NCBI GenBank assembly: GCA_030057915.1
Contig: JASGUC010000023.1
Coordinates: 1 to 50,675, forward strand
DNA length: 50,675 nucleotides
Reading direction: 5' to 3'
From: Pseudomonadota bacterium
GTDB taxonomy: Bacteria; Desulfobacterota; Syntrophia; Syntrophales; UBA8958
The translations under genes and the position numbers were made by a program. Within the stretch, counting starts at the first letter, position 1. Each line of letters begins with the position of its first letter. Positions 1 through 50,675 of this stretch are shown here, piece by piece. The notes beneath the pieces are model-generated. The model did no database searches. It saw only the letters and a list, made by a program, of their open reading frames with translations, and was not told the origin of the DNA.

Positions 1-641
1 ATCAAATAACTGCGCCCTGAAACACATGACCCATCAATGGATAAGTGCGCCTCAGCAACAACTTCCACCAACCACGGGGGGCATCTACAACCGATGAAAA
101 AGGGGGACAATCTCACCGATGCTAACATCCGAATCGCTTCGTCAAGAATATCGAGAACGTGAGCAGCAAATCTTTGGTCTTCTTCTTTTAGGACTGGAAT
201 CACAAAGTAATCAAAGAAACTGGCTTGAACTCTTTGCTGGCCAGCAGAACCTATCATAAAAGTCTCGGCCTTTTTGCGCAAAGCATCCATAGTGGTCCAG
301 TAATAGAGGAACCTGCTATTAACTCCTTTTATTGCTCTAAGAACATGAAATTCAGTAGATCCATAGCCCACCCCATTGATCAATCCAACAGCATGATATC
401 CCTTTCCATTTTCCATACAGGGCGTAATCTTTGCAAAAAGCACATCGCCCTCTTCAAACGGTGTGTAGCCCGAAGAAATGTCAACTTGCCTCCGAGTCTG
501 CGCGCCGATCAGCCGGCCTGATTCACTAACGTCCGCCATTGGAATAAAAGAAATTTCATCATATGGGGAAACTATTTTTGTCAATTGAGGATTAATCAAG
601 GCCAACTGAGAAATGGGTAGAAATGATGGCTTACTCGACAT
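1..641 (-). CDS. hsdS: Type I restriction specificity subunit HsdS, partial (runs off left edge)
   Basis: This is the DNA-recognition subunit that would direct the HsdM methylase and an HsdR motor to a bipartite target. The ATG at 641 overlaps the hsdM stop by 11 nt, which indicates translational coupling. About 170 residues read like a first target-recognition domain, with segments such as [29 protein letters not shown] and [15 protein letters not shown], and then the start of the central helix ([13 protein letters not shown]). From about position 128 leftwards the frame stays open but the residues no longer look like HsdS. The second recognition domain is therefore either outside the window or has been replaced by inserted DNA. 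The family is clear; whether the gene is intact is doubtful. Confidence 0.8.
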
Positions 642-3273
642 TGTATAACTCCGCAATTACATATCTAAGCTTTTGTTCCGCATTCCCTCGTTTTATATCT
701 ATTTCTTTTAAAGGTTTTGAGTACTTCCCCCACCAGTTCTCGAACGCCGCGACGACCTCCTGTCGGTGGGCGGCGATGTAGGATTCCAGGTGGGATGCGA
801 GTTTGCCTTTGAGGATGTCGAGGGCCAGCGCCGTGCATTCGGCGTCGGCCATTTTTTCCCGCGCCTCGCGCAACCGTTCGATGAAGCGCTGCTGGAGGAT
901 TCTGTATTGCCTCTTGGCGTTTTTGAGTTTTTCCAGAATTTCGTTGTGGGGGGCAAGTTTCTCTTCCAGTTGACGGATCTCTTCTTCCACGGGCGCGGTC
1001 CTGGCGGTGAGTTCTTCCAACTGCGCCCGAAGTGGCGCCGTGTCGGCGCCTGCTGCCTGGAAGTATTTGATGGAACCCTTTCTCTTTTGAGAGCCGCTTA
1101 ACATCTTGATCTTTGCCTTGTCTTCCTTGACGGCGTTTTTGAATTCCTTTAGTTGACTTTTCAACCTTTCCGCATAATTGGGACGCTCGTCTTCCTCGTC
1201 TTCCTCATCGGCCTCATCCTCATCCTCATCATCTTCCTGGGCCTCAAAGGCTTCCTTTTCCTGTTCCAGACCGCTGATCTCCTGTCGGGCCGCAACGAGT
1301 TCTTCCAGATATTCGGGCACAAGCCGAACCACCAGGGGATCTTCCTCCGGCTCGTAGTTGTTCTCCTTCCGATCCTCCATGGCGTCTTCGATGGTGTCGA
1401 TCCAGCCGTCGATAAGTCCGCCGAATCCCTGGGCAACCAGAGACTTGAGGTCATACTGCACCTCGCTCCACCAGGTGGCAAAGACGCCGGATACCTTGAA
1501 CCGGTCCAGAAGACCGCAAGGCGTCAGGGCATGATCAAAGGCAGAAAGAAGCGCGGCGCGCGCCGTCATCACATCGGCGGTTTGCGGCAGATTCTCCAGG
1601 ATGGCGATATGTTCAACCCACCAACTGTTAAAGATCGCAACCATACGGGCCTCTTTGTCTTTGAGACCGTCGTCGTTTTCGATACGCATTTTGATGTCCG
1701 CCCGTTCGGCAAGACCGGGATCGAAATCGTAGTAGTCCTTGTCGCGTTCTACAAAAATCACGGACGGCGAAAGGCTGTGGGCGTCAAAAAGAGGCTTTTT
1801 TTCTTCCACTTCCTGCCTGGGCACCCCGCCGACAAGATGCGCCCGCACATCATGCGGTTCCGGAGGCGGGGCGTTGTCCGCATAGCGCCGGATGTTGAGG
1901 TTCCAGTCGTTGGCCTCGATGGCGTTTTTGTTCACCACGGCGGCATAGCCGGAGATGTCCTGGAAGGCGCCGAAGGCAGAAACAATCTTTTCCACGTGCT
2001 CGGGCCGAAGGTAGTTCTGGGCGCGGCCCGCAAAGTACTCCCGATCGGCGTTTATGAAGAGAATCTTCCCTTTTCGCTCTGCGGGCTTTGCGCCTCTTGA
2101 CCGGCAGACCATGATGCAGGCCGGGATGCCCGTCCCGTAAAAGAGGTTGGGAGGCAGGCCGATGACCGCCTCCAAAATATCCTCTTCGATAATTCTTGTC
2201 CGGATCTTCTTTTCCTCGCCGCCCCGGAAAAGCACGCCGTGGGGCATGACCGTGGCCATGATGCCCCCGGGCCGCAATACGGAGAGCATGTGCTGGAGAA
2301 ACATCAGGTCCGCCTTCTTTCCCGTTTCCGGGCAGAAACCGTATCTAAAACGCTCGGGGAATTTCATTCCCGCCTTGACATAGTTCTGGCTGAAAGGCGG
2401 ATTGGTGATGACCCGGTCGAAGCGCATCAGCTCCCCTGCGTCAAGGTGCAGAGGGGTTGTCAAAACGTCTTCGTTTTGGATGTTGGCGTCGGGGATGCCG
2501 TGGAGGATCATGTTCATCTTGCAGATCGCCCAGACGCCGCCGTTGTTATCCTGACCGTAAAGAGCGAGGTTGTTGGGGTTGCCGCCGTATTCCTCCACAT
2601 ACTGTTTGGAAAGGATCAGCATACCGCCGGAGCCGCAGCAGGGATCGTATATCCGCATGCCCTCCTGAGGCTTGAGAATCCTGACCATGAGGCGCACCAC
2701 ATCCCGGGGGGTGTAGAATTCGCCGCCCTTTTTTCCGGCGGAGTCGGCAAACTCGCCGATGAGATACTCATAGGCCGCGCCGAGCAGGTCGGGAAACTCG
2801 AAGTCTTCGTTTCTCAGGCGATACTTGTTGAAATGGACGATGAGTTCCTGAAGTTTCTGATCGGGGATCTTGGTTTTGCCGACCTTCCTGGTAAAGTCGA
2901 TGTGGGCAAGGACGCCGTCGAGACCCTGGTTTACATGTTCGAGGCCCAGGAGCGCCTTGTTCAATTCGTCGCCGATATTTTGATGGGCGTGCTGAAGGGT
3001 CTCCCACCGGGATTCTTTCGGGACAAAAAAATTGGTGTAGCGGGCAGGGTCCTCCGCCCGTTTGACGGTCTCTTCTTCGGAGCGGCCCTTTTCGAGATTT
3101 GTTTTGATAAGCTTTTCATATTCTTCCTGAAACACATCGGAGCAGCGCTTCAGAAAAAGCATGCCGAAGATGTATTCCTTATACTCCGAGGCGTCCATCT
3201 TTCCCCGCAGGATGTCCGCAGCGGCAAAGAGATGATGTTCGAGTTTGGGAAGGGTCAGTTTTCTCACAGCCAA
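631..3273 (-). CDS. hsdM: Type I restriction-modification system methylase subunit HsdM
   Basis: This is an N6-adenine methyltransferase of 880 residues. It has an N-terminal helical HsdM domain (about 5-140), then the Rossmann methylase core with SAM motif I ([12 protein letters not shown], about residue 210) and catalytic motif IV NPPF ([10 protein letters not shown], about 290). The C-terminal half (about 500-880) is unusually long for HsdM, which is typically about 500 residues. It contains a very acidic Asp/Glu run near residue 690 and then predicted coiled coils. The gene starts 8 nt after radC and overlaps hsdS, so radC-hsdM-hsdS form one transcription unit. No hsdR lies in the window; it may be to the left. 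Confidence 0.95.
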
Positions 3274-3281
3274 CAGTCTCC

Positions 3282-3971
3282 TTACGTGAATATTTCCGGG
3301 TGGCTACGCCGCATGCTTAAAAAACCATCCCGTCCGATGATGATGTGATCCAATACGGCTATTTGAATCGACCTGCAGGCATTGACAAGCCCGGCGGTGA
3401 GTGCCTTATCCTGCTCACTGGCCGATGCGGGACCATTGGGGTGATTGTGGGCGAATATCAAGGCGGTGGCCTTGCGGCGCAGGGCCGCGTCAATCACCTC
3501 GCGCGCATAAATCGCCGATTCGTCCACCGTGCCGCGAAAAAGCGTATCCTCGCCGATCAAGTATTTTGACCGGTTGAGATGGAGGACGCGAAACTCCTCG
3601 CGCGGAAGGCTCTGCATGGCAGTTTTGAGATAAGCATAAAGGGCCTCCGGATTGTCAATGACAATGGTCTTATCCAAGGTCTGACGGGCTTGCCTCTTGA
3701 CGATCTCCATAGCCGCAAGGATCTGGGCGATCTTGGCTTTGCCGATGCCTTTGACCTGCAAAATATCTTCGCTTCTTGCCGAAAGGAGCCCCGCAAAGCC
3801 GCCAAAACGTTCAATCAATTCCCGGGCAAGTTCAACGGCGTTTTGACCTTTTTTCCCCGTGCGCAGCAAAATTGCCAAAAGGGCCGCATCGCTCAACGCT
3901 TCCGGACCTTTTGCCAGAAGCATTTCCCTCGGTCGTTCGTCATGGGGCCATTCTTTGATATTCGGTTTCAC
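3282..3971 (-). CDS. radC: RadC family JAB-domain protein
   Basis: This is a RadC/JAMM-like protein whose biochemical role is unsettled; it is often found with mobile and restriction loci. It has an N-terminal helix-hairpin-helix-like UPF0758 region ([28 protein letters not shown]) and a C-terminal JAB domain with the metal motif HNHPNG followed by SASEQD. I chose the GTG at 3971 ([16 protein letters not shown], 229 residues) because homologues begin just before the DERPRE block and AAGGCAAG lies upstream. An in-frame ATG at 4073 would add 34 residues that do not resemble the family. The gene is 8 nt upstream of hsdM and probably cotranscribed with it. Confidence 0.9.
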
Positions 3972-4119
3972 CTTGCCTTGCCACCTATATACTTCATTCT
4001 CGTAACATCTCTTATCCCTAAACTCAGCATATACCCCACCTTCGGCCTGGCAAATATGAGCGCGACAATTCAATCATTTCTTAAATTCCCGCACGTTCAT
4101 GGCTTTCCATTCAATTATG

Positions 4120-4818
4120 CTATTTATCCGAATAGGTATTGTAATAATGGTAAAAAAGTTTCAAAAGATTGATCCGCTCTTCCTTGTTTTTCTCCTTCTT
4201 TAAGGCAATCGATAAGGGAATGCGATAACCGGCGTCGGCATGACGGACATGAGGACAGAATTTCTCTTTCTGTCCCATCTCCCATAAGACTCGTTCAAAA
4301 AATTTCCTCTCGTCCTCGATAAACTTTGCCAGGGGGAATTCATCTTGGGGCAAATCTTCACAGCATGATTTCCAGTATTTCACGAAACTGACTTCATTTT
4401 CCTTGTAATATTCCTCAAAAGACATTCCGTTCTCAATGGCCATTTCCACCCATTCTGCATCAAATTGGTGAAGGGCGGCATTCTTGCCCAGAATGAACAT
4501 GGCATCTTCCGGTTCTGCGTCGGCTACATACCGGCACAAACCGATCTGCTCCGTCTCCGGTTCGGCGTCGAGCGCCAATAGATACTCGTCCAGCCAGCCG
4601 ACATATTCCGTAAACTTAGGGTCTTCAAGCGACAGGCTATACCCCATTGACCGACCGTTTTGATCAACAGGGACCTCAGCGAAACGATAATCCCTTCCCC
4701 ATTGCGCACAGTATGAAAACAGGATTCCCGTCACTTGGTCGTCCGAGCGATCGGGGTAGCATTCTTTTACTGTCTCGGAAAAGGTCGGTTTTTCTGTATC
4801 CGTACTTGGTGGTTTCAT
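4120..4818 (-). CDS. Hypothetical protein, unknown function
   Basis: I do not recognise this family. From the ATG at 4818 the product has 232 residues. That start is preceded by AGGAGGCGCTT, a strong ribosome binding site, so it is preferred over an in-frame ATG at 4869. The protein is soluble, acidic and rich in Trp, Tyr and Glu, with no signal peptide or membrane segment. It contains scattered cysteines (ECYPDR, YCAQWG, KSCCEDLPQDE, CPHVRHAD) but no clear metal-binding pattern. The tail is lysine-rich (KKEKNKEERINLLKLFYHYY). It lies upstream of radC on the same strand, separated by about 150 nt. Confidence 0.7.
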   Translation of the reverse strand: MKPPSTDTEKPTFSETVKECYPDRSDDQVTGILFSYCAQWGRDYRFAEVPVDQNGRSMGYSLSLEDPKFTEYVGWLDEYLLALDAEPETEQIGLCRYVADAEPEDAMFILGKNAALHQFDAEWVEMAIENGMSFEEYYKENEVSFVKYWKSCCEDLPQDEFPLAKFIEDERKFFERVLWEMGQKEKFCPHVRHADAGYRIPLSIALKKEKNKEERINLLKLFYHYYNTYSDK

Positions 4819-5062
4819 AAGCGCCTCCTCAAAATATACGAAATGGAAACTCAAGTGACCAAAATTCACGATTCAATACGTGAAGTATAGCCAAACTATC
4901 GACTGAGAAAATGGCGTATGCAATAAATTCTCTCGCTCATGGGGTCGTGAGATGAGCCCCTCCCCATTGGCAAGAGAAAAAACGTGTCCTTCCGGTAAGG
5001 CTGCGTGAAAAATTTTCTGGTGGCGGGTATGGTTGGTCATCAACCGCGAAGGAGGATGACCG

Positions 5063-5161
5063 ATGGAGAACGATTTTGGAACAAGCGTCCGCCCCAGTTT
5101 TGAGGATATTGAGCAACGATTTAGGCAATGGCGTGGGCATCGCAAACGGAATAGGCCATGA
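5063..5161 (+). pseudogene. Degenerate fragment, IS66-type transposition accessory protein (N-terminus)
   Basis: A 32-residue frame begins with ATG after GGAGGATGACCG, a good ribosome binding site. It reads SFEDIEQRFRQWRGHRKR, resembling the start of the small helix-turn-helix proteins that accompany IS66-family elements (IEQ.F..WR..R), then stops at TGA. No continuation is convincing before the DUF4143 gene begins at 5239 on the other strand. The interval 4873-5238 otherwise shows no gene. The assignment is inferred from a short motif. Confidence 0.4.
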
Positions 5162-5238
5162 TGAAATCAACGGAGGAAAAATCATCCTTGGTGTGCCCCC
5201 TGGAAACTACTCCAAAACGGTGTCCTCGGTGTAGGTCG

Positions 5239-6486
5239 TCATCTGGCCTCCCAGAGTCTCGATATGGGGACGGCATACAGTTTGTTCCCGAAGGGGACAA
5301 CGGCATCGCCGTCATACAGCACGACCCCGGCGGCAAAACTCTTTTGCGCGGCGTCCTGAAGTTTGCGCATCCCTCTGAAATCGTCGCCGGTCAACGTTGC
5401 CGTGGCCTTCACCTCAATTCCCGCCAGCAGTCCCCCGGATTCTAGGACGATATCCACCTCCACCTTGTCCTTGTCACGAAAATGGCTGAAGGAAACCGTC
5501 TCCTCATGCCAACTTCCCTGACGGCGCAGCTCCTGAAAAACAAACGTCTCCAGAATCCGCCCGAAAAGAGCGCGGTCTTCCCACAACATTTCCGCATCCA
5601 GGCTGAGGAGCGAACAGGCCAGCCCGGTGTCACCTATATGCAATTTGGGCGTTTTGATCAAACGGCTCATCCGGTTGCTGTGCCAAGGCGGCAGTTCCTC
5701 CAGTAGAAAAATCCTTGAGAGGAGAGTGACATACTCACGAATGGTCTGCCTGCTAACCTGAAACGGTGCGGCAATTTCGGACACATTCAAAAGGCAAGCC
5801 GTCTGGCCCGCAACCAGCGTCAGCAGTCGCGGCAGCGCATCCAGCGCACTGATGCGCGCCAAGTCTAGGACGTCGCGTTGAATCAGGGTATTGGCATAAT
5901 TCCGGTACCAGGCTGCTTGCCGACGTGCCGTGGCCCGCGCCAGCGCCGCCGGGTACCCACCTGCCGCCACCCGCTCCGCCAGTAACCGGCCCAGACGGCG
6001 ACCTGTCGCTCCGGGCTTGAAAGCAAAACCGAACAGGGCCGACAGAAAATCGGGCGTTCCTCCGGAGATCTCCACCTGAGACAGCGGATGCAGTCGCAAA
6101 ATCTCCATACGACCGGCAAGCGAATCAGCCAGATTAGGCACCAGTAGCACATTCGCCGAGCCCGTCAGGATAAACCGCCCCGGTTTTCTGCGCGCATCGA
6201 TTGCCGCTTTCAGTGAGGTGAAGAGTCCCGGCACCCGCTGTACTTCGTCCAAAATCACCCGCTCCGGCAGATCGGCGACATACCCCACCGGGTCCGCCTG
6301 CGCCGCCGCCCGCTGTACATCGTCGTCAAAGCTCAGATACTTGAATCCCTCCGCATCGCCGACCTGTCGGGCCAGCGTGGTCTTTCCGGACTGCCGCGGA
6401 CCGTGGATCAGCACGACCGGCGAATCGACGAGGGCCTCTATCACCCGGGGCTGGAGGCATCGGGGATATAAATTATTGTTCTTCAT
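5239..6486 (-). CDS. AAA ATPase with DUF4143 domain
   Basis: This is a P-loop ATPase of the AAA_14/DUF4143 type, 415 residues. The Walker A motif is GPRQSGKTT (about residue 30) and the Walker B motif is RVILDEVQ (about 97). TGSANVL follows as the sensor region, with a DUF4143 C-terminal domain after about 200 (helix-turn-helix-like segment VSRQTIREYVTLLSRIFLLEELPPW, read in two parts). It ends in a nuclease-like fold region containing DKDKVEVDIVLE and GIEVKATAT. Members of this family are common in accessory DNA and their cellular role is poorly defined. The gene stands alone between IS relics. A second, divergent family member lies at 43839. Confidence 0.9.
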   Translation of the reverse strand: MKNNNLYPRCLQPRVIEALVDSPVVLIHGPRQSGKTTLARQVGDAEGFKYLSFDDDVQRAAAQADPVGYVADLPERVILDEVQRVPGLFTSLKAAIDARRKPGRFILTGSANVLLVPNLADSLAGRMEILRLHPLSQVEISGGTPDFLSALFGFAFKPGATGRRLGRLLAERVAAGGYPAALARATARRQAAWYRNYANTLIQRDVLDLARISALDALPRLLTLVAGQTACLLNVSEIAAPFQVSRQTIREYVTLLSRIFLLEELPPWHSNRMSRLIKTPKLHIGDTGLACSLLSLDAEMLWEDRALFGRILETFVFQELRRQGSWHEETVSFSHFRDKDKVEVDIVLESGGLLAGIEVKATATLTGDDFRGMRKLQDAAQKSFAAGVVLYDGDAVVPFGNKLYAVPISRLWEAR

Positions 6487-6594
6487 GGGATTGTCTTAAG
6501 CACCGATCCCGTCCAATTGCAAGTTTTATATCCGTCCAATTGCAAGTTTGCCTTCGTCTAATTGTCGGCAGAAGCGAGAAATCTTTTGCTCACA

Positions 6595-6757
6595 CGTAGC
6601 GGTGGTGGAAATGACAACCGAAAATTGACCACCTGTGATAACCCAATTTTGACCACCCCTGGGCAAAGTTAAAGATCCATGATGGCGAAGATGTAATCAT
6701 CTGTCATCACCGGCCAGGAAAATGAAACGGAATCAGGTGGCGGCTTGCGCCGGAATA
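6595..6757. mobile_element. IS21-like terminal sequence relic
   Basis: Positions 6601-6660 carry repeated 'ttGACCACC' motifs (AAAATTGACCACC and AATTTTGACCACC), as seen in the multiple terminal repeats of IS21-family elements. Positions 6722-6757 then carry AAACGGAATCAGGTGGCGG and TTGCGCCGGAATAC. The latter stretch recurs in the same orientation at 8437-8474. No istA or istB gene is present. The interval 6487-6908 has no credible gene; it holds this relic and the 78-bp repeat at 6767. Confidence 0.5.
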
Positions 6758-6766
6758 CGCAACAAC

Positions 6767-6844
6767 GGCATCTTAAAGGACAACAAAAAGATTTGTCCTG
6801 GCTCGCTCATCCATAAACGTGGATACCCTGTGATTGGTTACAAA
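6767..6844 (+). repeat. 78-bp repeat, copy 1 (copy 2 at 50214-50291)
   Basis: By eye about 72 of 78 positions match the copy at 50214-50291, with no gaps. Both copies share one open frame reading ILKDN.KICPGSLI..RG and then PVIGYK, so it may be a fragment of a coding sequence, perhaps a transposase. It begins just after the IS21-like end at 6757. Confidence 0.75.
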
Positions 6845-6908
6845 AGATCTCGGCGATACTTCCGGAAAAGACATAACGACGCATTGGGTGACGCCAATGC
6901 ACCGTTAT

Positions 6909-7223
6909 TTAGGCGTGTTTCAGGCCAGGTGTGGCAGGTATAAAAGATCTGACCTCTTGCTTTACCTTTTCGCCGACAGAATTTCTTGCCACCTTCAAAT
7001 CATACGTTGTCTGAAGATTCAGCCAGAATTCCGGTGTGGTTCCGAAAAAAATGGAAATGCGCAGCGCGGTGTCGGCGGTAATAGAACGGGTACCGTTCAG
7101 GATGGCTGTTATCCGGTTAGCCGGTACGTGCAGTGCCTTGGCAAAGGCATTGGCGGTCATGTTGATTTCGGCAAGCTCTTCCTTCAGCACTTCGCCGGGA
7201 TGTATGGGGCGCATAGCGTTCAT
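6909..7223 (-). CDS. higA: HigA-family antitoxin (XRE-type HTH)
   Basis: This is the antitoxin of a type II toxin-antitoxin pair and, by family, the repressor of its own promoter. The 104-residue protein carries the hallmark N-terminus RPIHPGEVLKEEL and an XRE helix-turn-helix (MTANAFAKALHVPANRITAILNGTRSITADTALRIS), followed by FFGTTPEFWLNLQ. AAAGGAGGAACGCC precedes the ATG. The toxin gene lies 13 nt upstream, so the order is toxin then antitoxin, as is typical of higBA. Confidence 0.95.
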   Translation of the reverse strand: MNAMRPIHPGEVLKEELAEINMTANAFAKALHVPANRITAILNGTRSITADTALRISIFFGTTPEFWLNLQTTYDLKVARNSVGEKVKQEVRSFIPATPGLKHA

Positions 7224-7236
7224 GGCGTTCCTCCTT

Positions 7237-7515
7237 TCAATGATAATCTACGATTTCTACATTGTATGGACCGTCTTCCCGCCATTCGAAGCAAATGCGC
7301 CACTGTTGGTTTATGCGGATGCTCTGCTGGCCGGTCCGGTCTCCTCCCAGTGATTCAAAGCGATTACTGGGAAGATTCATCAGGTCCCCGATGCATGTGG
7401 CGCTGTCGAGTATCTGCAATCGACGCTCAGCCTGCTGCATTATAGATTGAAAACGGGGCACTCTTCCACCGTTGTAAAGCTTTTCGGTATGCTTGCAGGC
7501 AAATGATCGAATCAT
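7237..7515 (-). CDS. higB: HigB-family toxin (RelE-like mRNA interferase)
   Basis: This is a RelE/HigB-fold toxin of 92 residues, expected to cleave ribosome-bound mRNA. It begins MIRSFACKHTEKLYNG, contains AERRLQILDSAT, LMNLPSNRFESLGGDRTGQQSIRINQQWRICF (read in two parts) and ends YNVEIVDYH, all characteristic of the HigB group. The conserved GQ.SIRIN.QWRICF block carries the basic and aromatic residues expected at the active site. It is the first gene of a two-gene unit with higA. A promoter and inverted repeat lie just upstream. Confidence 0.95.
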   Translation of the reverse strand: MIRSFACKHTEKLYNGGRVPRFQSIMQQAERRLQILDSATCIGDLMNLPSNRFESLGGDRTGQQSIRINQQWRICFEWREDGPYNVEIVDYH

Positions 7516-7523
7516 GGCTTGCA

Positions 7524-7558
7524 GGTTACACTTGTTTACGTTTTACGTCAAGCGTAAA
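7524..7558 (-). promoter_or_regulatory. Putative higBA promoter and operator
   Basis: On the minus strand TTGACG (7551-7546), a 17-nt spacer and TAACCT (7528-7523) form a plausible sigma-70 promoter. It overlaps an inverted repeat on the plus strand, TTTACG (7542-7547), 5 nt, CGTAAA (7553-7558), plus an extra direct TTTACG at 7535-7540. The placement fits autoregulation by HigA, which is an inference. Confidence 0.5.
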
Positions 7559-7673
7559 TATTTAGACCGAAGTTCCTACCGATGATTTGATCTAAGTGAT
7601 TTTAATAATTTATATAATGGTTAATTTGGGTTTCAATTTGTTGCCATGTAAGACAATAATAAATCTCTTGACA

Positions 7674-7829
7674 ATGGAGAAGGTTCGTGACGCATTGGTA
7701 AAGAAGCATGGCACCAAGCGTTACAACAAGGTATTGGCAAAAATCGGCCGTCTGAAGGAGCACCTCCGGCGTGTTGCCCGTCGCTGCGAGATCAACATCC
7801 AGAAGGATGACGACACCGGTATTTGTGGC
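7674..7829 (+). pseudogene. Transposase fragment (IS1634/IS4-like), internal piece
   Basis: The frame reads VRDALVKKHGTKRYNKVLAK, then IGRLKEHLRRVARRCEI, resembling an internal segment of IS1634/IS4-type transposases ('V..ALVKKHGT..Y.KV..RIGRLKE'). There is no start, DDE triad or continuation. At about 7830 it meets an oppositely oriented transposase-like fragment, which suggests rearranged IS debris. Confidence 0.5.
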
Positions 7830-8054
7830 AAGAAAAAAATGGACCTGATAGCGCCAGTGGGGAAACAACACCCCCTGGCCGTCGTCTTTATTCTCCGTAA
7901 ACTTCCTTGCCGCAACAAATCCGTGAGGCTTTTTCCAGGCGCTCATACAGTAGTCGAAGGAAGCGCCCTCGATGCCTCCGCCAGGACAAAAGGGTTCAAA
8001 GGAATCATTGGGAATGTACTCCTTTTCCCAATGCAGGATGTTCCCGTACTTCTT
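7822..8054 (-). pseudogene. Second transposase-like fragment, opposite strand
   Basis: The minus-strand frame reads KKYGNILHWEKEYIPNDSFE, then FCPGGGIEGASFDYCMSAWK and HWRYQVHFFLATN. This looks like the C-terminal half of a transposase, possibly IS1380-like, but I am not certain of the family. An in-frame TAA lies just upstream of it. It is flanked by the fragment at 7674 and by AT-poor, non-coding-looking DNA at 8085-8350. Confidence 0.4.
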
Positions 8055-8353
8055 TTATCCTGCAACAGATATACGAAAGGGTGATTGCGGCGCCATTTCC
8101 AACCGGCGCCGCGGCGGGAAATAGGGGGGTGATTTCCGGAGGCAAAACTTTTTGACCGTCGTCGATTCCACCTATAATTTCAGGTATTTTACCTATGCCG
8201 GCGCGCCGGCATTGGTTCGCCGCGACGAGGGGCGATACTCCCCCGGTCCGCTCAAGGAAGATAAAAAATACTCCCGCGCCGCCCTCCGGAAACGCTTGGC
8301 AACCACTCCTCCCGGTCCGCACGGCGAACAGCGGCGGCTCCATTATGGCGAGC

Positions 8354-8476
8354 ATTTACAGGTGGCGACTTGCGCCGGAATCGGGTGGCGCATTCCCCCG
8401 GAATTGGGTGGCGCATTCCCCCGGAATTGGGTGGCGGAATGAAACGGAATCAGGTGGCGGCTTGCGCCGGAATACA
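8354..8476. mobile_element. IS21-like multiple terminal repeats, overlapping the 3' end of the adjacent gene
   Basis: Short tandem units occur here: GGTGGCGACTTGCGCCGGAA, then GGGTGGCGCATTCCCCCGGA twice, then GGTGGCGGCTTGCGCCGGAA. Repeated terminal binding sites of this kind are typical of IS21-family ends. Part of it repeats 6722-6757 in the same orientation. The last codons and the stop of the gene at 8450-9577 fall inside this block. The interval 7516-8449 holds no intact gene apart from these relics. Confidence 0.5.
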
Positions 8477-9577
8477 CACAAGAACATTTACCATGTCCAG
8501 ATATTCTTTATACCGCTCCTGACTTGTATCAATTTCAACAGAAGAAATTGATGAAGTTATTGCGGCGGATCTGCCAGATTTTACCGCAGAAACAGCAGAA
8601 GCTGGTGAATCCAAAAATTCTATAAGCCTTCTGCCGTTCAAAAGTTCAATGCCCAAATGGTAATATTCAAGCCTTGCGGAAACATCAATGCCGCAATCCT
8701 TCTTCATATAACATAACGCAGCTTGCTTTATGTCATCGCGTATCCTATCAACCGAATAACGCCTTTCCATATGATGATTGTATTCCTCGGCTATCAGGTA
8801 AATCGAGGAAAGAAACGGCAAGGTTATTTTGTTGTTGATTTCTTTAAAATTATAGTTCTCATTATATGGACTGTATTTGATGCTTCCATGGAAGTCATGC
8901 TGTATCCACTCGTCCACTAAGTTTGTAGTGAATTCTTCGAGAGATACTTCTTTGAACGGCTCAATGTCCGATTGATCAAGAGCTGTTTTCAGGGATTCCA
9001 GGTTTTGCAGTGTGAAATTTTTCCCGGAATTGATGTAAAAATCATCCAGAATTCGGAAAAATCGTTTGGTGTGGGGGTCGTCCAGGTATTTGCGCCATTT
9101 TAAATTTTGTATCCATTGCGTAAGGCTGGCCACGGCTTCAACATGTTCAATTTTATGTTCAAGCTGAGTAAATCTCTGCAATACATTACCAGCAAGTTTT
9201 CTGATGGTTTCATAGATTTGCTGGTTTTCAATGCTGAGAGTATTGAGCTGGTTTTTAACGGTAATTATTGCGGCCGCCTGCAACATTTCCCGCTTGTTGA
9301 TAATCTGAATGAATGCGTGAGAAGCTTTTTGTACTTCGATGATCTGGTCAATGGTTGCTTTTTGCAGTTCATTATTTTTCTGAAAAATATTCCACATCTT
9401 TACAAGGGCAGGATTGTTTTGAGCCAATGCAAGGGCGTCTGAATTCTGTGGAATAGAAAACACACGAGAAGCGGCAATAGCCGTAGTCTCAAGGTTGAAT
9501 TGATTATCCTCGTTGGCATCAAGATAGTCGTTGATAACGCCATCGAACCTTCCATCCGTCGTATCGAAATTTTCCAT
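8450..9577 (-). CDS. Unknown coiled-coil protein, last gene of the five-gene cassette; C-terminus altered
   Basis: I do not recognise the family. From the ATG at 9577 the product is 375 residues; AGGA lies 8 nt upstream, and other in-frame starts are 9592 and a TTG at 9598. It is soluble and helical, with long predicted coiled coils across about 60-170 (NELQKATIDQIIEVQKA, LSIENQQIYETIRKLAGNVL). A mixed region around 190-330 contains NLVDEWIQHDF and HHMERRYSVDRIRDDI. The last residues (VCIPAQAAT) are read from IS21-like terminal repeats, so the natural C-terminus is probably lost. The start lies just past the stop of the 205-residue gene, indicating coupling. Confidence 0.75.
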   Translation of the reverse strand: MENFDTTDGRFDGVINDYLDANEDNQFNLETTAIAASRVFSIPQNSDALALAQNNPALVKMWNIFQKNNELQKATIDQIIEVQKASHAFIQIINKREMLQAAAIITVKNQLNTLSIENQQIYETIRKLAGNVLQRFTQLEHKIEHVEAVASLTQWIQNLKWRKYLDDPHTKRFFRILDDFYINSGKNFTLQNLESLKTALDQSDIEPFKEVSLEEFTTNLVDEWIQHDFHGSIKYSPYNENYNFKEINNKITLPFLSSIYLIAEEYNHHMERRYSVDRIRDDIKQAALCYMKKDCGIDVSARLEYYHLGIELLNGRRLIEFLDSPASAVSAVKSGRSAAITSSISSVEIDTSQERYKEYLDMVNVLVCIPAQAAT

Positions 9578-9594
9578 ATCATCTATCCTCATAA

Positions 9595-10212
9595 TCAAAT
9601 AAGGTCAATAATATCGTCTGCTGCTTTTTTAGCCATTGCCGTTTCAAACGATGTGCTCTTAAATTCCTCATCAAGCCTTCTTAATTCTTCGGCAAATCTG
9701 ACAAATTCCTTTTCTGCCTCAAAAAGCTCATTCTTTATCTCTCTTCTGAGTTCTTCCGTGATCTTCAGAGCGCTCACATATTCTTTCACCATCGCTTCTT
9801 GCTTCTGGTTAATCTGTCCCAACACAGCCACGAGATACGCCATTTGCATGGCAGCAGCTTTCTTTTCTTCGTCGGTACGAATAATTTCAGTCAGACCCTG
9901 AGTTGTAATGTTTGCATTAGGATTATATTGAGAACCGGTGATTTGTTCAAAAAGATCCTTTTTGACATCTAAGGGTATTTGATCATTTAAGGAAAGAAAA
10001 TTAGATGTTGCAGTATCAACGGCTTCTTTTGCCTTTTTGTTGGTTATTCTTGCCCACAAAGAGCTGATTTTGCCTTTGCAGAAATTGAAAAAGTCAGGGA
10101 TATTTTCCCGGATAAATTTCAAAACTTCACTTTTTGACCAATCACGAAGGTATTGCGGAATCATATCCCAAATTCGTCTTGCCCCATCAACAATAATGCT
10201 TAGATCAATCAT
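9595..10212 (-). CDS. Unknown coiled-coil protein, cassette gene 4
   Basis: The protein has 205 residues and no recognised family. AAAGGAGTTTATACC precedes the ATG. The N-terminus is amphipathic and aromatic (ARRIWDMIPQYLRDW, IPDFFNFCKGKISSLWARI), which could contact membrane or a partner. The second half is a long charged helix (EELRREIKNELFEAEKEFVR, FAEELRRLDEEF) with coiled-coil periodicity. No true transmembrane segment or catalytic motif is visible. It is followed within 3-18 nt by another coiled-coil gene, so the two may form a complex; that is inferred from adjacency and shared architecture. Confidence 0.75.
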   Translation of the reverse strand: MIDLSIIVDGARRIWDMIPQYLRDWSKSEVLKFIRENIPDFFNFCKGKISSLWARITNKKAKEAVDTATSNFLSLNDQIPLDVKKDLFEQITGSQYNPNANITTQGLTEIIRTDEEKKAAAMQMAYLVAVLGQINQKQEAMVKEYVSALKITEELRREIKNELFEAEKEFVRFAEELRRLDEEFKSTSFETAMAKKAADDIIDLI

Positions 10213-10249
10213 GGTATAAACTCCTTTTGAATAATAGAATAAAATCAGC

Positions 10250-10456
10250 CTACAACTTCTCCCACAACTTCCATTTCAGACATGTTGTTGCCGCCGTCGC
10301 CTTTCTGCCTTTCTGAGCGATACAGTCTGCATGCCCTGCGTCGGCATTAACATTGAACGGTTTATTGGCACGAAAAACGATTGTTCGCTTACCCGACCAG
10401 AAAGAACATGTCGCGCACTTCTTATCGGTCACTTTATAAACACCATAACCGGACAT
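10250..10456 (-). CDS. Small cysteine-rich protein, cassette gene 3
   Basis: The product has 68 residues from the ATG at 10456, preceded by AGGGGGTGGTTTG; an upstream in-frame ATG at 10483 is less likely. Four cysteines are arranged as CxxC (KCATCSFW), then ADCIAQKG and TTCLKWKLWEKL, compatible with a small zinc ribbon or knuckle. The Cys-x2-Cys...Cys...Cys-x-Lys-Trp pattern resembles small uncharacterised proteins found beside accessory genes. Its role is unknown. It sits between the beta-rich 147-residue gene and the coiled-coil genes. Confidence 0.7.
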   Translation of the reverse strand: MSGYGVYKVTDKKCATCSFWSGKRTIVFRANKPFNVNADAGHADCIAQKGRKATAATTCLKWKLWEKL

Positions 10457-10487
10457 CAAACCACCCCCTTTTTTTAGGCACAAATAT

Positions 10488-10931
10488 TCAATTCGCCACT
10501 GCTATCTCACCGGACACTAAATTTAATTCGCCCCTCAACAGGTATATTCTTTTTTCGACGGTGCTGTACTCGATGTGATATTCGATCTCCAGGTTTGATT
10601 TGATGTAGTCGCCCTTTTTGGGAATGGTTACGACGTATTTACCTTGGGACGGACTGGTTGATTTACATTTTAGCGCTTCAAGCTCGATGAACTTCTTGCC
10701 AAAATATTCATGTTCGCCCGCAAGCGTACTTTCCATGATGTCATCTGATATCTTGATCAACAATTGGGCGGCATAAGTATTTTCCTGATCGTCAACATCC
10801 TTGCCGATCAACGCCAGATACATGTATTTTTTAGGATCAATCGGAATGAAAAATAAATGGGTATAAATCGGCTGTCTCTTTAAGAACCCTTTGCGTTTTT
10901 TCACCACGCAATATCTAATGATCCCATTCAT
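10488..10931 (-). CDS. Unknown 147-residue protein, cassette gene 2
   Basis: No family is recognised. The start ATG at 10931 has AAGGG 5-9 nt upstream. The protein is basic at the N-terminus (VVKKRKGFLKRQP) and then alternates hydrophobic and polar residues in a way that suggests mostly beta strands (YMYLALIGKDV, GKYVVTIPKKGDYIKSNLEI). There is no signal peptide, membrane segment or clear catalytic motif. It begins 14 nt after the nuclease-like gene and is probably translated from the same message. Confidence 0.7.
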   Translation of the reverse strand: MNGIIRYCVVKKRKGFLKRQPIYTHLFFIPIDPKKYMYLALIGKDVDDQENTYAAQLLIKISDDIMESTLAGEHEYFGKKFIELEALKCKSTSPSQGKYVVTIPKKGDYIKSNLEIEYHIEYSTVEKRIYLLRGELNLVSGEIAVAN

Positions 10932-10945
10932 TTATGCCCTTCTCG

Positions 10946-11470
10946 CTAACCAAAAATGAGAGTGGTGGCACCGTTTCCCGTGTCTATTCTTTCATGAACT
11001 ATCTTTCTGCAGTTTTTCAATGCTCGCTCTACATTTTTGCTTTCGGATGCAGGGAAGGTATAACCCATTTGGATTTCGATGTTTTGTGATAATGAATCCG
11101 GCAAATCAAAGTTGATGCCGATCTTGCGGACGTAATCCGCTATCTGACCGCGAATGATAATTTCGTGGCCACCGACTTCCGGTGATACAAGTCCAGCCTT
11201 TTCACGGTTGGCCACTTCCATCCGGACCTTTTTAAACTCTTCCGTGTCGCTGTTTTGGATCTGTCGCCAACTGCTTGATTTTGGGCTTTCCGCAGGCGAT
11301 TTAATCTCGCCGATGATTGCCGTGTTTCCTTTGACTGCAATGTAATCAGGTTTATTGGCGTGCTGTCGTCCCTTGCCCTTAATATCCCTGTCGCCGTCAA
11401 AGTAACGATAACCATGCGCAGTAAGAGCGTATTCTGCTTTGGAATAAAATTCGCGTTTTCCGTCGGTCAT
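10946..11470 (-). CDS. PD-(D/E)XK nuclease-like protein, cassette gene 1
   Basis: The protein has 174 residues, with GAGGT upstream of the ATG. Residues about 38-58 read KPDYIAVKGNTAIIGEIKSP, the PD...(D/E)xK signature of restriction-like nucleases: PD, a short beta strand, then E-x-K at the end of the next strand. An upstream FYSKAEYALTAHGYRYFD helix could supply the conserved N-terminal acid. By family such proteins cut DNA, though some are inactive or only bind. It heads a five-gene unit whose other members are unrecognised. The nuclease call is an inference from one motif. Confidence 0.65.
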   Translation of the reverse strand: MTDGKREFYSKAEYALTAHGYRYFDGDRDIKGKGRQHANKPDYIAVKGNTAIIGEIKSPAESPKSSSWRQIQNSDTEEFKKVRMEVANREKAGLVSPEVGGHEIIIRGQIADYVRKIGINFDLPDSLSQNIEIQMGYTFPASESKNVERALKNCRKIVHERIDTGNGATTLIFG

Positions 11471-11531
11471 AATGACCTCGAAAATTTTGAAGTGATAAAC
11501 GGGGAAGCGCCGGATTTTTGCGGTGCTTTTA

Positions 11532-11561
11532 TGATTACACTAAGCCTATTACAGATGTCAA
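11532..11561 (-). promoter_or_regulatory. Putative promoter of the five-gene cassette
   Basis: On the minus strand TTGACA (11561-11556), an 18-nt spacer and TAATCA (11537-11532) resemble a sigma-70 promoter. It lies about 62 nt upstream of the nuclease-like gene's ATG at 11470. No other gene lies between. Confidence 0.45.
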
Positions 11562-11620
11562 CTAAAATAAGGGCCATCGGGAAGTACCAGACCCGAAGTA
11601 ACCGGAGACTCGCTCCATAC

Positions 11621-11764
11621 TCATTTTGAAAGATTTATCCGCTCAAAGGGCAACTCCTGAATGATTCGCGTGGGGCTGTCATACGGATTGTATTGACTCT
11701 TTTTCTGCAAGATTCCTGTTTGGAGATCGAACACGTTGAGTAAAACTATTTTTATGGCCATCAT
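11621..11764 (-). CDS. Small protein of 47 residues, unknown function
   Basis: A 47-residue frame begins at an ATG preceded by AAAGGAGGCAAC, one of the strongest ribosome binding sites in the window. It starts MMAIKIVLLNVFDLQTGILQ and ends PFERINLSK. There is no membrane segment or known motif. It lies 13 nt downstream of the DUF1232 gene on the same strand, so it is probably the third gene of the SemiSWEET-DUF1232 unit. The evidence for coding is the ribosome binding site and position; its function is unknown. Confidence 0.5.
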   Translation of the reverse strand: MMAIKIVLLNVFDLQTGILQKKSQYNPYDSPTRIIQELPFERINLSK

Positions 11765-11777
11765 GTTGCCTCCTTTG

Positions 11778-12113
11778 TTAGGCTGTAAATAACTTCACAA
11801 CCCCCCATGCCGCCAATCCCAAAAGTGAAATCGCGATAATTCCGACAAAGATCACCATCCATTTCATCAGTCCCAATAGTCTCGCAAAAGCCATGCTGAA
11901 ATTTTCAAGCCATTTTTGCAGCAGATTCAAGGTTGCAATCGCCGTGATTATTAAGTCGTCGATATAGCCTATCACCGGGAAATCAGGAACAATATCGACC
12001 GGTGACAGATCATAGAGTATGGCCAGCGCCAGTAAAACAATTGGGCCAACCAGTGAACGTTCCGAAGTTTGATCCATGACATCAATATCCGCCACTTCAT
12101 TTACTTGTTCCAT
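11778..12113 (-). CDS. DUF1232 (YkvA-like) small membrane protein
   Basis: The product is 111 residues from the ATG at 12113, preceded by AAGGAGGGATTGAGC; an upstream in-frame ATG at 12146 lies inside the previous gene and has no such site. The DUF1232 hallmark is present as SPVDIVPDFPVIGYIDDL (about residues 38-55), between hydrophobic segments (VGPIVLLALAILYDL before, MVIFVGIIAISLLGLAAWGV after). It is a two- to three-span inner-membrane protein of unknown function. It overlaps the SemiSWEET gene by 17 nt. Confidence 0.9.
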   Translation of the reverse strand: MEQVNEVADIDVMDQTSERSLVGPIVLLALAILYDLSPVDIVPDFPVIGYIDDLIITAIATLNLLQKWLENFSMAFARLLGLMKWMVIFVGIIAISLLGLAAWGVVKLFTA

Positions 12114-12414
12114 GCTCAATCCCTCCTTGATTAGTTGTTTTTTCATGATTTTTTTTATACCTGAACCACATCGCCACCAGCAAACCCGTCAGGGTCAGCG
12201 AAAGGCTGTTTCCAAAAATGAACACGATGTTTTTAACGTACAGTGCATAGGACAGGATGAGGGACATCCCGATCATCAAAATGGCCAGGTATGTCCCGCT
12301 CAGTCCTGTAATGCATTTGGTTCTGTAGGTCTTGATAAGCTGAGGAACGGAACTGGCGCACATGATGATTGACCCATTTGTCCCCAGTAATTGAAAAAAA
12401 TTTACGGTGTCCAT
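12097..12414 (-). CDS. SemiSWEET/PQ-loop family sugar transporter
   Basis: This 105-residue membrane protein has three predicted helices and the PQ-loop signature SVPQLIKTYRTK near residue 22. SLILSYALYVKNIVFIFGNS and LTLTGLLVAMWFRYKK follow. Bacterial SemiSWEETs dimerise and carry small sugars, but some members of the fold move other solutes, so the substrate is not assignable. GAAAGGAAAACGAATT precedes the ATG. It heads a likely three-gene unit with the DUF1232 gene and a 47-residue protein. Confidence 0.9.
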   Translation of the reverse strand: MDTVNFFQLLGTNGSIIMCASSVPQLIKTYRTKCITGLSGTYLAILMIGMSLILSYALYVKNIVFIFGNSLSLTLTGLLVAMWFRYKKNHEKTTNQGGIEHGTSK

Positions 12415-12482
12415 AATTCGTTTTCCTTTCCGCCAAAAATAAAAAACCTCCCTTGAAATGAAATATCCACTTCGTGGGAGGT

Positions 12483-12822
12483 TAACCCAAGTTCATGATC
12501 GTAAAAAATATTATTAGCATTATCGAGTGCTTACGAGCGGCGAAACGGTCGTTTGGGTACTACATATTTTTGTGAGGGGGCTCAGATGATCGTTTTTATT
12601 GTCTGGCCTGGCCGATGAGAAAGATGCAGGACATCATAAATGACCACATGCCGCCTCACTATAACAGAAAAGCACCCATGTCAAGCCGTTAATAAATATT
12701 TTGGTACTACAAATGGCTTTTTGGCCTCCGAGATAGCGTAACCTATTGATATAACTAACTTCACATTTTCAAAAACTGCCGATTTTCCCCTTTTTGGGGG
12801 TAAAAATCATGAACTTGGGCTA
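12483..12822. mobile_element. 340-bp element with terminal inverted repeats (MITE-like)
   Basis: TAACCCAAGTTCATGAT at 12483-12499 is matched in inverted orientation at 12806-12822, with 16 of 17 positions pairing. The AT-rich interior has no gene but repeats TTGGTACTAC/TGGGTACTACA. This fits a miniature inverted-repeat element or a deleted IS. The interval 12415-13271 has no convincing gene; it holds this element, the repeat at 12845, one arm of a 45-bp inverted repeat and a TIR element. Confidence 0.55.
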
Positions 12823-12844
12823 GGGAGTTTATCAAAATCCACGG

Positions 12845-12902
12845 TTTTTGGGTATATGAAAAGACCCAAAAGATACCCAAAAAAATTCGATATACCCAAA
12901 AA
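12845..12902. repeat. Inverted repeat built from a TACCCAAAAA motif
   Basis: TTTTTGGGTATAT (12845-12857) pairs perfectly with ATATACCCAAAAA (12890-12902). Two further partial copies (GACCCAAAA, GATACCCAAAAA) lie in the 32-nt loop. It could form a hairpin or act as a cluster of binding sites. Confidence 0.6.
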
Positions 12903-12997
12903 GGAGGAAACGCCCATGCTTCAAGGAGTTATCCCGCCGGCACCAGATGAAAGCGAGGGCTTGCATGATCGATGCGTATCGGTAGGCCCTTTTTATT

Positions 12998-13042
12998 GTC
13001 ATCTCGACCGAAGGGAGAAATCTTTAACAATCTGCCATCATT
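12998..13042 (+). repeat. 45-bp inverted repeat, left arm (right arm 15211-15255)
   Basis: This stretch is the exact reverse complement, 45 of 45, of 15211-15255. The two arms enclose the L,D-transpeptidase gene, and the right arm lies just upstream of its ATG. The sequence contains CTCGACCGAAGGGAGAAAT, a motif also found inside TIR elements near 37400 and 46740. Confidence 0.9.
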
Positions 13043-13053
13043 AGGATTTCCCC

Positions 13054-13201
13054 GAGAGCTTCGAAACTCCGCCGCCCATGCCCGGACGGACTTGACCCGG
13101 CATCCGCAGGGCGCTTGAAAACACGGGATTCCCGCTTTCGCGGGAATGACAATATTGACAAGGACCATAGGGAGGACGCAACGGGGTTTTGCAAAGGTCT
13201 C
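13054..13201. repeat. TIR element A (148 bp)
   Basis: It is bounded by GAGAGCTTCGAAACT (13054-13068) and TTTTGCAAAGGTCTC (13187-13201), diverged inverted copies of the family end GAGA(C/G)CTTTGAA(A/T)AA. Inside is a CCCGC...GCGGG REP-like hairpin. It belongs to the same family as the elements at 29136, 34668, 37280, 46616 and 50023. Confidence 0.65.
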
Positions 13202-13271
13202 GGAGAGTCAATTTCCGATGCTTTGGCAATGGCCTCGAAGGTCTCCGCATGGGTGGCGGGGCGGCGGCCTG

Positions 13272-15191
13272 TTATAGCGGGTTCGCGGTCCTCAAGAGGC
13301 GCACGGCGGTCCCGGAAGACTGCTCCAGTACCTTTTCCAGGCTCTTGTCATAATCGTAGATGTCGTCCCGGAAGTGGATGTGTCCCCGGGTGTCGAACCA
13401 CGCTGTCAGGTAGATGACATACACGGGAAGGGGTTTGGATAGATTGACCTGCTGCCGCTTTCCTTTCCGGATCTCCCCCACGAGCCGTTCCTGCGACCAG
13501 GCCGGGTCGTCTTTGAGGACCCATGCGCCCAACTCGAAGGGTTTCTCCACCCGGATGCAGCCGTGGGAGTACATCCGCCGCGGCCGCTGGAACAGGCTTT
13601 TCTGCGTGGTGTCGTGGAGATATACATCGAATTGGTTGGGGAACATGAACTTGATCCGTCCCAGCGGATTGACCCCTGAATCCTGGATCATCCGGTAGGG
13701 AAACCTCTTGGGGTTAACCTTCCTCCAATCGATCGTCTTGGGATCGATCTCCTTGGCGGTGGGGCTCCAGTTGCTGTAGAGACGGATGCGTTTCTTTCCC
13801 AGAAACTCGGGATCCTTCTGGGCCTTGGGAATCATTTCCTCGGCGACGATGGAATTGGGAACGTTCCAGGTCGGGTTGAGTTCCAGATAGCTCATGTTGT
13901 CCATGAACACCGGGGTGGGCTGGGAGGCCTTTCCCACCACGGTCTTCATGGACATCACCGTGACCTGATTTTCCACCGCGAAGAGGCGGAAATCGGGGAT
14001 GTTGACCATGATGTACCGCGGGCCCAGTTCGTCGGGAAGCCAACGCCATCTCTCCATGTTCCACTCGATCTGGCGGATTCGTTTTTCCACGGCGAAATTC
14101 AGCGCCTTGCGGGTGTCCTCATCGACAACGCCACTCTCCCGGAGGCCGTGACGGCGCTGAAACCTCTGGAGGGCCGCCTCCAACTCCCGGTCGAAACGGT
14201 TGCTCTTCCCCGAGGCCGCGGGGTCGAGATCGCCGTCCACCAACAGCCGCCGCCTGAGAAGGTTGACCGCCTCCCCGGCGCTCCCGCGGCGCAGCTTCAG
14301 CTTTTCCGGAATGGGCCTCCAGCCGCCCTGGGCGGCGATCAGCCGGTACTTGGCCAGTTCCGTCCGCAATTGCCCATAGGCTGGATAGCGAGGGGGGAGG
14401 CGCCGCAAGGCCCCCTCTACATCGCCGCTTTTGAGGGCCTCCGTGAGGACCTCGACCAGATCGGTGGTCCGCCGGTAGGGAACCCACTGATAGAACCACT
14501 TTGCCGGATCGAGTCGGCCCTCGGAGACGTGGCGCCCGTACCGCAGGAAGGCGTCGGTAAGCAGGATGTCCCATTCGGCCCAGGTCTCCGGCCGGACGGC
14601 CTCCCCGGCCCGGGTCGCCTCCTCCAACCGGTCGGTCAGCGTCTCGATCTGGGTGACCTGGTAGTCCTCGGGGTTGAGTCCTTCCTGCTCGGCCTCTTTC
14701 AGGAGTTGCGTCAATTTGCGGACCTGGGTGGAGATGATCCCCTCCCGTGCCCAGGCGGGGCGGCAATCGCCCTCGCGATAGAATCTCTCCCGAAGCGTGG
14801 GCCCAATGGGCTTGCCATCCCGGTTCCGATCGGTGGCGGCCAGACGATCCGCGATGGCCTTTTGCAGCTCCGTGTAATCCGCCCCGTGTTCCCAGGCGGG
14901 AGTCTTCGCGGCGGGCGGCGGCGGGATGGGCTCGAGCCTCGCCCTCCCCGGGGGGGGCTGGCGGCCGTCCTTGAGGGTGGGCCGCGCCAGGACGCCTCCG
15001 GCGTTTTTGCCGCCGCTTTGGACGGGGGCCTCCATCGCGCCCGCCGCCGATGAGCCGAGGGCCGCCGCCAGGAGGGCGGCGCTCAGGAGGGCGGGAAGCA
15101 AGAAGCGGACGGCCAAGCGCCCTGGCCGCCGTCCGTGAAGGCCCGCGTGGCGTCTCGCCGCGATTTGTCCCCGCTTGTGTTCGGTTTCCAT
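13272..15191 (-). CDS. L,D-transpeptidase, YcbB/LdtD-like, with peptidoglycan-binding domain
   Basis: This is a cell-envelope enzyme forming 3-3 cross-links in peptidoglycan, 639 residues. The ATG at 15191 (preceded by AAGGGAT) is chosen over one at 15434 because it places a hydrophobic signal/anchor segment at about 28-50 (FLLPALLSAALLAAALGSSA). Next come a proline-rich stretch, a helical scaffold domain (about 75-320), a peptidoglycan-binding helical domain (about 325-400, LRRGSAGEAVNLLRR) and a YkuD catalytic domain. The catalytic site is MYSHGCIRVEKP with the cysteine at about residue 545. The gene lies between perfect 45-bp inverted repeats. Confidence 0.93.
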   Translation of the reverse strand: METEHKRGQIAARRHAGLHGRRPGRLAVRFLLPALLSAALLAAALGSSAAGAMEAPVQSGGKNAGGVLARPTLKDGRQPPPGRARLEPIPPPPAAKTPAWEHGADYTELQKAIADRLAATDRNRDGKPIGPTLRERFYREGDCRPAWAREGIISTQVRKLTQLLKEAEQEGLNPEDYQVTQIETLTDRLEEATRAGEAVRPETWAEWDILLTDAFLRYGRHVSEGRLDPAKWFYQWVPYRRTTDLVEVLTEALKSGDVEGALRRLPPRYPAYGQLRTELAKYRLIAAQGGWRPIPEKLKLRRGSAGEAVNLLRRRLLVDGDLDPAASGKSNRFDRELEAALQRFQRRHGLRESGVVDEDTRKALNFAVEKRIRQIEWNMERWRWLPDELGPRYIMVNIPDFRLFAVENQVTVMSMKTVVGKASQPTPVFMDNMSYLELNPTWNVPNSIVAEEMIPKAQKDPEFLGKKRIRLYSNWSPTAKEIDPKTIDWRKVNPKRFPYRMIQDSGVNPLGRIKFMFPNQFDVYLHDTTQKSLFQRPRRMYSHGCIRVEKPFELGAWVLKDDPAWSQERLVGEIRKGKRQQVNLSKPLPVYVIYLTAWFDTRGHIHFRDDIYDYDKSLEKVLEQSSGTAVRLLRTANPL

Positions 15192-15210
15192 ATCCCTTCC
15201 ATCTTCCGTC

Positions 15211-15255
15211 AATGATGGCAGATTGTTAAAGATTTCTCCCTTCGGTCGAGATGAC
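15211..15255 (-). repeat. 45-bp inverted repeat, right arm
   Basis: This is the exact reverse complement of 12998-13042. It ends 20 nt upstream of the L,D-transpeptidase ATG, so it lies in that gene's leader. Confidence 0.9.
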
Positions 15256-15417
15256 AAGAAAGTTGAGAGAAAGGCCTCCCGGGGCCGTGAAAAGAAATCG
15301 TGGCGTCGTCGCCGCATCGCCCCGGGTCCAGGGCAAGGCGCCGGGACGAGCAAGCCCGGCTCGGCGCCGGCGGGGGTTCTCCTGCCCCAAGACAGGAAAA
15401 AAGTCAATGAAAGAGTT

Positions 15418-18147
15418 TTATTGGTGGGCCTCATCCCAGTTGCGGCCCTCGTGGAGGGCCACCTTCAGGGGCGCCCGCAGGGACATGACCTGTTCCATCT
15501 CCTCCCGGAGGAGGGCGGTCACCGCCGCCACTTCCCCCTCCGGCACCTCCAGGACCAACTCGTCGTGGACCTGAATGATCATGACGGCCTTCAGACCCTG
15601 GGCGGCCAGCCTGCGGTCGATGTGGATCATGGCCAGCTTGATGAGGTCCGCCGCCGTGCCCTGGATGGGGGTATTGATGGCCATCCGCTCGGCGAACTGG
15701 CGGACGTTGGCGTTGGCGGCATGGAGGTCGGGCAGGTAGCGGCGGCGGTTCATGAGGGTGCGGACGTAGCCGTCCCGGCGGGCCTGTTCCAGCACCCCGT
15801 CCAGGTAGTCCCTCACCCCGGCGTATCTCCGGAAGTATTCGTCGATATAGGCCTGGGCGAGCTTCGGGTTGATATCGAGTTCCTTGGCCAGGCCGAAGGC
15901 GCTCATCCCGTAGAGGATGCCGAAATTGATCACCTTGGCCTGACGGCGCATCTCCTCGTTGACGAACTCGGGGAAGACGCCGAAGATGGTGGAGGCGGTG
16001 CGGCTGTGAATGTCCTCGCCCTCCCGGAAGGCCGCCAAGAGGGTCGGATCGTTCGAGAGGTGGGCCAGGACCCGCAATTCGATCTGGGAGTAGTCGGCGG
16101 AGACGATCCGGCAGCCCGGCGGGGCGATGAATGCCTGACGGATCCGCTTTCCCTCCACGGTGCGGATGGGGATGTTCTGCAGGTTGGGATTGCTGCTGGA
16201 GAGCCTCCCCGTGGCCGTCGCCGCCTGATTGAAGGAGGCGTGGATCCTTCCGGTCCGGGGATGCGCCAGGGACGGCAGGGCGTCGATATAAGTGGATTTG
16301 AGTTTGGCGAAGCTTCGGTAGGCCAGGATCTCCGCGGGCAGCTCGTGGCGTCGGGCAAGGCCGGCCAGGACGTCCACGTCGGTGGAATAGCCCCCCTTGG
16401 TCTTCTTCCCCTTCGCCAGCCGGAGCTTCTCGAAGAGGATGCGCTGGAGCTGCTTGGGCGACTGGATGTTGAACCTCTCCCCGGCGAGGCGATAGATCTT
16501 TTCCGCCGATATCTCCATGAGTTCCTGCATTTCCCCGGACATGGCGCGGAGGAGTTCCCGATCCACCAGGACCCCTGTGCGCTCCATCCGGGCGAGGATG
16601 GGGATGAGGGGCGCCTCCAGCTCCCGGAACAGGGGGGTGAGGCCTTCCCGCTCCAACGCCGCGGCGAGGAATTCCCGCAGGGCCAAAACGGCATCGGCCC
16701 GGGCGCAGGCGTAAGCCGCCATCCTGTCCGCCGGAACAAGGTCCGGGGGGAGCTGCCGGACCCCGTGGCCCATGATCTCCCGAGCCGCCGGGATGTGACG
16801 GTGGAGATGGTCCGTTACGATTTCGGACAGCTCGAAGCTCCGCCGGGAGGGGTTGAGGACGTAGGCGCCGATCAGCGTGTCGTCCCCCAGGCCGGCGGGC
16901 GTCACCCCCGCCTCGGCCAGGGCGATCCGCATGGGTTTCAGATCGTGGCCGTGCTTGAGGATCGCCGGATCGCTCAGGAGGGTCGTCAGGATTTCCCAGA
17001 TCCCTTCCCCGGCGGGCGGCGGCCGTCCGGAATCGCCGGAGGCTGCGGCCCTCTCCGGCGTCGCCTCCGGGTGCAACAGGGGGATATAGACGGCCCGCCC
17101 CGGACGGATGCCCAGGGCGACGCCGGCGATTTCCGCCCGCATGGCCCCCGGGGCGGTGAGGATCACCTCCAGGGAGCAGACACCGCCGGCCCGGATCTCG
17201 TCGCTTTGGCGCCGGAGTTCTTCCGCCGTGCGGACGATGGTGTAGCTGCCCCGCAGTTCCTCGTCCCTGAGCTTCAACTCCTGGAGGAGGGAGGAGAATT
17301 CGCATTCCTTGAATAGGGCCATCAGGGCCTCCCCGTCGGGCTCGCGGTAGCGGGCGTCGTCGAGGTTGAAGGCGATAGCCTCGTCCTTCCGGATAGTCAC
17401 CAACTCGCGGCTCAGTCGGATCTGGTCGCCGTGGCGGCGGAGCGCCTCCTTGGCCCTGGCGTTCTTCACCCCGTCGATATTCCGGAGAAGGTTCTCGATG
17501 GTTCCGAATTCCTCGATGAGGCGAAGGGCGCCTTTGGGGCCGATCCCCGGGGCGCCGGGGACGTTGTCCGATGAATCTCCCGTAAGCCCCATGATCTCCA
17601 CCACCTGGGAGGGAGGAACGCCGAACTTCTCCCGCACCGCCGCCGCATCGTAGATCTTGTCCTTCATGGTGTCGATGAGCAGCACATGGTCGCCCACAAG
17701 CTGCATCATGTCCTTGTCTCCCGAGACGATGCACACCTGGAGTTCCGGGCCGGCGTAACGGGCCGCCAGGGCGCCGATGATGTCGTCGGCCTCCACCCCC
17801 TGCTTCTCCAGGATGGGGATGGCGAACCCCCGCACCACCTCCCGGATGCGGGGAAGCTGGACAACCAGGTCCCCGGGGATTTCCCGGCGGGTGGCCTTGT
17901 AATGGTCGTAGAGTTCGTGACGGAAGGTCGGTCCCTGGACATCGAAGGCCACGGCAAGGTAATCGGGCTGCCATTCCTTCCGGAGGCGGAGGAGCATGGT
18001 GGTGAAGCCATAGATGGCGTTGGTGGGGAATCCCCGGGAATTCGTCAGACCGGAGATGGCGTAAAAGGCCCGAAAGACGTAGTTGCTGCCGTCGATGAGA
18101 AAAAATCTCGGCCGGGTTCGGTTCGAGGGAGATGTGTCTTCCGTCAT
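15418..18147 (-). CDS. polA: DNA polymerase I
   Basis: This is a family A polymerase of 909 residues for Okazaki-fragment processing and gap repair. The N-terminal 5'-nuclease domain (about 12-300) reads LIDGSNYVFRAFYAISGL and AFDVQGPTFRHELYDHYKA. The polymerase domain shows motif A DYSQIELRVLAHLS, motif B RRQAKVINFGILYGMSAFG and motif C QVHDELVLEVP. The middle 3'-5' exonuclease-like domain has lost its acids. By eye alignment with E. coli, Asp355 becomes Ser (CSLEV), Asp424 becomes Met (DLKPMR) and Asp501 becomes Arg (YACARAD), so it is probably proofreading-deficient, as in several other bacterial PolI enzymes. Confidence 0.97.
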   Translation of the reverse strand: MTEDTSPSNRTRPRFFLIDGSNYVFRAFYAISGLTNSRGFPTNAIYGFTTMLLRLRKEWQPDYLAVAFDVQGPTFRHELYDHYKATRREIPGDLVVQLPRIREVVRGFAIPILEKQGVEADDIIGALAARYAGPELQVCIVSGDKDMMQLVGDHVLLIDTMKDKIYDAAAVREKFGVPPSQVVEIMGLTGDSSDNVPGAPGIGPKGALRLIEEFGTIENLLRNIDGVKNARAKEALRRHGDQIRLSRELVTIRKDEAIAFNLDDARYREPDGEALMALFKECEFSSLLQELKLRDEELRGSYTIVRTAEELRRQSDEIRAGGVCSLEVILTAPGAMRAEIAGVALGIRPGRAVYIPLLHPEATPERAAASGDSGRPPPAGEGIWEILTTLLSDPAILKHGHDLKPMRIALAEAGVTPAGLGDDTLIGAYVLNPSRRSFELSEIVTDHLHRHIPAAREIMGHGVRQLPPDLVPADRMAAYACARADAVLALREFLAAALEREGLTPLFRELEAPLIPILARMERTGVLVDRELLRAMSGEMQELMEISAEKIYRLAGERFNIQSPKQLQRILFEKLRLAKGKKTKGGYSTDVDVLAGLARRHELPAEILAYRSFAKLKSTYIDALPSLAHPRTGRIHASFNQAATATGRLSSSNPNLQNIPIRTVEGKRIRQAFIAPPGCRIVSADYSQIELRVLAHLSNDPTLLAAFREGEDIHSRTASTIFGVFPEFVNEEMRRQAKVINFGILYGMSAFGLAKELDINPKLAQAYIDEYFRRYAGVRDYLDGVLEQARRDGYVRTLMNRRRYLPDLHAANANVRQFAERMAINTPIQGTAADLIKLAMIHIDRRLAAQGLKAVMIIQVHDELVLEVPEGEVAAVTALLREEMEQVMSLRAPLKVALHEGRNWDEAHQ

Positions 18148-18294
18148 GATGCCTTAACCTTTTTGCGTAATATCGAGTTCAAAGCGAAAATCCCCGCTCG
18201 TTTTCGGAGGGGAAGCCCCGATCGCCGCCCCTCTCCCCCTCTCGCCCCCCGCCGGCGGGTTCCGCCCCGTCGAGGGGAGGGCCGGCGATTGGCG

Positions 18295-18741
18295 TCACAC
18301 GGCGAAGCGTGCGTCGATCTTGAAGGTCCGCGCCGCCGGCATGTCGAGGATGTCCACGATCCCCGTTTCCTCTCGCACCTTCCGGATGAATTCCTCCCGG
18401 GCCGCCGCGGAGGGGGCGATAACGGTGAACCAGATGTTGTATTCGTGGTCCCGCCGGTAGTTGTGGGTCACCAGGGGCGAGGCGTTGATGAGGTCGCGGA
18501 AGGCCGCCACCTTCCCTGCCGGGACCCGGGCGGCGCAGAGGGTGGTCACGAAACCCAGGGCCCGGGGATTGAAGGTGGCGCCGATGCGGCGGATCGCCCC
18601 GGCCGCCTTCATCCGCCCCACCCGGTCCAGGACCTCCGCCTCGTCCAGGCCGAGCCGTTCCGCCACCGCCCGAAAGGGCCGGGGGACCAGGGGGAAATCG
18701 TCCTGGAGGATCTGGAGGATCTGCCGGTCCGTCGTATCCAT
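18295..18741 (-). CDS. Siroheme decarboxylase subunit (AhbA/AhbB-like, Lrp/AsnC fold)
   Basis: The 148-residue protein has an Lrp-type winged helix at the N-terminus (TDRQILQILQDDFPLVPRPF, GAIRRIGATFNP) and an AsnC-like C-terminal domain with HNYRRDHEYNIWFTVIAP. PRPF near the start and the RRDHEYN.WF block mark the AhbA/AhbB branch, which together decarboxylate siroheme to 12,18-didecarboxysiroheme. The context (ahbD, ahbC, hemB, hemC, hemA on the same strand) supports this over a transcriptional regulator. I cannot tell A from B, and the partner is not in the window. Confidence 0.85.
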   Translation of the reverse strand: MDTTDRQILQILQDDFPLVPRPFRAVAERLGLDEAEVLDRVGRMKAAGAIRRIGATFNPRALGFVTTLCAARVPAGKVAAFRDLINASPLVTHNYRRDHEYNIWFTVIAPSAAAREEFIRKVREETGIVDILDMPAARTFKIDARFAV

Positions 18742-18846
18742 GCTCGTCTATGCCCTCCCTAAGCCGCTGTCGCAGGGTTTGCGGCGAAAAATGCGCTCCC
18801 AGGGGCGGGGGATCGCCCGCGCCCGTCCCGCCCGCCGTTCTCGCCT

Positions 18847-19326
18847 TCAGAAGTAGATGCCCATGAGGGGCCCTGCCTGGGGATGATAGCGGGGGCTGGA
18901 ACGGAGTTCTTCCTCGCTCAAAACGCCGTCGGCGTTACGGTCCTGACGGTAGAACCGTTCCCGGGCCGCCCGCCGGAGTTCATCCAAGGTGAGCTTGCCG
19001 TCCTGGTCGGCGTCGAGATCCTCGAATTTCGTTTTCTTCCCCGGAATCAGGTCGTACTCCTGGCGATCCAGGACGCCGTCCCCATTCTTGTCGTGTTCAT
19101 TGAAGATCCGCGTCGCCTCCCGGTCCAACTCCTCCCAGCTCAGTTTGCCGTCTTTATTGGTGTCCAGTTCCTGAAAGGACTTGGGCGAGGCCGCGCCCCC
19201 GCCGGCAACCCCGGCCGGACCCGCAGGAGTGTTGGAACCAGCGGCGATTGCCAGCCCGGCGGCGTTCGCCGGCCCGGCAAGATAAAGCAGTGTGAACGCG
19301 ACGATAACCACGGTTAATCTTTTCAT
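18847..19326 (-). CDS. Exported EF-hand protein with four calcium-binding loops
   Basis: The product is 159 residues from the ATG at 19326 (AAGGCGGG upstream). It has a signal peptide (MKRLTVVIVAFTLLYLAGPA) ending near ANA-AG, then a Gly/Ala-rich linker. Four EF-hand loops follow: DTNKDGKLSWEE, DKNGDGVLDRQE, DADQDGKLTLDE and DRNADGVLSEEE. Each shows the D-x-(N/D)-x-D-G-x-(L/I) pattern with a terminal Glu. It is expected to bind calcium in the periplasm or outside the cell. It lies within the heme cluster, but no functional link is evident. Confidence 0.9.
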   Translation of the reverse strand: MKRLTVVIVAFTLLYLAGPANAAGLAIAAGSNTPAGPAGVAGGGAASPKSFQELDTNKDGKLSWEELDREATRIFNEHDKNGDGVLDRQEYDLIPGKKTKFEDLDADQDGKLTLDELRRAARERFYRQDRNADGVLSEEELRSSPRYHPQAGPLMGIYF

Positions 19327-19416
19327 GCAACCCGCCTTCTGGAAACTATCTTGTAAATAATTGATATGATTCATGATGAATTCTAATTTCCACGGACCAC
19401 GGCTTCACCTGCGGCG

Positions 19417-19431
19417 TCTTTCAAAGGTCTC
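19417..19431 (-). repeat. Lone TIR end overlapping the ahbD stop codon
   Basis: TCTTTCAAAGGTCTC matches the family end. Read on the minus strand it gives GAC CTT TGA, so the ahbD stop TGA (19423-19421) lies inside the repeat. No partner end is visible nearby. Confidence 0.7.
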
Positions 19432-20659
19432 CACGCTGGGAGGGTTCGTAGAGGCAATAGGGCTCCTCGGCCAGGTAATCGCCGGTCAGCTCATAGGCCC
19501 GGGCCCGGCAGCCCCCGCAGACGCGGATGAATTCGCAGCGTCCGCACTTCCCCCCGTAGAGGCTCAGGTCCCGCAATTCCCTGAAGATCCGGGAGTTTTC
19601 CCATATCTGACGGAAACCGCTCCGTGCGAGCTGTCCGCAGTCCAACTCCAGATAGCCGCAGGGCTGGATCTGACCGCGGTGGGAGATGAAGCAGAAGGAC
19701 ACCCCGCCCAGACACCCCCGGGTCATCGTGTTGAAGGGATGGCCCCCGGAATGTAAGTCTCCCGGCGCCCCCGAGGCCCCCGGCGCCCCCGAGGCCGGGA
19801 CCTCGTCGCCCCCCGTGGAACCGGGATGCCCCGTCGCCGCTTGCCGCTCCCGGATCGGCGGTCCCTCCGGACCCCCCGTTTCCCGATCCCCCGCCGACTC
19901 TTGGCGGTCCCGCTGTTTCCGGCGATCCGCGGCCCGGCGCTGGTGGAAGACCCGGTAGTAGTGGGGGGCGCAGGTTGCCTTGAGCTGGATGGGGCAGGTG
20001 AGGCTCTGCTCATAGAACCACTCCAGCGTCTCCTCGTATTGTCCGGCGGTGATCTCCTGGTCCGCCAGGTCCCGGGCCCGCCCCGTGGGGACCAGGAGGA
20101 AGATGTGGTGGGCCGCGGCGCCGAGGTTCCGGGCCAATTCATGAATCTCCTGACGCCGGTCCAGGTTGTCCCGGGTGATCGTCGTGTTGATCTGGAACTC
20201 CACCCCCGCCTCCTTCAGGGCGGCGATCCCCGCCAGGGCCCCCGCAAAGGCCCCGGGCGACCGCCGGAAGCCGTCGTGGCTGGCCGCATCGGGTCCGTCG
20301 AGGCTGACGCTCACCCGGCGGATCCCCGCGGCCCGCATCTTGCCGGCGATTGCCTTCGTCACCAGGGTCCCGTTGGTCGCCATGACCATCCGCAGTCCCA
20401 GCCGGTCCCCGTGGGCGGCGATTGTCCAGATATCCCTCCGGAGGAGCGGTTCCCCTCCGGTGAGGATGATCACCGGTTTGCTGAAGGCGGCGATGTCGTC
20501 CAGGAGGCGCAGACAGGCGGCGGTTTCCAACTCGCCCTCATAGGGGCCGCAAGCCGCCGCGGCCCGGCAGTGCGCGCAGTTGAGGTTGCAGCTCCGGGTG
20601 ACCTCCCAAGCCACCATCCGGAGCGTCGCCGGCAGCAGCCGTGTCCTTTCCCTATCCAT
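19421..20659 (-). CDS. ahbD: Heme synthase AhbD (radical SAM), with a low-complexity insertion
   Basis: By family this enzyme converts Fe-coproporphyrin III to heme by oxidative decarboxylation of two propionates. From the ATG at 20659 it has 412 residues; another in-frame start exists at 20719. The radical SAM motif CNLNCAHC is at residues 24-31, GGEPLLRRD follows, and SPASM-type cysteines lie near the C-terminus (GCLGG, IQPCGYLELDC, GKCGRCEFIRVCGGCRARA, PYCLYEP). Residues about 239-308 are a Gly/Pro/Arg/Asp-rich low-complexity stretch that looks inserted in an otherwise conserved region. The stop codon lies in a dispersed repeat end. The start overlaps a PIN fragment by 8 nt. Confidence 0.9.
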   Translation of the reverse strand: MDRERTRLLPATLRMVAWEVTRSCNLNCAHCRAAAACGPYEGELETAACLRLLDDIAAFSKPVIILTGGEPLLRRDIWTIAAHGDRLGLRMVMATNGTLVTKAIAGKMRAAGIRRVSVSLDGPDAASHDGFRRSPGAFAGALAGIAALKEAGVEFQINTTITRDNLDRRQEIHELARNLGAAAHHIFLLVPTGRARDLADQEITAGQYEETLEWFYEQSLTCPIQLKATCAPHYYRVFHQRRAADRRKQRDRQESAGDRETGGPEGPPIRERQAATGHPGSTGGDEVPASGAPGASGAPGDLHSGGHPFNTMTRGCLGGVSFCFISHRGQIQPCGYLELDCGQLARSGFRQIWENSRIFRELRDLSLYGGKCGRCEFIRVCGGCRARAYELTGDYLAEEPYCLYEPSQRGDL

Positions 20660-20816
20660 CCGTCGGCATATCCCAGGGGTTGAAGACCTTTGCCTGACAG
20701 CGGACAATGTGGCGGACATTGCGGGTGGCGACGATCAAGGAGTGGGTATTTGCCGTCGCGGCGATCAGGGTATCGATTACAGGCAACGACTCACTCCGGG
20801 CCGTTATATCAGGCAT
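20652..20816 (-). pseudogene. C-terminal fragment of a VapC-like PIN-domain toxin
   Basis: This 54-residue frame starts 5 nt after the hemB stop. It reads LPVIDTLIAATANTHSLIVA, TRNVRHIV and AKVFNPWD, the C-terminal part of VapC PIN domains (D.LIAATA...L.L.TRN..F.......NPW). The N-terminal catalytic acids and a VapB antitoxin are missing. It is therefore a relic caught between hemB and ahbD, and its stop overlaps the ahbD start. Confidence 0.65.
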
Positions 20817-20820
20817 GTTT

Positions 20821-21795
20821 TCACTCCGCCAGGGCCCGGGCCGCCTCCAGGGCGAAATAGGTGATGATGATGTCCGCCCCCGCCCGTTTGATGGAGGTCA
20901 GGACCTCCAGCATGGCCCGCCGGCCGTCGAGCCAACCCAACTGGGCCGCCGCCTTGATCATGGCGAACTCGCCGCTGACGTTGTAGGCGGCGATGGGCAG
21001 GTCGAACTCCTCCCGGGCCCGGCGGATCACGTCGAGGTAGGCCAGGGCCGGCTTCACCATGATGATATCCGCCCCCTCCTCCACGTCCAGGGTGATCTCC
21101 CGGATCGCCTCGTCGCCGTTGGCCGGATCCATCTGATAGGCCTTCCGGTCCCCGAACTGGGGGGCGCTCTCCGCGGCGTCCCGGAAGGGGCCGTAGAAGC
21201 ACGAGGCGTACTTGGCCGAGTAGGCCATGATGGGTGTGCCCTCGAAACCCGCCTCGTCGAGTCCCGCACGGATCGCCCCCACCTGGCCGTCCATCATCGC
21301 CGACGGGGCCACCATGTCCGCTCCCGCCCGGGCGTGGGAGACCGCCGTCTCCGCCAGGACCTCGAGGGTAGAGTCGTTGTCCACTTCCCCTTTCTCGATC
21401 ATCCCGCAGTGGCCATGACTGGTGTATTCGCAGAGACAGACGTCGGTGACGACCAGGATGTCCGGGACCTTGTGCTTGAGTTCCCGGACCGCCCGCTGGA
21501 CGATGCCGTCCCTGGCGAAGGCCCCGGTGGCCAGTTCGTCCTTCCGGTCGGGGATGCCGAAGAGGAGAACGGCGGGGATGCCTGCCTCGCGGGCCGTCTT
21601 CGCCTCCCGGACGATGTGGTCCACCGACATCTGAAAATTGCCCGGCATGGAGGCGATGGGTTTCTTGACGCCCTTGCCGGGGACGACGAAAAGGGGATAC
21701 ATGAAATCATCCGCGGCCAGAGTCGTCTCCCGGATCAGGCGCCGGAAGTTCTCGTTTTTCCGCAATCTCCTGGGACGGTAGTCGGGAAAATACAT
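20821..21795 (-). CDS. hemB: Delta-aminolevulinic acid dehydratase (porphobilinogen synthase)
   Basis: This enzyme condenses two 5-aminolevulinate molecules to porphobilinogen. It has 324 residues, as usual for the family. The cysteine-type zinc site is [14 protein letters not shown] (about 118-131). The two Schiff-base lysines lie in [14 protein letters not shown] (about 195) and [10 protein letters not shown] (about 247). [20 protein letters not shown] is the usual N-terminus and GGAGG precedes it. It sits between ahbC and ahbD, consistent with one heme operon. Confidence 0.97.
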
Positions 21796-21835
21796 ATGGG
21801 CCTCCTCCTAATTCCCGTTAGTTCATCTCCGTTTC

Positions 21836-21850
21836 GAGACCTTTGAAAAA
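21836..21850 (+). repeat. Lone TIR end between hemB and ahbC
   Basis: GAGACCTTTGAAAAA is an exact family end. It is followed by a GCCGGCGAAAGCCGG hairpin before the ahbC stop. No opposite end is visible. Confidence 0.7.
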
Positions 21851-21911
21851 CGCCGTATCCAAGTTCCCGTCACCATGCCGGCGAAAGCCGGATTATGCCG
21901 GGGCGGCGGCC

Positions 21912-23099
21912 TCATTCCGTACGGCGTATCTCCTCGTCGGTGAGGTAGCACGCCGGGTCGGGCGCCCAGATGTCCCCCGTGACGGCCTCCGCCCGGGCCC
22001 GGAAGTTGCCCCCGCAGACCCCGAGCCAGCGGCAGGCGGCGCAACGCCCTTTCACATGGGGGGTCTTGTCCTTCAGCCGGGCCAAAAGCCCGTTGGTCTC
22101 ATCCGTCCAGATGGCGCTGAAGGGGCGTTGCCGGATGTTTCCCAGGGAGACGTTCCGCCAGAACTGGTCCGGGTGGACCTCCCCGTCCCAACTGATGCAG
22201 CCGATGCCGTGGCCGGAGCTGTTGCCCTCGTTCATCTCCAGGAGTTCCAGGACCTCCGCGGCCCGCCGCGGGTCCTCCCGGAGGAGGCGGAGATACACAT
22301 AGGGGCCGTCGGCGTGATTGTCCACCGTGAGAATCTCCTTTTCCATCCCCCGACGGAATAGGTCCCGGGTCCGGTCCATGATCAGGTCGAGGAGGCGGCG
22401 AGTCGCGGCGTGGCCCGGATCCTCCGCCGCCAGTTGGGCACCCCGGCCCGCGTAAACGAGGTGATAGAAGCAGCACCGGGGGACGTCCTCTTCCTCCAGG
22501 AGATCGAAGATCGCCGGCACATCGTCGATGTTGCGACGGTTCACGGTGAAGCGGACGCCCACCTTGATCCCCACCTCCCGGCAGTTGCGGAGTCCTTCCA
22601 TGGCCCGGTCGAAGGCCCCGGCTACTCCCCGGAAAAGGTCATGGGTCGCCCGGGTTCCGTCGAGGCTGATCCCCACGTAGGACAGGCCGATCTCCCGGAA
22701 ACGGGCCGCCATTTTCTTTGTGATCAGGACGCCGTTGGTGGAGATGACGGCCCGCATCCCCTGTTCCACGGCGTATTGGGCAAGCTCCGGCAGGTCCCGC
22801 CGCATCAGGGGCTCCCCGCCGGAGAAGAGCAACACCGGCGCCCCGAAGGCCGCCAGATCCCGGATCATGGCCTTTGCCTCCTCGGTCGTCAGCTCGTCGG
22901 GATAATCGATGTTCTGCGAATTGGAATAGCAGTGGATGCACTTGAGGTTGCACCGCCGGGTCATGTTCCAGACGACCACCGGCCGCTTGTCGGCGGAGAA
23001 CTGAAGCAAATGGGACGGCAGCTCCTTCGCCTTCCGCTGGTAGCGCAATACGTCCCCGGGTTCCACGGCCCCGCAGTATAACTTGGAAATTCCGATCAT
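21912..23099 (-). CDS. ahbC: 12,18-didecarboxysiroheme deacetylase AhbC (radical SAM)
   Basis: By family AhbC removes two acetate side chains from didecarboxysiroheme to give Fe-coproporphyrin III. The ATG at 23099 gives 395 residues and the characteristic start MIGISKLYCGAVEP; an in-frame ATG further upstream lacks family resemblance. The radical SAM motif CNLKCIHC is at 50-57, with FSGGEPLMRRD following. A C-terminal SPASM-like region supplies cysteines for a second cluster (GCISWDGEVHPDQFWR, CAACRWLGVCGGNFRARA, ACYL). It lies between hemB and cobA-hemD. Confidence 0.95.
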   Translation of the reverse strand: MIGISKLYCGAVEPGDVLRYQRKAKELPSHLLQFSADKRPVVVWNMTRRCNLKCIHCYSNSQNIDYPDELTTEEAKAMIRDLAAFGAPVLLFSGGEPLMRRDLPELAQYAVEQGMRAVISTNGVLITKKMAARFREIGLSYVGISLDGTRATHDLFRGVAGAFDRAMEGLRNCREVGIKVGVRFTVNRRNIDDVPAIFDLLEEEDVPRCCFYHLVYAGRGAQLAAEDPGHAATRRLLDLIMDRTRDLFRRGMEKEILTVDNHADGPYVYLRLLREDPRRAAEVLELLEMNEGNSSGHGIGCISWDGEVHPDQFWRNVSLGNIRQRPFSAIWTDETNGLLARLKDKTPHVKGRCAACRWLGVCGGNFRARAEAVTGDIWAPDPACYLTDEEIRRTE

Positions 23100-23295
23100 G
23101 GATCGCTCATTAACACCGCCGGCCGTTCCTGTCAAATGGTCCCGCCGGCTGGCGCCGATTGGGAAAATCCATCCCGCCACCATGCCCACAAACCTCGGGG
23201 CGCGGCGTTGGGCGCCGTGGTACGGAACTGCCTGCCGCTACTGGATTCCTGGCCAAGCCCGGAATGACGGCAAAGGGCGTTTCCCGGAGGTCTCG

Positions 23296-24816
23296 CTACG
23301 GGCTCGATTGAAAGTGCTTCCGTATCCCGGCGACGAGGCCGGGGATCGTGTAGGTTTCCTGAAGGATATCCACCCGCAGCCCCGCCTCCCTTACCGCGGC
23401 GGCGGTGACGGGGCCGATGACGGCGATCTTCACCGCCGGCGGCGGGACGAACCGGGGACCCATGATGGCCAGGAAATGGCGCACCGTCGAGGGGCTGGTG
23501 AAGGTGATGACGTCCACCTTGCCGGCGGCGAGCAATGGCGTCAGCTCCCCGGCGTCGCGCCCCGATGGGACGGTCCGGTAAGCCGTGACGACGTCCACCC
23601 GGGCCCCCATTCGCGTAAGCCCGTCGGGAATCGCCTCCCGGGCCTCCGCCGCCCGGGGCAGGAGGATCCGGACGCCCCGGATGTCATGTTGCGCGAAGGC
23701 CTTCACCACCCCCTCGGAGATGTATTCCTCCGGCAGGAGATCCACCCGGAGGCCCAGCCCCGCCAGCATTTCCGCCGTGGCCGGGCCGATGGCGGCCAGG
23801 CGCGCCCCCTTCAGGTCCCGGAGGTCCCCGCCGCGCTCCCGGAGGCGGGCCAGGAAGAAGCGGACGCCGTTGGCGCTGGTGAAGACGATCCAGGCATAGC
23901 CGTCCAGGCGCGCCAGGGCCGCGTCCAGCTCCGCCCAGGAGGCCGGCGGCTCGATGCGGATCGTGGGGAAATGGATCGCCCGGGCCCCCTCCGCCTGGAG
24001 CAGGGCGGCGAAGGATTCCGCCTGGGCCGCAGGCCGGGTGATGACGATGCCCTTTCCGAAGAGGGGTCGATTGTCGAACCACCGGAGGGACTCCCGGAGG
24101 CGGGCCACCGGACCGACGACGAGCAGCGCCGGCGGCGTGACGCCCCGGGCGGTCGCCGTCGCGGCGATGTCCCCCAGGGTCCCCGGGACGGTCTCCTGGT
24201 CCGCCGTGGTTCCCCGGCGGATCAGGGCCGCCGGGGTCGCGGGGTCCTTCCCGTGGGCGATGAGGGCGGCGACGATCCGGGAGAGGTTCCTCACCCCCAT
24301 GAAGAAGACCAGGGTCCCGATCCCCGCCAGGGACGCCCAGTCGATGTCACTCTTCTCCTTCGTCGGATCCTCGTGGCCGGTGACGAAGGCCAGCGTCGAG
24401 GTCAGGCCCCGGTGAGTCAGGGGAATCCCCGCATAGGCGGGGACGGCCACGGCGGCGGTGACTCCGGGAACCACTTCGAAGGGAATCCCCGCGGCGGCCA
24501 GGGCCTCCGCCTCCTCGCCCCCGCGGCCGAAGATGAAGGGGTCGCCCCCTTTGAGGCGGGCCACGATGTGTCCCTGCCGTGCCTCCGCCACGAGGAGGCG
24601 GTTGATCTCCTCCTGGGGGAGGGTGTGATCGCCCCCCTTCTTCCCGGCGTAGATGAGCCGGGCGTCCTTCCTGGAGTAGCCCAGAAGCTCCTCGTTCACC
24701 AGGTGATCGTAAACGACGACCCCGGCCCGGCCGATGGCCCGGGCGCCCTTCACCGTGATCAACCCCGGATCGCCGGGGCCGGCGCCGATGATGTAAACCT
24801 TTCCCGCCTCGGTCAT
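23296..24816 (-). CDS. cobA-hemD: Fused uroporphyrinogen-III methyltransferase / uroporphyrinogen-III synthase
   Basis: This bifunctional enzyme of 506 residues has an N-terminal SUMT/CobA domain (about 1-250). It carries VYIIGAGPGDPGLITVKGAR, VVYDHLVN, RLKGGDPFIFGRGGEEAEAL and VVPGVTAAVAVPAYAGIPLT, for SAM-dependent methylation at C2 and C7. The C-terminal HemD domain (about 258-500) has IVITRPAAQAESFAALL and VFTSANGVRFFLARL, for ring closure of hydroxymethylbilane. The fusion is common in bacteria that use siroheme as a heme precursor, and it makes precorrin-2 from HemC product. It precedes ahbC by about 200 nt. Confidence 0.96.
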   Translation of the reverse strand: MTEAGKVYIIGAGPGDPGLITVKGARAIGRAGVVVYDHLVNEELLGYSRKDARLIYAGKKGGDHTLPQEEINRLLVAEARQGHIVARLKGGDPFIFGRGGEEAEALAAAGIPFEVVPGVTAAVAVPAYAGIPLTHRGLTSTLAFVTGHEDPTKEKSDIDWASLAGIGTLVFFMGVRNLSRIVAALIAHGKDPATPAALIRRGTTADQETVPGTLGDIAATATARGVTPPALLVVGPVARLRESLRWFDNRPLFGKGIVITRPAAQAESFAALLQAEGARAIHFPTIRIEPPASWAELDAALARLDGYAWIVFTSANGVRFFLARLRERGGDLRDLKGARLAAIGPATAEMLAGLGLRVDLLPEEYISEGVVKAFAQHDIRGVRILLPRAAEAREAIPDGLTRMGARVDVVTAYRTVPSGRDAGELTPLLAAGKVDVITFTSPSTVRHFLAIMGPRFVPPPAVKIAVIGPVTAAAVREAGLRVDILQETYTIPGLVAGIRKHFQSSP

Positions 24817-25277
24817 ATTCGTCTCCGTCCAAAAAAACCCGCACGCCCCGGGGCGCCCCGCCCGTGCGAAATCACAATCTGATGCGGACGATCAGAAACC
24901 ATCATGCCCCGGGCGCGCCCGCCATATTCCCGCCTCTACGTGCCTCCACGCCAAAATCCCGCACGCCCCGGGGCGCGCCCATGCCCTGGCCATGTCGAAA
25001 GAAGCGTCCCAGCCCGCCGACTGCCGGGCCTGTGTAAATGAAGCAAGTCGAGTCCGCGCCAGGAAACCGGCTAAAAACTGTCAAACACGTATCTAAAGAA
25101 TCCAACTAGTTACGTGCGACTTATCTGGAAGCGTCTCCCAAAAACCCGCACGCCCCGGGGAGCGTCGGCGCCCGGCGGCGCCCCTGCCATGCTTATTACA
25201 AATTCATTATATCTTGCGGGGCGCCACAGGGCGCCCGCCGAAGCGTGAAATGGCGCTTCCAGCCCGCCGACTGCCTC
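24817..25277. other. Intergenic repeat-rich stretch between cobA-hemD and hemC
   Basis: No credible gene is seen. CGCACGCCCCGGGG occurs three times (about 24841, 24961 and 25147). The 121-bp repeat R1, shared with the wbpE leader, occupies 25003-25123. Confidence 0.6.
25003..25123 (+). repeat. R1 repeat, copy 1 (121 bp)
   Basis: It aligns without gaps in length to 41935-42055 at roughly 80-85% by eye. The shared core is ACGTATCTAAAGAATCCAA, then TTAGTTACGTGCGACTTA, with one or two differences. The second copy ends 26 nt before the wbpE ATG. Confidence 0.8.
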
Positions 25278-26213
25278 TCAGCGGCCATCCCGGCAAACCA
25301 TGTCCAGGATGGCCCGGCCGCCACGCTGGAGAAGGGCCTCTGCCAATCGGATGCCCAGGTCCTCCCCGGCCTCCGCCGGCCCCCGGAGTTCCTCCCGGAT
25401 CATGACCCGCCCGTCGCTGGTTCCCAGCAGCCCCATGATTTTGATCGCGTCCCCCTCCATCTTGGCATAGGCCGCCAGCGGCAACTGGCAGCCCCCGCCG
25501 AGACGCCGGAGAAAGGCCCGTTCCGCCCCGGCCTCCCGCCAGGTCGGTTCGTGGTGGAGAAAGGCCAGGGTCTCCCGCGTGGCGTCGTCGTCCTCCCGGA
25601 TCTCCAGGGCCAGGGTCCCCTGGCCCACGGCGGGAAGGAGGATCTCCACGGGGAGAAACTGCGTCACCCGGCCCATCCAGCCCAGTCGCCGCATCCCCGC
25701 GGCGGCCACCACCACCGCGTCCAGGTCTTCCGTTTCCACCTTCCTGAGCCGCGTGTCCAGATTGCCCCGAAGGGGGACGATCTCCACGTCGGGGAAGATG
25801 TTGCGGATCTGGAAGCCCCGGCGCAGGGAACCGGTGCCGATCCTGGCCCGTCGCGGCATGGCCTCGAACTTGACGCGGCGCTTCGAGACGAAGACGTCCC
25901 GGGGATCCTCCCGCTCCGGGGTGACGGCGATGACCAGTCCCGCGGGCAGCTCCGCCGGGACGTCCTTGAGGCTGTGAACCGCCAGATCGATCTCCCCCCG
26001 GAGGAGGGCGTCCTCGATCTCCTTGACGAAGACCCCCTTGCCGCCGATCTTCACCAGGGACACGTCCTGCATGATGTCCCCCTTGGTCTTGATGACGACC
26101 AGGCTCACGCCCATGCCGGGGCGTTGCCTTTCGATCCGCTCCTTAACCCAGGCGGCCTGGGCCAGGGCGAGGGCGCTCCCCCGCGTGCCGATTCTCAATG
26201 AACCCTTGATCAT
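25278..26213 (-). CDS. hemC: Porphobilinogen deaminase (hydroxymethylbilane synthase)
   Basis: This enzyme polymerises four porphobilinogens into hydroxymethylbilane. It has 311 residues, normal for the family. The N-terminus RIGTRGSALALAQA, VVIKTKGD and HSLKDVPAELP are diagnostic. The dipyrromethane cofactor cysteine is in RLGGGCQLPLAAYA at residue 242. Arginine-rich substrate motifs (GTGSLRRGFQ, LRGNLDTRLRK) are intact. It lies 79 nt downstream of hemA on the same strand. Confidence 0.97.
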   Translation of the reverse strand: MIKGSLRIGTRGSALALAQAAWVKERIERQRPGMGVSLVVIKTKGDIMQDVSLVKIGGKGVFVKEIEDALLRGEIDLAVHSLKDVPAELPAGLVIAVTPEREDPRDVFVSKRRVKFEAMPRRARIGTGSLRRGFQIRNIFPDVEIVPLRGNLDTRLRKVETEDLDAVVVAAAGMRRLGWMGRVTQFLPVEILLPAVGQGTLALEIREDDDATRETLAFLHHEPTWREAGAERAFLRRLGGGCQLPLAAYAKMEGDAIKIMGLLGTSDGRVMIREELRGPAEAGEDLGIRLAEALLQRGGRAILDMVCRDGR

Positions 26214-26292
26214 CTCTATCCTCTATATATAACGTTGTCGTTTCATGAAAGGCGATTCGCCGGCGGCGCCGGCATAACGCCCGGGGCCGCCC

Positions 26293-27573
26293 TCACCCTC
26301 CCTCTTCCGTACCGTCGAGGCGGAAGAGGCGCCGCAGGGCCGCCACATAAGCCGGGGCCGCCCCGTTCCGGCTTTCCTCCTTCAGACGGGTCATGGGGTC
26401 GTGGAGGAGCTTGTTCACGATGGCCTGGGCGAGGAGCGCCGCCGCCTCCCGGTCTTCGGGACGCAGGTTCCGGAGCCACCCCTCCGCCCGTTCCAACTCC
26501 CCGGATACGATGGCGTCCGCCTTCTCCCGGAGGGAGACGATGACGGGCACCACGGCCAGGGTGTCGAACCAGGCCACGTATTCCTCCGTCTCCGCCGCGA
26601 CGATCTCCTCTCCCCGGGCCGCCTCCTCCTTCCGGATGGCCATGTTCGCGTCGGCGATTTCCTGAAGGTCGTCCATATTGTACAGATAGACGTTTTCCAA
26701 ATCCCCCGCCCGGGGATCCACGTCCCGGGGCACGGCAATGTCGATGATGAACAGGAGGCGGTTCTTGCGCCGCCCCAGGGCGGCGGCGACCATCTCCCCG
26801 GTGATGACGTATCCCGGCGCCCCCGTGGAGGCGATGACGATATCCGCCTCCCGGAGCGCCTCTCCAAGCCGCGAAAACTCCACGGCGACGCCCTGGAACT
26901 CCGCCGCCATCCCCACGGCCCGCTCCCAGGTCCGGTTGGTCACGATGAGACGCGCCCCGCCGTGCTTCAGGAGATGCCGGGCCGCCAGTTCCGACATCTC
27001 CCCCGCCCCCACCAGGAGGACCTTCTTGCCCGGGAGGGTCCCGAAGATCTTCTTTGCCAGTTCCACGGCGGCATAGCTCACGGAAACGGCGTGGCTGCCC
27101 ACGCCGGTCTCCGTCCGGATCCGCTTTGCCACCCGGAAGGCCCGGTGGAGGAGCCGGTTGAGGATGATCCCCGCCGCCTCCCGCTCCACCGCCTGGCGGT
27201 AGGCGTCCTTCACCTGACCCAGGATCTGGGGCTCCCCCATGACGAGGGAATCGAGCCCCGCGGCGACCCGAAAGAGGTGCCGGACCGCGTGCCTGTCGCG
27301 ATAGACGTAGAGACACCGGGCCAGTTCCCCGGCGCTCAGATTGCCGTGGCGGAAGATCAGCTCCCGAAGCCGTTCCTCCGCCCCGTCGCCCTCCCGGCTC
27401 CGGACGAGGATCTCCACCCGGTTGCATGTGGACAGATACAGGGCCTCCTCGACCCCGGGGAATCCCAGGATCTCCGTTAGGGGATCGAAGCCCTCGTTGC
27501 AGGCAATATTCAGGCGTTCCCGGATTTCCACCGGCGCCGTCTTGTGATTCATGCCGATCAACAGGAGATTCAT
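26293..27573 (-). CDS. hemA: Glutamyl-tRNA reductase
   Basis: This is the first committed step of C5-pathway tetrapyrrole synthesis, reducing glutamyl-tRNA to glutamate-1-semialdehyde. It has 426 residues. The catalytic cysteine is in LSTCNRVEIL (about 50). MNLLLIGMNHKTAPVEIRER, GEPQILGQVKDAY and the NADPH Rossmann motif VLLVGAGEMSELAARHL are present. A C-terminal dimerisation helix region ends with a charged tail. It starts 3 nt after the ccsA/hemX gene, so the two are coupled. hemL (semialdehyde aminomutase) is not in the window. Confidence 0.97.
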   Translation of the reverse strand: MNLLLIGMNHKTAPVEIRERLNIACNEGFDPLTEILGFPGVEEALYLSTCNRVEILVRSREGDGAEERLRELIFRHGNLSAGELARCLYVYRDRHAVRHLFRVAAGLDSLVMGEPQILGQVKDAYRQAVEREAAGIILNRLLHRAFRVAKRIRTETGVGSHAVSVSYAAVELAKKIFGTLPGKKVLLVGAGEMSELAARHLLKHGGARLIVTNRTWERAVGMAAEFQGVAVEFSRLGEALREADIVIASTGAPGYVITGEMVAAALGRRKNRLLFIIDIAVPRDVDPRAGDLENVYLYNMDDLQEIADANMAIRKEEAARGEEIVAAETEEYVAWFDTLAVVPVIVSLREKADAIVSGELERAEGWLRNLRPEDREAAALLAQAIVNKLLHDPMTRLKEESRNGAAPAYVAALRRLFRLDGTEEGG

Positions 27574-27576
27574 CGC

Positions 27577-28398
27577 TCAATAAAACCGGTGGAGGGTGGT
27601 AAAAAAGTGCTTTTCCGCCAGGAAGGCGGTAAGAAGCGCCATGAAGGCCGCCACGGACAGCAAGGCGATCCGGCGGCCCTTCCAGCCGATGGCGAGGCGC
27701 TGGTGGAGAAGGACGGCATAGACCAGCCAGGCCGCCAGGGTCCAGATCTGCTTGGGGTCCCATTGCCAGGGGCTGCCCCAGACCGTTCCCGCCCAGATCG
27801 CGCCCGCCGCGATCCCCAGGGTCAAAAGGGGGAAACCCCAGAGCAGGCAGGCATGGTTGATCCGGTCCAGGTCCCGGAGGGAAGGGAAGAACTTCATCGT
27901 CCGGCTGGCCTTGCGGCGCTTCAGGAGGCCGTCCTGGATCAGGTAGGCCAGTCCCGCGGCGGAGGCGAGGGCGAAGAGGGCCTCGCCGATCACCGCCAGC
28001 ATGGCGTGGAGGCATACCAGACCTCCCCGAAGGATCGCCGGGGCCGTCAGGGTGCCGCCGACACCCGGAGAGGAGGCGATCATGAGGAGAAAGACCGCCG
28101 GCGAGACGAAGACCCCGAGGACCCTGGTCTTGGTGCGCACCTGGAAGGCCAGATAGGCGCCCGCCATCACCAGGGCGAAGAAGGAGAGGCTGTCGTGGAG
28201 CCGGAGGAAGGGGTTGTATCCCCGCGCCGTCCACTGCCCGAGGAAGAACAGGGCGTGAAGGACGCAGGCCCCGGCCAGGACCCACGTGGCGACCTTGGCG
28301 GGGGTCACCCGGCGGGTGAAGAGGGAAAACAGGTAGATCAGGGCGCTCAGGAGGTATGCCCCCAGGACCCACGGGTAGATCGGCAGATAAAAGTCCAT
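27577..28398 (-). CDS. CcsA/ResC/HemX-type cytochrome c assembly membrane protein
   Basis: The 273-residue integral membrane protein has about eight predicted helices. The tryptophan-rich heme-handling motif reads WGSPWQWDPKQIWTLAAWLV (about 205-225), the HemX/CcsA form of the WWD domain, with conserved histidines flanking it (LHAMLAVIGEALFA, LLHQRLAIGWKG). It may deliver heme for cytochrome c maturation or, as HemX, influence HemA levels. Its position 3 nt upstream of hemA fits the hemX-hemA arrangement known in other bacteria. Confidence 0.9.
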   Translation of the reverse strand: MDFYLPIYPWVLGAYLLSALIYLFSLFTRRVTPAKVATWVLAGACVLHALFFLGQWTARGYNPFLRLHDSLSFFALVMAGAYLAFQVRTKTRVLGVFVSPAVFLLMIASSPGVGGTLTAPAILRGGLVCLHAMLAVIGEALFALASAAGLAYLIQDGLLKRRKASRTMKFFPSLRDLDRINHACLLWGFPLLTLGIAAGAIWAGTVWGSPWQWDPKQIWTLAAWLVYAVLLHQRLAIGWKGRRIALLSVAAFMALLTAFLAEKHFFTTLHRFY

Positions 28399-28627
28399 CG
28401 TTTCAGATCCTGTCCTATCCGTCTCCCGGCTCCCTCTCGCTCCGGGAAAGCGGGGAGATACCGCGGGATGTAATCCTCCTCCCCGTTTCGCCCCCGTTCC
28501 GGTGGAGCAGGGAGCCGCGGGAGGGAATCCGTCTCCCGGCCACTCCCCCGTCCCGGCGGAGCAGGGGGCCGTGGAAGGGAATGCTCTTTATTATTAAGGA
28601 GATCCTTGTTTATACATGACGTCCCGT

Positions 28628-28760
28628 TAAACAGGCTATTTCTGAACCTCACGACGGCTAAAGCCGGGGATTCTAAAGGCGAACCCGTTGGGGTCTCCCG
28701 GCTCTCGCATCGCTGCTACAGCATCCGGGCTATGACCAACGGCAAGCCTTCTTCGGCGGA
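28628..28760 (-). ncRNA. Putative TnpB-associated omega-RNA relic / IS200-IS605-type right end
   Basis: On the minus strand the end of the tnpB-like frame reads GGGAGACCCCAACGGGTTCG, then GAATCCCCGGC TTTA GCCGTCGTGAGGTTCAG, followed by AAATAG. This hairpin followed by GAGGTTCA resembles the 3' end of TnpB omega-RNA scaffolds, which overlap the tnpB 3' end. The sequence immediately downstream (below about 28635) would be the guide position. The call rests on resemblance only. Confidence 0.45.
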
Positions 28761-29064
28761 CGATCCGCTCTGACGGACAAGCCGTGGGAAGTCCTTCCGA
28801 ACTCCCGCTCGCATATTGCTCCTTCAACCATCCCGCCCGCCTCAGCACAGGTTCCTGAGCTGTCCACATCTCTACGATAGTGGATGGATGGTGTTGATTA
28901 TCAATCACACAACGAGCAAGGAAAGCCGAATACACGTCCCGTTGCACTATGCCGCTCCCGTCGCCCAGGGTATGCCAGCGACAGGAAAGAGGTTTCTTCT
29001 CATACAAGTCGGTGAGGTGATCATACTGGGAAAGCTTCAATATCTGTGTGTCATTCAAGATCAA
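28636..29064 (-). pseudogene. tnpB: TnpB-family (IS200/IS605) protein, C-terminal remnant
   Basis: The 142-residue frame reads LKLSQYDHLTDLYEKKPLSC, RWHTLGDGSGIVQRDVYSAF and LARCVIDNQHHPS. The spacing and the KKPLS.RWH...G...QRD.YSAFLAR block match the C-terminal part of TnpB-like RNA-guided nucleases after the RuvC/zinc-finger region. The N-terminal RuvC and helical domains are missing. It ends in FRIPGFSRREVQK, translated from the putative omega-RNA end. The interval 28399-29314 has no intact gene. A second piece of a similar gene lies at 32948. Confidence 0.6.
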
Positions 29065-29135
29065 CTACTTACATTGAGAACAAATTTGCCATTATGACTG
29101 CCCGGCGTTGACTTATGACGTTGTGTATAATCCTT

Positions 29136-29380
29136 GAGATCTTTGAATACTTGCTTCGAAGACCTCTCTTTTCTTCATTTCCGCGATTTCCACGCCGCTG
29201 TCATTCCCTCAATCCCCATGCCGCTGTCACTCCCGCGATAATCACGCCGCTGTTATCTCCGCAATATCCACACCGTTGTCATTCCCGCGATCTCCTGGCG
29301 GGAATCCCATGTTTTCAAGTATCCGACGGATGCCGGGTCAAGCCCGGCATGACAAGATTAGGTCGTTTTTCAAAGGTCTC
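29136..29380. repeat. TIR element B (245 bp) with internal tandem units
   Basis: It is bounded by GAGATCTTTGAATAC (29136-29150) and TTTTTCAAAGGTCTC (29366-29380). Inside, about four imperfect 26-29-bp units share CGCCGCTGTCATTCCC. The right part overlaps the 3' end of the precorrin-2 dehydrogenase gene, supplying its last residues (ETFEKRPNLVMPGLTRHPS) and its stop. Confidence 0.7.
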
Positions 29381-30109
29381 GGAGTTGCCCCTGTTTCCGC
29401 TTTGCGGCGCCGTCGTTGCCTCCGCGCCGGGCGCCGGGAGCAGCGTGACTTTCCGGTCGGCCAGGAGGTCCGCCTCGATGTCCAGGCCGGTCAGGTTGCG
29501 GATCAGGGCGGCCGCCTCCTCCCGTCGGCCCGACCGTAGGTGCTCCAAGAGGGGCGAATCGACCAGGGCCGTGAAGACGTCCCGGTTTTCCCCCGCGGGG
29601 CGGCCCGCGGCGATGATCCGCTCCCGCAGACGGCCCAAAAGGTCCAGGTAATCCGCATATTCCGGCCCGAATCTTCCTTCCAGCTCCTCCCGTAGTCTTC
29701 TCGCCAAGGCGGGACTCTTGCCGTCCGTGGCCACGGCGATGGAGAGGCTCCCCCGGGTGAGGAGGGCGGGAAGGATAAAGTCGCAGCGTCCGGGATCGTC
29801 CACGATGTTCACGAGGATGCCCCGGTCGCGGCAGGCGGCGGCGATGCGGTCGTTGACCTCCTCCCGGTCCGTGGCGCCGATGACGAGGAAGGCCCCTTCC
29901 AGGCAGCCCGTGGTATAGTCCTCCGCCGTATGACGGATGCGACCCTCCGCCGCCAGCTCCGCCAACAGGGGGTGAACCCGGCGGGCCACCACCGTCACGG
30001 CGGCCCCGCTCTCCAGGAGGCGCTCCACCTTCCGGGCCGCCACCTCGCCGCCGCCGACGACCACGCAGGGCCTCCCTCTGATGTCGAGACAAACGGGATA
30101 GTATCTCAA
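29315..30109 (-). CDS. Precorrin-2 dehydrogenase / sirohydrochlorin ferrochelatase (CysG N-terminal/Met8-like)
   Basis: This enzyme oxidises precorrin-2 with NAD and may insert iron to give siroheme, linking cobA-hemD to the Ahb enzymes. The Rossmann motif is CVVVGGGEVAARKVERLLES (about 15-34), followed by VNIVDDPGRCDFILPALLTR and IAVATDGKSPALARRLREEL. The core ends by about residue 235. The last about 25 residues, containing SETFEKRPNLVMPGL, are encoded by TIR element B and are not part of the family. It lies upstream of ccsA-hemA, separated by a tnpB relic. Confidence 0.93.
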   Translation of the reverse strand: MRYYPVCLDIRGRPCVVVGGGEVAARKVERLLESGAAVTVVARRVHPLLAELAAEGRIRHTAEDYTTGCLEGAFLVIGATDREEVNDRIAAACRDRGILVNIVDDPGRCDFILPALLTRGSLSIAVATDGKSPALARRLREELEGRFGPEYADYLDLLGRLRERIIAAGRPAGENRDVFTALVDSPLLEHLRSGRREEAAALIRNLTGLDIEADLLADRKVTLLPAPGAEATTAPQSGNRGNSETFEKRPNLVMPGLTRHPSDT

Positions 30110-30419
30110 GGGCTTCCTCCGTGGCAGCCGTGGCCGTGGTCGCTTTCCGTGCCGGTGACGCCGCCGTCTTCCTTGCCGGTCCGGCGACAGACATCGCCGC
30201 CGCTTATCCTGTGTGTCCCCCCCGGGGCGGGCGGCTTCTCCGGAGACGTCCCCCCGGTCCGTTGACGCCGCGACAGCCGCTGTTTTCCGCGCCGCCGTCG
30301 GTCCGTCCGTCGCCTTTGGCCGGTGAAGCTAACATGGCCGGGGTAATATTTCAAGTTGCTTGAAATATCGTCAAAAAAAGGATATGTTTCCTAATCATCG
30401 GGGACAGGAAGGACGATTC
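30110..30419. other. Divergent intergenic region with a 10-bp inverted repeat
   Basis: No gene is seen in this GC-rich stretch between the divergent precorrin-2 dehydrogenase and prmA genes. ATATTTCAAG (30346-30355), 3 nt, CTTGAAATAT (30359-30368) is a perfect inverted repeat 51 nt before the prmA ATG. It could be an operator; no regulator is known. Confidence 0.6.
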
Positions 30420-31358
30420 ATGACGCAGCAGAAGGAAAGGTGGTTGCAGATCGAGATTAGCCTCCCGGCGGAGTTGAATGAGGCCGTGACCAACTTCCTC
30501 ATGGAAAACGGCGCTCAAGGCGTGTTTCAGGAAGAGACGCCGGCGTCCCAGGGTGGCGATTTCGCGGAGGATCTCTCCCGGGAGGACCTCAAGGCCTATC
30601 TGCCCGCTGACGTCCGCGTCGAGAATCGTCTGACCTCCCTCCAGAATTACCTCGACGAACTGGGCCGCCTCTTTCCGGACCTGCCCCGCCCTTCCTGGCG
30701 CTCCGATTGGATCGCCGATTCCAACTGGGGAGAGGAATGGAAGAAGTACTTCAAGCCCCTGCGGGTGACGAGGAACATCATCATCAAGCCGACCTGGGAG
30801 CGCTTCAGCCCCGGCGGCCACGACATCCTCATCGAGATCGATCCCGGCATGGCCTTCGGCACCGGACAGCATCCCTCCACGCGGATGTGTCTCCAGGCCA
30901 TGGAGGACCTCATCCTCCAGGACCGGGCGGCCCGGAGCCGTCGCGTCCTCGACGTGGGAACCGGGACGGGCATCCTGGGCATCGCCGCCGCCAAACTCGG
31001 GGCGGGCAAGGTCGTTTGCGTGGACATCGACAAGCAGGCCGTGGCGATCGCCGGGGAGAACGTCCGCATGAACGACGTGGAAGACCGGGTGGACGTCCTC
31101 CACCGCGATGTGGTCACCCTCTCCGAAAGCTTCGACCTCATTGTCGCCAACCTCACCGCCAAGATGCTCCTCAAGCTCCGCCCGCGTCTCGTCGATCTCC
31201 TCAGACGGGGCGGCTTTCTCGTTATCTCTGGAATTATCGAACAAGATACGGAAGGTATCGAATATCACTTCCTGGCGGAACCCTTTGCGCTCCACCGGAC
31301 CATCGTCGAAAAGGAATGGCGCTGCTACGTCCTGCTCAACGAGGGCGGCCGGCAGTGA
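30420..31358 (+). CDS. prmA: Ribosomal protein L11 methyltransferase
   Basis: This is a SAM-dependent methylase acting on ribosomal protein L11, 312 residues from the ATG at 30420 (AGGAAGGA upstream). The N-terminal substrate domain runs to about 110. The class I methylase core has FGTGQHPSTRMCLQAM, motif I VLDVGTGTGILGIAAAKLGA and acidic loop VVCVDIDKQAV. IVANLTAKMLLKL matches the NPPY-like block of PrmA. Its stop overlaps the rsmE GTG start, so the two are translationally coupled. Confidence 0.95.
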   Translation: MTQQKERWLQIEISLPAELNEAVTNFLMENGAQGVFQEETPASQGGDFAEDLSREDLKAYLPADVRVENRLTSLQNYLDELGRLFPDLPRPSWRSDWIADSNWGEEWKKYFKPLRVTRNIIIKPTWERFSPGGHDILIEIDPGMAFGTGQHPSTRMCLQAMEDLILQDRAARSRRVLDVGTGTGILGIAAAKLGAGKVVCVDIDKQAVAIAGENVRMNDVEDRVDVLHRDVVTLSESFDLIVANLTAKMLLKLRPRLVDLLRRGGFLVISGIIEQDTEGIEYHFLAEPFALHRTIVEKEWRCYVLLNEGGRQ

Positions 31359-32404
31359 CGATCCCCCGTCTCTATCTTCCCCAAACCCTTCAGGAAGGCG
31401 GCGTCTTTGTCCTGGATGCCGACCGTCGGCGCTACCTTGACAATGTCCTGCGCCTCCGGCCCGGGGATGCCGTCACCCTGTTCGACGGTTCGGGCTGGGA
31501 CTTCCACGCCGTGATCGAGAGGATGGGCGACCGGGAGGCCGCCGTCCGGATCGTGGGACGGAGGGCGATCCCCGACGCCATCCCGCCCGTCCGGATAACC
31601 CTGGCCCAGGCCCTCCCCAAGGGGGCGAAGATGGACGGCATCGTGGAAAAGGCCACGGAGATGGGGGCGATCCGGATCGCGCCGTTTCATTCCGCCCGCT
31701 CCGTTCCCCGTCTGGACGCCGCGAAGGCCGCCGCCCGCCGTGCGCGATGGGAGAAGATCGCCGTGGAGGCCGCCAGGCGGTGCCGCCGTCCGGATGTCCC
31801 GGCAGTGGAGGCGATCGTTTCGTTCGACCGGATGCTGGCCCTGGCCGACCCGGGGCTCCGGATCATCTTCTGGGAGGAGGGCGGCCAGGATATAAAAGGT
31901 CTCCTTGGGGAGACCGAAGGCCCGACGCCCCGGGATTGTTTCCTCGTCGTCGGCCCGGAAGGCGGTTTTGCCCCGGAAGAGGTGGCGGCGGCCCGGGCGG
32001 CGGGCTTTGCCGTTGCCGGTCTGGGACGCCGGATCCTGCGCGTGGAGACTGCCTCCCTGGTGATCCTGACGATCATCCAGTACGAGCGGGGCGTATTCGC
32101 GGCGTCGGGCCGTCCGGAGGGCGCCGGTGTGGCGGGATGCTGTGAGGCTGATGCCGCGGATGGTCATATAAGGGGCGCCGAGGCAGGTTGCGGGAAGGGC
32201 GCCGGCGCGGCGAAATGGCTGGAAGCCGCCGGGGCGGGGGGATGTACGGGGGGCGCCAGAGAGACGGGCCGTCCGGAGGGCGCCGGCGCGGTGGGTTATC
32301 GGAAAGGCGCTGGAACAGAGGGGGCTTGGGAGGGCGCCGGTGTGGAAGAATGTCCGGAGGGCGCCGGCGCCGGCGGAGACGCCCCGAAAGGAGCGGCGTC
32401 GTGA
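31355..32404 (+). CDS. rsmE: 16S rRNA (uracil1498-N3)-methyltransferase with a low-complexity C-terminal tail
   Basis: This is a SPOUT-fold RNA methylase starting at GTG 31355, which overlaps the prmA stop, and 349 residues long. The family core is intact to about residue 250: RRRYLDNVLRLRPGDAVTLF, ITLAQALPKGAKMDGIVEKA, the knot motifs FLVVGPEGGFAPEEVAAARA and GRRILRVETASLVIL. A tail of about 100 residues rich in Gly, Ala and Glu follows, built from repeated EGAG-type units (PEGAGAVG, WEGAGVEE, PEGAGAGG). RsmE proteins usually end at 240-250 residues. The stop overlaps the RDD gene start. Confidence 0.93.
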   Translation: MTIPRLYLPQTLQEGGVFVLDADRRRYLDNVLRLRPGDAVTLFDGSGWDFHAVIERMGDREAAVRIVGRRAIPDAIPPVRITLAQALPKGAKMDGIVEKATEMGAIRIAPFHSARSVPRLDAAKAAARRARWEKIAVEAARRCRRPDVPAVEAIVSFDRMLALADPGLRIIFWEEGGQDIKGLLGETEGPTPRDCFLVVGPEGGFAPEEVAAARAAGFAVAGLGRRILRVETASLVILTIIQYERGVFAASGRPEGAGVAGCCEADAADGHIRGAEAGCGKGAGAAKWLEAAGAGGCTGGARETGRPEGAGAVGYRKGAGTEGAWEGAGVEECPEGAGAGGDAPKGAAS

Positions 32405-32910
32405 CCGAGGCTTACGGAGGTTTCTGGCGGCGGGCCCTCGCCTTTTTGATCGATCAGGCGATCTTGAACGTCATCTATCTCATCTTCCTGCTGGCCGGCG
32501 GTTTGTTCAATCTCCTGGGCCAGGCGGCGGGGGGAGGCCCCTCCTGGCCGGCCGCGGCGGCGGACGCCGGGGTCTCCCAGGCCACGGCGGGGTTTGCCCT
32601 CCTCTACTCCCTGGCCGTCGTCCTGGTCACGGTCCTGTATTATATCTGGTTTGTCGCCGCGGCCGGTCGGACTCCGGGGAAGATGATCCTCGACCTCCAC
32701 ATCCGGCCCGTGAAGGGTGGAGAGATTGCCTTTGGGGTCGCCTTTCTGCGCTTCGTCGCCTATCTAGTTTCCGGCGCGCCGCTCTATCTGGGCTTTTTGT
32801 GGATCGCCATCGATCCCCGCAAGCAGGGCTGGCACGACAAGATCGCCGGCACAGTGGTTGTCCGGGAGCGGAGGCCGCCCCTGGACAGCGCTGCAAGCCC
32901 CTGCCTTTAG
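32401..32910 (+). CDS. RDD-family membrane protein
   Basis: The 169-residue protein starts at GTG 32401, overlapping the rsmE stop, with GAAAGGAG upstream. RDD-type features are the arginine-containing first helix (FWRRALAFLIDQAILNVIYL), a second helix (GFALLYSLAVVLVTVLYYIW) with AAAGRTPGKMILDLHI after it, and a C-terminal helix ending in IDPRKQGWHDKIAGTVVV. RDD proteins are inner-membrane proteins; some are linked to ion or osmolyte homeostasis, but the role here is unknown. The last residues (LDSAASPCL) are read from IS-like sequence. Confidence 0.88.
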   Translation: MTEAYGGFWRRALAFLIDQAILNVIYLIFLLAGGLFNLLGQAAGGGPSWPAAAADAGVSQATAGFALLYSLAVVLVTVLYYIWFVAAAGRTPGKMILDLHIRPVKGGEIAFGVAFLRFVAYLVSGAPLYLGFLWIAIDPRKQGWHDKIAGTVVVRERRPPLDSAASPCL

Positions 32911-32947
32911 GCATGGGTCAAGCCGTTTCCTCATAGGATGGTGCGGC

Positions 32948-32992
32948 ATGGCGCAACGGGATGTATATTCGGCTTTCCTTGCCCGTTGTGTC
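32948..32992 (+). pseudogene. Short tnpB fragment
   Basis: The frame reads MAQRDVYSAFLARCV and closely matches the VQRDVYSAFLARCV block of the tnpB remnant at 28636-29064, on the opposite strand. Only about 15 codons remain. A TGCCTTTAGGCA hairpin of the kind seen in IS605-type ends lies just upstream, at about 32905-32916. Confidence 0.5.
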
Positions 32993-33084
32993 CTCCCTAT
33001 GGTCCTTCCCGGGAAGCCGGGAAATCCAGTGCCTTAAACTAGTTTCTGGATGCCGGGTCAAGCCCGACAGGGCATGCGCGGCGG

Positions 33085-33099
33085 TTTTTCAACGGTCTC
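33085..33099 (-). repeat. Lone, diverged TIR end
   Basis: TTTTTCAACGGTCTC differs by one base from the family end. A GCCGGGTCAAGCCCG-type REP sequence precedes it, as in elements B and C. No opposite end is clear. Confidence 0.5.
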
Positions 33100-33200
33100 A
33101 CAAGCGCTTCCGCTATCAAGCCCGACCTTGGAGCGCTTCCCTTTTCGCCCCCCGCCGCGGGTGATCCAGCGCCGGCGGGACTCCGTTGTGCCCCATCCGC

Positions 33201-33533
33201 GGCGGGTTGCGGGTCGAATCCGGGGCGAATCCGTGACGACGGACGGGTCGAATCCGGGGCGATGGACGGGACGACGGACGGGTCGAACCCAGAGCGAATC
33301 CAAGGCGAATCCGCGTCGAATCCAAGGCGAATCCGGGGCGACGGACGGGGAGAATCCAGGGCGAATCCGGGGAGAATCTGGGGCGACGGGCGAGGCGGGT
33401 TGCGGGGCGACGGACGGGTCGAATCTGGGGTGATGGGTGGGGTGGGTTGCGGGGTGATGGACGGATCGAATCCGGGGCGACGGGCGAGGCGGATTGCGGG
33501 GCGAATCCAGGGCTAAGGACGGGGCGGGTTCCC
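33201..33533 (+). repeat. G-rich degenerate tandem array upstream of tRNA-Phe
   Basis: About 330 bp is composed of two interleaved 12-nt-like units, (A)GGCGAATCCGGG and GACGGACGGGTC, with point variation. The plus strand is strongly G-rich with many GGGG runs. Spacing and divergence do not fit CRISPR, and open frames through it are by-products of the repeats. The interval 32911-33611 has no other gene. Confidence 0.75.
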
Positions 33534-33611
33534 GAGACTTCGAGGCCCCGCCGCCGGAGAAAAACACCTTGACAAATGAAGCGATATTTAATAGACGAAT
33601 TTTCCGTTCCC

Positions 33612-33687
33612 GGGCCGGTAGCTCAGTCGGTAGAGCATCGGACTGAAAATCCGAGTGTCGGCAGTTCAACTCTGCCCTGGCCCACCA
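33612..33687 (+). tRNA. tRNA-Phe (anticodon GAA)
   Basis: The 76-nt cloverleaf includes an encoded CCA. The acceptor arms GGGCCGG and CTGGCCC pair with one G-U. The D-loop is AGCTCAGTCGGTAGAGC. The anticodon stem TCGGA/TCCGA encloses CTGAAAA with anticodon GAA. The T-arm contains GTTCAACTC. Confidence 0.97.
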
Positions 33688-33698
33688 TTGACAAACAT

Positions 33699-33740
33699 CG
33701 GGGTTGCAGGCCATCCGCCTGGCAACCCCGTTTTTGTTTC
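33699..33740 (+). terminator. Intrinsic terminator after tRNA-Phe
   Basis: CGGGGTTG-CAGGC pairs with GCCTG-g-CAACCCCG (33699-33730), a 13-bp stem with one bulge and a 5-nt loop. TTTTTGTTT follows immediately. Confidence 0.9.
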
Positions 33741-33888
33741 CCCAAACCGCCGGCGCAACCGGAAAAAATGGAAATGCCCTCACCTTTTCGCCTCCTGCTG
33801 GATGTGAATTTCGGATTATCAGTATGCTAAGCTTCGGTAGTTTTTTCTTTACTTGTCATTTCTTCTGTGTTAGTACCCGCCCGTTGCG

Positions 33889-33904
33889 CGTTCAAAATTG
33901 AACG
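33889..33904. promoter_or_regulatory. Inverted repeat, possible operator of the EPS regulator
   Basis: CGTTCAA-AA-TTGAACG forms 7-bp arms separated by 2 nt, 87 nt before the MarR-type gene. MarR-family proteins bind short AT-centred inverted repeats, so autoregulation is plausible. The rest of 33741-33990 shows no gene. Confidence 0.4.
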
Positions 33905-33990
33905 TTCAGGAAGCCCCTGAGGGAGCGGAAGCCCTAAAAAAGTCGCGGCAAAATGAATATCGCCTTTGAGGGAGGGACAAAGGGCGCCCA

Positions 33991-34314
33991 ATGAAAAACA
34001 CAATCGAGAATGCGCGGATTCTACGGGATCTGGCCCGGAATCCCTACATCTCCCAGCGGGAGATTGCCGAACGACACCGCATCAGCCTGGGCAAGGTCAA
34101 CTATGCCATCCGCGCCCTGATCAAGAAGGGCTACGTCAAGCTCCACAACTTTTGCGAATCCGAAAACAAACGCCGATATGCCTACATCCTCACCCCGGAG
34201 GGGATGTACGAGAAGACGAAGCTCACCGCCGCCTTCCTGAATCTGAAGATGGAGGAATACAAGCGCATCGAGCAGGAGATCGCCGACCTGAAAGAGGAGT
34301 TGGAGAGTAAATAG
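33991..34314 (+). CDS. MarR-type EPS-associated transcriptional regulator
   Basis: The 107-residue winged-helix protein reads ILRDLARNPYISQREIAERH and RISLGKVNYAIRALIKKGYV (HTH and wing). KRRYAYILTPEGMYEKTKLT and a C-terminal coiled coil (EEYKRIEQEIADLKEELES) follow. This arrangement matches the MarR-family regulators found at the start of exopolysaccharide loci. It precedes the wbp-type sugar-nucleotide genes on the same strand by about 680 nt. It probably controls, or is encoded with, surface polysaccharide production; that is inferred from family and context. Confidence 0.9.
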   Translation: MKNTIENARILRDLARNPYISQREIAERHRISLGKVNYAIRALIKKGYVKLHNFCESENKRRYAYILTPEGMYEKTKLTAAFLNLKMEEYKRIEQEIADLKEELESK

Positions 34315-34375
34315 GGGGGCGCTTCCCATATCAATTGCATTTGATTGAGCAATGAGGAGACGCTTCCCGTGTATT

Positions 34376-34512
34376 TATGTGAAAATATCCGCAATTATTT
34401 GGATTATTCCATATTTCGCCGCGCCTGCCCCTGGCATGGGCGTTTATATGAAGATGTTTGCAACTAGTCGGACATTTTCATCTTTCGTTGTGCCCGGCCC
34501 GGGCATGGCGGT
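34376..34512 (+). repeat. Hairpin repeat H, two tandem copies
   Basis: Copy at 34446-34512: GATGTTTGCAACTAGTCGG flanked by GAA/ATTTTC arms, then CGTTGTGCCCGGCCCGGGCA. A diverged copy (GAAAATATCCGCAATTATTT) begins at 34376. Other copies are at 50333-50401 (same strand) and 41888-41933 (inverted). The arms pair to form a hairpin with TTGCAACTAG in the loop. Interval 34315-34997 holds no gene, only repeats. Confidence 0.65.
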
Positions 34513-34667
34513 TAATTGGAATTGATTGGGGACGCCTCCCGATCAAACATATTCAAGAGGGACTCACCCCCACTCGTTGCATCCGTTTTCGCCCTGGATG
34601 TAACCGAGAGGGCGGAGCTGTAAGAAACGAAACCTTTGACAGGCGATCCGTCTTGTCCCGCCGGGTC

Positions 34668-34822
34668 GAGACCTTTGAAAAACTGTCTCGCACGTCATGC
34701 CGGGCCCCGTATCGTGGTACGGGTCAGGCCCGACCCGGCATCCAGAAATAGCTTAAACACTGGATTCACGCTTTTGCGGGAATGACAATATTGAGGTGGG
34801 AACGGAGTTTTTCAAAGGTCTC
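34668..34822. repeat. TIR element C (155 bp)
   Basis: Exact inverted ends GAGACCTTTGAAAAA (34668-34682) and TTTTTCAAAGGTCTC (34808-34822) enclose REP-like hairpins (ATGCCGGGCC...GACCCGGCAT and CGCTTTTGCGGG). This is the cleanest copy of the family. Confidence 0.85.
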
Positions 34823-34906
34823 GGGTCTGATTCGGTGTTCGGAAGATGCTTGAAAGGACTGGATTCCCGCCTTCGCGGGAATGACGGAAGGAGCGTTGAG
34901 AGGCAA

Positions 34907-34921
34907 TTATTCAAAGGTCTC
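34907..34921 (-). repeat. Lone TIR end
   Basis: TTATTCAAAGGTCTC is the A/T-variant end. It follows a CCCGCCTTCGCGGG hairpin and lies 77 nt before the wbpA ATG. It may be half of an element sharing the right end of element C. Confidence 0.6.
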
Positions 34922-34997
34922 TCAAGGGTCACCATGTGTGAGCGCCGGGGAACGGCGTTCGCAAAGATCTTATCAACTGAAAGGAATCAATCCCTGT

Positions 34998-37085
34998 ATG
35001 ACCGAAAATCCCGTAAAAAATGAACCGCAAGTAAGCGTCTCGCCGTCCGGCGAGGTTTTCCTCCTGCCCACGGCCTCCGACTATCGGAAGGAACTCAAGC
35101 GCCTCCAGACCCTTGTCAAGAAGCACCGCAAAGAGGGAAGGGAGATCGTCGTCGTCATGGGCGTGGGCTTCGTCGGCGCCGTCATGGCCGGCGTCGTCGC
35201 CGACTCCGTCCAAAAGGAATCGGGGGCCGGGTCTTTGAGCTTAGCATCTGGGGGCGAAGGCAATGCCGCCGCCTCCGCACCTGTCGGCGCCGTCGGCAAC
35301 TCCACAGCCCCTGTTGCCTCGGCCAACTCCAAGACCGCCGCGGCTGCCGTCTCCGGCAACTCCAACGCCTCTGTCGTTTCCTCGGCCGCCCCTGCCGCAA
35401 CTAAAGCCACTATCGCGGCTGCCGCCTCCAGGAGCGCCGCCGCCACGACCACAACATCCGTCGCCGCCCCTGCCGCCGCCGTCGCCGCCCCTGCCGCCGC
35501 CCCTGTCGCCACAGCAGCCTCAGCCGCATCGGCCGCCACAACCGGCAATGCCGCCGCCTCTCCGCTTTCCGCCGACCCGGAGAAGAACGCTGATTTTATA
35601 GGCCCGCTCCCCAAGCCGACCCCCAAACTCAAGCCCGGGGTCCCCAACAAGTTCGTCATCGGGATGCAGCGCCCCTCCTCCCGTTCCTACTGGAAGATCC
35701 CCTATCTCAACCGCGGCGTCGCCCCCGTGGAATCGGAGGATCCGGAGGTCGCCCCCCTCATCGCCCGGTGCGTCAACGAGAAGAAGACCCTCACCGCCAC
35801 CTACACCTACGACGCCCTCGCCCTGGCCGACGTCGTCGTGGTGGACGTCCAGTGCGATTACTTCAAGGAGACACTCGGCAATTGCCGCCAGGGCCACGCC
35901 GACATCGCCGCCCTGGAGGACAGCCTCCGCATCATCGGGGAGAAGATCAACCCCGACTGCCTCGTCCTAATCGAGACCACCGTCCCCCCGGGAACCACGG
36001 AGTACGTCGCCTATCCCATCATGAAGAAGGCCTTCGAGCGCCGGGGCATAGCCGCCGAGCCCCTGCTCTCCCACTCCTACGAGCGGGTCATGCCGGGGCG
36101 GGAATACGTCTCCTCCATCCGGGACTTCTGGCGGGTCTGCAGCGGCATCAACGCCACCGCCCGCGACCGGGTCGCCCGCTTCCTCTCCGAAGTCCTGAAC
36201 GTGGAGAAATATCCCCTCACCGTCCTGGACCGCCCCATCGAAAGCGAGACCTGCAAGATCGTCGAGAATTCCTACCGGGCCACGATCCTCGCCTTCCTCG
36301 ACGAGTGGAGCACCTTCTCGGAGCGCAACGGCGTGGACATCATGAAGGTCATCAAGGCGATCAAGGTGCGCCCCACCCATTCCAACATGATCTTCCCCGG
36401 TCCGGGGATCGGGGGCTACTGCCTCCCCAAGGACGGCGGTCTGGGCGTCTGGTCCTACAACACCCTCATGGGCTTCGATGACGACATCTTCAAGATCACC
36501 CCGCTGGCCATCGACATCAACGACACCCGGTCCCTCCACGCCGCCGAGTTGGTCCGCGACGCCCTGCGCAACATGGGGAAGATCGTCGCCGCCTCCCGCA
36601 TCGTCGTCCTGGGCGCTTCCTACCGGGAGGACGTGGGCGACACCCGTTACAGCGGCTCCGAGGCCCTGGTCCGCAAGCTCACCGAGATGGGCGGGGAGAT
36701 CGGCGTCCACGACCCCTACGTGAAACACTGGTGGGAATTGGAGAAACAGGACGTATATCCGGCCCCCGGCCACTCCTGGGCCCGATTCTTCCGCAATCAG
36801 GGGAGCCTGTCGGAACTACGCATCGAGTCGGACCTCGCCGCCGCCCTCCGGGGCGCCGACGCCGTGGTCCTGGCGGTGCGCCACCAGGCGTATCTCCATC
36901 TCGACCCCGACGCCGTGGTTGCCTGGACCGGTCGCCCCGTGGCCGTCATCGACTGCTTCGGCATCCTCGACGACGACGCCATCCGCCGCTACTTCGAGTT
37001 GGGCTGCGAGGTCAAGGGCCTGGGCCGCGGCCACGTGAAGCGGATCAAGGATCAGGTCAGACGAGGAAAAAACGGAACGGAATAG
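34998..37085 (+). CDS. wbpA: UDP-GlcNAc/UDP-ManNAc 6-dehydrogenase (WbpA/WecC family) with a large low-complexity insertion
   Basis: This is a nucleotide-sugar dehydrogenase, predicted to oxidise UDP-N-acetylhexosamine to the uronic acid. It has 695 residues (AAAGGAA upstream of the ATG), against about 430-570 usually. The first strand-helix of the NAD fold, VVVMGVGFVGAVMAGVVAD (about 50-70), is separated from the next strand, NKFVIGMQRP (about 215), by about 120 Ala/Ser/Thr/Val-rich residues. The catalytic cysteine is in GPGIGGYCLPKDGG (about 475), with LIETTVPPGTTE and SHSYERVMPG earlier. The C-terminal UDP-binding domain follows. Substrate choice is inferred from the downstream wbpB/D/E-type genes. 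Confidence 0.85.
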   Translation: MTENPVKNEPQVSVSPSGEVFLLPTASDYRKELKRLQTLVKKHRKEGREIVVVMGVGFVGAVMAGVVADSVQKESGAGSLSLASGGEGNAAASAPVGAVGNSTAPVASANSKTAAAAVSGNSNASVVSSAAPAATKATIAAAASRSAAATTTTSVAAPAAAVAAPAAAPVATAASAASAATTGNAAASPLSADPEKNADFIGPLPKPTPKLKPGVPNKFVIGMQRPSSRSYWKIPYLNRGVAPVESEDPEVAPLIARCVNEKKTLTATYTYDALALADVVVVDVQCDYFKETLGNCRQGHADIAALEDSLRIIGEKINPDCLVLIETTVPPGTTEYVAYPIMKKAFERRGIAAEPLLSHSYERVMPGREYVSSIRDFWRVCSGINATARDRVARFLSEVLNVEKYPLTVLDRPIESETCKIVENSYRATILAFLDEWSTFSERNGVDIMKVIKAIKVRPTHSNMIFPGPGIGGYCLPKDGGLGVWSYNTLMGFDDDIFKITPLAIDINDTRSLHAAELVRDALRNMGKIVAASRIVVLGASYREDVGDTRYSGSEALVRKLTEMGGEIGVHDPYVKHWWELEKQDVYPAPGHSWARFFRNQGSLSELRIESDLAAALRGADAVVLAVRHQAYLHLDPDAVVAWTGRPVAVIDCFGILDDDAIRRYFELGCEVKGLGRGHVKRIKDQVRRGKNGTE

Positions 37086-37096
37086 GAGGAACGCGC

Positions 37097-37141
37097 TCGT
37101 TTTTTCTTGGTCGCGCGGGGTCGCGTCCAAAGGTTGCCATG
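37097..37141 (+). repeat. 45-bp direct repeat, left copy
   Basis: It matches 39571-39615 at 43 of 45 positions, in the same orientation (TCGTTTTTTCTTGGTCG start, AGGTTGCCATG end). The two copies bracket the Schlafen-type gene and its leader. Confidence 0.9.
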
Positions 37142-37279
37142 TTTTTCCCCTCGAGGCCTGTGAAAAGCGCCATTTCAGACGCCTGTTCGTCATGCCGGAG
37201 GAGGCTTGGAGGAACTTTGTTTGGCCCCATTCGCGCCGCCATCGCTGGAAGGCCGCCAGTGAATGGGGATTTCCCTTGG

Positions 37280-37432
37280 GAGACCTTTGAAAAATGTCAT
37301 TTCGAGGAGCCCGAGCGATGTCATTTCGAAGGAGCGAAGCGACTGAGAAATCTTAAGATCCCTCATTGCCTTCGGGACATGGATTTCTTCCTTCGGTCGA
37401 AATGACAAAAATGGCGGTTATTCAAAGCTCTC
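37280..37432. repeat. TIR element D (153 bp)
   Basis: It is bounded by GAGACCTTTGAAAAA (37280-37294) and TTATTCAAAGCTCTC (37418-37432). Inside are inverted copies of TGTCATTTCGA and the CTTCGGTCGAAATGACA motif. A diverged end also lies at 37153. Interval 37086-37542 contains no gene. Confidence 0.8.
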
Positions 37433-37542
37433 CTTTTTACAATGATGTTTTCGTCAATCGGATTTTTGAATAATGAGTTTACAATGCTTGACAAAACGCT
37501 CCACATGCCCGCTGTTCCATTAATAATGGAAGGTGGATTCTC

Positions 37543-39519
37543 GTGAGCCGCATACTCCAGGTCAATATCGAAGACCTGCTGCGCTGTCAGGGCGTGGAGA
37601 GCGCCCGAGTGGAGTTCAAGGCAAGCTGGGACGAAAACACCACCGGGTATCAGGTTTTGAAGACACTATGCGCCTTCGCCAACGACTTTCAGAATCTTAA
37701 CGGGGGATATGTCGTCATTGGCGTAGCGGAACAGGATGGTTGTGCACTTTTGCCGCCCAAAGGACTCGTGAAGCATGAAATTGACGCCATGCAAAAATGG
37801 ATACGCGGCAATTGCAACCGCATTGATCCTGTGTATCAACCGGTAATATCGCCCGAGACAGTGGACGGGAAAAACATTTTAGTCCTCTGGGCGCCTGGGA
37901 GCGATGTGCGTCCTCATCGCGCTCCTTCGGGAAGGAAAGGAGATTACAAATACTTCATAAGGATAGGTTCGGAAAGCGTCGATGCCGAAAAAAGGGGCCT
38001 TTTGAATCAGTTGTTGCAGATGACTGCCCGAGTCCCCTTCGACGATCGGCGCGCTCTCTCGGCGACCGTGGAAGATATCAGAGAGAGGAAGGTGCGAGAG
38101 TTTCTCAGGGACGTAAGAAGCGGCCTACTGGATGAGGCAAATACAAGTGAACTTTTCCGAAGGATGCGTATCGTAGAACAGGTCAATGGGTATGATGCTC
38201 CCAAGAACATAGGCCTTTTGCTGTTCTCCGAGAACGCTGACAAATGGTTTCGAGGCGCTCGAATCGAGGTGGTGCAATTCGCCGCGGGCGCAACCGGGGA
38301 TGTGATCGAAGAGCGTGTCTTTTTTGGCGGTATTCACGAGCAACTGCGCATGGCCCTGGACCATTTGGAGGGGATATCCGGCACGTACACAGAAAAGCAG
38401 ACGGGCTCTTTTCGTGCGAAGGGATGGGCGAGTTGGCCGATACCGGCTTTACGCGAGGCGCTGGTGAACGCAGTTTACCATCGAGGGTACGACGGTGTTC
38501 CAGAGCCCGTGAAGGTGTACCTGTACCCTGACAGGATGGAGATCATCAGCTATCCTGGTCCCGTTCCGGGCATCGAACATGAGCACCTGACGCAACAAAG
38601 CTCTATGCCGCCCGCGCCGGCGCGCAACCGAAGAATCGGCGAATTTTTGAAAGAGTTGCGTCTCGCCGAGGGTCGAAGCACAGGAATACCAAAGATATAC
38701 AAGGCCATGCGTGAGAATGGCTCGGGCGATCCACTATTCGAATTCGATGCGGAACGTACTTGGTTTAGAACAATCCTGCCCGCGCATCCCGAATATGTTG
38801 CGATCTCTGCCTTGAGAGATGCCGCGCATCTGAGAGCGACCGGTAACGACGCTGAAGCCTTTCGCCGGGTGGAGGATACATGGAGGCGGATGCCCGGCTC
38901 TCCAGCCTTGACCTCCGAATATCTTCGGCTACTTGCGGAAAAGGCGAAGGTTGCGGAGGCCGAAGAAGCCTTCGCACGGTTCAGGGCCGCCGCAGCGGAA
39001 GCATATGTTCCGACGGTCATGAATGTTCTTATCGAAATCCTGGTGAATGCGGAAGAAAAAGATGCCAATCAAAGAGCTAAGGACTATTTCGACATGCTTC
39101 CCCGCTATCTGGAAAGCCAAGACTCCCTGGACTCCGCAATATTGGCGCGGCGCATCGGCAATCAGCAGTTGGCGCACGAGTATTTTGAGCGTGCGAGGGA
39201 TGTCCTCTTTCATGACGACCGGGCGTTGCTTGAGTTCGCTCAGACGAAGATCAAACTGGCCCAACAAAACAAATCAAACCGTACGCTAAACAGACGCCTG
39301 CTCTTGGACGCTAAAGAACTTCTCGAGCGAGTCGTTAGGATGGAAGCGAGCCCCACCAGGCACGCTTGGGCGTGGCGTGAGATAGCGAGAACAATGAAAT
39401 GGCTGGGGCATCCTACGACCGAGGTGGAAGCGGCATACAATCGGGCGATAGAATTGTTGCCCGGAGAAGAACGTTTTAAAAGAGAACTTGCAAATTGGAA
39501 ACGGCGGCGCGAGACATAA
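37543..39519 (+). CDS. Schlafen/AlbA_2-domain protein with GHKL-like and TPR-like regions
   Basis: The 658-residue protein starts at GTG 37543 (GGAAGGTGG upstream). The N-terminal AlbA_2/Schlafen domain reads VESARVEFKASWDENTTGYQ, LKTLCAFANDFQNLNGGYVV and GVAEQDG. A HATPase-like segment follows (PIPALREALVNAVYHRGYDG, RMEIISYPGPVPG, SMPPAPARNRRIGEF). After about 410 it is helical and TPR-like (ALTSEYLRLLAEKAKVAEAE, ARDVLFHDDRALLEFAQTK). Such proteins act as putative nucleic-acid-binding or regulatory ATPases, some in phage defence. Its lower GC content and the flanking 45-bp direct repeats suggest insertion into the polysaccharide operon. Confidence 0.85.
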   Translation: MSRILQVNIEDLLRCQGVESARVEFKASWDENTTGYQVLKTLCAFANDFQNLNGGYVVIGVAEQDGCALLPPKGLVKHEIDAMQKWIRGNCNRIDPVYQPVISPETVDGKNILVLWAPGSDVRPHRAPSGRKGDYKYFIRIGSESVDAEKRGLLNQLLQMTARVPFDDRRALSATVEDIRERKVREFLRDVRSGLLDEANTSELFRRMRIVEQVNGYDAPKNIGLLLFSENADKWFRGARIEVVQFAAGATGDVIEERVFFGGIHEQLRMALDHLEGISGTYTEKQTGSFRAKGWASWPIPALREALVNAVYHRGYDGVPEPVKVYLYPDRMEIISYPGPVPGIEHEHLTQQSSMPPAPARNRRIGEFLKELRLAEGRSTGIPKIYKAMRENGSGDPLFEFDAERTWFRTILPAHPEYVAISALRDAAHLRATGNDAEAFRRVEDTWRRMPGSPALTSEYLRLLAEKAKVAEAEEAFARFRAAAAEAYVPTVMNVLIEILVNAEEKDANQRAKDYFDMLPRYLESQDSLDSAILARRIGNQQLAHEYFERARDVLFHDDRALLEFAQTKIKLAQQNKSNRTLNRRLLLDAKELLERVVRMEASPTRHAWAWREIARTMKWLGHPTTEVEAAYNRAIELLPGEERFKRELANWKRRRET

Positions 39520-39545
39520 GGCTTCACAAAACGCGGCACGCTCTT

Positions 39546-39578
39546 CCCCTCAAAAACGTGAGGGGAATTTTCGTTTTT
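39546..39578 (+). terminator. Intrinsic terminator after the Schlafen-type gene
   Basis: CCCCTC (39546-39551) pairs with GAGGGG (39560-39565) around AAAAACGT, followed by AATTTTCGTTTTTTC. Confidence 0.75.
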
Positions 39579-39615
39579 TCTTGGTCGTGCGGGGTCGCGT
39601 CCAGAGGTTGCCATG
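39571..39615 (+). repeat. 45-bp direct repeat, right copy
   Basis: This is the partner of 37097-37141, with two differences. It overlaps the T-run of the terminator and ends 57 nt before the wbpB-wbpD ATG. Confidence 0.9.
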
Positions 39616-39671
39616 AGACCGGATGAAGAGATGCTCGACCCCCAAAAACCCTGCTTTGAGAAAGACAAATC

Positions 39672-41900
39672 ATGAGTGAAAAACATATCGCCGTCATCGG
39701 CGCCGGCTATTGGGGCAAGAACCTGGTGCGCAATTTCGATCAGCTTGGCGTCCTCAAGACGATCTGCGACGACTCCCGGTCCGTCCGCGAGGAACTGGCG
39801 AAGGCCTACCCCTCATACTCCCTCGGCCGCCCCGGGAGCGGGGCTGTCGCCACCCCAAGCAATGCCGGGGACAGAAATGGCCCCGTGGACGAGAACGCTG
39901 TTGCCGCCGCCCCAGGCCGCGCCGCTGCCGCCGCTTCGGACCTTGCCACGGAGGGGGCAGCGGCCGCCAGCCGCGCTGCTGTTGCCGCCGCTCCAAACCT
40001 TGCGGCCCCAGGCCTCGACGTGAGCGAGGAAGCCGCCGCCAGCTCCTCTGCCTCCGAACCAAGCCTCGCCGGCACAAGCCTCGCCACGGAGGGGGCGGCC
40101 GCCGTCTCTGCCGCCCCAGGCCGCCCCGGGGAAGGACTAATCACCTCCAACCTCGCCGACATCCTTGAGGACGACGAGATCACCGGCGTCGTCATCGCCG
40201 CCCCGGCGGCCCGCCACTTCGACCTTGCCCGACAGGCCCTCCAGGCCGGCAAGCACGTCTATGTGGAGAAGCCCCTGGCTATGACCTACGCCGAGGGCGA
40301 GGCCATCGTGAGGCTCGCCGCCGCCAAGGGGAAGACCCTCTTCGTCGGCCATATCCTCCATTACCACGCCGCCGTCATCCGCCTGAAAGAAATGATCCGC
40401 GCCGGAAAGATCGGCCGCCTCCAGTACATCTACTCCCGCCGCCTCTCCCTGGGGAAGATTCGCCGGGAGGAGAACATCCTCTGGTCCTTCGCCCCCCACG
40501 ACATCTCCCTCATCCTGGGCCTCACCGGCGAGGAGCCGTGCTTCGTCGATTCCGTGGGCAACAACTTCCTCCACGCCCGCATTCCCGACGTCACCATGAC
40601 GAATCTCAAGTTCCCCTCGGGGATCGGCGCCCACATCTTCGTGAGCTGGCTCAACCCCTACAAGGAGCAGAAGCTGGTCGTCGTGGGCAGCAGCGGGATG
40701 CTCGTCTTCGACGATACGGCGCCCGTGGAGCAGAAGCTGGTCCTCTATCCCCATACGATCCACTGGCAAAACGGCCTGCCCGTGCCCAACAAGGCGGATA
40801 GCGTCGCCATCGATCTGCGGGACATCTGGGAGGAGCCCCTGAAGGCGGAATGCCGGGCCTTCCTGGCCGCCATGACCGACGGCATCCCGCCGCTCACCTC
40901 CGGCGAGGAGGGGCTGCGGGTCCTGAAGGTATTGGAGGCAAGCCAGCAGTCCCTGGAGCGCAAGGAGTGGATCAATGCGGGGATGCCGTCCGCCGCCGCC
41001 GCAAGCGGGGACTTTTCGGGGCTGTCACGGGCCGCAAGCGGGGATTACTCGGGGTTGCAGATGCCGCCGCCGCTACCGTTGACGCCGCCGCCACGGACGC
41101 CGGCCGCTCACAGGGACTTCTCGGGGTTGCAGATGCCGTCACGGACGCCGCCGGTGCCTTCGCCGGTCACAGGCGCGGATTTTTCGGGGATACAGATGCC
41201 GCCACGCCTGGCGCCGGCGCCGACAACGCCCGCCGCCGCCGCCGCAAGCGGGGACTTTTCGGGGATGGGGATAAATGGGGCGCCCGCCCATGTCTTTCCC
41301 GCTCCGGTTTCCCTCGGCAAGGCCTCGGGGCCATTCGAAGACGTCTTTCTCCACCCCACCGCCATCGTTGACGACAACGTGGCCATCGGCAAAGGAACCA
41401 AGATCTGGCACTTCACCCACATCCTTTCCGGCGTGGTCATCGGCGCGAACTGCAATATCGGTCAGAACGTCGTCATCGGCCCCGAAGTCGTCATCGGCGA
41501 TCGTTGCAAGATCCAGAACAACGTCTCCGTCTATAAGGGCGTCACCCTCGAGGAGGGTGTCTTCTGCGGCCCCTCCATGGTCTTCACGAACATCTACAAT
41601 CCCCGGGCCGAGATCGGCAAGATGGATCAGGTCCGCCCGACCCTCGTCAAGCGCGGCGCCACCCTGGGGGCGAACTGCACCATCGTCTGCGGCCACGCCA
41701 TCGGCCGCTACGCCTTCATCGGGGCCGGCGCCGTGGTGACCAAAGACGTCCCCGACCACGCCCTCATCGTGGGCAACCCCGCCCGGCGGATCGGCTGGGT
41801 GTGCGAATGCGGAGAACGCCTGCCGGAAAGCCTGAAATGCCCGGCCTGCGGAAAGTCCCTAAATAACGTCCCTGACTCGGGCGGCAACAGCGAAAGATGA
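39672..41900 (+). CDS. wbpB-wbpD: Fused WbpB-type oxidoreductase and WbpD-type N-acetyltransferase
   Basis: This 742-residue fusion has a Gfo/Idh/MocA N-terminal half: [20 protein letters not shown] at 5-24, [15 protein letters not shown], and [18 protein letters not shown] with the catalytic-type His. The C-terminal half is a left-handed beta-helix acyltransferase (about 555-720): [40 protein letters not shown] and [20 protein letters not shown]. It ends in a CxC...CxxC zinc-like tail ([19 protein letters not shown]). By family the halves oxidise C3 of UDP-GlcNAcA and acetylate the later 3-amine. Low-complexity stretches interrupt the NAD domain (about 51-159) and link the halves (about 436-543, with five DFSG/DYSG repeats). 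Confidence 0.88.
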
Positions 41901-41933
41901 AAATATCCAAGTAGTTGCAAACATTTTCATATA
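41888..41933 (-). repeat. Hairpin repeat H, inverted copy
   Basis: The reverse complement contains ATATGAAAATGTTTGCAACT, then ACTTGGATATTTTCATCTTT, matching the copies at 34446 and 50333. It starts within the last codons of wbpB-wbpD and abuts repeat R1 at 41935. Confidence 0.65.
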
Positions 41934-41934
41934 A

Positions 41935-42055
41935 AGCGTCCCAACCCGCCGACTGGCGGGCCTGTATAAAAGAAGCAGGTCGCGTCTGTGCCATGAAACC
42001 GGCCCGAAACTGACAAAAACGTATCTAAAGAATCCAATTAGTTACGTGCGACTTA
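41935..42055 (+). repeat. R1 repeat, copy 2 (121 bp), wbpE leader
   Basis: It aligns with 25003-25123 over its full length (core ACGTATCTAAAGAATCCAA). It ends 26 nt before the wbpE ATG. A role in the leader RNA is possible but unproven. Confidence 0.8.
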
Positions 42056-42081
42056 CATAGAATAGTCGATAAGGAGCGACA

Positions 42082-43614
42082 ATGGATTTCATCGATCTCA
42101 AAACGCAGCAAAAACGCATTAAAGAGCGGTTGGATACCAACATTCAGAAAGTCCTGGCCCACGGTAACTACATCATGGGGCCGGAGATAAAGGAACTCGA
42201 AGCGGAACTCGCCGCCTACGTCGGCGTGAAACATGCCGTGGCCTGCGCCTCGGGCACCGACGCCCTGCTGATGGCCCTGATGGCGCTCGACGTCGGTCCC
42301 GGCGACGCCGTATTCACGACGCCCTTCACCTTTATCGCCACGGCGGAAGTCATCAGCCTCCTGGGCGCCACGCCGGTCTTTGTGGATATCGATCCCGTGA
42401 CCTACAATATCGATCCGGCGAGGCTCGAACAGGCCGTCCTGGCCGTGAAGGCAAACGATCCGTCCATCAGTCCATTGCCCCTGACGCCGCCGCCCGGCGC
42501 GTTTTTCTCCTCTGTCGCGGCCTCGATGATGTCCATGCCCGGCGCGGGCGCCCGCTCAACGGTCGCCGCCGCCGCCGCGACCCAATCGGCATCCGATGCG
42601 GCCCGCTCTACTCCCGAGGTCGCCGCGGCGTCGCATCTCAGCCCCACCGCGGCGTCGCATCTCAGTCCCGCCGCCGCCTCAATGTCGGCATCCGATGCGC
42701 CCCAAGCGGCCGCCGCTGCCGCCGTTGCCGCGTCCCAATCGGCGGACGCCGTCGCCGCCGCGCCCCACCGCACGCCTGCTCCTGGGCCAGTTTTCGTTGC
42801 TCGATCTGATCCGGGCGCCGCGCCCCAACGTGTGCCTGATCTTCCATCCGCCCCGTTGCGGCCCCGCGCCGTCATTCCCGTCGATCTCTTCGGCCTGCCG
42901 GCCGATTACGACGCGATCGACGACATCGCCGCCCGGCACGGCCTGTCCGTCATCGAGGATGCCGCCCAGTCTTTCGGCGCTCGGTACAACGGCCGTCGCG
43001 CCTGCGCCTTCGGGCATGTCGCCTGCACGTCCTTTTTCCCCGCCAAGCCCCTGGGCTGCTACGGCGACGGCGGGATGTGCTTCACCGACGACGACGCCCT
43101 GGCCGCCGCCCTCGATTCGATCCGCGTCCACGGCAAGGGCTCGCACAAGTACGACAATGCCCGCATCGGCATCAACGGCCGCCTCGATACCCTCCAGGCG
43201 GCGATCCTGCTGGCGAAATTCTCGATCTTCCCGGAAGAGGTGGAGCTGCGCAACACCGTCGCCGCCCGCTATACGGACTTCATTCGCAAAGACGTCGTTG
43301 GGTCGGGCGCGTCCGCCTTGGCGACCCCGCACGTCCCCCGGGGTTGCGAAAGCGCCTGGGCGCAGTATTCCCTCCTCGCACGGGACGGGGCGCACCGCGC
43401 CGCGCTAATGGAAAAACTCCAGGCAGCGGGAATCCCGACGGCGATCTACTACCCCAAGCCCCTGCACCTCCAGACGGCCTTCGCGCCCCTGGGCTACAAG
43501 CCCGGCGCATTTCCCGTCAGCGAAGACTGCGCCAGCCGCATCTTCAGCCTCCCCATGCACCCGTACCTCGCTGTTCAGGATCAGGCAAGGATCGTGGAAA
43601 CACTTGGCGGGTAA
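42082..43614 (+). CDS. wbpE: WbpE-type PLP-dependent sugar aminotransferase (DegT/DnrJ/EryC1) with a low-complexity insertion
   Basis: By family it transaminates UDP-3-keto-GlcNAcA to the 3-amino sugar. It has 510 residues against about 360-390 usually (AAGGAG before the ATG). The N-terminus MDFIDLKTQQKRIKERLDTN, HGNYIMGPEIKELEAEL and ACASGTDALLMALMALDVGP are typical. The PLP-lysine motif is TSFFPAKPLGCYGDGGM (about 320), with DAAQSFGARYNGR before it. Residues about 123-261, between LEQAVLAVK and RAVIPVDLFGLPADYD, are Ala/Ser/Pro-rich low-complexity sequence absent from the family. With wbpA and wbpB-wbpD it completes synthesis of UDP-2,3-diacetamido-glucuronate. Confidence 0.9.
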   Translation: MDFIDLKTQQKRIKERLDTNIQKVLAHGNYIMGPEIKELEAELAAYVGVKHAVACASGTDALLMALMALDVGPGDAVFTTPFTFIATAEVISLLGATPVFVDIDPVTYNIDPARLEQAVLAVKANDPSISPLPLTPPPGAFFSSVAASMMSMPGAGARSTVAAAAATQSASDAARSTPEVAAASHLSPTAASHLSPAAASMSASDAPQAAAAAAVAASQSADAVAAAPHRTPAPGPVFVARSDPGAAPQRVPDLPSAPLRPRAVIPVDLFGLPADYDAIDDIAARHGLSVIEDAAQSFGARYNGRRACAFGHVACTSFFPAKPLGCYGDGGMCFTDDDALAAALDSIRVHGKGSHKYDNARIGINGRLDTLQAAILLAKFSIFPEEVELRNTVAARYTDFIRKDVVGSGASALATPHVPRGCESAWAQYSLLARDGAHRAALMEKLQAAGIPTAIYYPKPLHLQTAFAPLGYKPGAFPVSEDCASRIFSLPMHPYLAVQDQARIVETLGG

Positions 43615-43650
43615 TGGGGACAGAGCCTCTGTTTTATGCTTTTCCCTTCA

Positions 43651-43678
43651 AAAACGCGAGGATAATTCTCGTTTTTTC
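43651..43678 (+). terminator. Weak intrinsic terminator after wbpE
   Basis: CGAG (43657-43660) pairs with CTCG (43668-43671), extended by AAAA/TTTT across a small bulge, and a six-T run follows. Confidence 0.5.
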
Positions 43679-43838
43679 TTGTACATGCATTGATGCAAGT
43701 TCTTGAGTTAATTGGAATAATCCGCGATGTATGTGGTCATAGGCTTCTTCGATTTTTGAGGGTTGCGCTGCATGTTATTCACAATGCAATATAATGTGGC
43801 ATAGAGTGCAATGGAAACGAAATAAGTAACCGTCTCGC

Positions 43839-45170
43839 ATGGAAAAGCAACAAATCAAAGAGCTTATCGTCGAGCACAAGGCGCGGTTCCTGGGACGCCA
43901 TGATCTCGTTCGACGGAGTGTGCAAGCTGAAGTCGCTCGTTACCTTCTCCAACGGGAGATCGTCGTCATCACGGGCATCAGACGAAGTGGGAAATCGTCC
44001 CTTCTTCGGTTGATCTGCGAGGACCTCATAACGCGAGACGCCGCAGTCCCGGCCACCCCGTTCGCGCCGGTTCCCCCGGCAAACATCCTTTATCTGAACT
44101 TTGATGACGAGCGGTTTATCTCTTTTACCGTCCAGGACTTTGCCTCCCTCTACGAAACCTTTATAGAACTCGAAAATCCCCAAGGGCGGCATTTCCTATT
44201 TCTCGACGAGATTCAACGCATCCCTGGGTGGGAGCGCTGGCTCAGCCGCCTTTACGAGTTCGAGGACATTCGGATTTTTGTCACCGGTTCCAACACGGCC
44301 ATTCTCTCTCCGGAAGTCGCCACGACCCTCACGGGCCGTCACCGGCAGATTACCGTCCGGCCCTTTTCCTTTCGCGAGTTTCTCAGTCTCAGGGGCGTGT
44401 CCATTGCAGGCCCGGAGCGCGCCCGCGAACTCTACCTTCCCGAAACGAGGGCGGAGATCCGGCGACATCTTGTGGATTATGTAGAAATCGGCGGATTTCC
44501 GGAAGTCGTACGAACGGGCGATGCGACCCTTTTGGAACAGTATTGGCGCGACATCTTATACCGTGATGTCATCGCCCGTCATGGGATCAAGAATATCAGG
44601 GAGATCAAAGAACTCTCCCTCTTTTTGGCCGCCCATCCGGGCGCCGTCCAGAGCTACCGGAACCTGGGAAACCTCATCGGCGTCCGGAGTGTCAATACGG
44701 TAAAAAACTATCTGAACGCGCTGGCCGACGTTTATCTCTTTCAGTTCATCGACCTGTTCGATTATTCCCTCAAGCGGCAGATCTACAACCCCTCCAAGGT
44801 GTACTGTGCGGACACAGCCCTGGGCGGCGCCGTCAGCTTCCGGTTCTCTCGCAATCTTGGTCATATTTACGAAAACATGGTCTTTCTGGAACTCCAAAGG
44901 CGCGGCAATGAGGTTTTCTACTGGAGATCGACCCGCGGCCGGGAGGTGGATTTTGTCGTTAAGACCGGGCTTCGCATCACCGAGGCTATCCAGGTTTGTT
45001 CATCCCTCGCCGACCCAAGGACCCGGGAGCGTGAATTTCGGGCACTACGCAAGGCCGCCGAGCTGCTCAAGGCGGAGCGCCTGACGATCATCACCGACGA
45101 TGAAGAGGGCTATGAAAGGAGCAATTTCGGCGATATCGACATAGTCCCGCTCTGGAAATGGCTTCTTTGA
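43839..45170 (+). CDS. AAA ATPase with DUF4143 domain, second copy
   Basis: This is a 443-residue AAA_14/DUF4143 protein. Walker A is ITGIRRSGKSSLL (about residue 47), Walker B is HFLFLDEIQRIPGWERWL (about 127), and VTGSNTAILSPEVATTLTGR is the sensor region. The DUF4143 part includes SYRNLGNLIGVRSVNTVKNY (HTH-like), and the C-terminal fold reads NEVFYWRSTRGREVDFVVK. It is clearly diverged from the copy at 5239. A TATAAT box lies upstream near 43790. Function is unknown; these ATPases are common in accessory regions. Confidence 0.9.
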   Translation: MEKQQIKELIVEHKARFLGRHDLVRRSVQAEVARYLLQREIVVITGIRRSGKSSLLRLICEDLITRDAAVPATPFAPVPPANILYLNFDDERFISFTVQDFASLYETFIELENPQGRHFLFLDEIQRIPGWERWLSRLYEFEDIRIFVTGSNTAILSPEVATTLTGRHRQITVRPFSFREFLSLRGVSIAGPERARELYLPETRAEIRRHLVDYVEIGGFPEVVRTGDATLLEQYWRDILYRDVIARHGIKNIREIKELSLFLAAHPGAVQSYRNLGNLIGVRSVNTVKNYLNALADVYLFQFIDLFDYSLKRQIYNPSKVYCADTALGGAVSFRFSRNLGHIYENMVFLELQRRGNEVFYWRSTRGREVDFVVKTGLRITEAIQVCSSLADPRTREREFRALRKAAELLKAERLTIITDDEEGYERSNFGDIDIVPLWKWLL

Positions 45171-45186
45171 GATGCGGTAAACCCTG

Positions 45187-45240
45187 CCATCGCGCCTCTG
45201 TCCCCTTGCCCCGCCCAGTTTTCGGAACTTCAGTTTGGTA
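45187..45240 (+). repeat. Dispersed repeat P, copy 1 (others 46954-46990 and 48132-48186)
   Basis: All three copies share CCAGTTTTCGGAACTTCAGT preceded by CCTTGCCC. Copies 1 and 3 also share CCATCGCGCCTCTG. Three TGTTACG units follow copy 1 at about 45243-45263. Each copy lies upstream of a gene in the toxin-antitoxin-rich flank. Confidence 0.8.
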
Positions 45241-45301
45241 AGTGTTACGTGTTACGTGTTAGGTTAATGACGTTGATTATCCCCTATCCAGAAAGGTCCA
45301 C

Positions 45302-46012
45302 ATGAAAGAGTTCGATTTGGAAGAATTGTCTGCATTCAACGGTCAGAATGGACAACCCTGCTATATAGCCTATAAGGACAGGGTTATCGATGTCAGTGAG
45401 AGCAGGCTGTGGCGCGCAGGTAGCCACATGAAACGCCATCTGGCGGGAAGGGACCTAACCTTGGATATTAAAGCCGCACCCCACGGGGTGGAGGTTCTGG
45501 ATAAATATCCACAGGTGGGAATTTTGAAGAGCAAACCGAAAGAGCAAACTTTACCAGGGGCATTGGAAGTATTGATGGAACGCTTCCCCTTTTTGCGCCG
45601 GCATCCACACCCGATGGTCGTCCATTTTCCCATGGTTTTTTCAATCTCACCGGCTTTTTTCTACCTTCTGTATCTGATTACCGATGTGAAATCTTTTGAG
45701 GCCACAGCTCTGCATTGCCTGGGGGCAAACATCCTTTTTATCGTACCTGCCACGGCCACGGGATTTTTAACCTGGTGGATTAATTATCAGGCAAAACCCA
45801 TGAAGGCGGTGCGAATCAAAATTTATGCTTCCTTTATACTTATGACCATTGTCGTCATTTCGTTTCTTTGGAGAATTCTGTTTCTCGAAAATCTTGTCGT
45901 TAGTTCAATGGAAGGAATTCTTTACTTTCTACTACTTCTTTCTCTTATTCCCATCGTGTCCGTAATTGGCTGGTATGGAGGGAGTTTGACGTTTCCTGTC
46001 GAAGAAAAATGA
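45302..46012 (+). CDS. Cytochrome b5-like heme-binding domain fused to DUF2231 membrane domain
   Basis: The 236-residue protein has AGAAAGGT before the ATG. Residues about 1-75 are a small cytochrome b5-like domain: FDLEELSAFNGQNGQPCYIA, YKDRVIDVSESRLW, then SHMKRHLAGRD and AAPHG, with candidate heme histidines at 42, 46 and 61. DUF2231 follows, starting HPHPMVVHFPMVFSISPAFF, with four membrane helices. The protein is likely a membrane redox carrier binding heme; the partner is unknown. Confidence 0.88.
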   Translation: MKEFDLEELSAFNGQNGQPCYIAYKDRVIDVSESRLWRAGSHMKRHLAGRDLTLDIKAAPHGVEVLDKYPQVGILKSKPKEQTLPGALEVLMERFPFLRRHPHPMVVHFPMVFSISPAFFYLLYLITDVKSFEATALHCLGANILFIVPATATGFLTWWINYQAKPMKAVRIKIYASFILMTIVVISFLWRILFLENLVVSSMEGILYFLLLLSLIPIVSVIGWYGGSLTFPVEEK

Positions 46013-46175
46013 TGGCCTAATGACTATCGTTTAACGGTTTACAAAGAGAGACGGGAAAAAGAAAAATACTTAAATCCTTGAGTCAACGACATGGAGATTC
46101 TCATCAGATTTTATCACTGGCAAAAAATGTTTTAGCGAGAGACAATGCCTTTGGCTTTATCAACAGCAAAGACTT

Positions 46176-46577
46176 ATGGACCATAAACAGCTTGATAAAA
46201 AGGCGATCACCGCCGCTTTGGCCGGCATAATCTGGGACTATAATGTAGATCCGGATGAACTGTATGAAGTGCTAACCGGGCAAAGATCGAAAGCCGGCCC
46301 TTTCACTTTAGAACGCCTGCTGGTCCGGATGCTGGAAAGATTATCCTGGTACGAACTTCTCGATACGCTCGGCCTGGAATATCTCAGGCAAAACCTTACA
46401 GGGGAAATAATCGCGAAAATCCGGTTCAAAACACTCAGGGGGCGCTATGAAAGAGTCAGCCGGTTTTTATCGGGACATCCTGTATCCCTTTCAGGATGGG
46501 ATCCTGAGTATCGTGAAGAGGTTAAACACACCCTTTTATCTAACAGGTGGCACGGCGCTCAGCAGGCATTATTTTAA
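46176..46577 (+). CDS. Small protein preceding an AbiEii-type nucleotidyltransferase (putative antitoxin)
   Basis: The 133-residue protein begins MDHKQLDKKAITAALAGIIW and contains DYNVDPDELYEVLTGQ, RMLERLSWYELLDTLGLEYL and FLSGHPVSLSGWDPEYREEV. I recall this kind of gene directly before AbiEii/AbiGii-like nucleotidyltransferase genes, where it would be the antitoxin partner; I have not verified this. Its last 131 nt overlap the start of the truncated nucleotidyltransferase in another frame. Confidence 0.75.
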   Translation: MDHKQLDKKAITAALAGIIWDYNVDPDELYEVLTGQRSKAGPFTLERLLVRMLERLSWYELLDTLGLEYLRQNLTGEIIAKIRFKTLRGRYERVSRFLSGHPVSLSGWDPEYREEVKHTLLSNRWHGAQQALF

Positions 46578-46626
46578 CCATCGCTTCTCGGACGATTTGG
46601 ATTTTTTTGTCAACAGGGAGCTTTGA
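46447..46626 (+). pseudogene. Truncated AbiEii/AbiGii-type nucleotidyltransferase toxin
   Basis: A 59-residue frame starts within the 133-residue gene. It reads MKESAGFYRDILYPFQDGIL, TPFYLTGGTALSRHYFNHRF and SDDLDFFVNREL. GGTALSR...SDDLDFF is the nucleotidyltransferase signature (GG, then the metal-binding D-x-D). The family has about 200-300 residues, so most of the gene is missing. The stop TGA lies in the left end of TIR element E, which has replaced the remainder. It is probably non-functional. Confidence 0.75.
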
Positions 46627-46847
46627 ATAACCGCCATTTTTGTCATTTCGACCTCTTTTCTGTCATCCCCGAGCGCCTCTATCGGGCATCCATAACCGCG
46701 AGTCATGCCCGAACGTTGCCTCTTCTTTGTCATTTCGACCGAAGGGAGAAATCTTTCAAAGGTAAAAATCCATTCCCCGAATGCAATCTGGGATCTTTGG
46801 ATTTCTCGTTCCTCGCGCTCCTCGAAATGACACTTTTCAAAGGTCTC
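46616..46847. repeat. TIR element E (232 bp), joined to the truncated nucleotidyltransferase
   Basis: It is bounded by GGGAGCTTTGAATAA (46616-46630) and CTTTTCAAAGGTCTC (46833-46847). The left 35 bp match the right end of element D in reverse complement. It holds two TGTCATTTCGACC units and a GAAGGGAGAAATCTTT motif. Its left end supplies the stop codon of the upstream fragment. Confidence 0.8.
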
Positions 46848-46953
46848 GAAGAATCAATCACACGCATAGAGAACATTGCACAACTACATAACTTGAAACG
46901 GGAAGTCAATCCCGCGAAAGCAGGAATCCAGTAATATCAATAATTTTCAGAAT

Positions 46954-46990
46954 CCCCTTGCCCCGCCCAGTTTTCGGAACTTCAGTTTGC
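46954..46990 (+). repeat. Dispersed repeat P, copy 2
   Basis: CCCCTTGCCCCGCCCAGTTT, then TCGGAACTTCAGTTTG, matches copy 1 at 45187-45240. It lies 48 nt upstream of the antitoxin gene at 47038. Confidence 0.8.
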
Positions 46991-47037
46991 AAATTTAAAG
47001 ACCCGACCCCCAACCAAATTTCCAGGAGGTTTGAGAA

Positions 47038-47217
47038 ATGAATACCCTGAAGCAGGAAGCTCTGACGGCAATTTCTAATCTTCCGGAAACAGCCGACATA
47101 GACACCATTATGTACCAGCTCTACGTCATTGAGAAGGTCAGGAAGGGAAGAGGAGCTGTTCAAAATGGCGATACGATATCCGTGGAGGCTCTGAAGCGGG
47201 AAACCGAGTCATGGTAG
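47038..47217 (+). CDS. Small antitoxin of a RelE/ParE-type locus
   Basis: The 59-residue protein starts at an ATG preceded by CAGGAGGTTTGAGAA. It reads DIDTIMYQLYVIEKVRKGRG and NGDTISVEALKRETESW, a pattern seen in small antitoxins encoded just upstream of RelE/ParE toxins. It overlaps the toxin start (ATGGTAG), giving translational coupling. It is expected to bind and neutralise the toxin. No DNA-binding domain is obvious. Confidence 0.85.
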   Translation: MNTLKQEALTAISNLPETADIDTIMYQLYVIEKVRKGRGAVQNGDTISVEALKRETESW

Positions 47218-47522
47218 TTTCCTGGACCGGTCCGGCAAAATCCGACTTGCGTGCAATTCACGACTTCATCGCCGCCGACTCCAAATATTATGCGAAAAAA
47301 GTGGTTCGGGATATCATCGCTAAAACAAGCATTCTGGAAGCATACCCGTTGATAGGCAGGAAGACGCCCGAAATCGACGATGAAAAAATAAGAGAAATCT
47401 TCGTATATTCATATCGGATTCTCTATGAGATTCAATCTGATCAGGTTTTTGTCATCGGGGTCATTCACGGCAGACGTGATTTTGCATTAACCCATGTTGA
47501 CAGAGTGAAGGAAACCACATAG
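47211..47522 (+). CDS. RelE/ParE-family toxin
   Basis: The 103-residue toxin reads VVSWTGPAKSDLRAIHDFIA, DSKYYAKKVVRDIIAK, YPLIGRKTPEIDDEKIREIF and YRILYEIQSDQVFVIGVIHG, then RRDF. The order of helix pair, PLIGR.. and YRI.Y......V.V..V.H.RR is the ParE/RelE hallmark. It could target gyrase or mRNA; the sequence alone does not decide. It overlaps its antitoxin gene by 7 nt. Confidence 0.92.
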   Translation: MVVSWTGPAKSDLRAIHDFIAADSKYYAKKVVRDIIAKTSILEAYPLIGRKTPEIDDEKIREIFVYSYRILYEIQSDQVFVIGVIHGRRDFALTHVDRVKETT

Positions 47523-47572
47523 GCCTTCATCGCCCCTCACAAAAACGCTAAGCTTTTCCCTGGTCTCTCCAT

Positions 47573-47725
47573 ATGAAAAGGAATCAACTCATTAAGCATC
47601 TCAAGGATCACGAGGCATTTCTTGCGCGAGAGGGTAGGCGCCATAGCATATTCCAGAGAGGAATGCTAAAGACTGAAGTCCCGAGGCATAGAGAGACCCT
47701 CGATGAGTTAGCTCGAAAGATTTGA
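47573..47725 (+). CDS. hicA: HicA-type toxin, slightly short
   Basis: The 50-residue frame reads MKRNQLIKHLKDHEAFLARE, GRRHSIFQRG and VPRHRETLDELARKI. HicA mRNA interferases show K...L...L..HG....REG..H.......VPRH.E......R.I with the catalytic His in GRRHS. It ends right after LARKI, about 8-10 residues shorter than usual, so it may be a truncated but complete core. The HicB gene follows after 31 nt. Confidence 0.75.
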   Translation: MKRNQLIKHLKDHEAFLAREGRRHSIFQRGMLKTEVPRHRETLDELARKI

Positions 47726-47756
47726 AGGATTTGGATATTCCTTTTGTGAGGTAATT

Positions 47757-47981
47757 ATGAAATTTAGAGCTATAATTAAGAAATCAGGGGACTGGTGGAT
47801 CGGCTGGCTGGTCGATCTGCCGGGAGTAAATGCGCAGGAGAGGACTCAAAAGGAGCTGATTGACTCCTTAAGAATTGGGGCTGAAGACATGCTGGCGATG
47901 GAGGTGCCTTTTGAACCTGACGCGCAAATGACAACCATAATGGTTAAAGCCCCGGCTTGGGCAGAAAGCCAATCCGTCTGA
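47757..47981 (+). CDS. hicB: HicB-type antitoxin
   Basis: The 74-residue protein starts MKFRAIIKKSGDWWIGWLVD, then LPGVNAQERTQKELIDSLRI and GAEDMLAME. This is the HicB fold: a partially degraded RNase H-like domain with a W...W..DLPGV..Q..T..E....L signature. GAGGTAATT precedes the ATG. There is no C-terminal DNA-binding domain. It is expected to neutralise the HicA protein encoded just upstream. Confidence 0.88.
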   Translation: MKFRAIIKKSGDWWIGWLVDLPGVNAQERTQKELIDSLRIGAEDMLAMEVPFEPDAQMTTIMVKAPAWAESQSV

Positions 47982-48118
47982 ATCGAGCACACAAAAACGC
48001 ATATCCAAAAAAGCACCCATAAGCTTTTCCCTATTTTTCATGGTTCTTTGGTTCATTGAGTTTCGGACATTTCCCGGCGGAACATCCCATATGGGACTGC
48101 CCTTGAAAAATCAATCAT

Positions 48119-48343
48119 ATGCTAAACCTTACCATCGCGCCTCTGCCCCCTTGCCCTACCCAGTTTTCGGAACTTCAGTTTGGTAATTTTCCTCAGAATA
48201 TTTGGGCGGTTACTGAAGAAGGGCAGCCCTTGGAAGGGCAGCTTGAAAATCCTCAAAAGGGTGTTTATCATGGGTACCCTTTGCCAAAAAGCGATCCCTT
48301 CTCACGGGTAGTCCTGGCCCGCTGGGCAAAAGAAGATAAATGA
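48119..48343 (+). CDS. Hypothetical protein, partner of the IrrE-like gene; N-terminus from a repeat
   Basis: The 74-residue frame ends with ATGA, overlapping the next gene, which suggests coupling. Residues about 24-74 look like a real protein (NIWAVTEEGQPLEGQLENPQ, KGVYHGYPLPKSDPFSRVVL, ARWAKED). The first about 22 residues are read from dispersed repeat P, and no ribosome binding site precedes the ATG at 48119. Either the repeat has replaced the original start or the true start is internal. The family is not identified. Confidence 0.55.
   Translation: MLNLTIAPLPPCPTQFSELQFGNFPQNIWAVTEEGQPLEGQLENPQKGVYHGYPLPKSDPFSRVVLARWAKEDK
48132..48186 (+). repeat. Dispersed repeat P, copy 3
   Basis: It matches copy 1 at 45187-45240 over nearly its full length. 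It lies within the start of the 74-residue frame at 48119. Confidence 0.8.
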
Positions 48344-49659
48344 GCAGGAATTTTGACATTTCATTTGATTGGCTGCCTCGTGAATCGGAGGATCTGATCG
48401 AGCGTTATACCCTGGCGGATATTCACATTTCGCTGGGGGGCTTTTGCATAACGGAACTGTCCGATGAGTATGCCAAGACCGTTCGTAAAGGACCGCGGGT
48501 ATCCGCGTACGCAATGGCCATTTGGTTTGCGTCCAACTGGTGGCGCTTGCGATGGGAGCCGGAGAGAAGCCGTGACATCTCCTGGCTTATGAGCCACAAG
48601 CTCGGGGCGGCGGGGGGCGGTTATTGCTGGCCGGATTTGTCTTTCTCCAGCGATGGCGAAGCGATGACTATTCAAAATGAGACCACGCCTGCGGAAGGAA
48701 ACGGACCCGTTCGCTATCTCCAAAGAGTAAATCTGGACATGCCGGTTGGGGAGTTTGAATCGGCGGTCGATGCCTTTATTGACGCCGTGATAAATCGTGT
48801 GGCAAGCAAATCGCCATCGGAAGCAGAGTTGAAGGGGTTGTGGGATGAAGTGCTTAGGGAGCGCCATGACCCATCATTGGCCGTTTGGCGAAAGCTGGAA
48901 GCGCTGATAGGGCGTGATCCGGACGAAGCGCCTGAAGAGTTGATCGCCTCTCTTCTCAAGATGAAGCGCGATTACGGTAACGGCGCAATTGAAGAAATGG
49001 CGGCGGCCTGCCGGGAGCAAGCCGGCAAGGAGGTGGCGTGGCTTTGGAATGAAGCGAGAAAACTTGCCTTTCCTATCAGGGTGGCCGATGCGGCAGAGTT
49101 GCGAAACCGAATCCACGCTGCTGTGCCACCGAGCCCGGTTTCCTGGCGTCGTGCGGGAGAGGCGGCACGTCAGGCCAGGATGTTTTGGTCCATGAAAAAA
49201 GGCCCCGTGGCGGACAAGATGCTTGCCGAGATACTGTCCCTGCCGGCAGGGAAGCTTGAATATGTCAAGACGAAATCAGCGCCCGTGAATGCCGGTTTCC
49301 GCACTCGGGACAGCGTGGAGGAAATTGGTGTATTCATAAGCAAAATGTCGATGACAGGGCGGCGTTTTTCCCTGGCGAGAATAATTGGGGATAACCTCAT
49401 GGCCGCGCCTGGTGAACGGCTCCTTCCCGTCTGCGAGACAAAAACACAGCGGCAGAAGTTCCAACGCGCCTTTGCCCAGGAGTTTCTTTGCCCCTTTAAA
49501 GACTTGATGGAATACTTGGGCGATGACGCGCCAAGCGATACCGCGATCGAAAAAGCCGCGGAACATTTTAAGGTTTCACCCCTTCTGGTCATGACTACCC
49601 TGGTGAACAACAGCCTCCTGGACCGAGACTGCCTTGGCAGCCTCCCGACCCTGCCGTAG
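48340..49659 (+). CDS. ImmA/IrrE-like protein lacking the zinc motif
   Basis: The 439-residue protein has an N-terminal region (1-150) with NWWRLRWEPERS and SHKLGAAGGGYCWPDLSFSS, a helical middle, and a C-terminal part resembling ImmA/IrrE peptidases. It reads RRFSLARIIGDNLMAAPGER, then TKTQRQKFQRAFAQEFLCPF and AAEHFKVSPLLVMTTLVNNS. In active members the first block carries HExxH (RF.LAHELGH); here it is ARIIG, so the zinc ligands and catalytic Glu are absent. It may sense or bind rather than cleave. It overlaps the upstream 74-residue gene by 4 nt. Confidence 0.75.
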   Translation: MSRNFDISFDWLPRESEDLIERYTLADIHISLGGFCITELSDEYAKTVRKGPRVSAYAMAIWFASNWWRLRWEPERSRDISWLMSHKLGAAGGGYCWPDLSFSSDGEAMTIQNETTPAEGNGPVRYLQRVNLDMPVGEFESAVDAFIDAVINRVASKSPSEAELKGLWDEVLRERHDPSLAVWRKLEALIGRDPDEAPEELIASLLKMKRDYGNGAIEEMAAACREQAGKEVAWLWNEARKLAFPIRVADAAELRNRIHAAVPPSPVSWRRAGEAARQARMFWSMKKGPVADKMLAEILSLPAGKLEYVKTKSAPVNAGFRTRDSVEEIGVFISKMSMTGRRFSLARIIGDNLMAAPGERLLPVCETKTQRQKFQRAFAQEFLCPFKDLMEYLGDDAPSDTAIEKAAEHFKVSPLLVMTTLVNNSLLDRDCLGSLPTLP

Positions 49660-49683
49660 CGCCCGAACGTGGTGATGAATCCG

Positions 49684-49747
49684 AGCGGCGCGGGGGGCGC
49701 GGGGGGCGCGGGGGGCGCGGGCGGCACGGGCGACACGGGCGGCACGA
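49684..49747 (+). repeat. GGGGGCGCG tandem run
   Basis: Four to five GGGGGCGCG-type units are followed by GGGCGGCACGGGCGACACGG. The G-rich strand could form G-quadruplexes. It begins 25 nt after the IrrE-like gene. Interval 49660-50500 has no credible gene, only this run and repeats. Confidence 0.7.
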
Positions 49748-50022
49748 TTGATTATCCTGCTGGAGAAGGGCCTGGCGCCCCAACGCGGTGGCGGATCCGC
49801 CCTGGCGGCCCCTCTATCTGACTATCCGCGGACCCTTGAATATCTTCGCCGACGCGGCGCCTGGTTCGGCTCGGTTCGGGAGATCGGGGAGACAAGGAAG
49901 GCATTCGGACAACCATGCCGAACGGATGTTCCGCTTCGGGGTCCTGTGGCAAAAGTGCTCTCAAGGGAACCAGCTCGGAAAAAGGCAACCGCTGGGTGGA
50001 ACGAATCCTCACCCTACGGCAA

Positions 50023-50153
50023 GAGACCTTTGAAAAACGCCAGCACCCACCCTCAGTCGTCATTTCGGTGGAAGACAAATGACGTGTTTCCAAGATGTTC
50101 GGGAAGCCGGTTTTGGTCGGGGCCTCGGGAAAGGGTAGCTTTTCAAAGCTCTC
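50023..50153. repeat. TIR element F (131 bp)
   Basis: It is bounded by GAGACCTTTGAAAAA (50023-50037) and CTTTTCAAAGCTCTC (50139-50153). Inside are GTCGTCATTTCGGTGGAAGA and an imperfect TCGGGAAGCCGG...CCTCGGGAAAG stretch. Confidence 0.8.
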
Positions 50154-50213
50154 GGCAAACCTGCCGCCTCCGTTCCCTGAAAACCTTTCCCATCCTCGTC
50201 GATGCGATCCAAA

Positions 50214-50291
50214 GGCATCTTAAAGGACAACATCAAGATTTGTCCTGGCTCGCTCATCCAAGAACGTGGAAACCCTGTGATCGGTTACAAA
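50214..50291 (+). repeat. 78-bp repeat, copy 2
   Basis: It is partner to 6767-6844. The shared open frame continues here as LYGAFNSL and then a stop at about 50318. Confidence 0.75.
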
Positions 50292-50332
50292 CTTTATGGT
50301 GCTTTCAATAGCCTGTAATGCGTTGTCGATTT

Positions 50333-50401
50333 ATATGAAAATGCTTGCAACTAGCCGGATATTTTCACCTATCGTTGTGTCCGGCCCGGGCATGGTGGTT
50401 A
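50333..50401 (+). repeat. Hairpin repeat H, copy
   Basis: GAAAATGCTTGCAACTAGCC, then GGATATTTTCACC, then GTGTCCGGCCCGGGCATGG. The same order is seen at 34446-34512; the arms GAAAAT/ATTTTC pair. It lies about 50 nt before a strong promoter. Confidence 0.7.
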
Positions 50402-50451
50402 GAAAGTTAATAAGTTAACAGCGTCCCTATGTTTGTTGCAGATAATTTTCA

Positions 50452-50480
50452 TTGACATTGTCATATTTCAAGCGCATTAT
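50452..50480 (+). promoter_or_regulatory. Strong sigma-70-like promoter of the AbiEi-type gene
   Basis: TTGACA (50452-50457), 17-nt spacer, CATTAT (50475-50480), 21 nt before the ATG. TGACATTGTCA overlaps the -35 box, and GGACATA-TT-ATGTGCC spans the start codon. These two dyads are possible operator sites. Confidence 0.75.
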
Positions 50481-50500
50481 CTGTCTCCATAGGACATATT

Positions 50501-50675
50501 ATGTGCCCATATCATAACAGCCATCTTAAAACATTAGGGCCCCAATCTGTGCGCCTGGTCTCCACTCTCTATGAAGAAAACAAACCCGTTTTCCGTCTGG
50601 AGGATGTCAGGAGGATTCTGAACCTTCAAGAACTCCCCGCCAGCAGCTTCGTGAGACAGCTTGTGAACAGAGGCG
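50501..50675 (+). CDS. AbiEi-type winged-helix antitoxin/regulator, partial (runs off right edge)
   Basis: Fifty-eight codons are visible. The frame reads LKTLGPQSVRLVSTLYEENK, PVFRLEDVRRILNL and ASSFVRQLVNRG. This resembles the N-terminal winged helix of AbiEi-family antitoxins/regulators of type IV toxin-antitoxin systems ('L..LG....L...L.......F...DV..IL......S...FV..L..RG'). By family it would repress its own operon and counter an AbiEii nucleotidyltransferase encoded downstream, outside the window. A near-consensus promoter precedes it. Confidence 0.65.
   Translation, partial: MCPYHNSHLKTLGPQSVRLVSTLYEENKPVFRLEDVRRILNLQELPASSFVRQLVNRG

What the first reader, a model, noticed from the sequence alone, without database searches (positions are those of the whole stretch)
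8450..11470. Five-gene cassette headed by a PD-(D/E)XK-like protein, possible undescribed defence or conflict system
Five minus-strand genes with short gaps and good ribosome binding sites follow a single promoter: nuclease-like, beta-rich 147-residue, Cys4 68-residue, and two coiled-coil proteins. None but the first is recognised. It lies between IS relics and near restriction, higBA and DUF4143 genes, a defence-island setting. An effector nuclease with sensing or oligomerising partners would fit.
Basis: inference. Interest (0 to 1): 0.75.

Follow-up and report, generated by a model that had tools for sequence, protein, structure and literature searches.

The report
Nuclease cassette on a mobile island
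A small DNA-cutting-enzyme family and its partner genes ride, in changing combinations, in an exchangeable slot of mobile islands of Syntrophales-type bacteria that often begins with an undescribed structured RNA; the copy here is damaged at one end, and a defence or competition role is plausible but unproven.

Summary
The five genes are real. g1-g4 evolve under strong purifying selection (dN/dS 0.04-0.15), and g1 has a confident PD-(D/E)XK-like fold with an invariant D..ExK motif. But they are not one fixed five-gene system. g1-g2-g3 is a conserved block in five loci, with decayed traces of g1 and g2 in a sixth. g4-g5 is a separate, rarer tail, present in one other intact locus. The window's g5 (375 aa) is a stump: its relative is 904 aa and ends in Sel1 repeats, and here it is cut off at IS21-like terminal repeats. 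A PQ-loop gene precedes g1 in every locus with enough upstream sequence.

In Syntrophales-type islands the PQ-loop gene usually follows a covarying ~110-nt RNA (promoter plus terminator, no Rfam match). What follows the PQ-loop gene varies: g1-g2-g3 with various tails, g1 plus a STAND NTPase, an LHH nuclease toxin with SUKH immunity, or TerB genes. So the finding is one load of a mobile, mostly conflict-type cargo slot.

Defence is the best single guess (about 0.45), with element maintenance next. No known family, no functional test.

The parts
10946..11470 (-). g1: 174-aa PD-(D/E)XK-like nuclease, motif D42...E55-x-K57, E7 also conserved
   Evidence: fold model pLDDT 88; structural neighbours; alignment of 9; dN/dS about 0.09-0.15
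10488..10931 (-). g2: 147-aa protein, probably strand-rich, no known family
   Evidence: directly after g1 in L008, L010, L011; in L009 after a 322-aa insert; model poor, pLDDT 50
10250..10456 (-). g3: 68-aa Cys4 protein (CxxC...C...C), probable zinc binder
   Evidence: relatives at 87-91%; diverged relatives in G134, G002, G104
9595..10212 (-). g4: 205-aa helical/coiled-coil protein
   Evidence: 64% relative between g3 and g5 in L027
8450..9577 (-). g5: truncated gene; N-terminal about 363 aa of a protein that is 904 aa with C-terminal Sel1 repeats in L027
8346..8478 (.). IS21-like tandem terminal repeats (23-bp spacing) that end g5; a 98% copy of the outer 41 bp lies at 6721-6761
11778..12146 (-). 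DUF1232 membrane protein, upstream member of the array
   Evidence: Pfam PF06803 33.9 bits; same place in L008 and, displaced, L010
12097..12414 (-). PQ-loop membrane protein, header gene of the array
   Evidence: Pfam PF04193 32.9 bits; upstream of g1 in W, L008, L010, L012 (end fragment), L013, L014, L021, L023
12437..12484 (-). terminator-like hairpin just before the PQ-loop gene, remnant of the RNA leader region
   Evidence: matches leader of L013/L021; folds at -20 kcal/mol, z -3.7

Best explanation
g1-g5 are one cargo load in a variable slot of mobile genomic islands of Syntrophales-type Desulfobacterota. Shown here: g1 has a PD-(D/E)XK-type fold and motif; g1-g2-g3 form a conserved block; the tail behind it is exchanged between islands; a PQ-loop gene precedes it; the slot often begins with a structured RNA; and the window's copy is truncated in g5. 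Inferred: the block is an intracellular conflict (defence) module. g1 would be a DNA-cutting effector, held or guided by the small partners g2 and g3 (g3 through a zinc site). The helical g4 and the Sel1-repeat protein g5 would act as sensing or oligomerising platform, a role that a STAND NTPase would fill in G335. On invasion by a phage or competing element the platform would release g1 to cut DNA. In this genome the module is probably impaired, because g5 has lost its Sel1 part.
For: Fold and motif of g1. Conserved order g1-g2-g3 in W, L008, L009, L010, L011 and a decayed g1-g2 fusion in G528. g3-g4-g5 order in L027. Purifying selection. Tail exchange: 212-aa membrane protein, 560-aa protein, STAND NTPase 18 nt after g1, and g4-g5. 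Conflict genes in the same slot elsewhere. A second Cys4 + coiled-coil pair in G134 lies next to a NucS/MmcB-like PD-(D/E)XK gene in a TA-rich array.
Against: No match to any PADLOC, NCBIfam or PHROGs family. The family is rare: 4 of 155 genomes of the order. Other genes of the slot look like membrane or stress genes (PQ-loop, DUF1232, TerB, bPH), not defence. The g2 structure could not be modelled. No infection or toxicity data exist. Structural matches are all under Z 8.
Confidence: 0.45

Rival explanations
1. Element maintenance: g1 is a resolvase- or excision-type nuclease that serves the island's own replication, excision or transfer, and g2/g3 are its cofactors. The varied tails are unrelated passengers.
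For: Structural neighbours of g1 include Holliday junction resolvases and the fdxN excision factor XisH, Z 6.4; viral neighbours are VRR-NUC and resolvases. Loci lie in elements with serine or tyrosine recombinases and primase-polymerase genes.
Against: Most islands of this kind lack g1 (RNA in 11 genomes, g1 in 4), so it is not a core function. g1 travels with tails typical of conflict systems.
Confidence: 0.25
2. Toxin-immunity pair: g1 is a DNase toxin and g2 (or g3) its antitoxin or immunity protein, kept because loss kills the cell.
For: Tight g1-g2 coupling (14-16 nt) and conservation. The slot elsewhere holds nuclease toxins with SUKH immunity.
Against: g1 occurs without g2 in L013, L014 and L021. 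g1 has no secretion or delivery region, and g2 matches no immunity family.
Confidence: 0.15
3. No joint function: small membrane, stress and nuclease genes collected side by side by recombination at gene borders.
For: Mosaic content with scars: partial repeat of the g1 end in L012 and L021 and of the g2 start in L009. g1 occurs with several different downstream contexts.
Against: The g1-g2-g3 order is kept at dS up to about 1.4 with dN/dS near 0.1.
Confidence: 0.15

Closest known systems
PD-(D/E)XK nuclease superfamily (small stand-alone members: Hjc, XisH, VRR-NUC, RPA0323)
   Same: core topology helix-strand-strand-strand-helix-strand and D...ExK motif
   Different: no sequence match to any Pfam family above cut-off (best AHJR-like, 14.1 bits against 26.1)
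Modular defence hotspots of genomic islands, described for Pseudomonas in PMC12629846 (title and start of abstract seen)
   Same: conserved frame with exchangeable conflict cargo
   Different: here a conserved RNA and a PQ-loop gene head the slot, and the hosts are Syntrophales-type Desulfobacterota
SGI1 with its self-encoded small RNA (PMC9299015, abstract)
   Same: a mobile island that carries its own small RNA and a terminator near the promoter
   Different: sgm-sRNA is needed for transfer and lies by oriT; the RNA here heads a cargo slot, no relation between the two was tested, and its role is unknown
STAND/NACHT-type defence NTPases paired with effectors
   Same: in G335 a STAND NTPase gene starts 18 nt after the g1 homologue
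   Different: the window has no NTPase; its tail is the helical g4 and the Sel1-type g5

Membership tests
PD-(D/E)XK nuclease superfamily | alpha-beta-beta-beta-alpha-beta core | tested here: met
   AlphaFold2 model pLDDT 88.4, pTM 0.85; nearly all of the top 27 structural neighbours are PD-(D/E)XK nucleases, Z 5.0-6.8
PD-(D/E)XK nuclease superfamily | D on strand 2 and E-x-K on strand 3, conserved | tested here: met
   D42, E55, K57 invariant in 9 sequences, at the start of strand 43-47 and at the end of strand 50-56
PD-(D/E)XK nuclease superfamily | metal-dependent DNA cleavage | not testable with these tools
   needs a biochemical assay
Known anti-phage systems (PADLOC-DB 2023) | profile match of the components | tested here: not met
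   no match for g1-g3 and g5 at E 10; g4 only 14.4 bits to PtuB1. The full g5 relative matches PtuA1 at 19.1 bits, only over a 41-residue repeat stretch
Known anti-phage systems (PADLOC-DB 2023) | protection against phage | not testable with these tools
   needs plating tests
XisH/XisI excision controlling factors | XisH sequence family, XisI partner | tested here: not met
   no XisH or XisI Pfam match in g1-g5 at E 10; fold resemblance Z 6.4 only
Polymorphic toxin-immunity modules | toxin domain with delivery region, plus known immunity family | tested here: not met
   g1 is a 174-aa single domain; no immunity family in g2 or g3. Such modules do occupy the slot in L046 and L049
Known structured RNAs (Rfam 15) | leader RNA reaches a family's gathering score | tested here: not met
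   only a group II intron in L021 is found

The most novel reading that the evidence does not exclude
A new kind of modular island: an undescribed structured RNA and a PQ-loop gene mark a slot that swaps conflict cargo. One cargo is a new defence system with a PD-(D/E)XK effector (g1-g2-g3) and interchangeable sensor tails (Sel1-repeat pair, STAND NTPase, membrane proteins).
Probability: 0.3. Interest if true: 0.75.

Novelty: new variant of a known kind. Interest (0 to 1): 0.5.

Why it matters
If right, it gives a searchable marker (an RNA of about 110 nt plus a PQ-loop gene) for a cargo slot in uncultured syntrophs that holds unknown conflict genes, and a small nuclease module whose partner swapping would show how effectors are joined to different sensors. 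It also warns that the window's own copy is broken, so tests must use an intact relative.

Tried and rejected
Profile searches of all five proteins in Pfam, NCBIfam, PADLOC and PHROGs gave nothing above cut-off. tblastn of g1-g4 in plasmids and of g1 and g3 in phages found nothing; g5 found one weak plasmid hit. Viral contigs: five scans, no relative. g2 fold prediction failed (pLDDT 50). A wide transfer to Bacteroidota and Ignavibacteria, suggested by bin names, was set aside: L012 matches the Syntrophaceae MAG fen_1165 at 94-100% and a contig of the L010 bin matches a Syntrophales genome at 98%, so misbinning is likely. Solved-structure sequence searches gave nothing useful. Literature searches found no description of this island type; that library holds only part of the literature.

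Full report
WHAT IS THERE. Five minus-strand genes lie at 11470-8450 with gaps of 14, 31, 37 and 17 nt. The stretch is 40-44% G+C against about 65% in the chromosome to its right. It is a single copy in its genome. g1 (174 aa), g2 (147 aa), g3 (68 aa, four invariant cysteines) and g4 (205 aa) are complete. g5 is not: the window frame gives 375 aa from ATG 9577, whereas the relative in L027 is 904 aa with a long run of Sel1 repeats. Similarity stops near 8490 and the frame then runs into repeats spaced 23 bp (8346-8478), whose outer 41 bp recur at 6721-6761. I read these as IS21-type ends (inference from the repeat pattern).

THE GENES ARE REAL AND SELECTED. Synonymous changes far outnumber replacements in g1, g2, g3 and g4 (dN/dS 0.04-0.15). 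For g5, dS is saturated against its relatives, while dN is 0.09-0.15.

g1 IS A PD-(D/E)XK-LIKE PROTEIN. No Pfam family reaches its cut-off (best AHJR-like, 14.1 bits). A model from nine relatives has pLDDT 88 and the order helix, three strands, helices, strand. D42, E55 and K57 are invariant. Nearly all of the first 27 structural neighbours are PD-(D/E)XK nucleases: RPA0323, XisH, Hjc, FokI, PaqCI, R2 endonuclease, Can2-type, VRR-NUC, McrC. All Z values are below 8, so this supports the superfamily and not any one member. The match to viral models (VRR-NUC, resolvases) agrees.

WHO TRAVELS WITH WHOM. g1 relatives were found in further loci of several genomes, one of them a probable chimera or recombinant (L012). 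g2 and g3 follow g1 in L008, L009, L010 and L011. In G528 a decayed copy has the g1 core fused in frame to the g2 end, then a bPH protein, then a broken g5. L027 gives g3-g4-g5 in the window's order. In 155 genomes of the order g1 is in 4, g2 in 3 (all among those 4), and g4 only here. Close g3 relatives sit only with g1-g2, but diverged ones exist in three further genomes. In place of g4-g5 stand a 212-aa membrane/coiled-coil protein (L008, L009, L011), a 560-aa membrane protein (L010), or a 730-aa STAND NTPase 18 nt after g1 (G335). g1-g2-g3 is thus a core with exchangeable tails.

THE LARGER FRAME. A PQ-loop gene lies upstream of g1 in every locus with enough sequence. In L013, L021, L010 and L008 the array starts with a conserved non-coding element: promoter-like TTGACA/TATATT, a folded stretch and an intrinsic terminator. 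A covariance model finds it in 11 of 155 genomes of the order, one or two copies each, and in no genome other than the window's own among 257 sampled from the phylum. In an alignment fitted to the model 10 of 29 pairs change on both sides against 4.5 in shuffles. No Rfam family matches. Downstream on the same strand a PQ-loop gene follows in 10 of the 11 RNA loci that have enough sequence (L062 is the exception). The window has lost the RNA but keeps the last terminator hairpin at 12437-12484. Its genome keeps two copies (one strong, one weak) on contig C64, next to an 85-aa gene of the same array family.

WHAT ELSE FILLS THE SLOT. In L046 a MORN-repeat protein with an LHH nuclease end and a SUKH immunity protein; in L049 a colicin-DNase/WHH protein and SMI1/KNR4; in L045 and L060 TerB-like proteins. 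RHH regulators on the other strand and recombinases or a primase-polymerase mark the islands as mobile.

INDEPENDENT ECHOES. In G134 a g3-like Cys4 gene overlaps the end of a coiled-coil gene and lies about 150 nt before a NucS/MmcB-like PD-(D/E)XK gene, in an array with several toxin-antitoxin pairs and a repeated, strongly folding spacer that resembles an integron attC site (attC is inference). On Selenomonas plasmid pSRC1 a weak g5-like gene is followed by a Sel1-repeat gene.

HOW IT PROBABLY WORKS. Effector nuclease g1, small partners g2 and g3, and a helical sensing or oligomerising tail, carried by mobile islands against phages or rival elements: about 0.45. Maintenance nuclease of the island: 0.25. 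Toxin-immunity: 0.15. No joint function: 0.15. The step from fold to defence is inference throughout. The window copy, with g5 cut, may be non-functional.

LIMITS. Most relatives are metagenome bins; bin names for L009-L012 are doubtful. Loci are few and related, so counts are not independent events. All Z values are modest, and g2-g5 have no usable structural model.

Noticed in passing
L013 5726-5868; L021 7505-7641; L010 1810-1964 and 5446-5588; L024 4153-4290 (minus); L044 5656-5754 (own genome, contig C64): Structured RNA of about 110 nt with its own promoter and intrinsic terminator, covarying helices, no Rfam match, at the head of PQ-loop arrays in Syntrophales-type islands.
   Followed up: partly
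L046 8156-11193 and L049 3963-5419: Nuclease toxins (MORN+LHH; colicin-DNase/WHH) each followed by an SMI1/KNR4-type immunity gene, in the same kind of slot.
   Followed up: partly
L075 4110-6461: Integron-like array in a Syntrophales genome: coiled-coil gene overlapping a g3-like Cys4 gene, attC-like spacer (53-nt core repeated at 2859 and 5329), then a NucS/MmcB-like nuclease and several toxin-antitoxin pairs.
   Followed up: partly
L007 11382-14132 (G335): g1 homologue followed after 18 nt by a STAND NTPase, near a PD-(D/E)XK restriction-type gene, a WYL-type regulator candidate and a large serine recombinase: looks like a two-gene nuclease-STAND unit.
   Followed up: partly
L012 1188-1277, L021 about 9310-9396, L009 560-710: Partial repeats of the g1 end and of the g2 start beside the intact genes: scars of recombination at gene borders.
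   Followed up: no
window 3-4073: Type I HsdM gene with an HsdS-like gene at the window edge, and a RadC gene just upstream of HsdM.
   Followed up: no
L076 (reverse strand) 500-7362 and L077 815-10741: g3-like Cys4 genes beside bPH_2 and TM2 genes, in L077 with PP2C-like, kinase, TPR and dynamin-type genes; L076 has three paralogous genes of 356-525 aa.
   Followed up: partly
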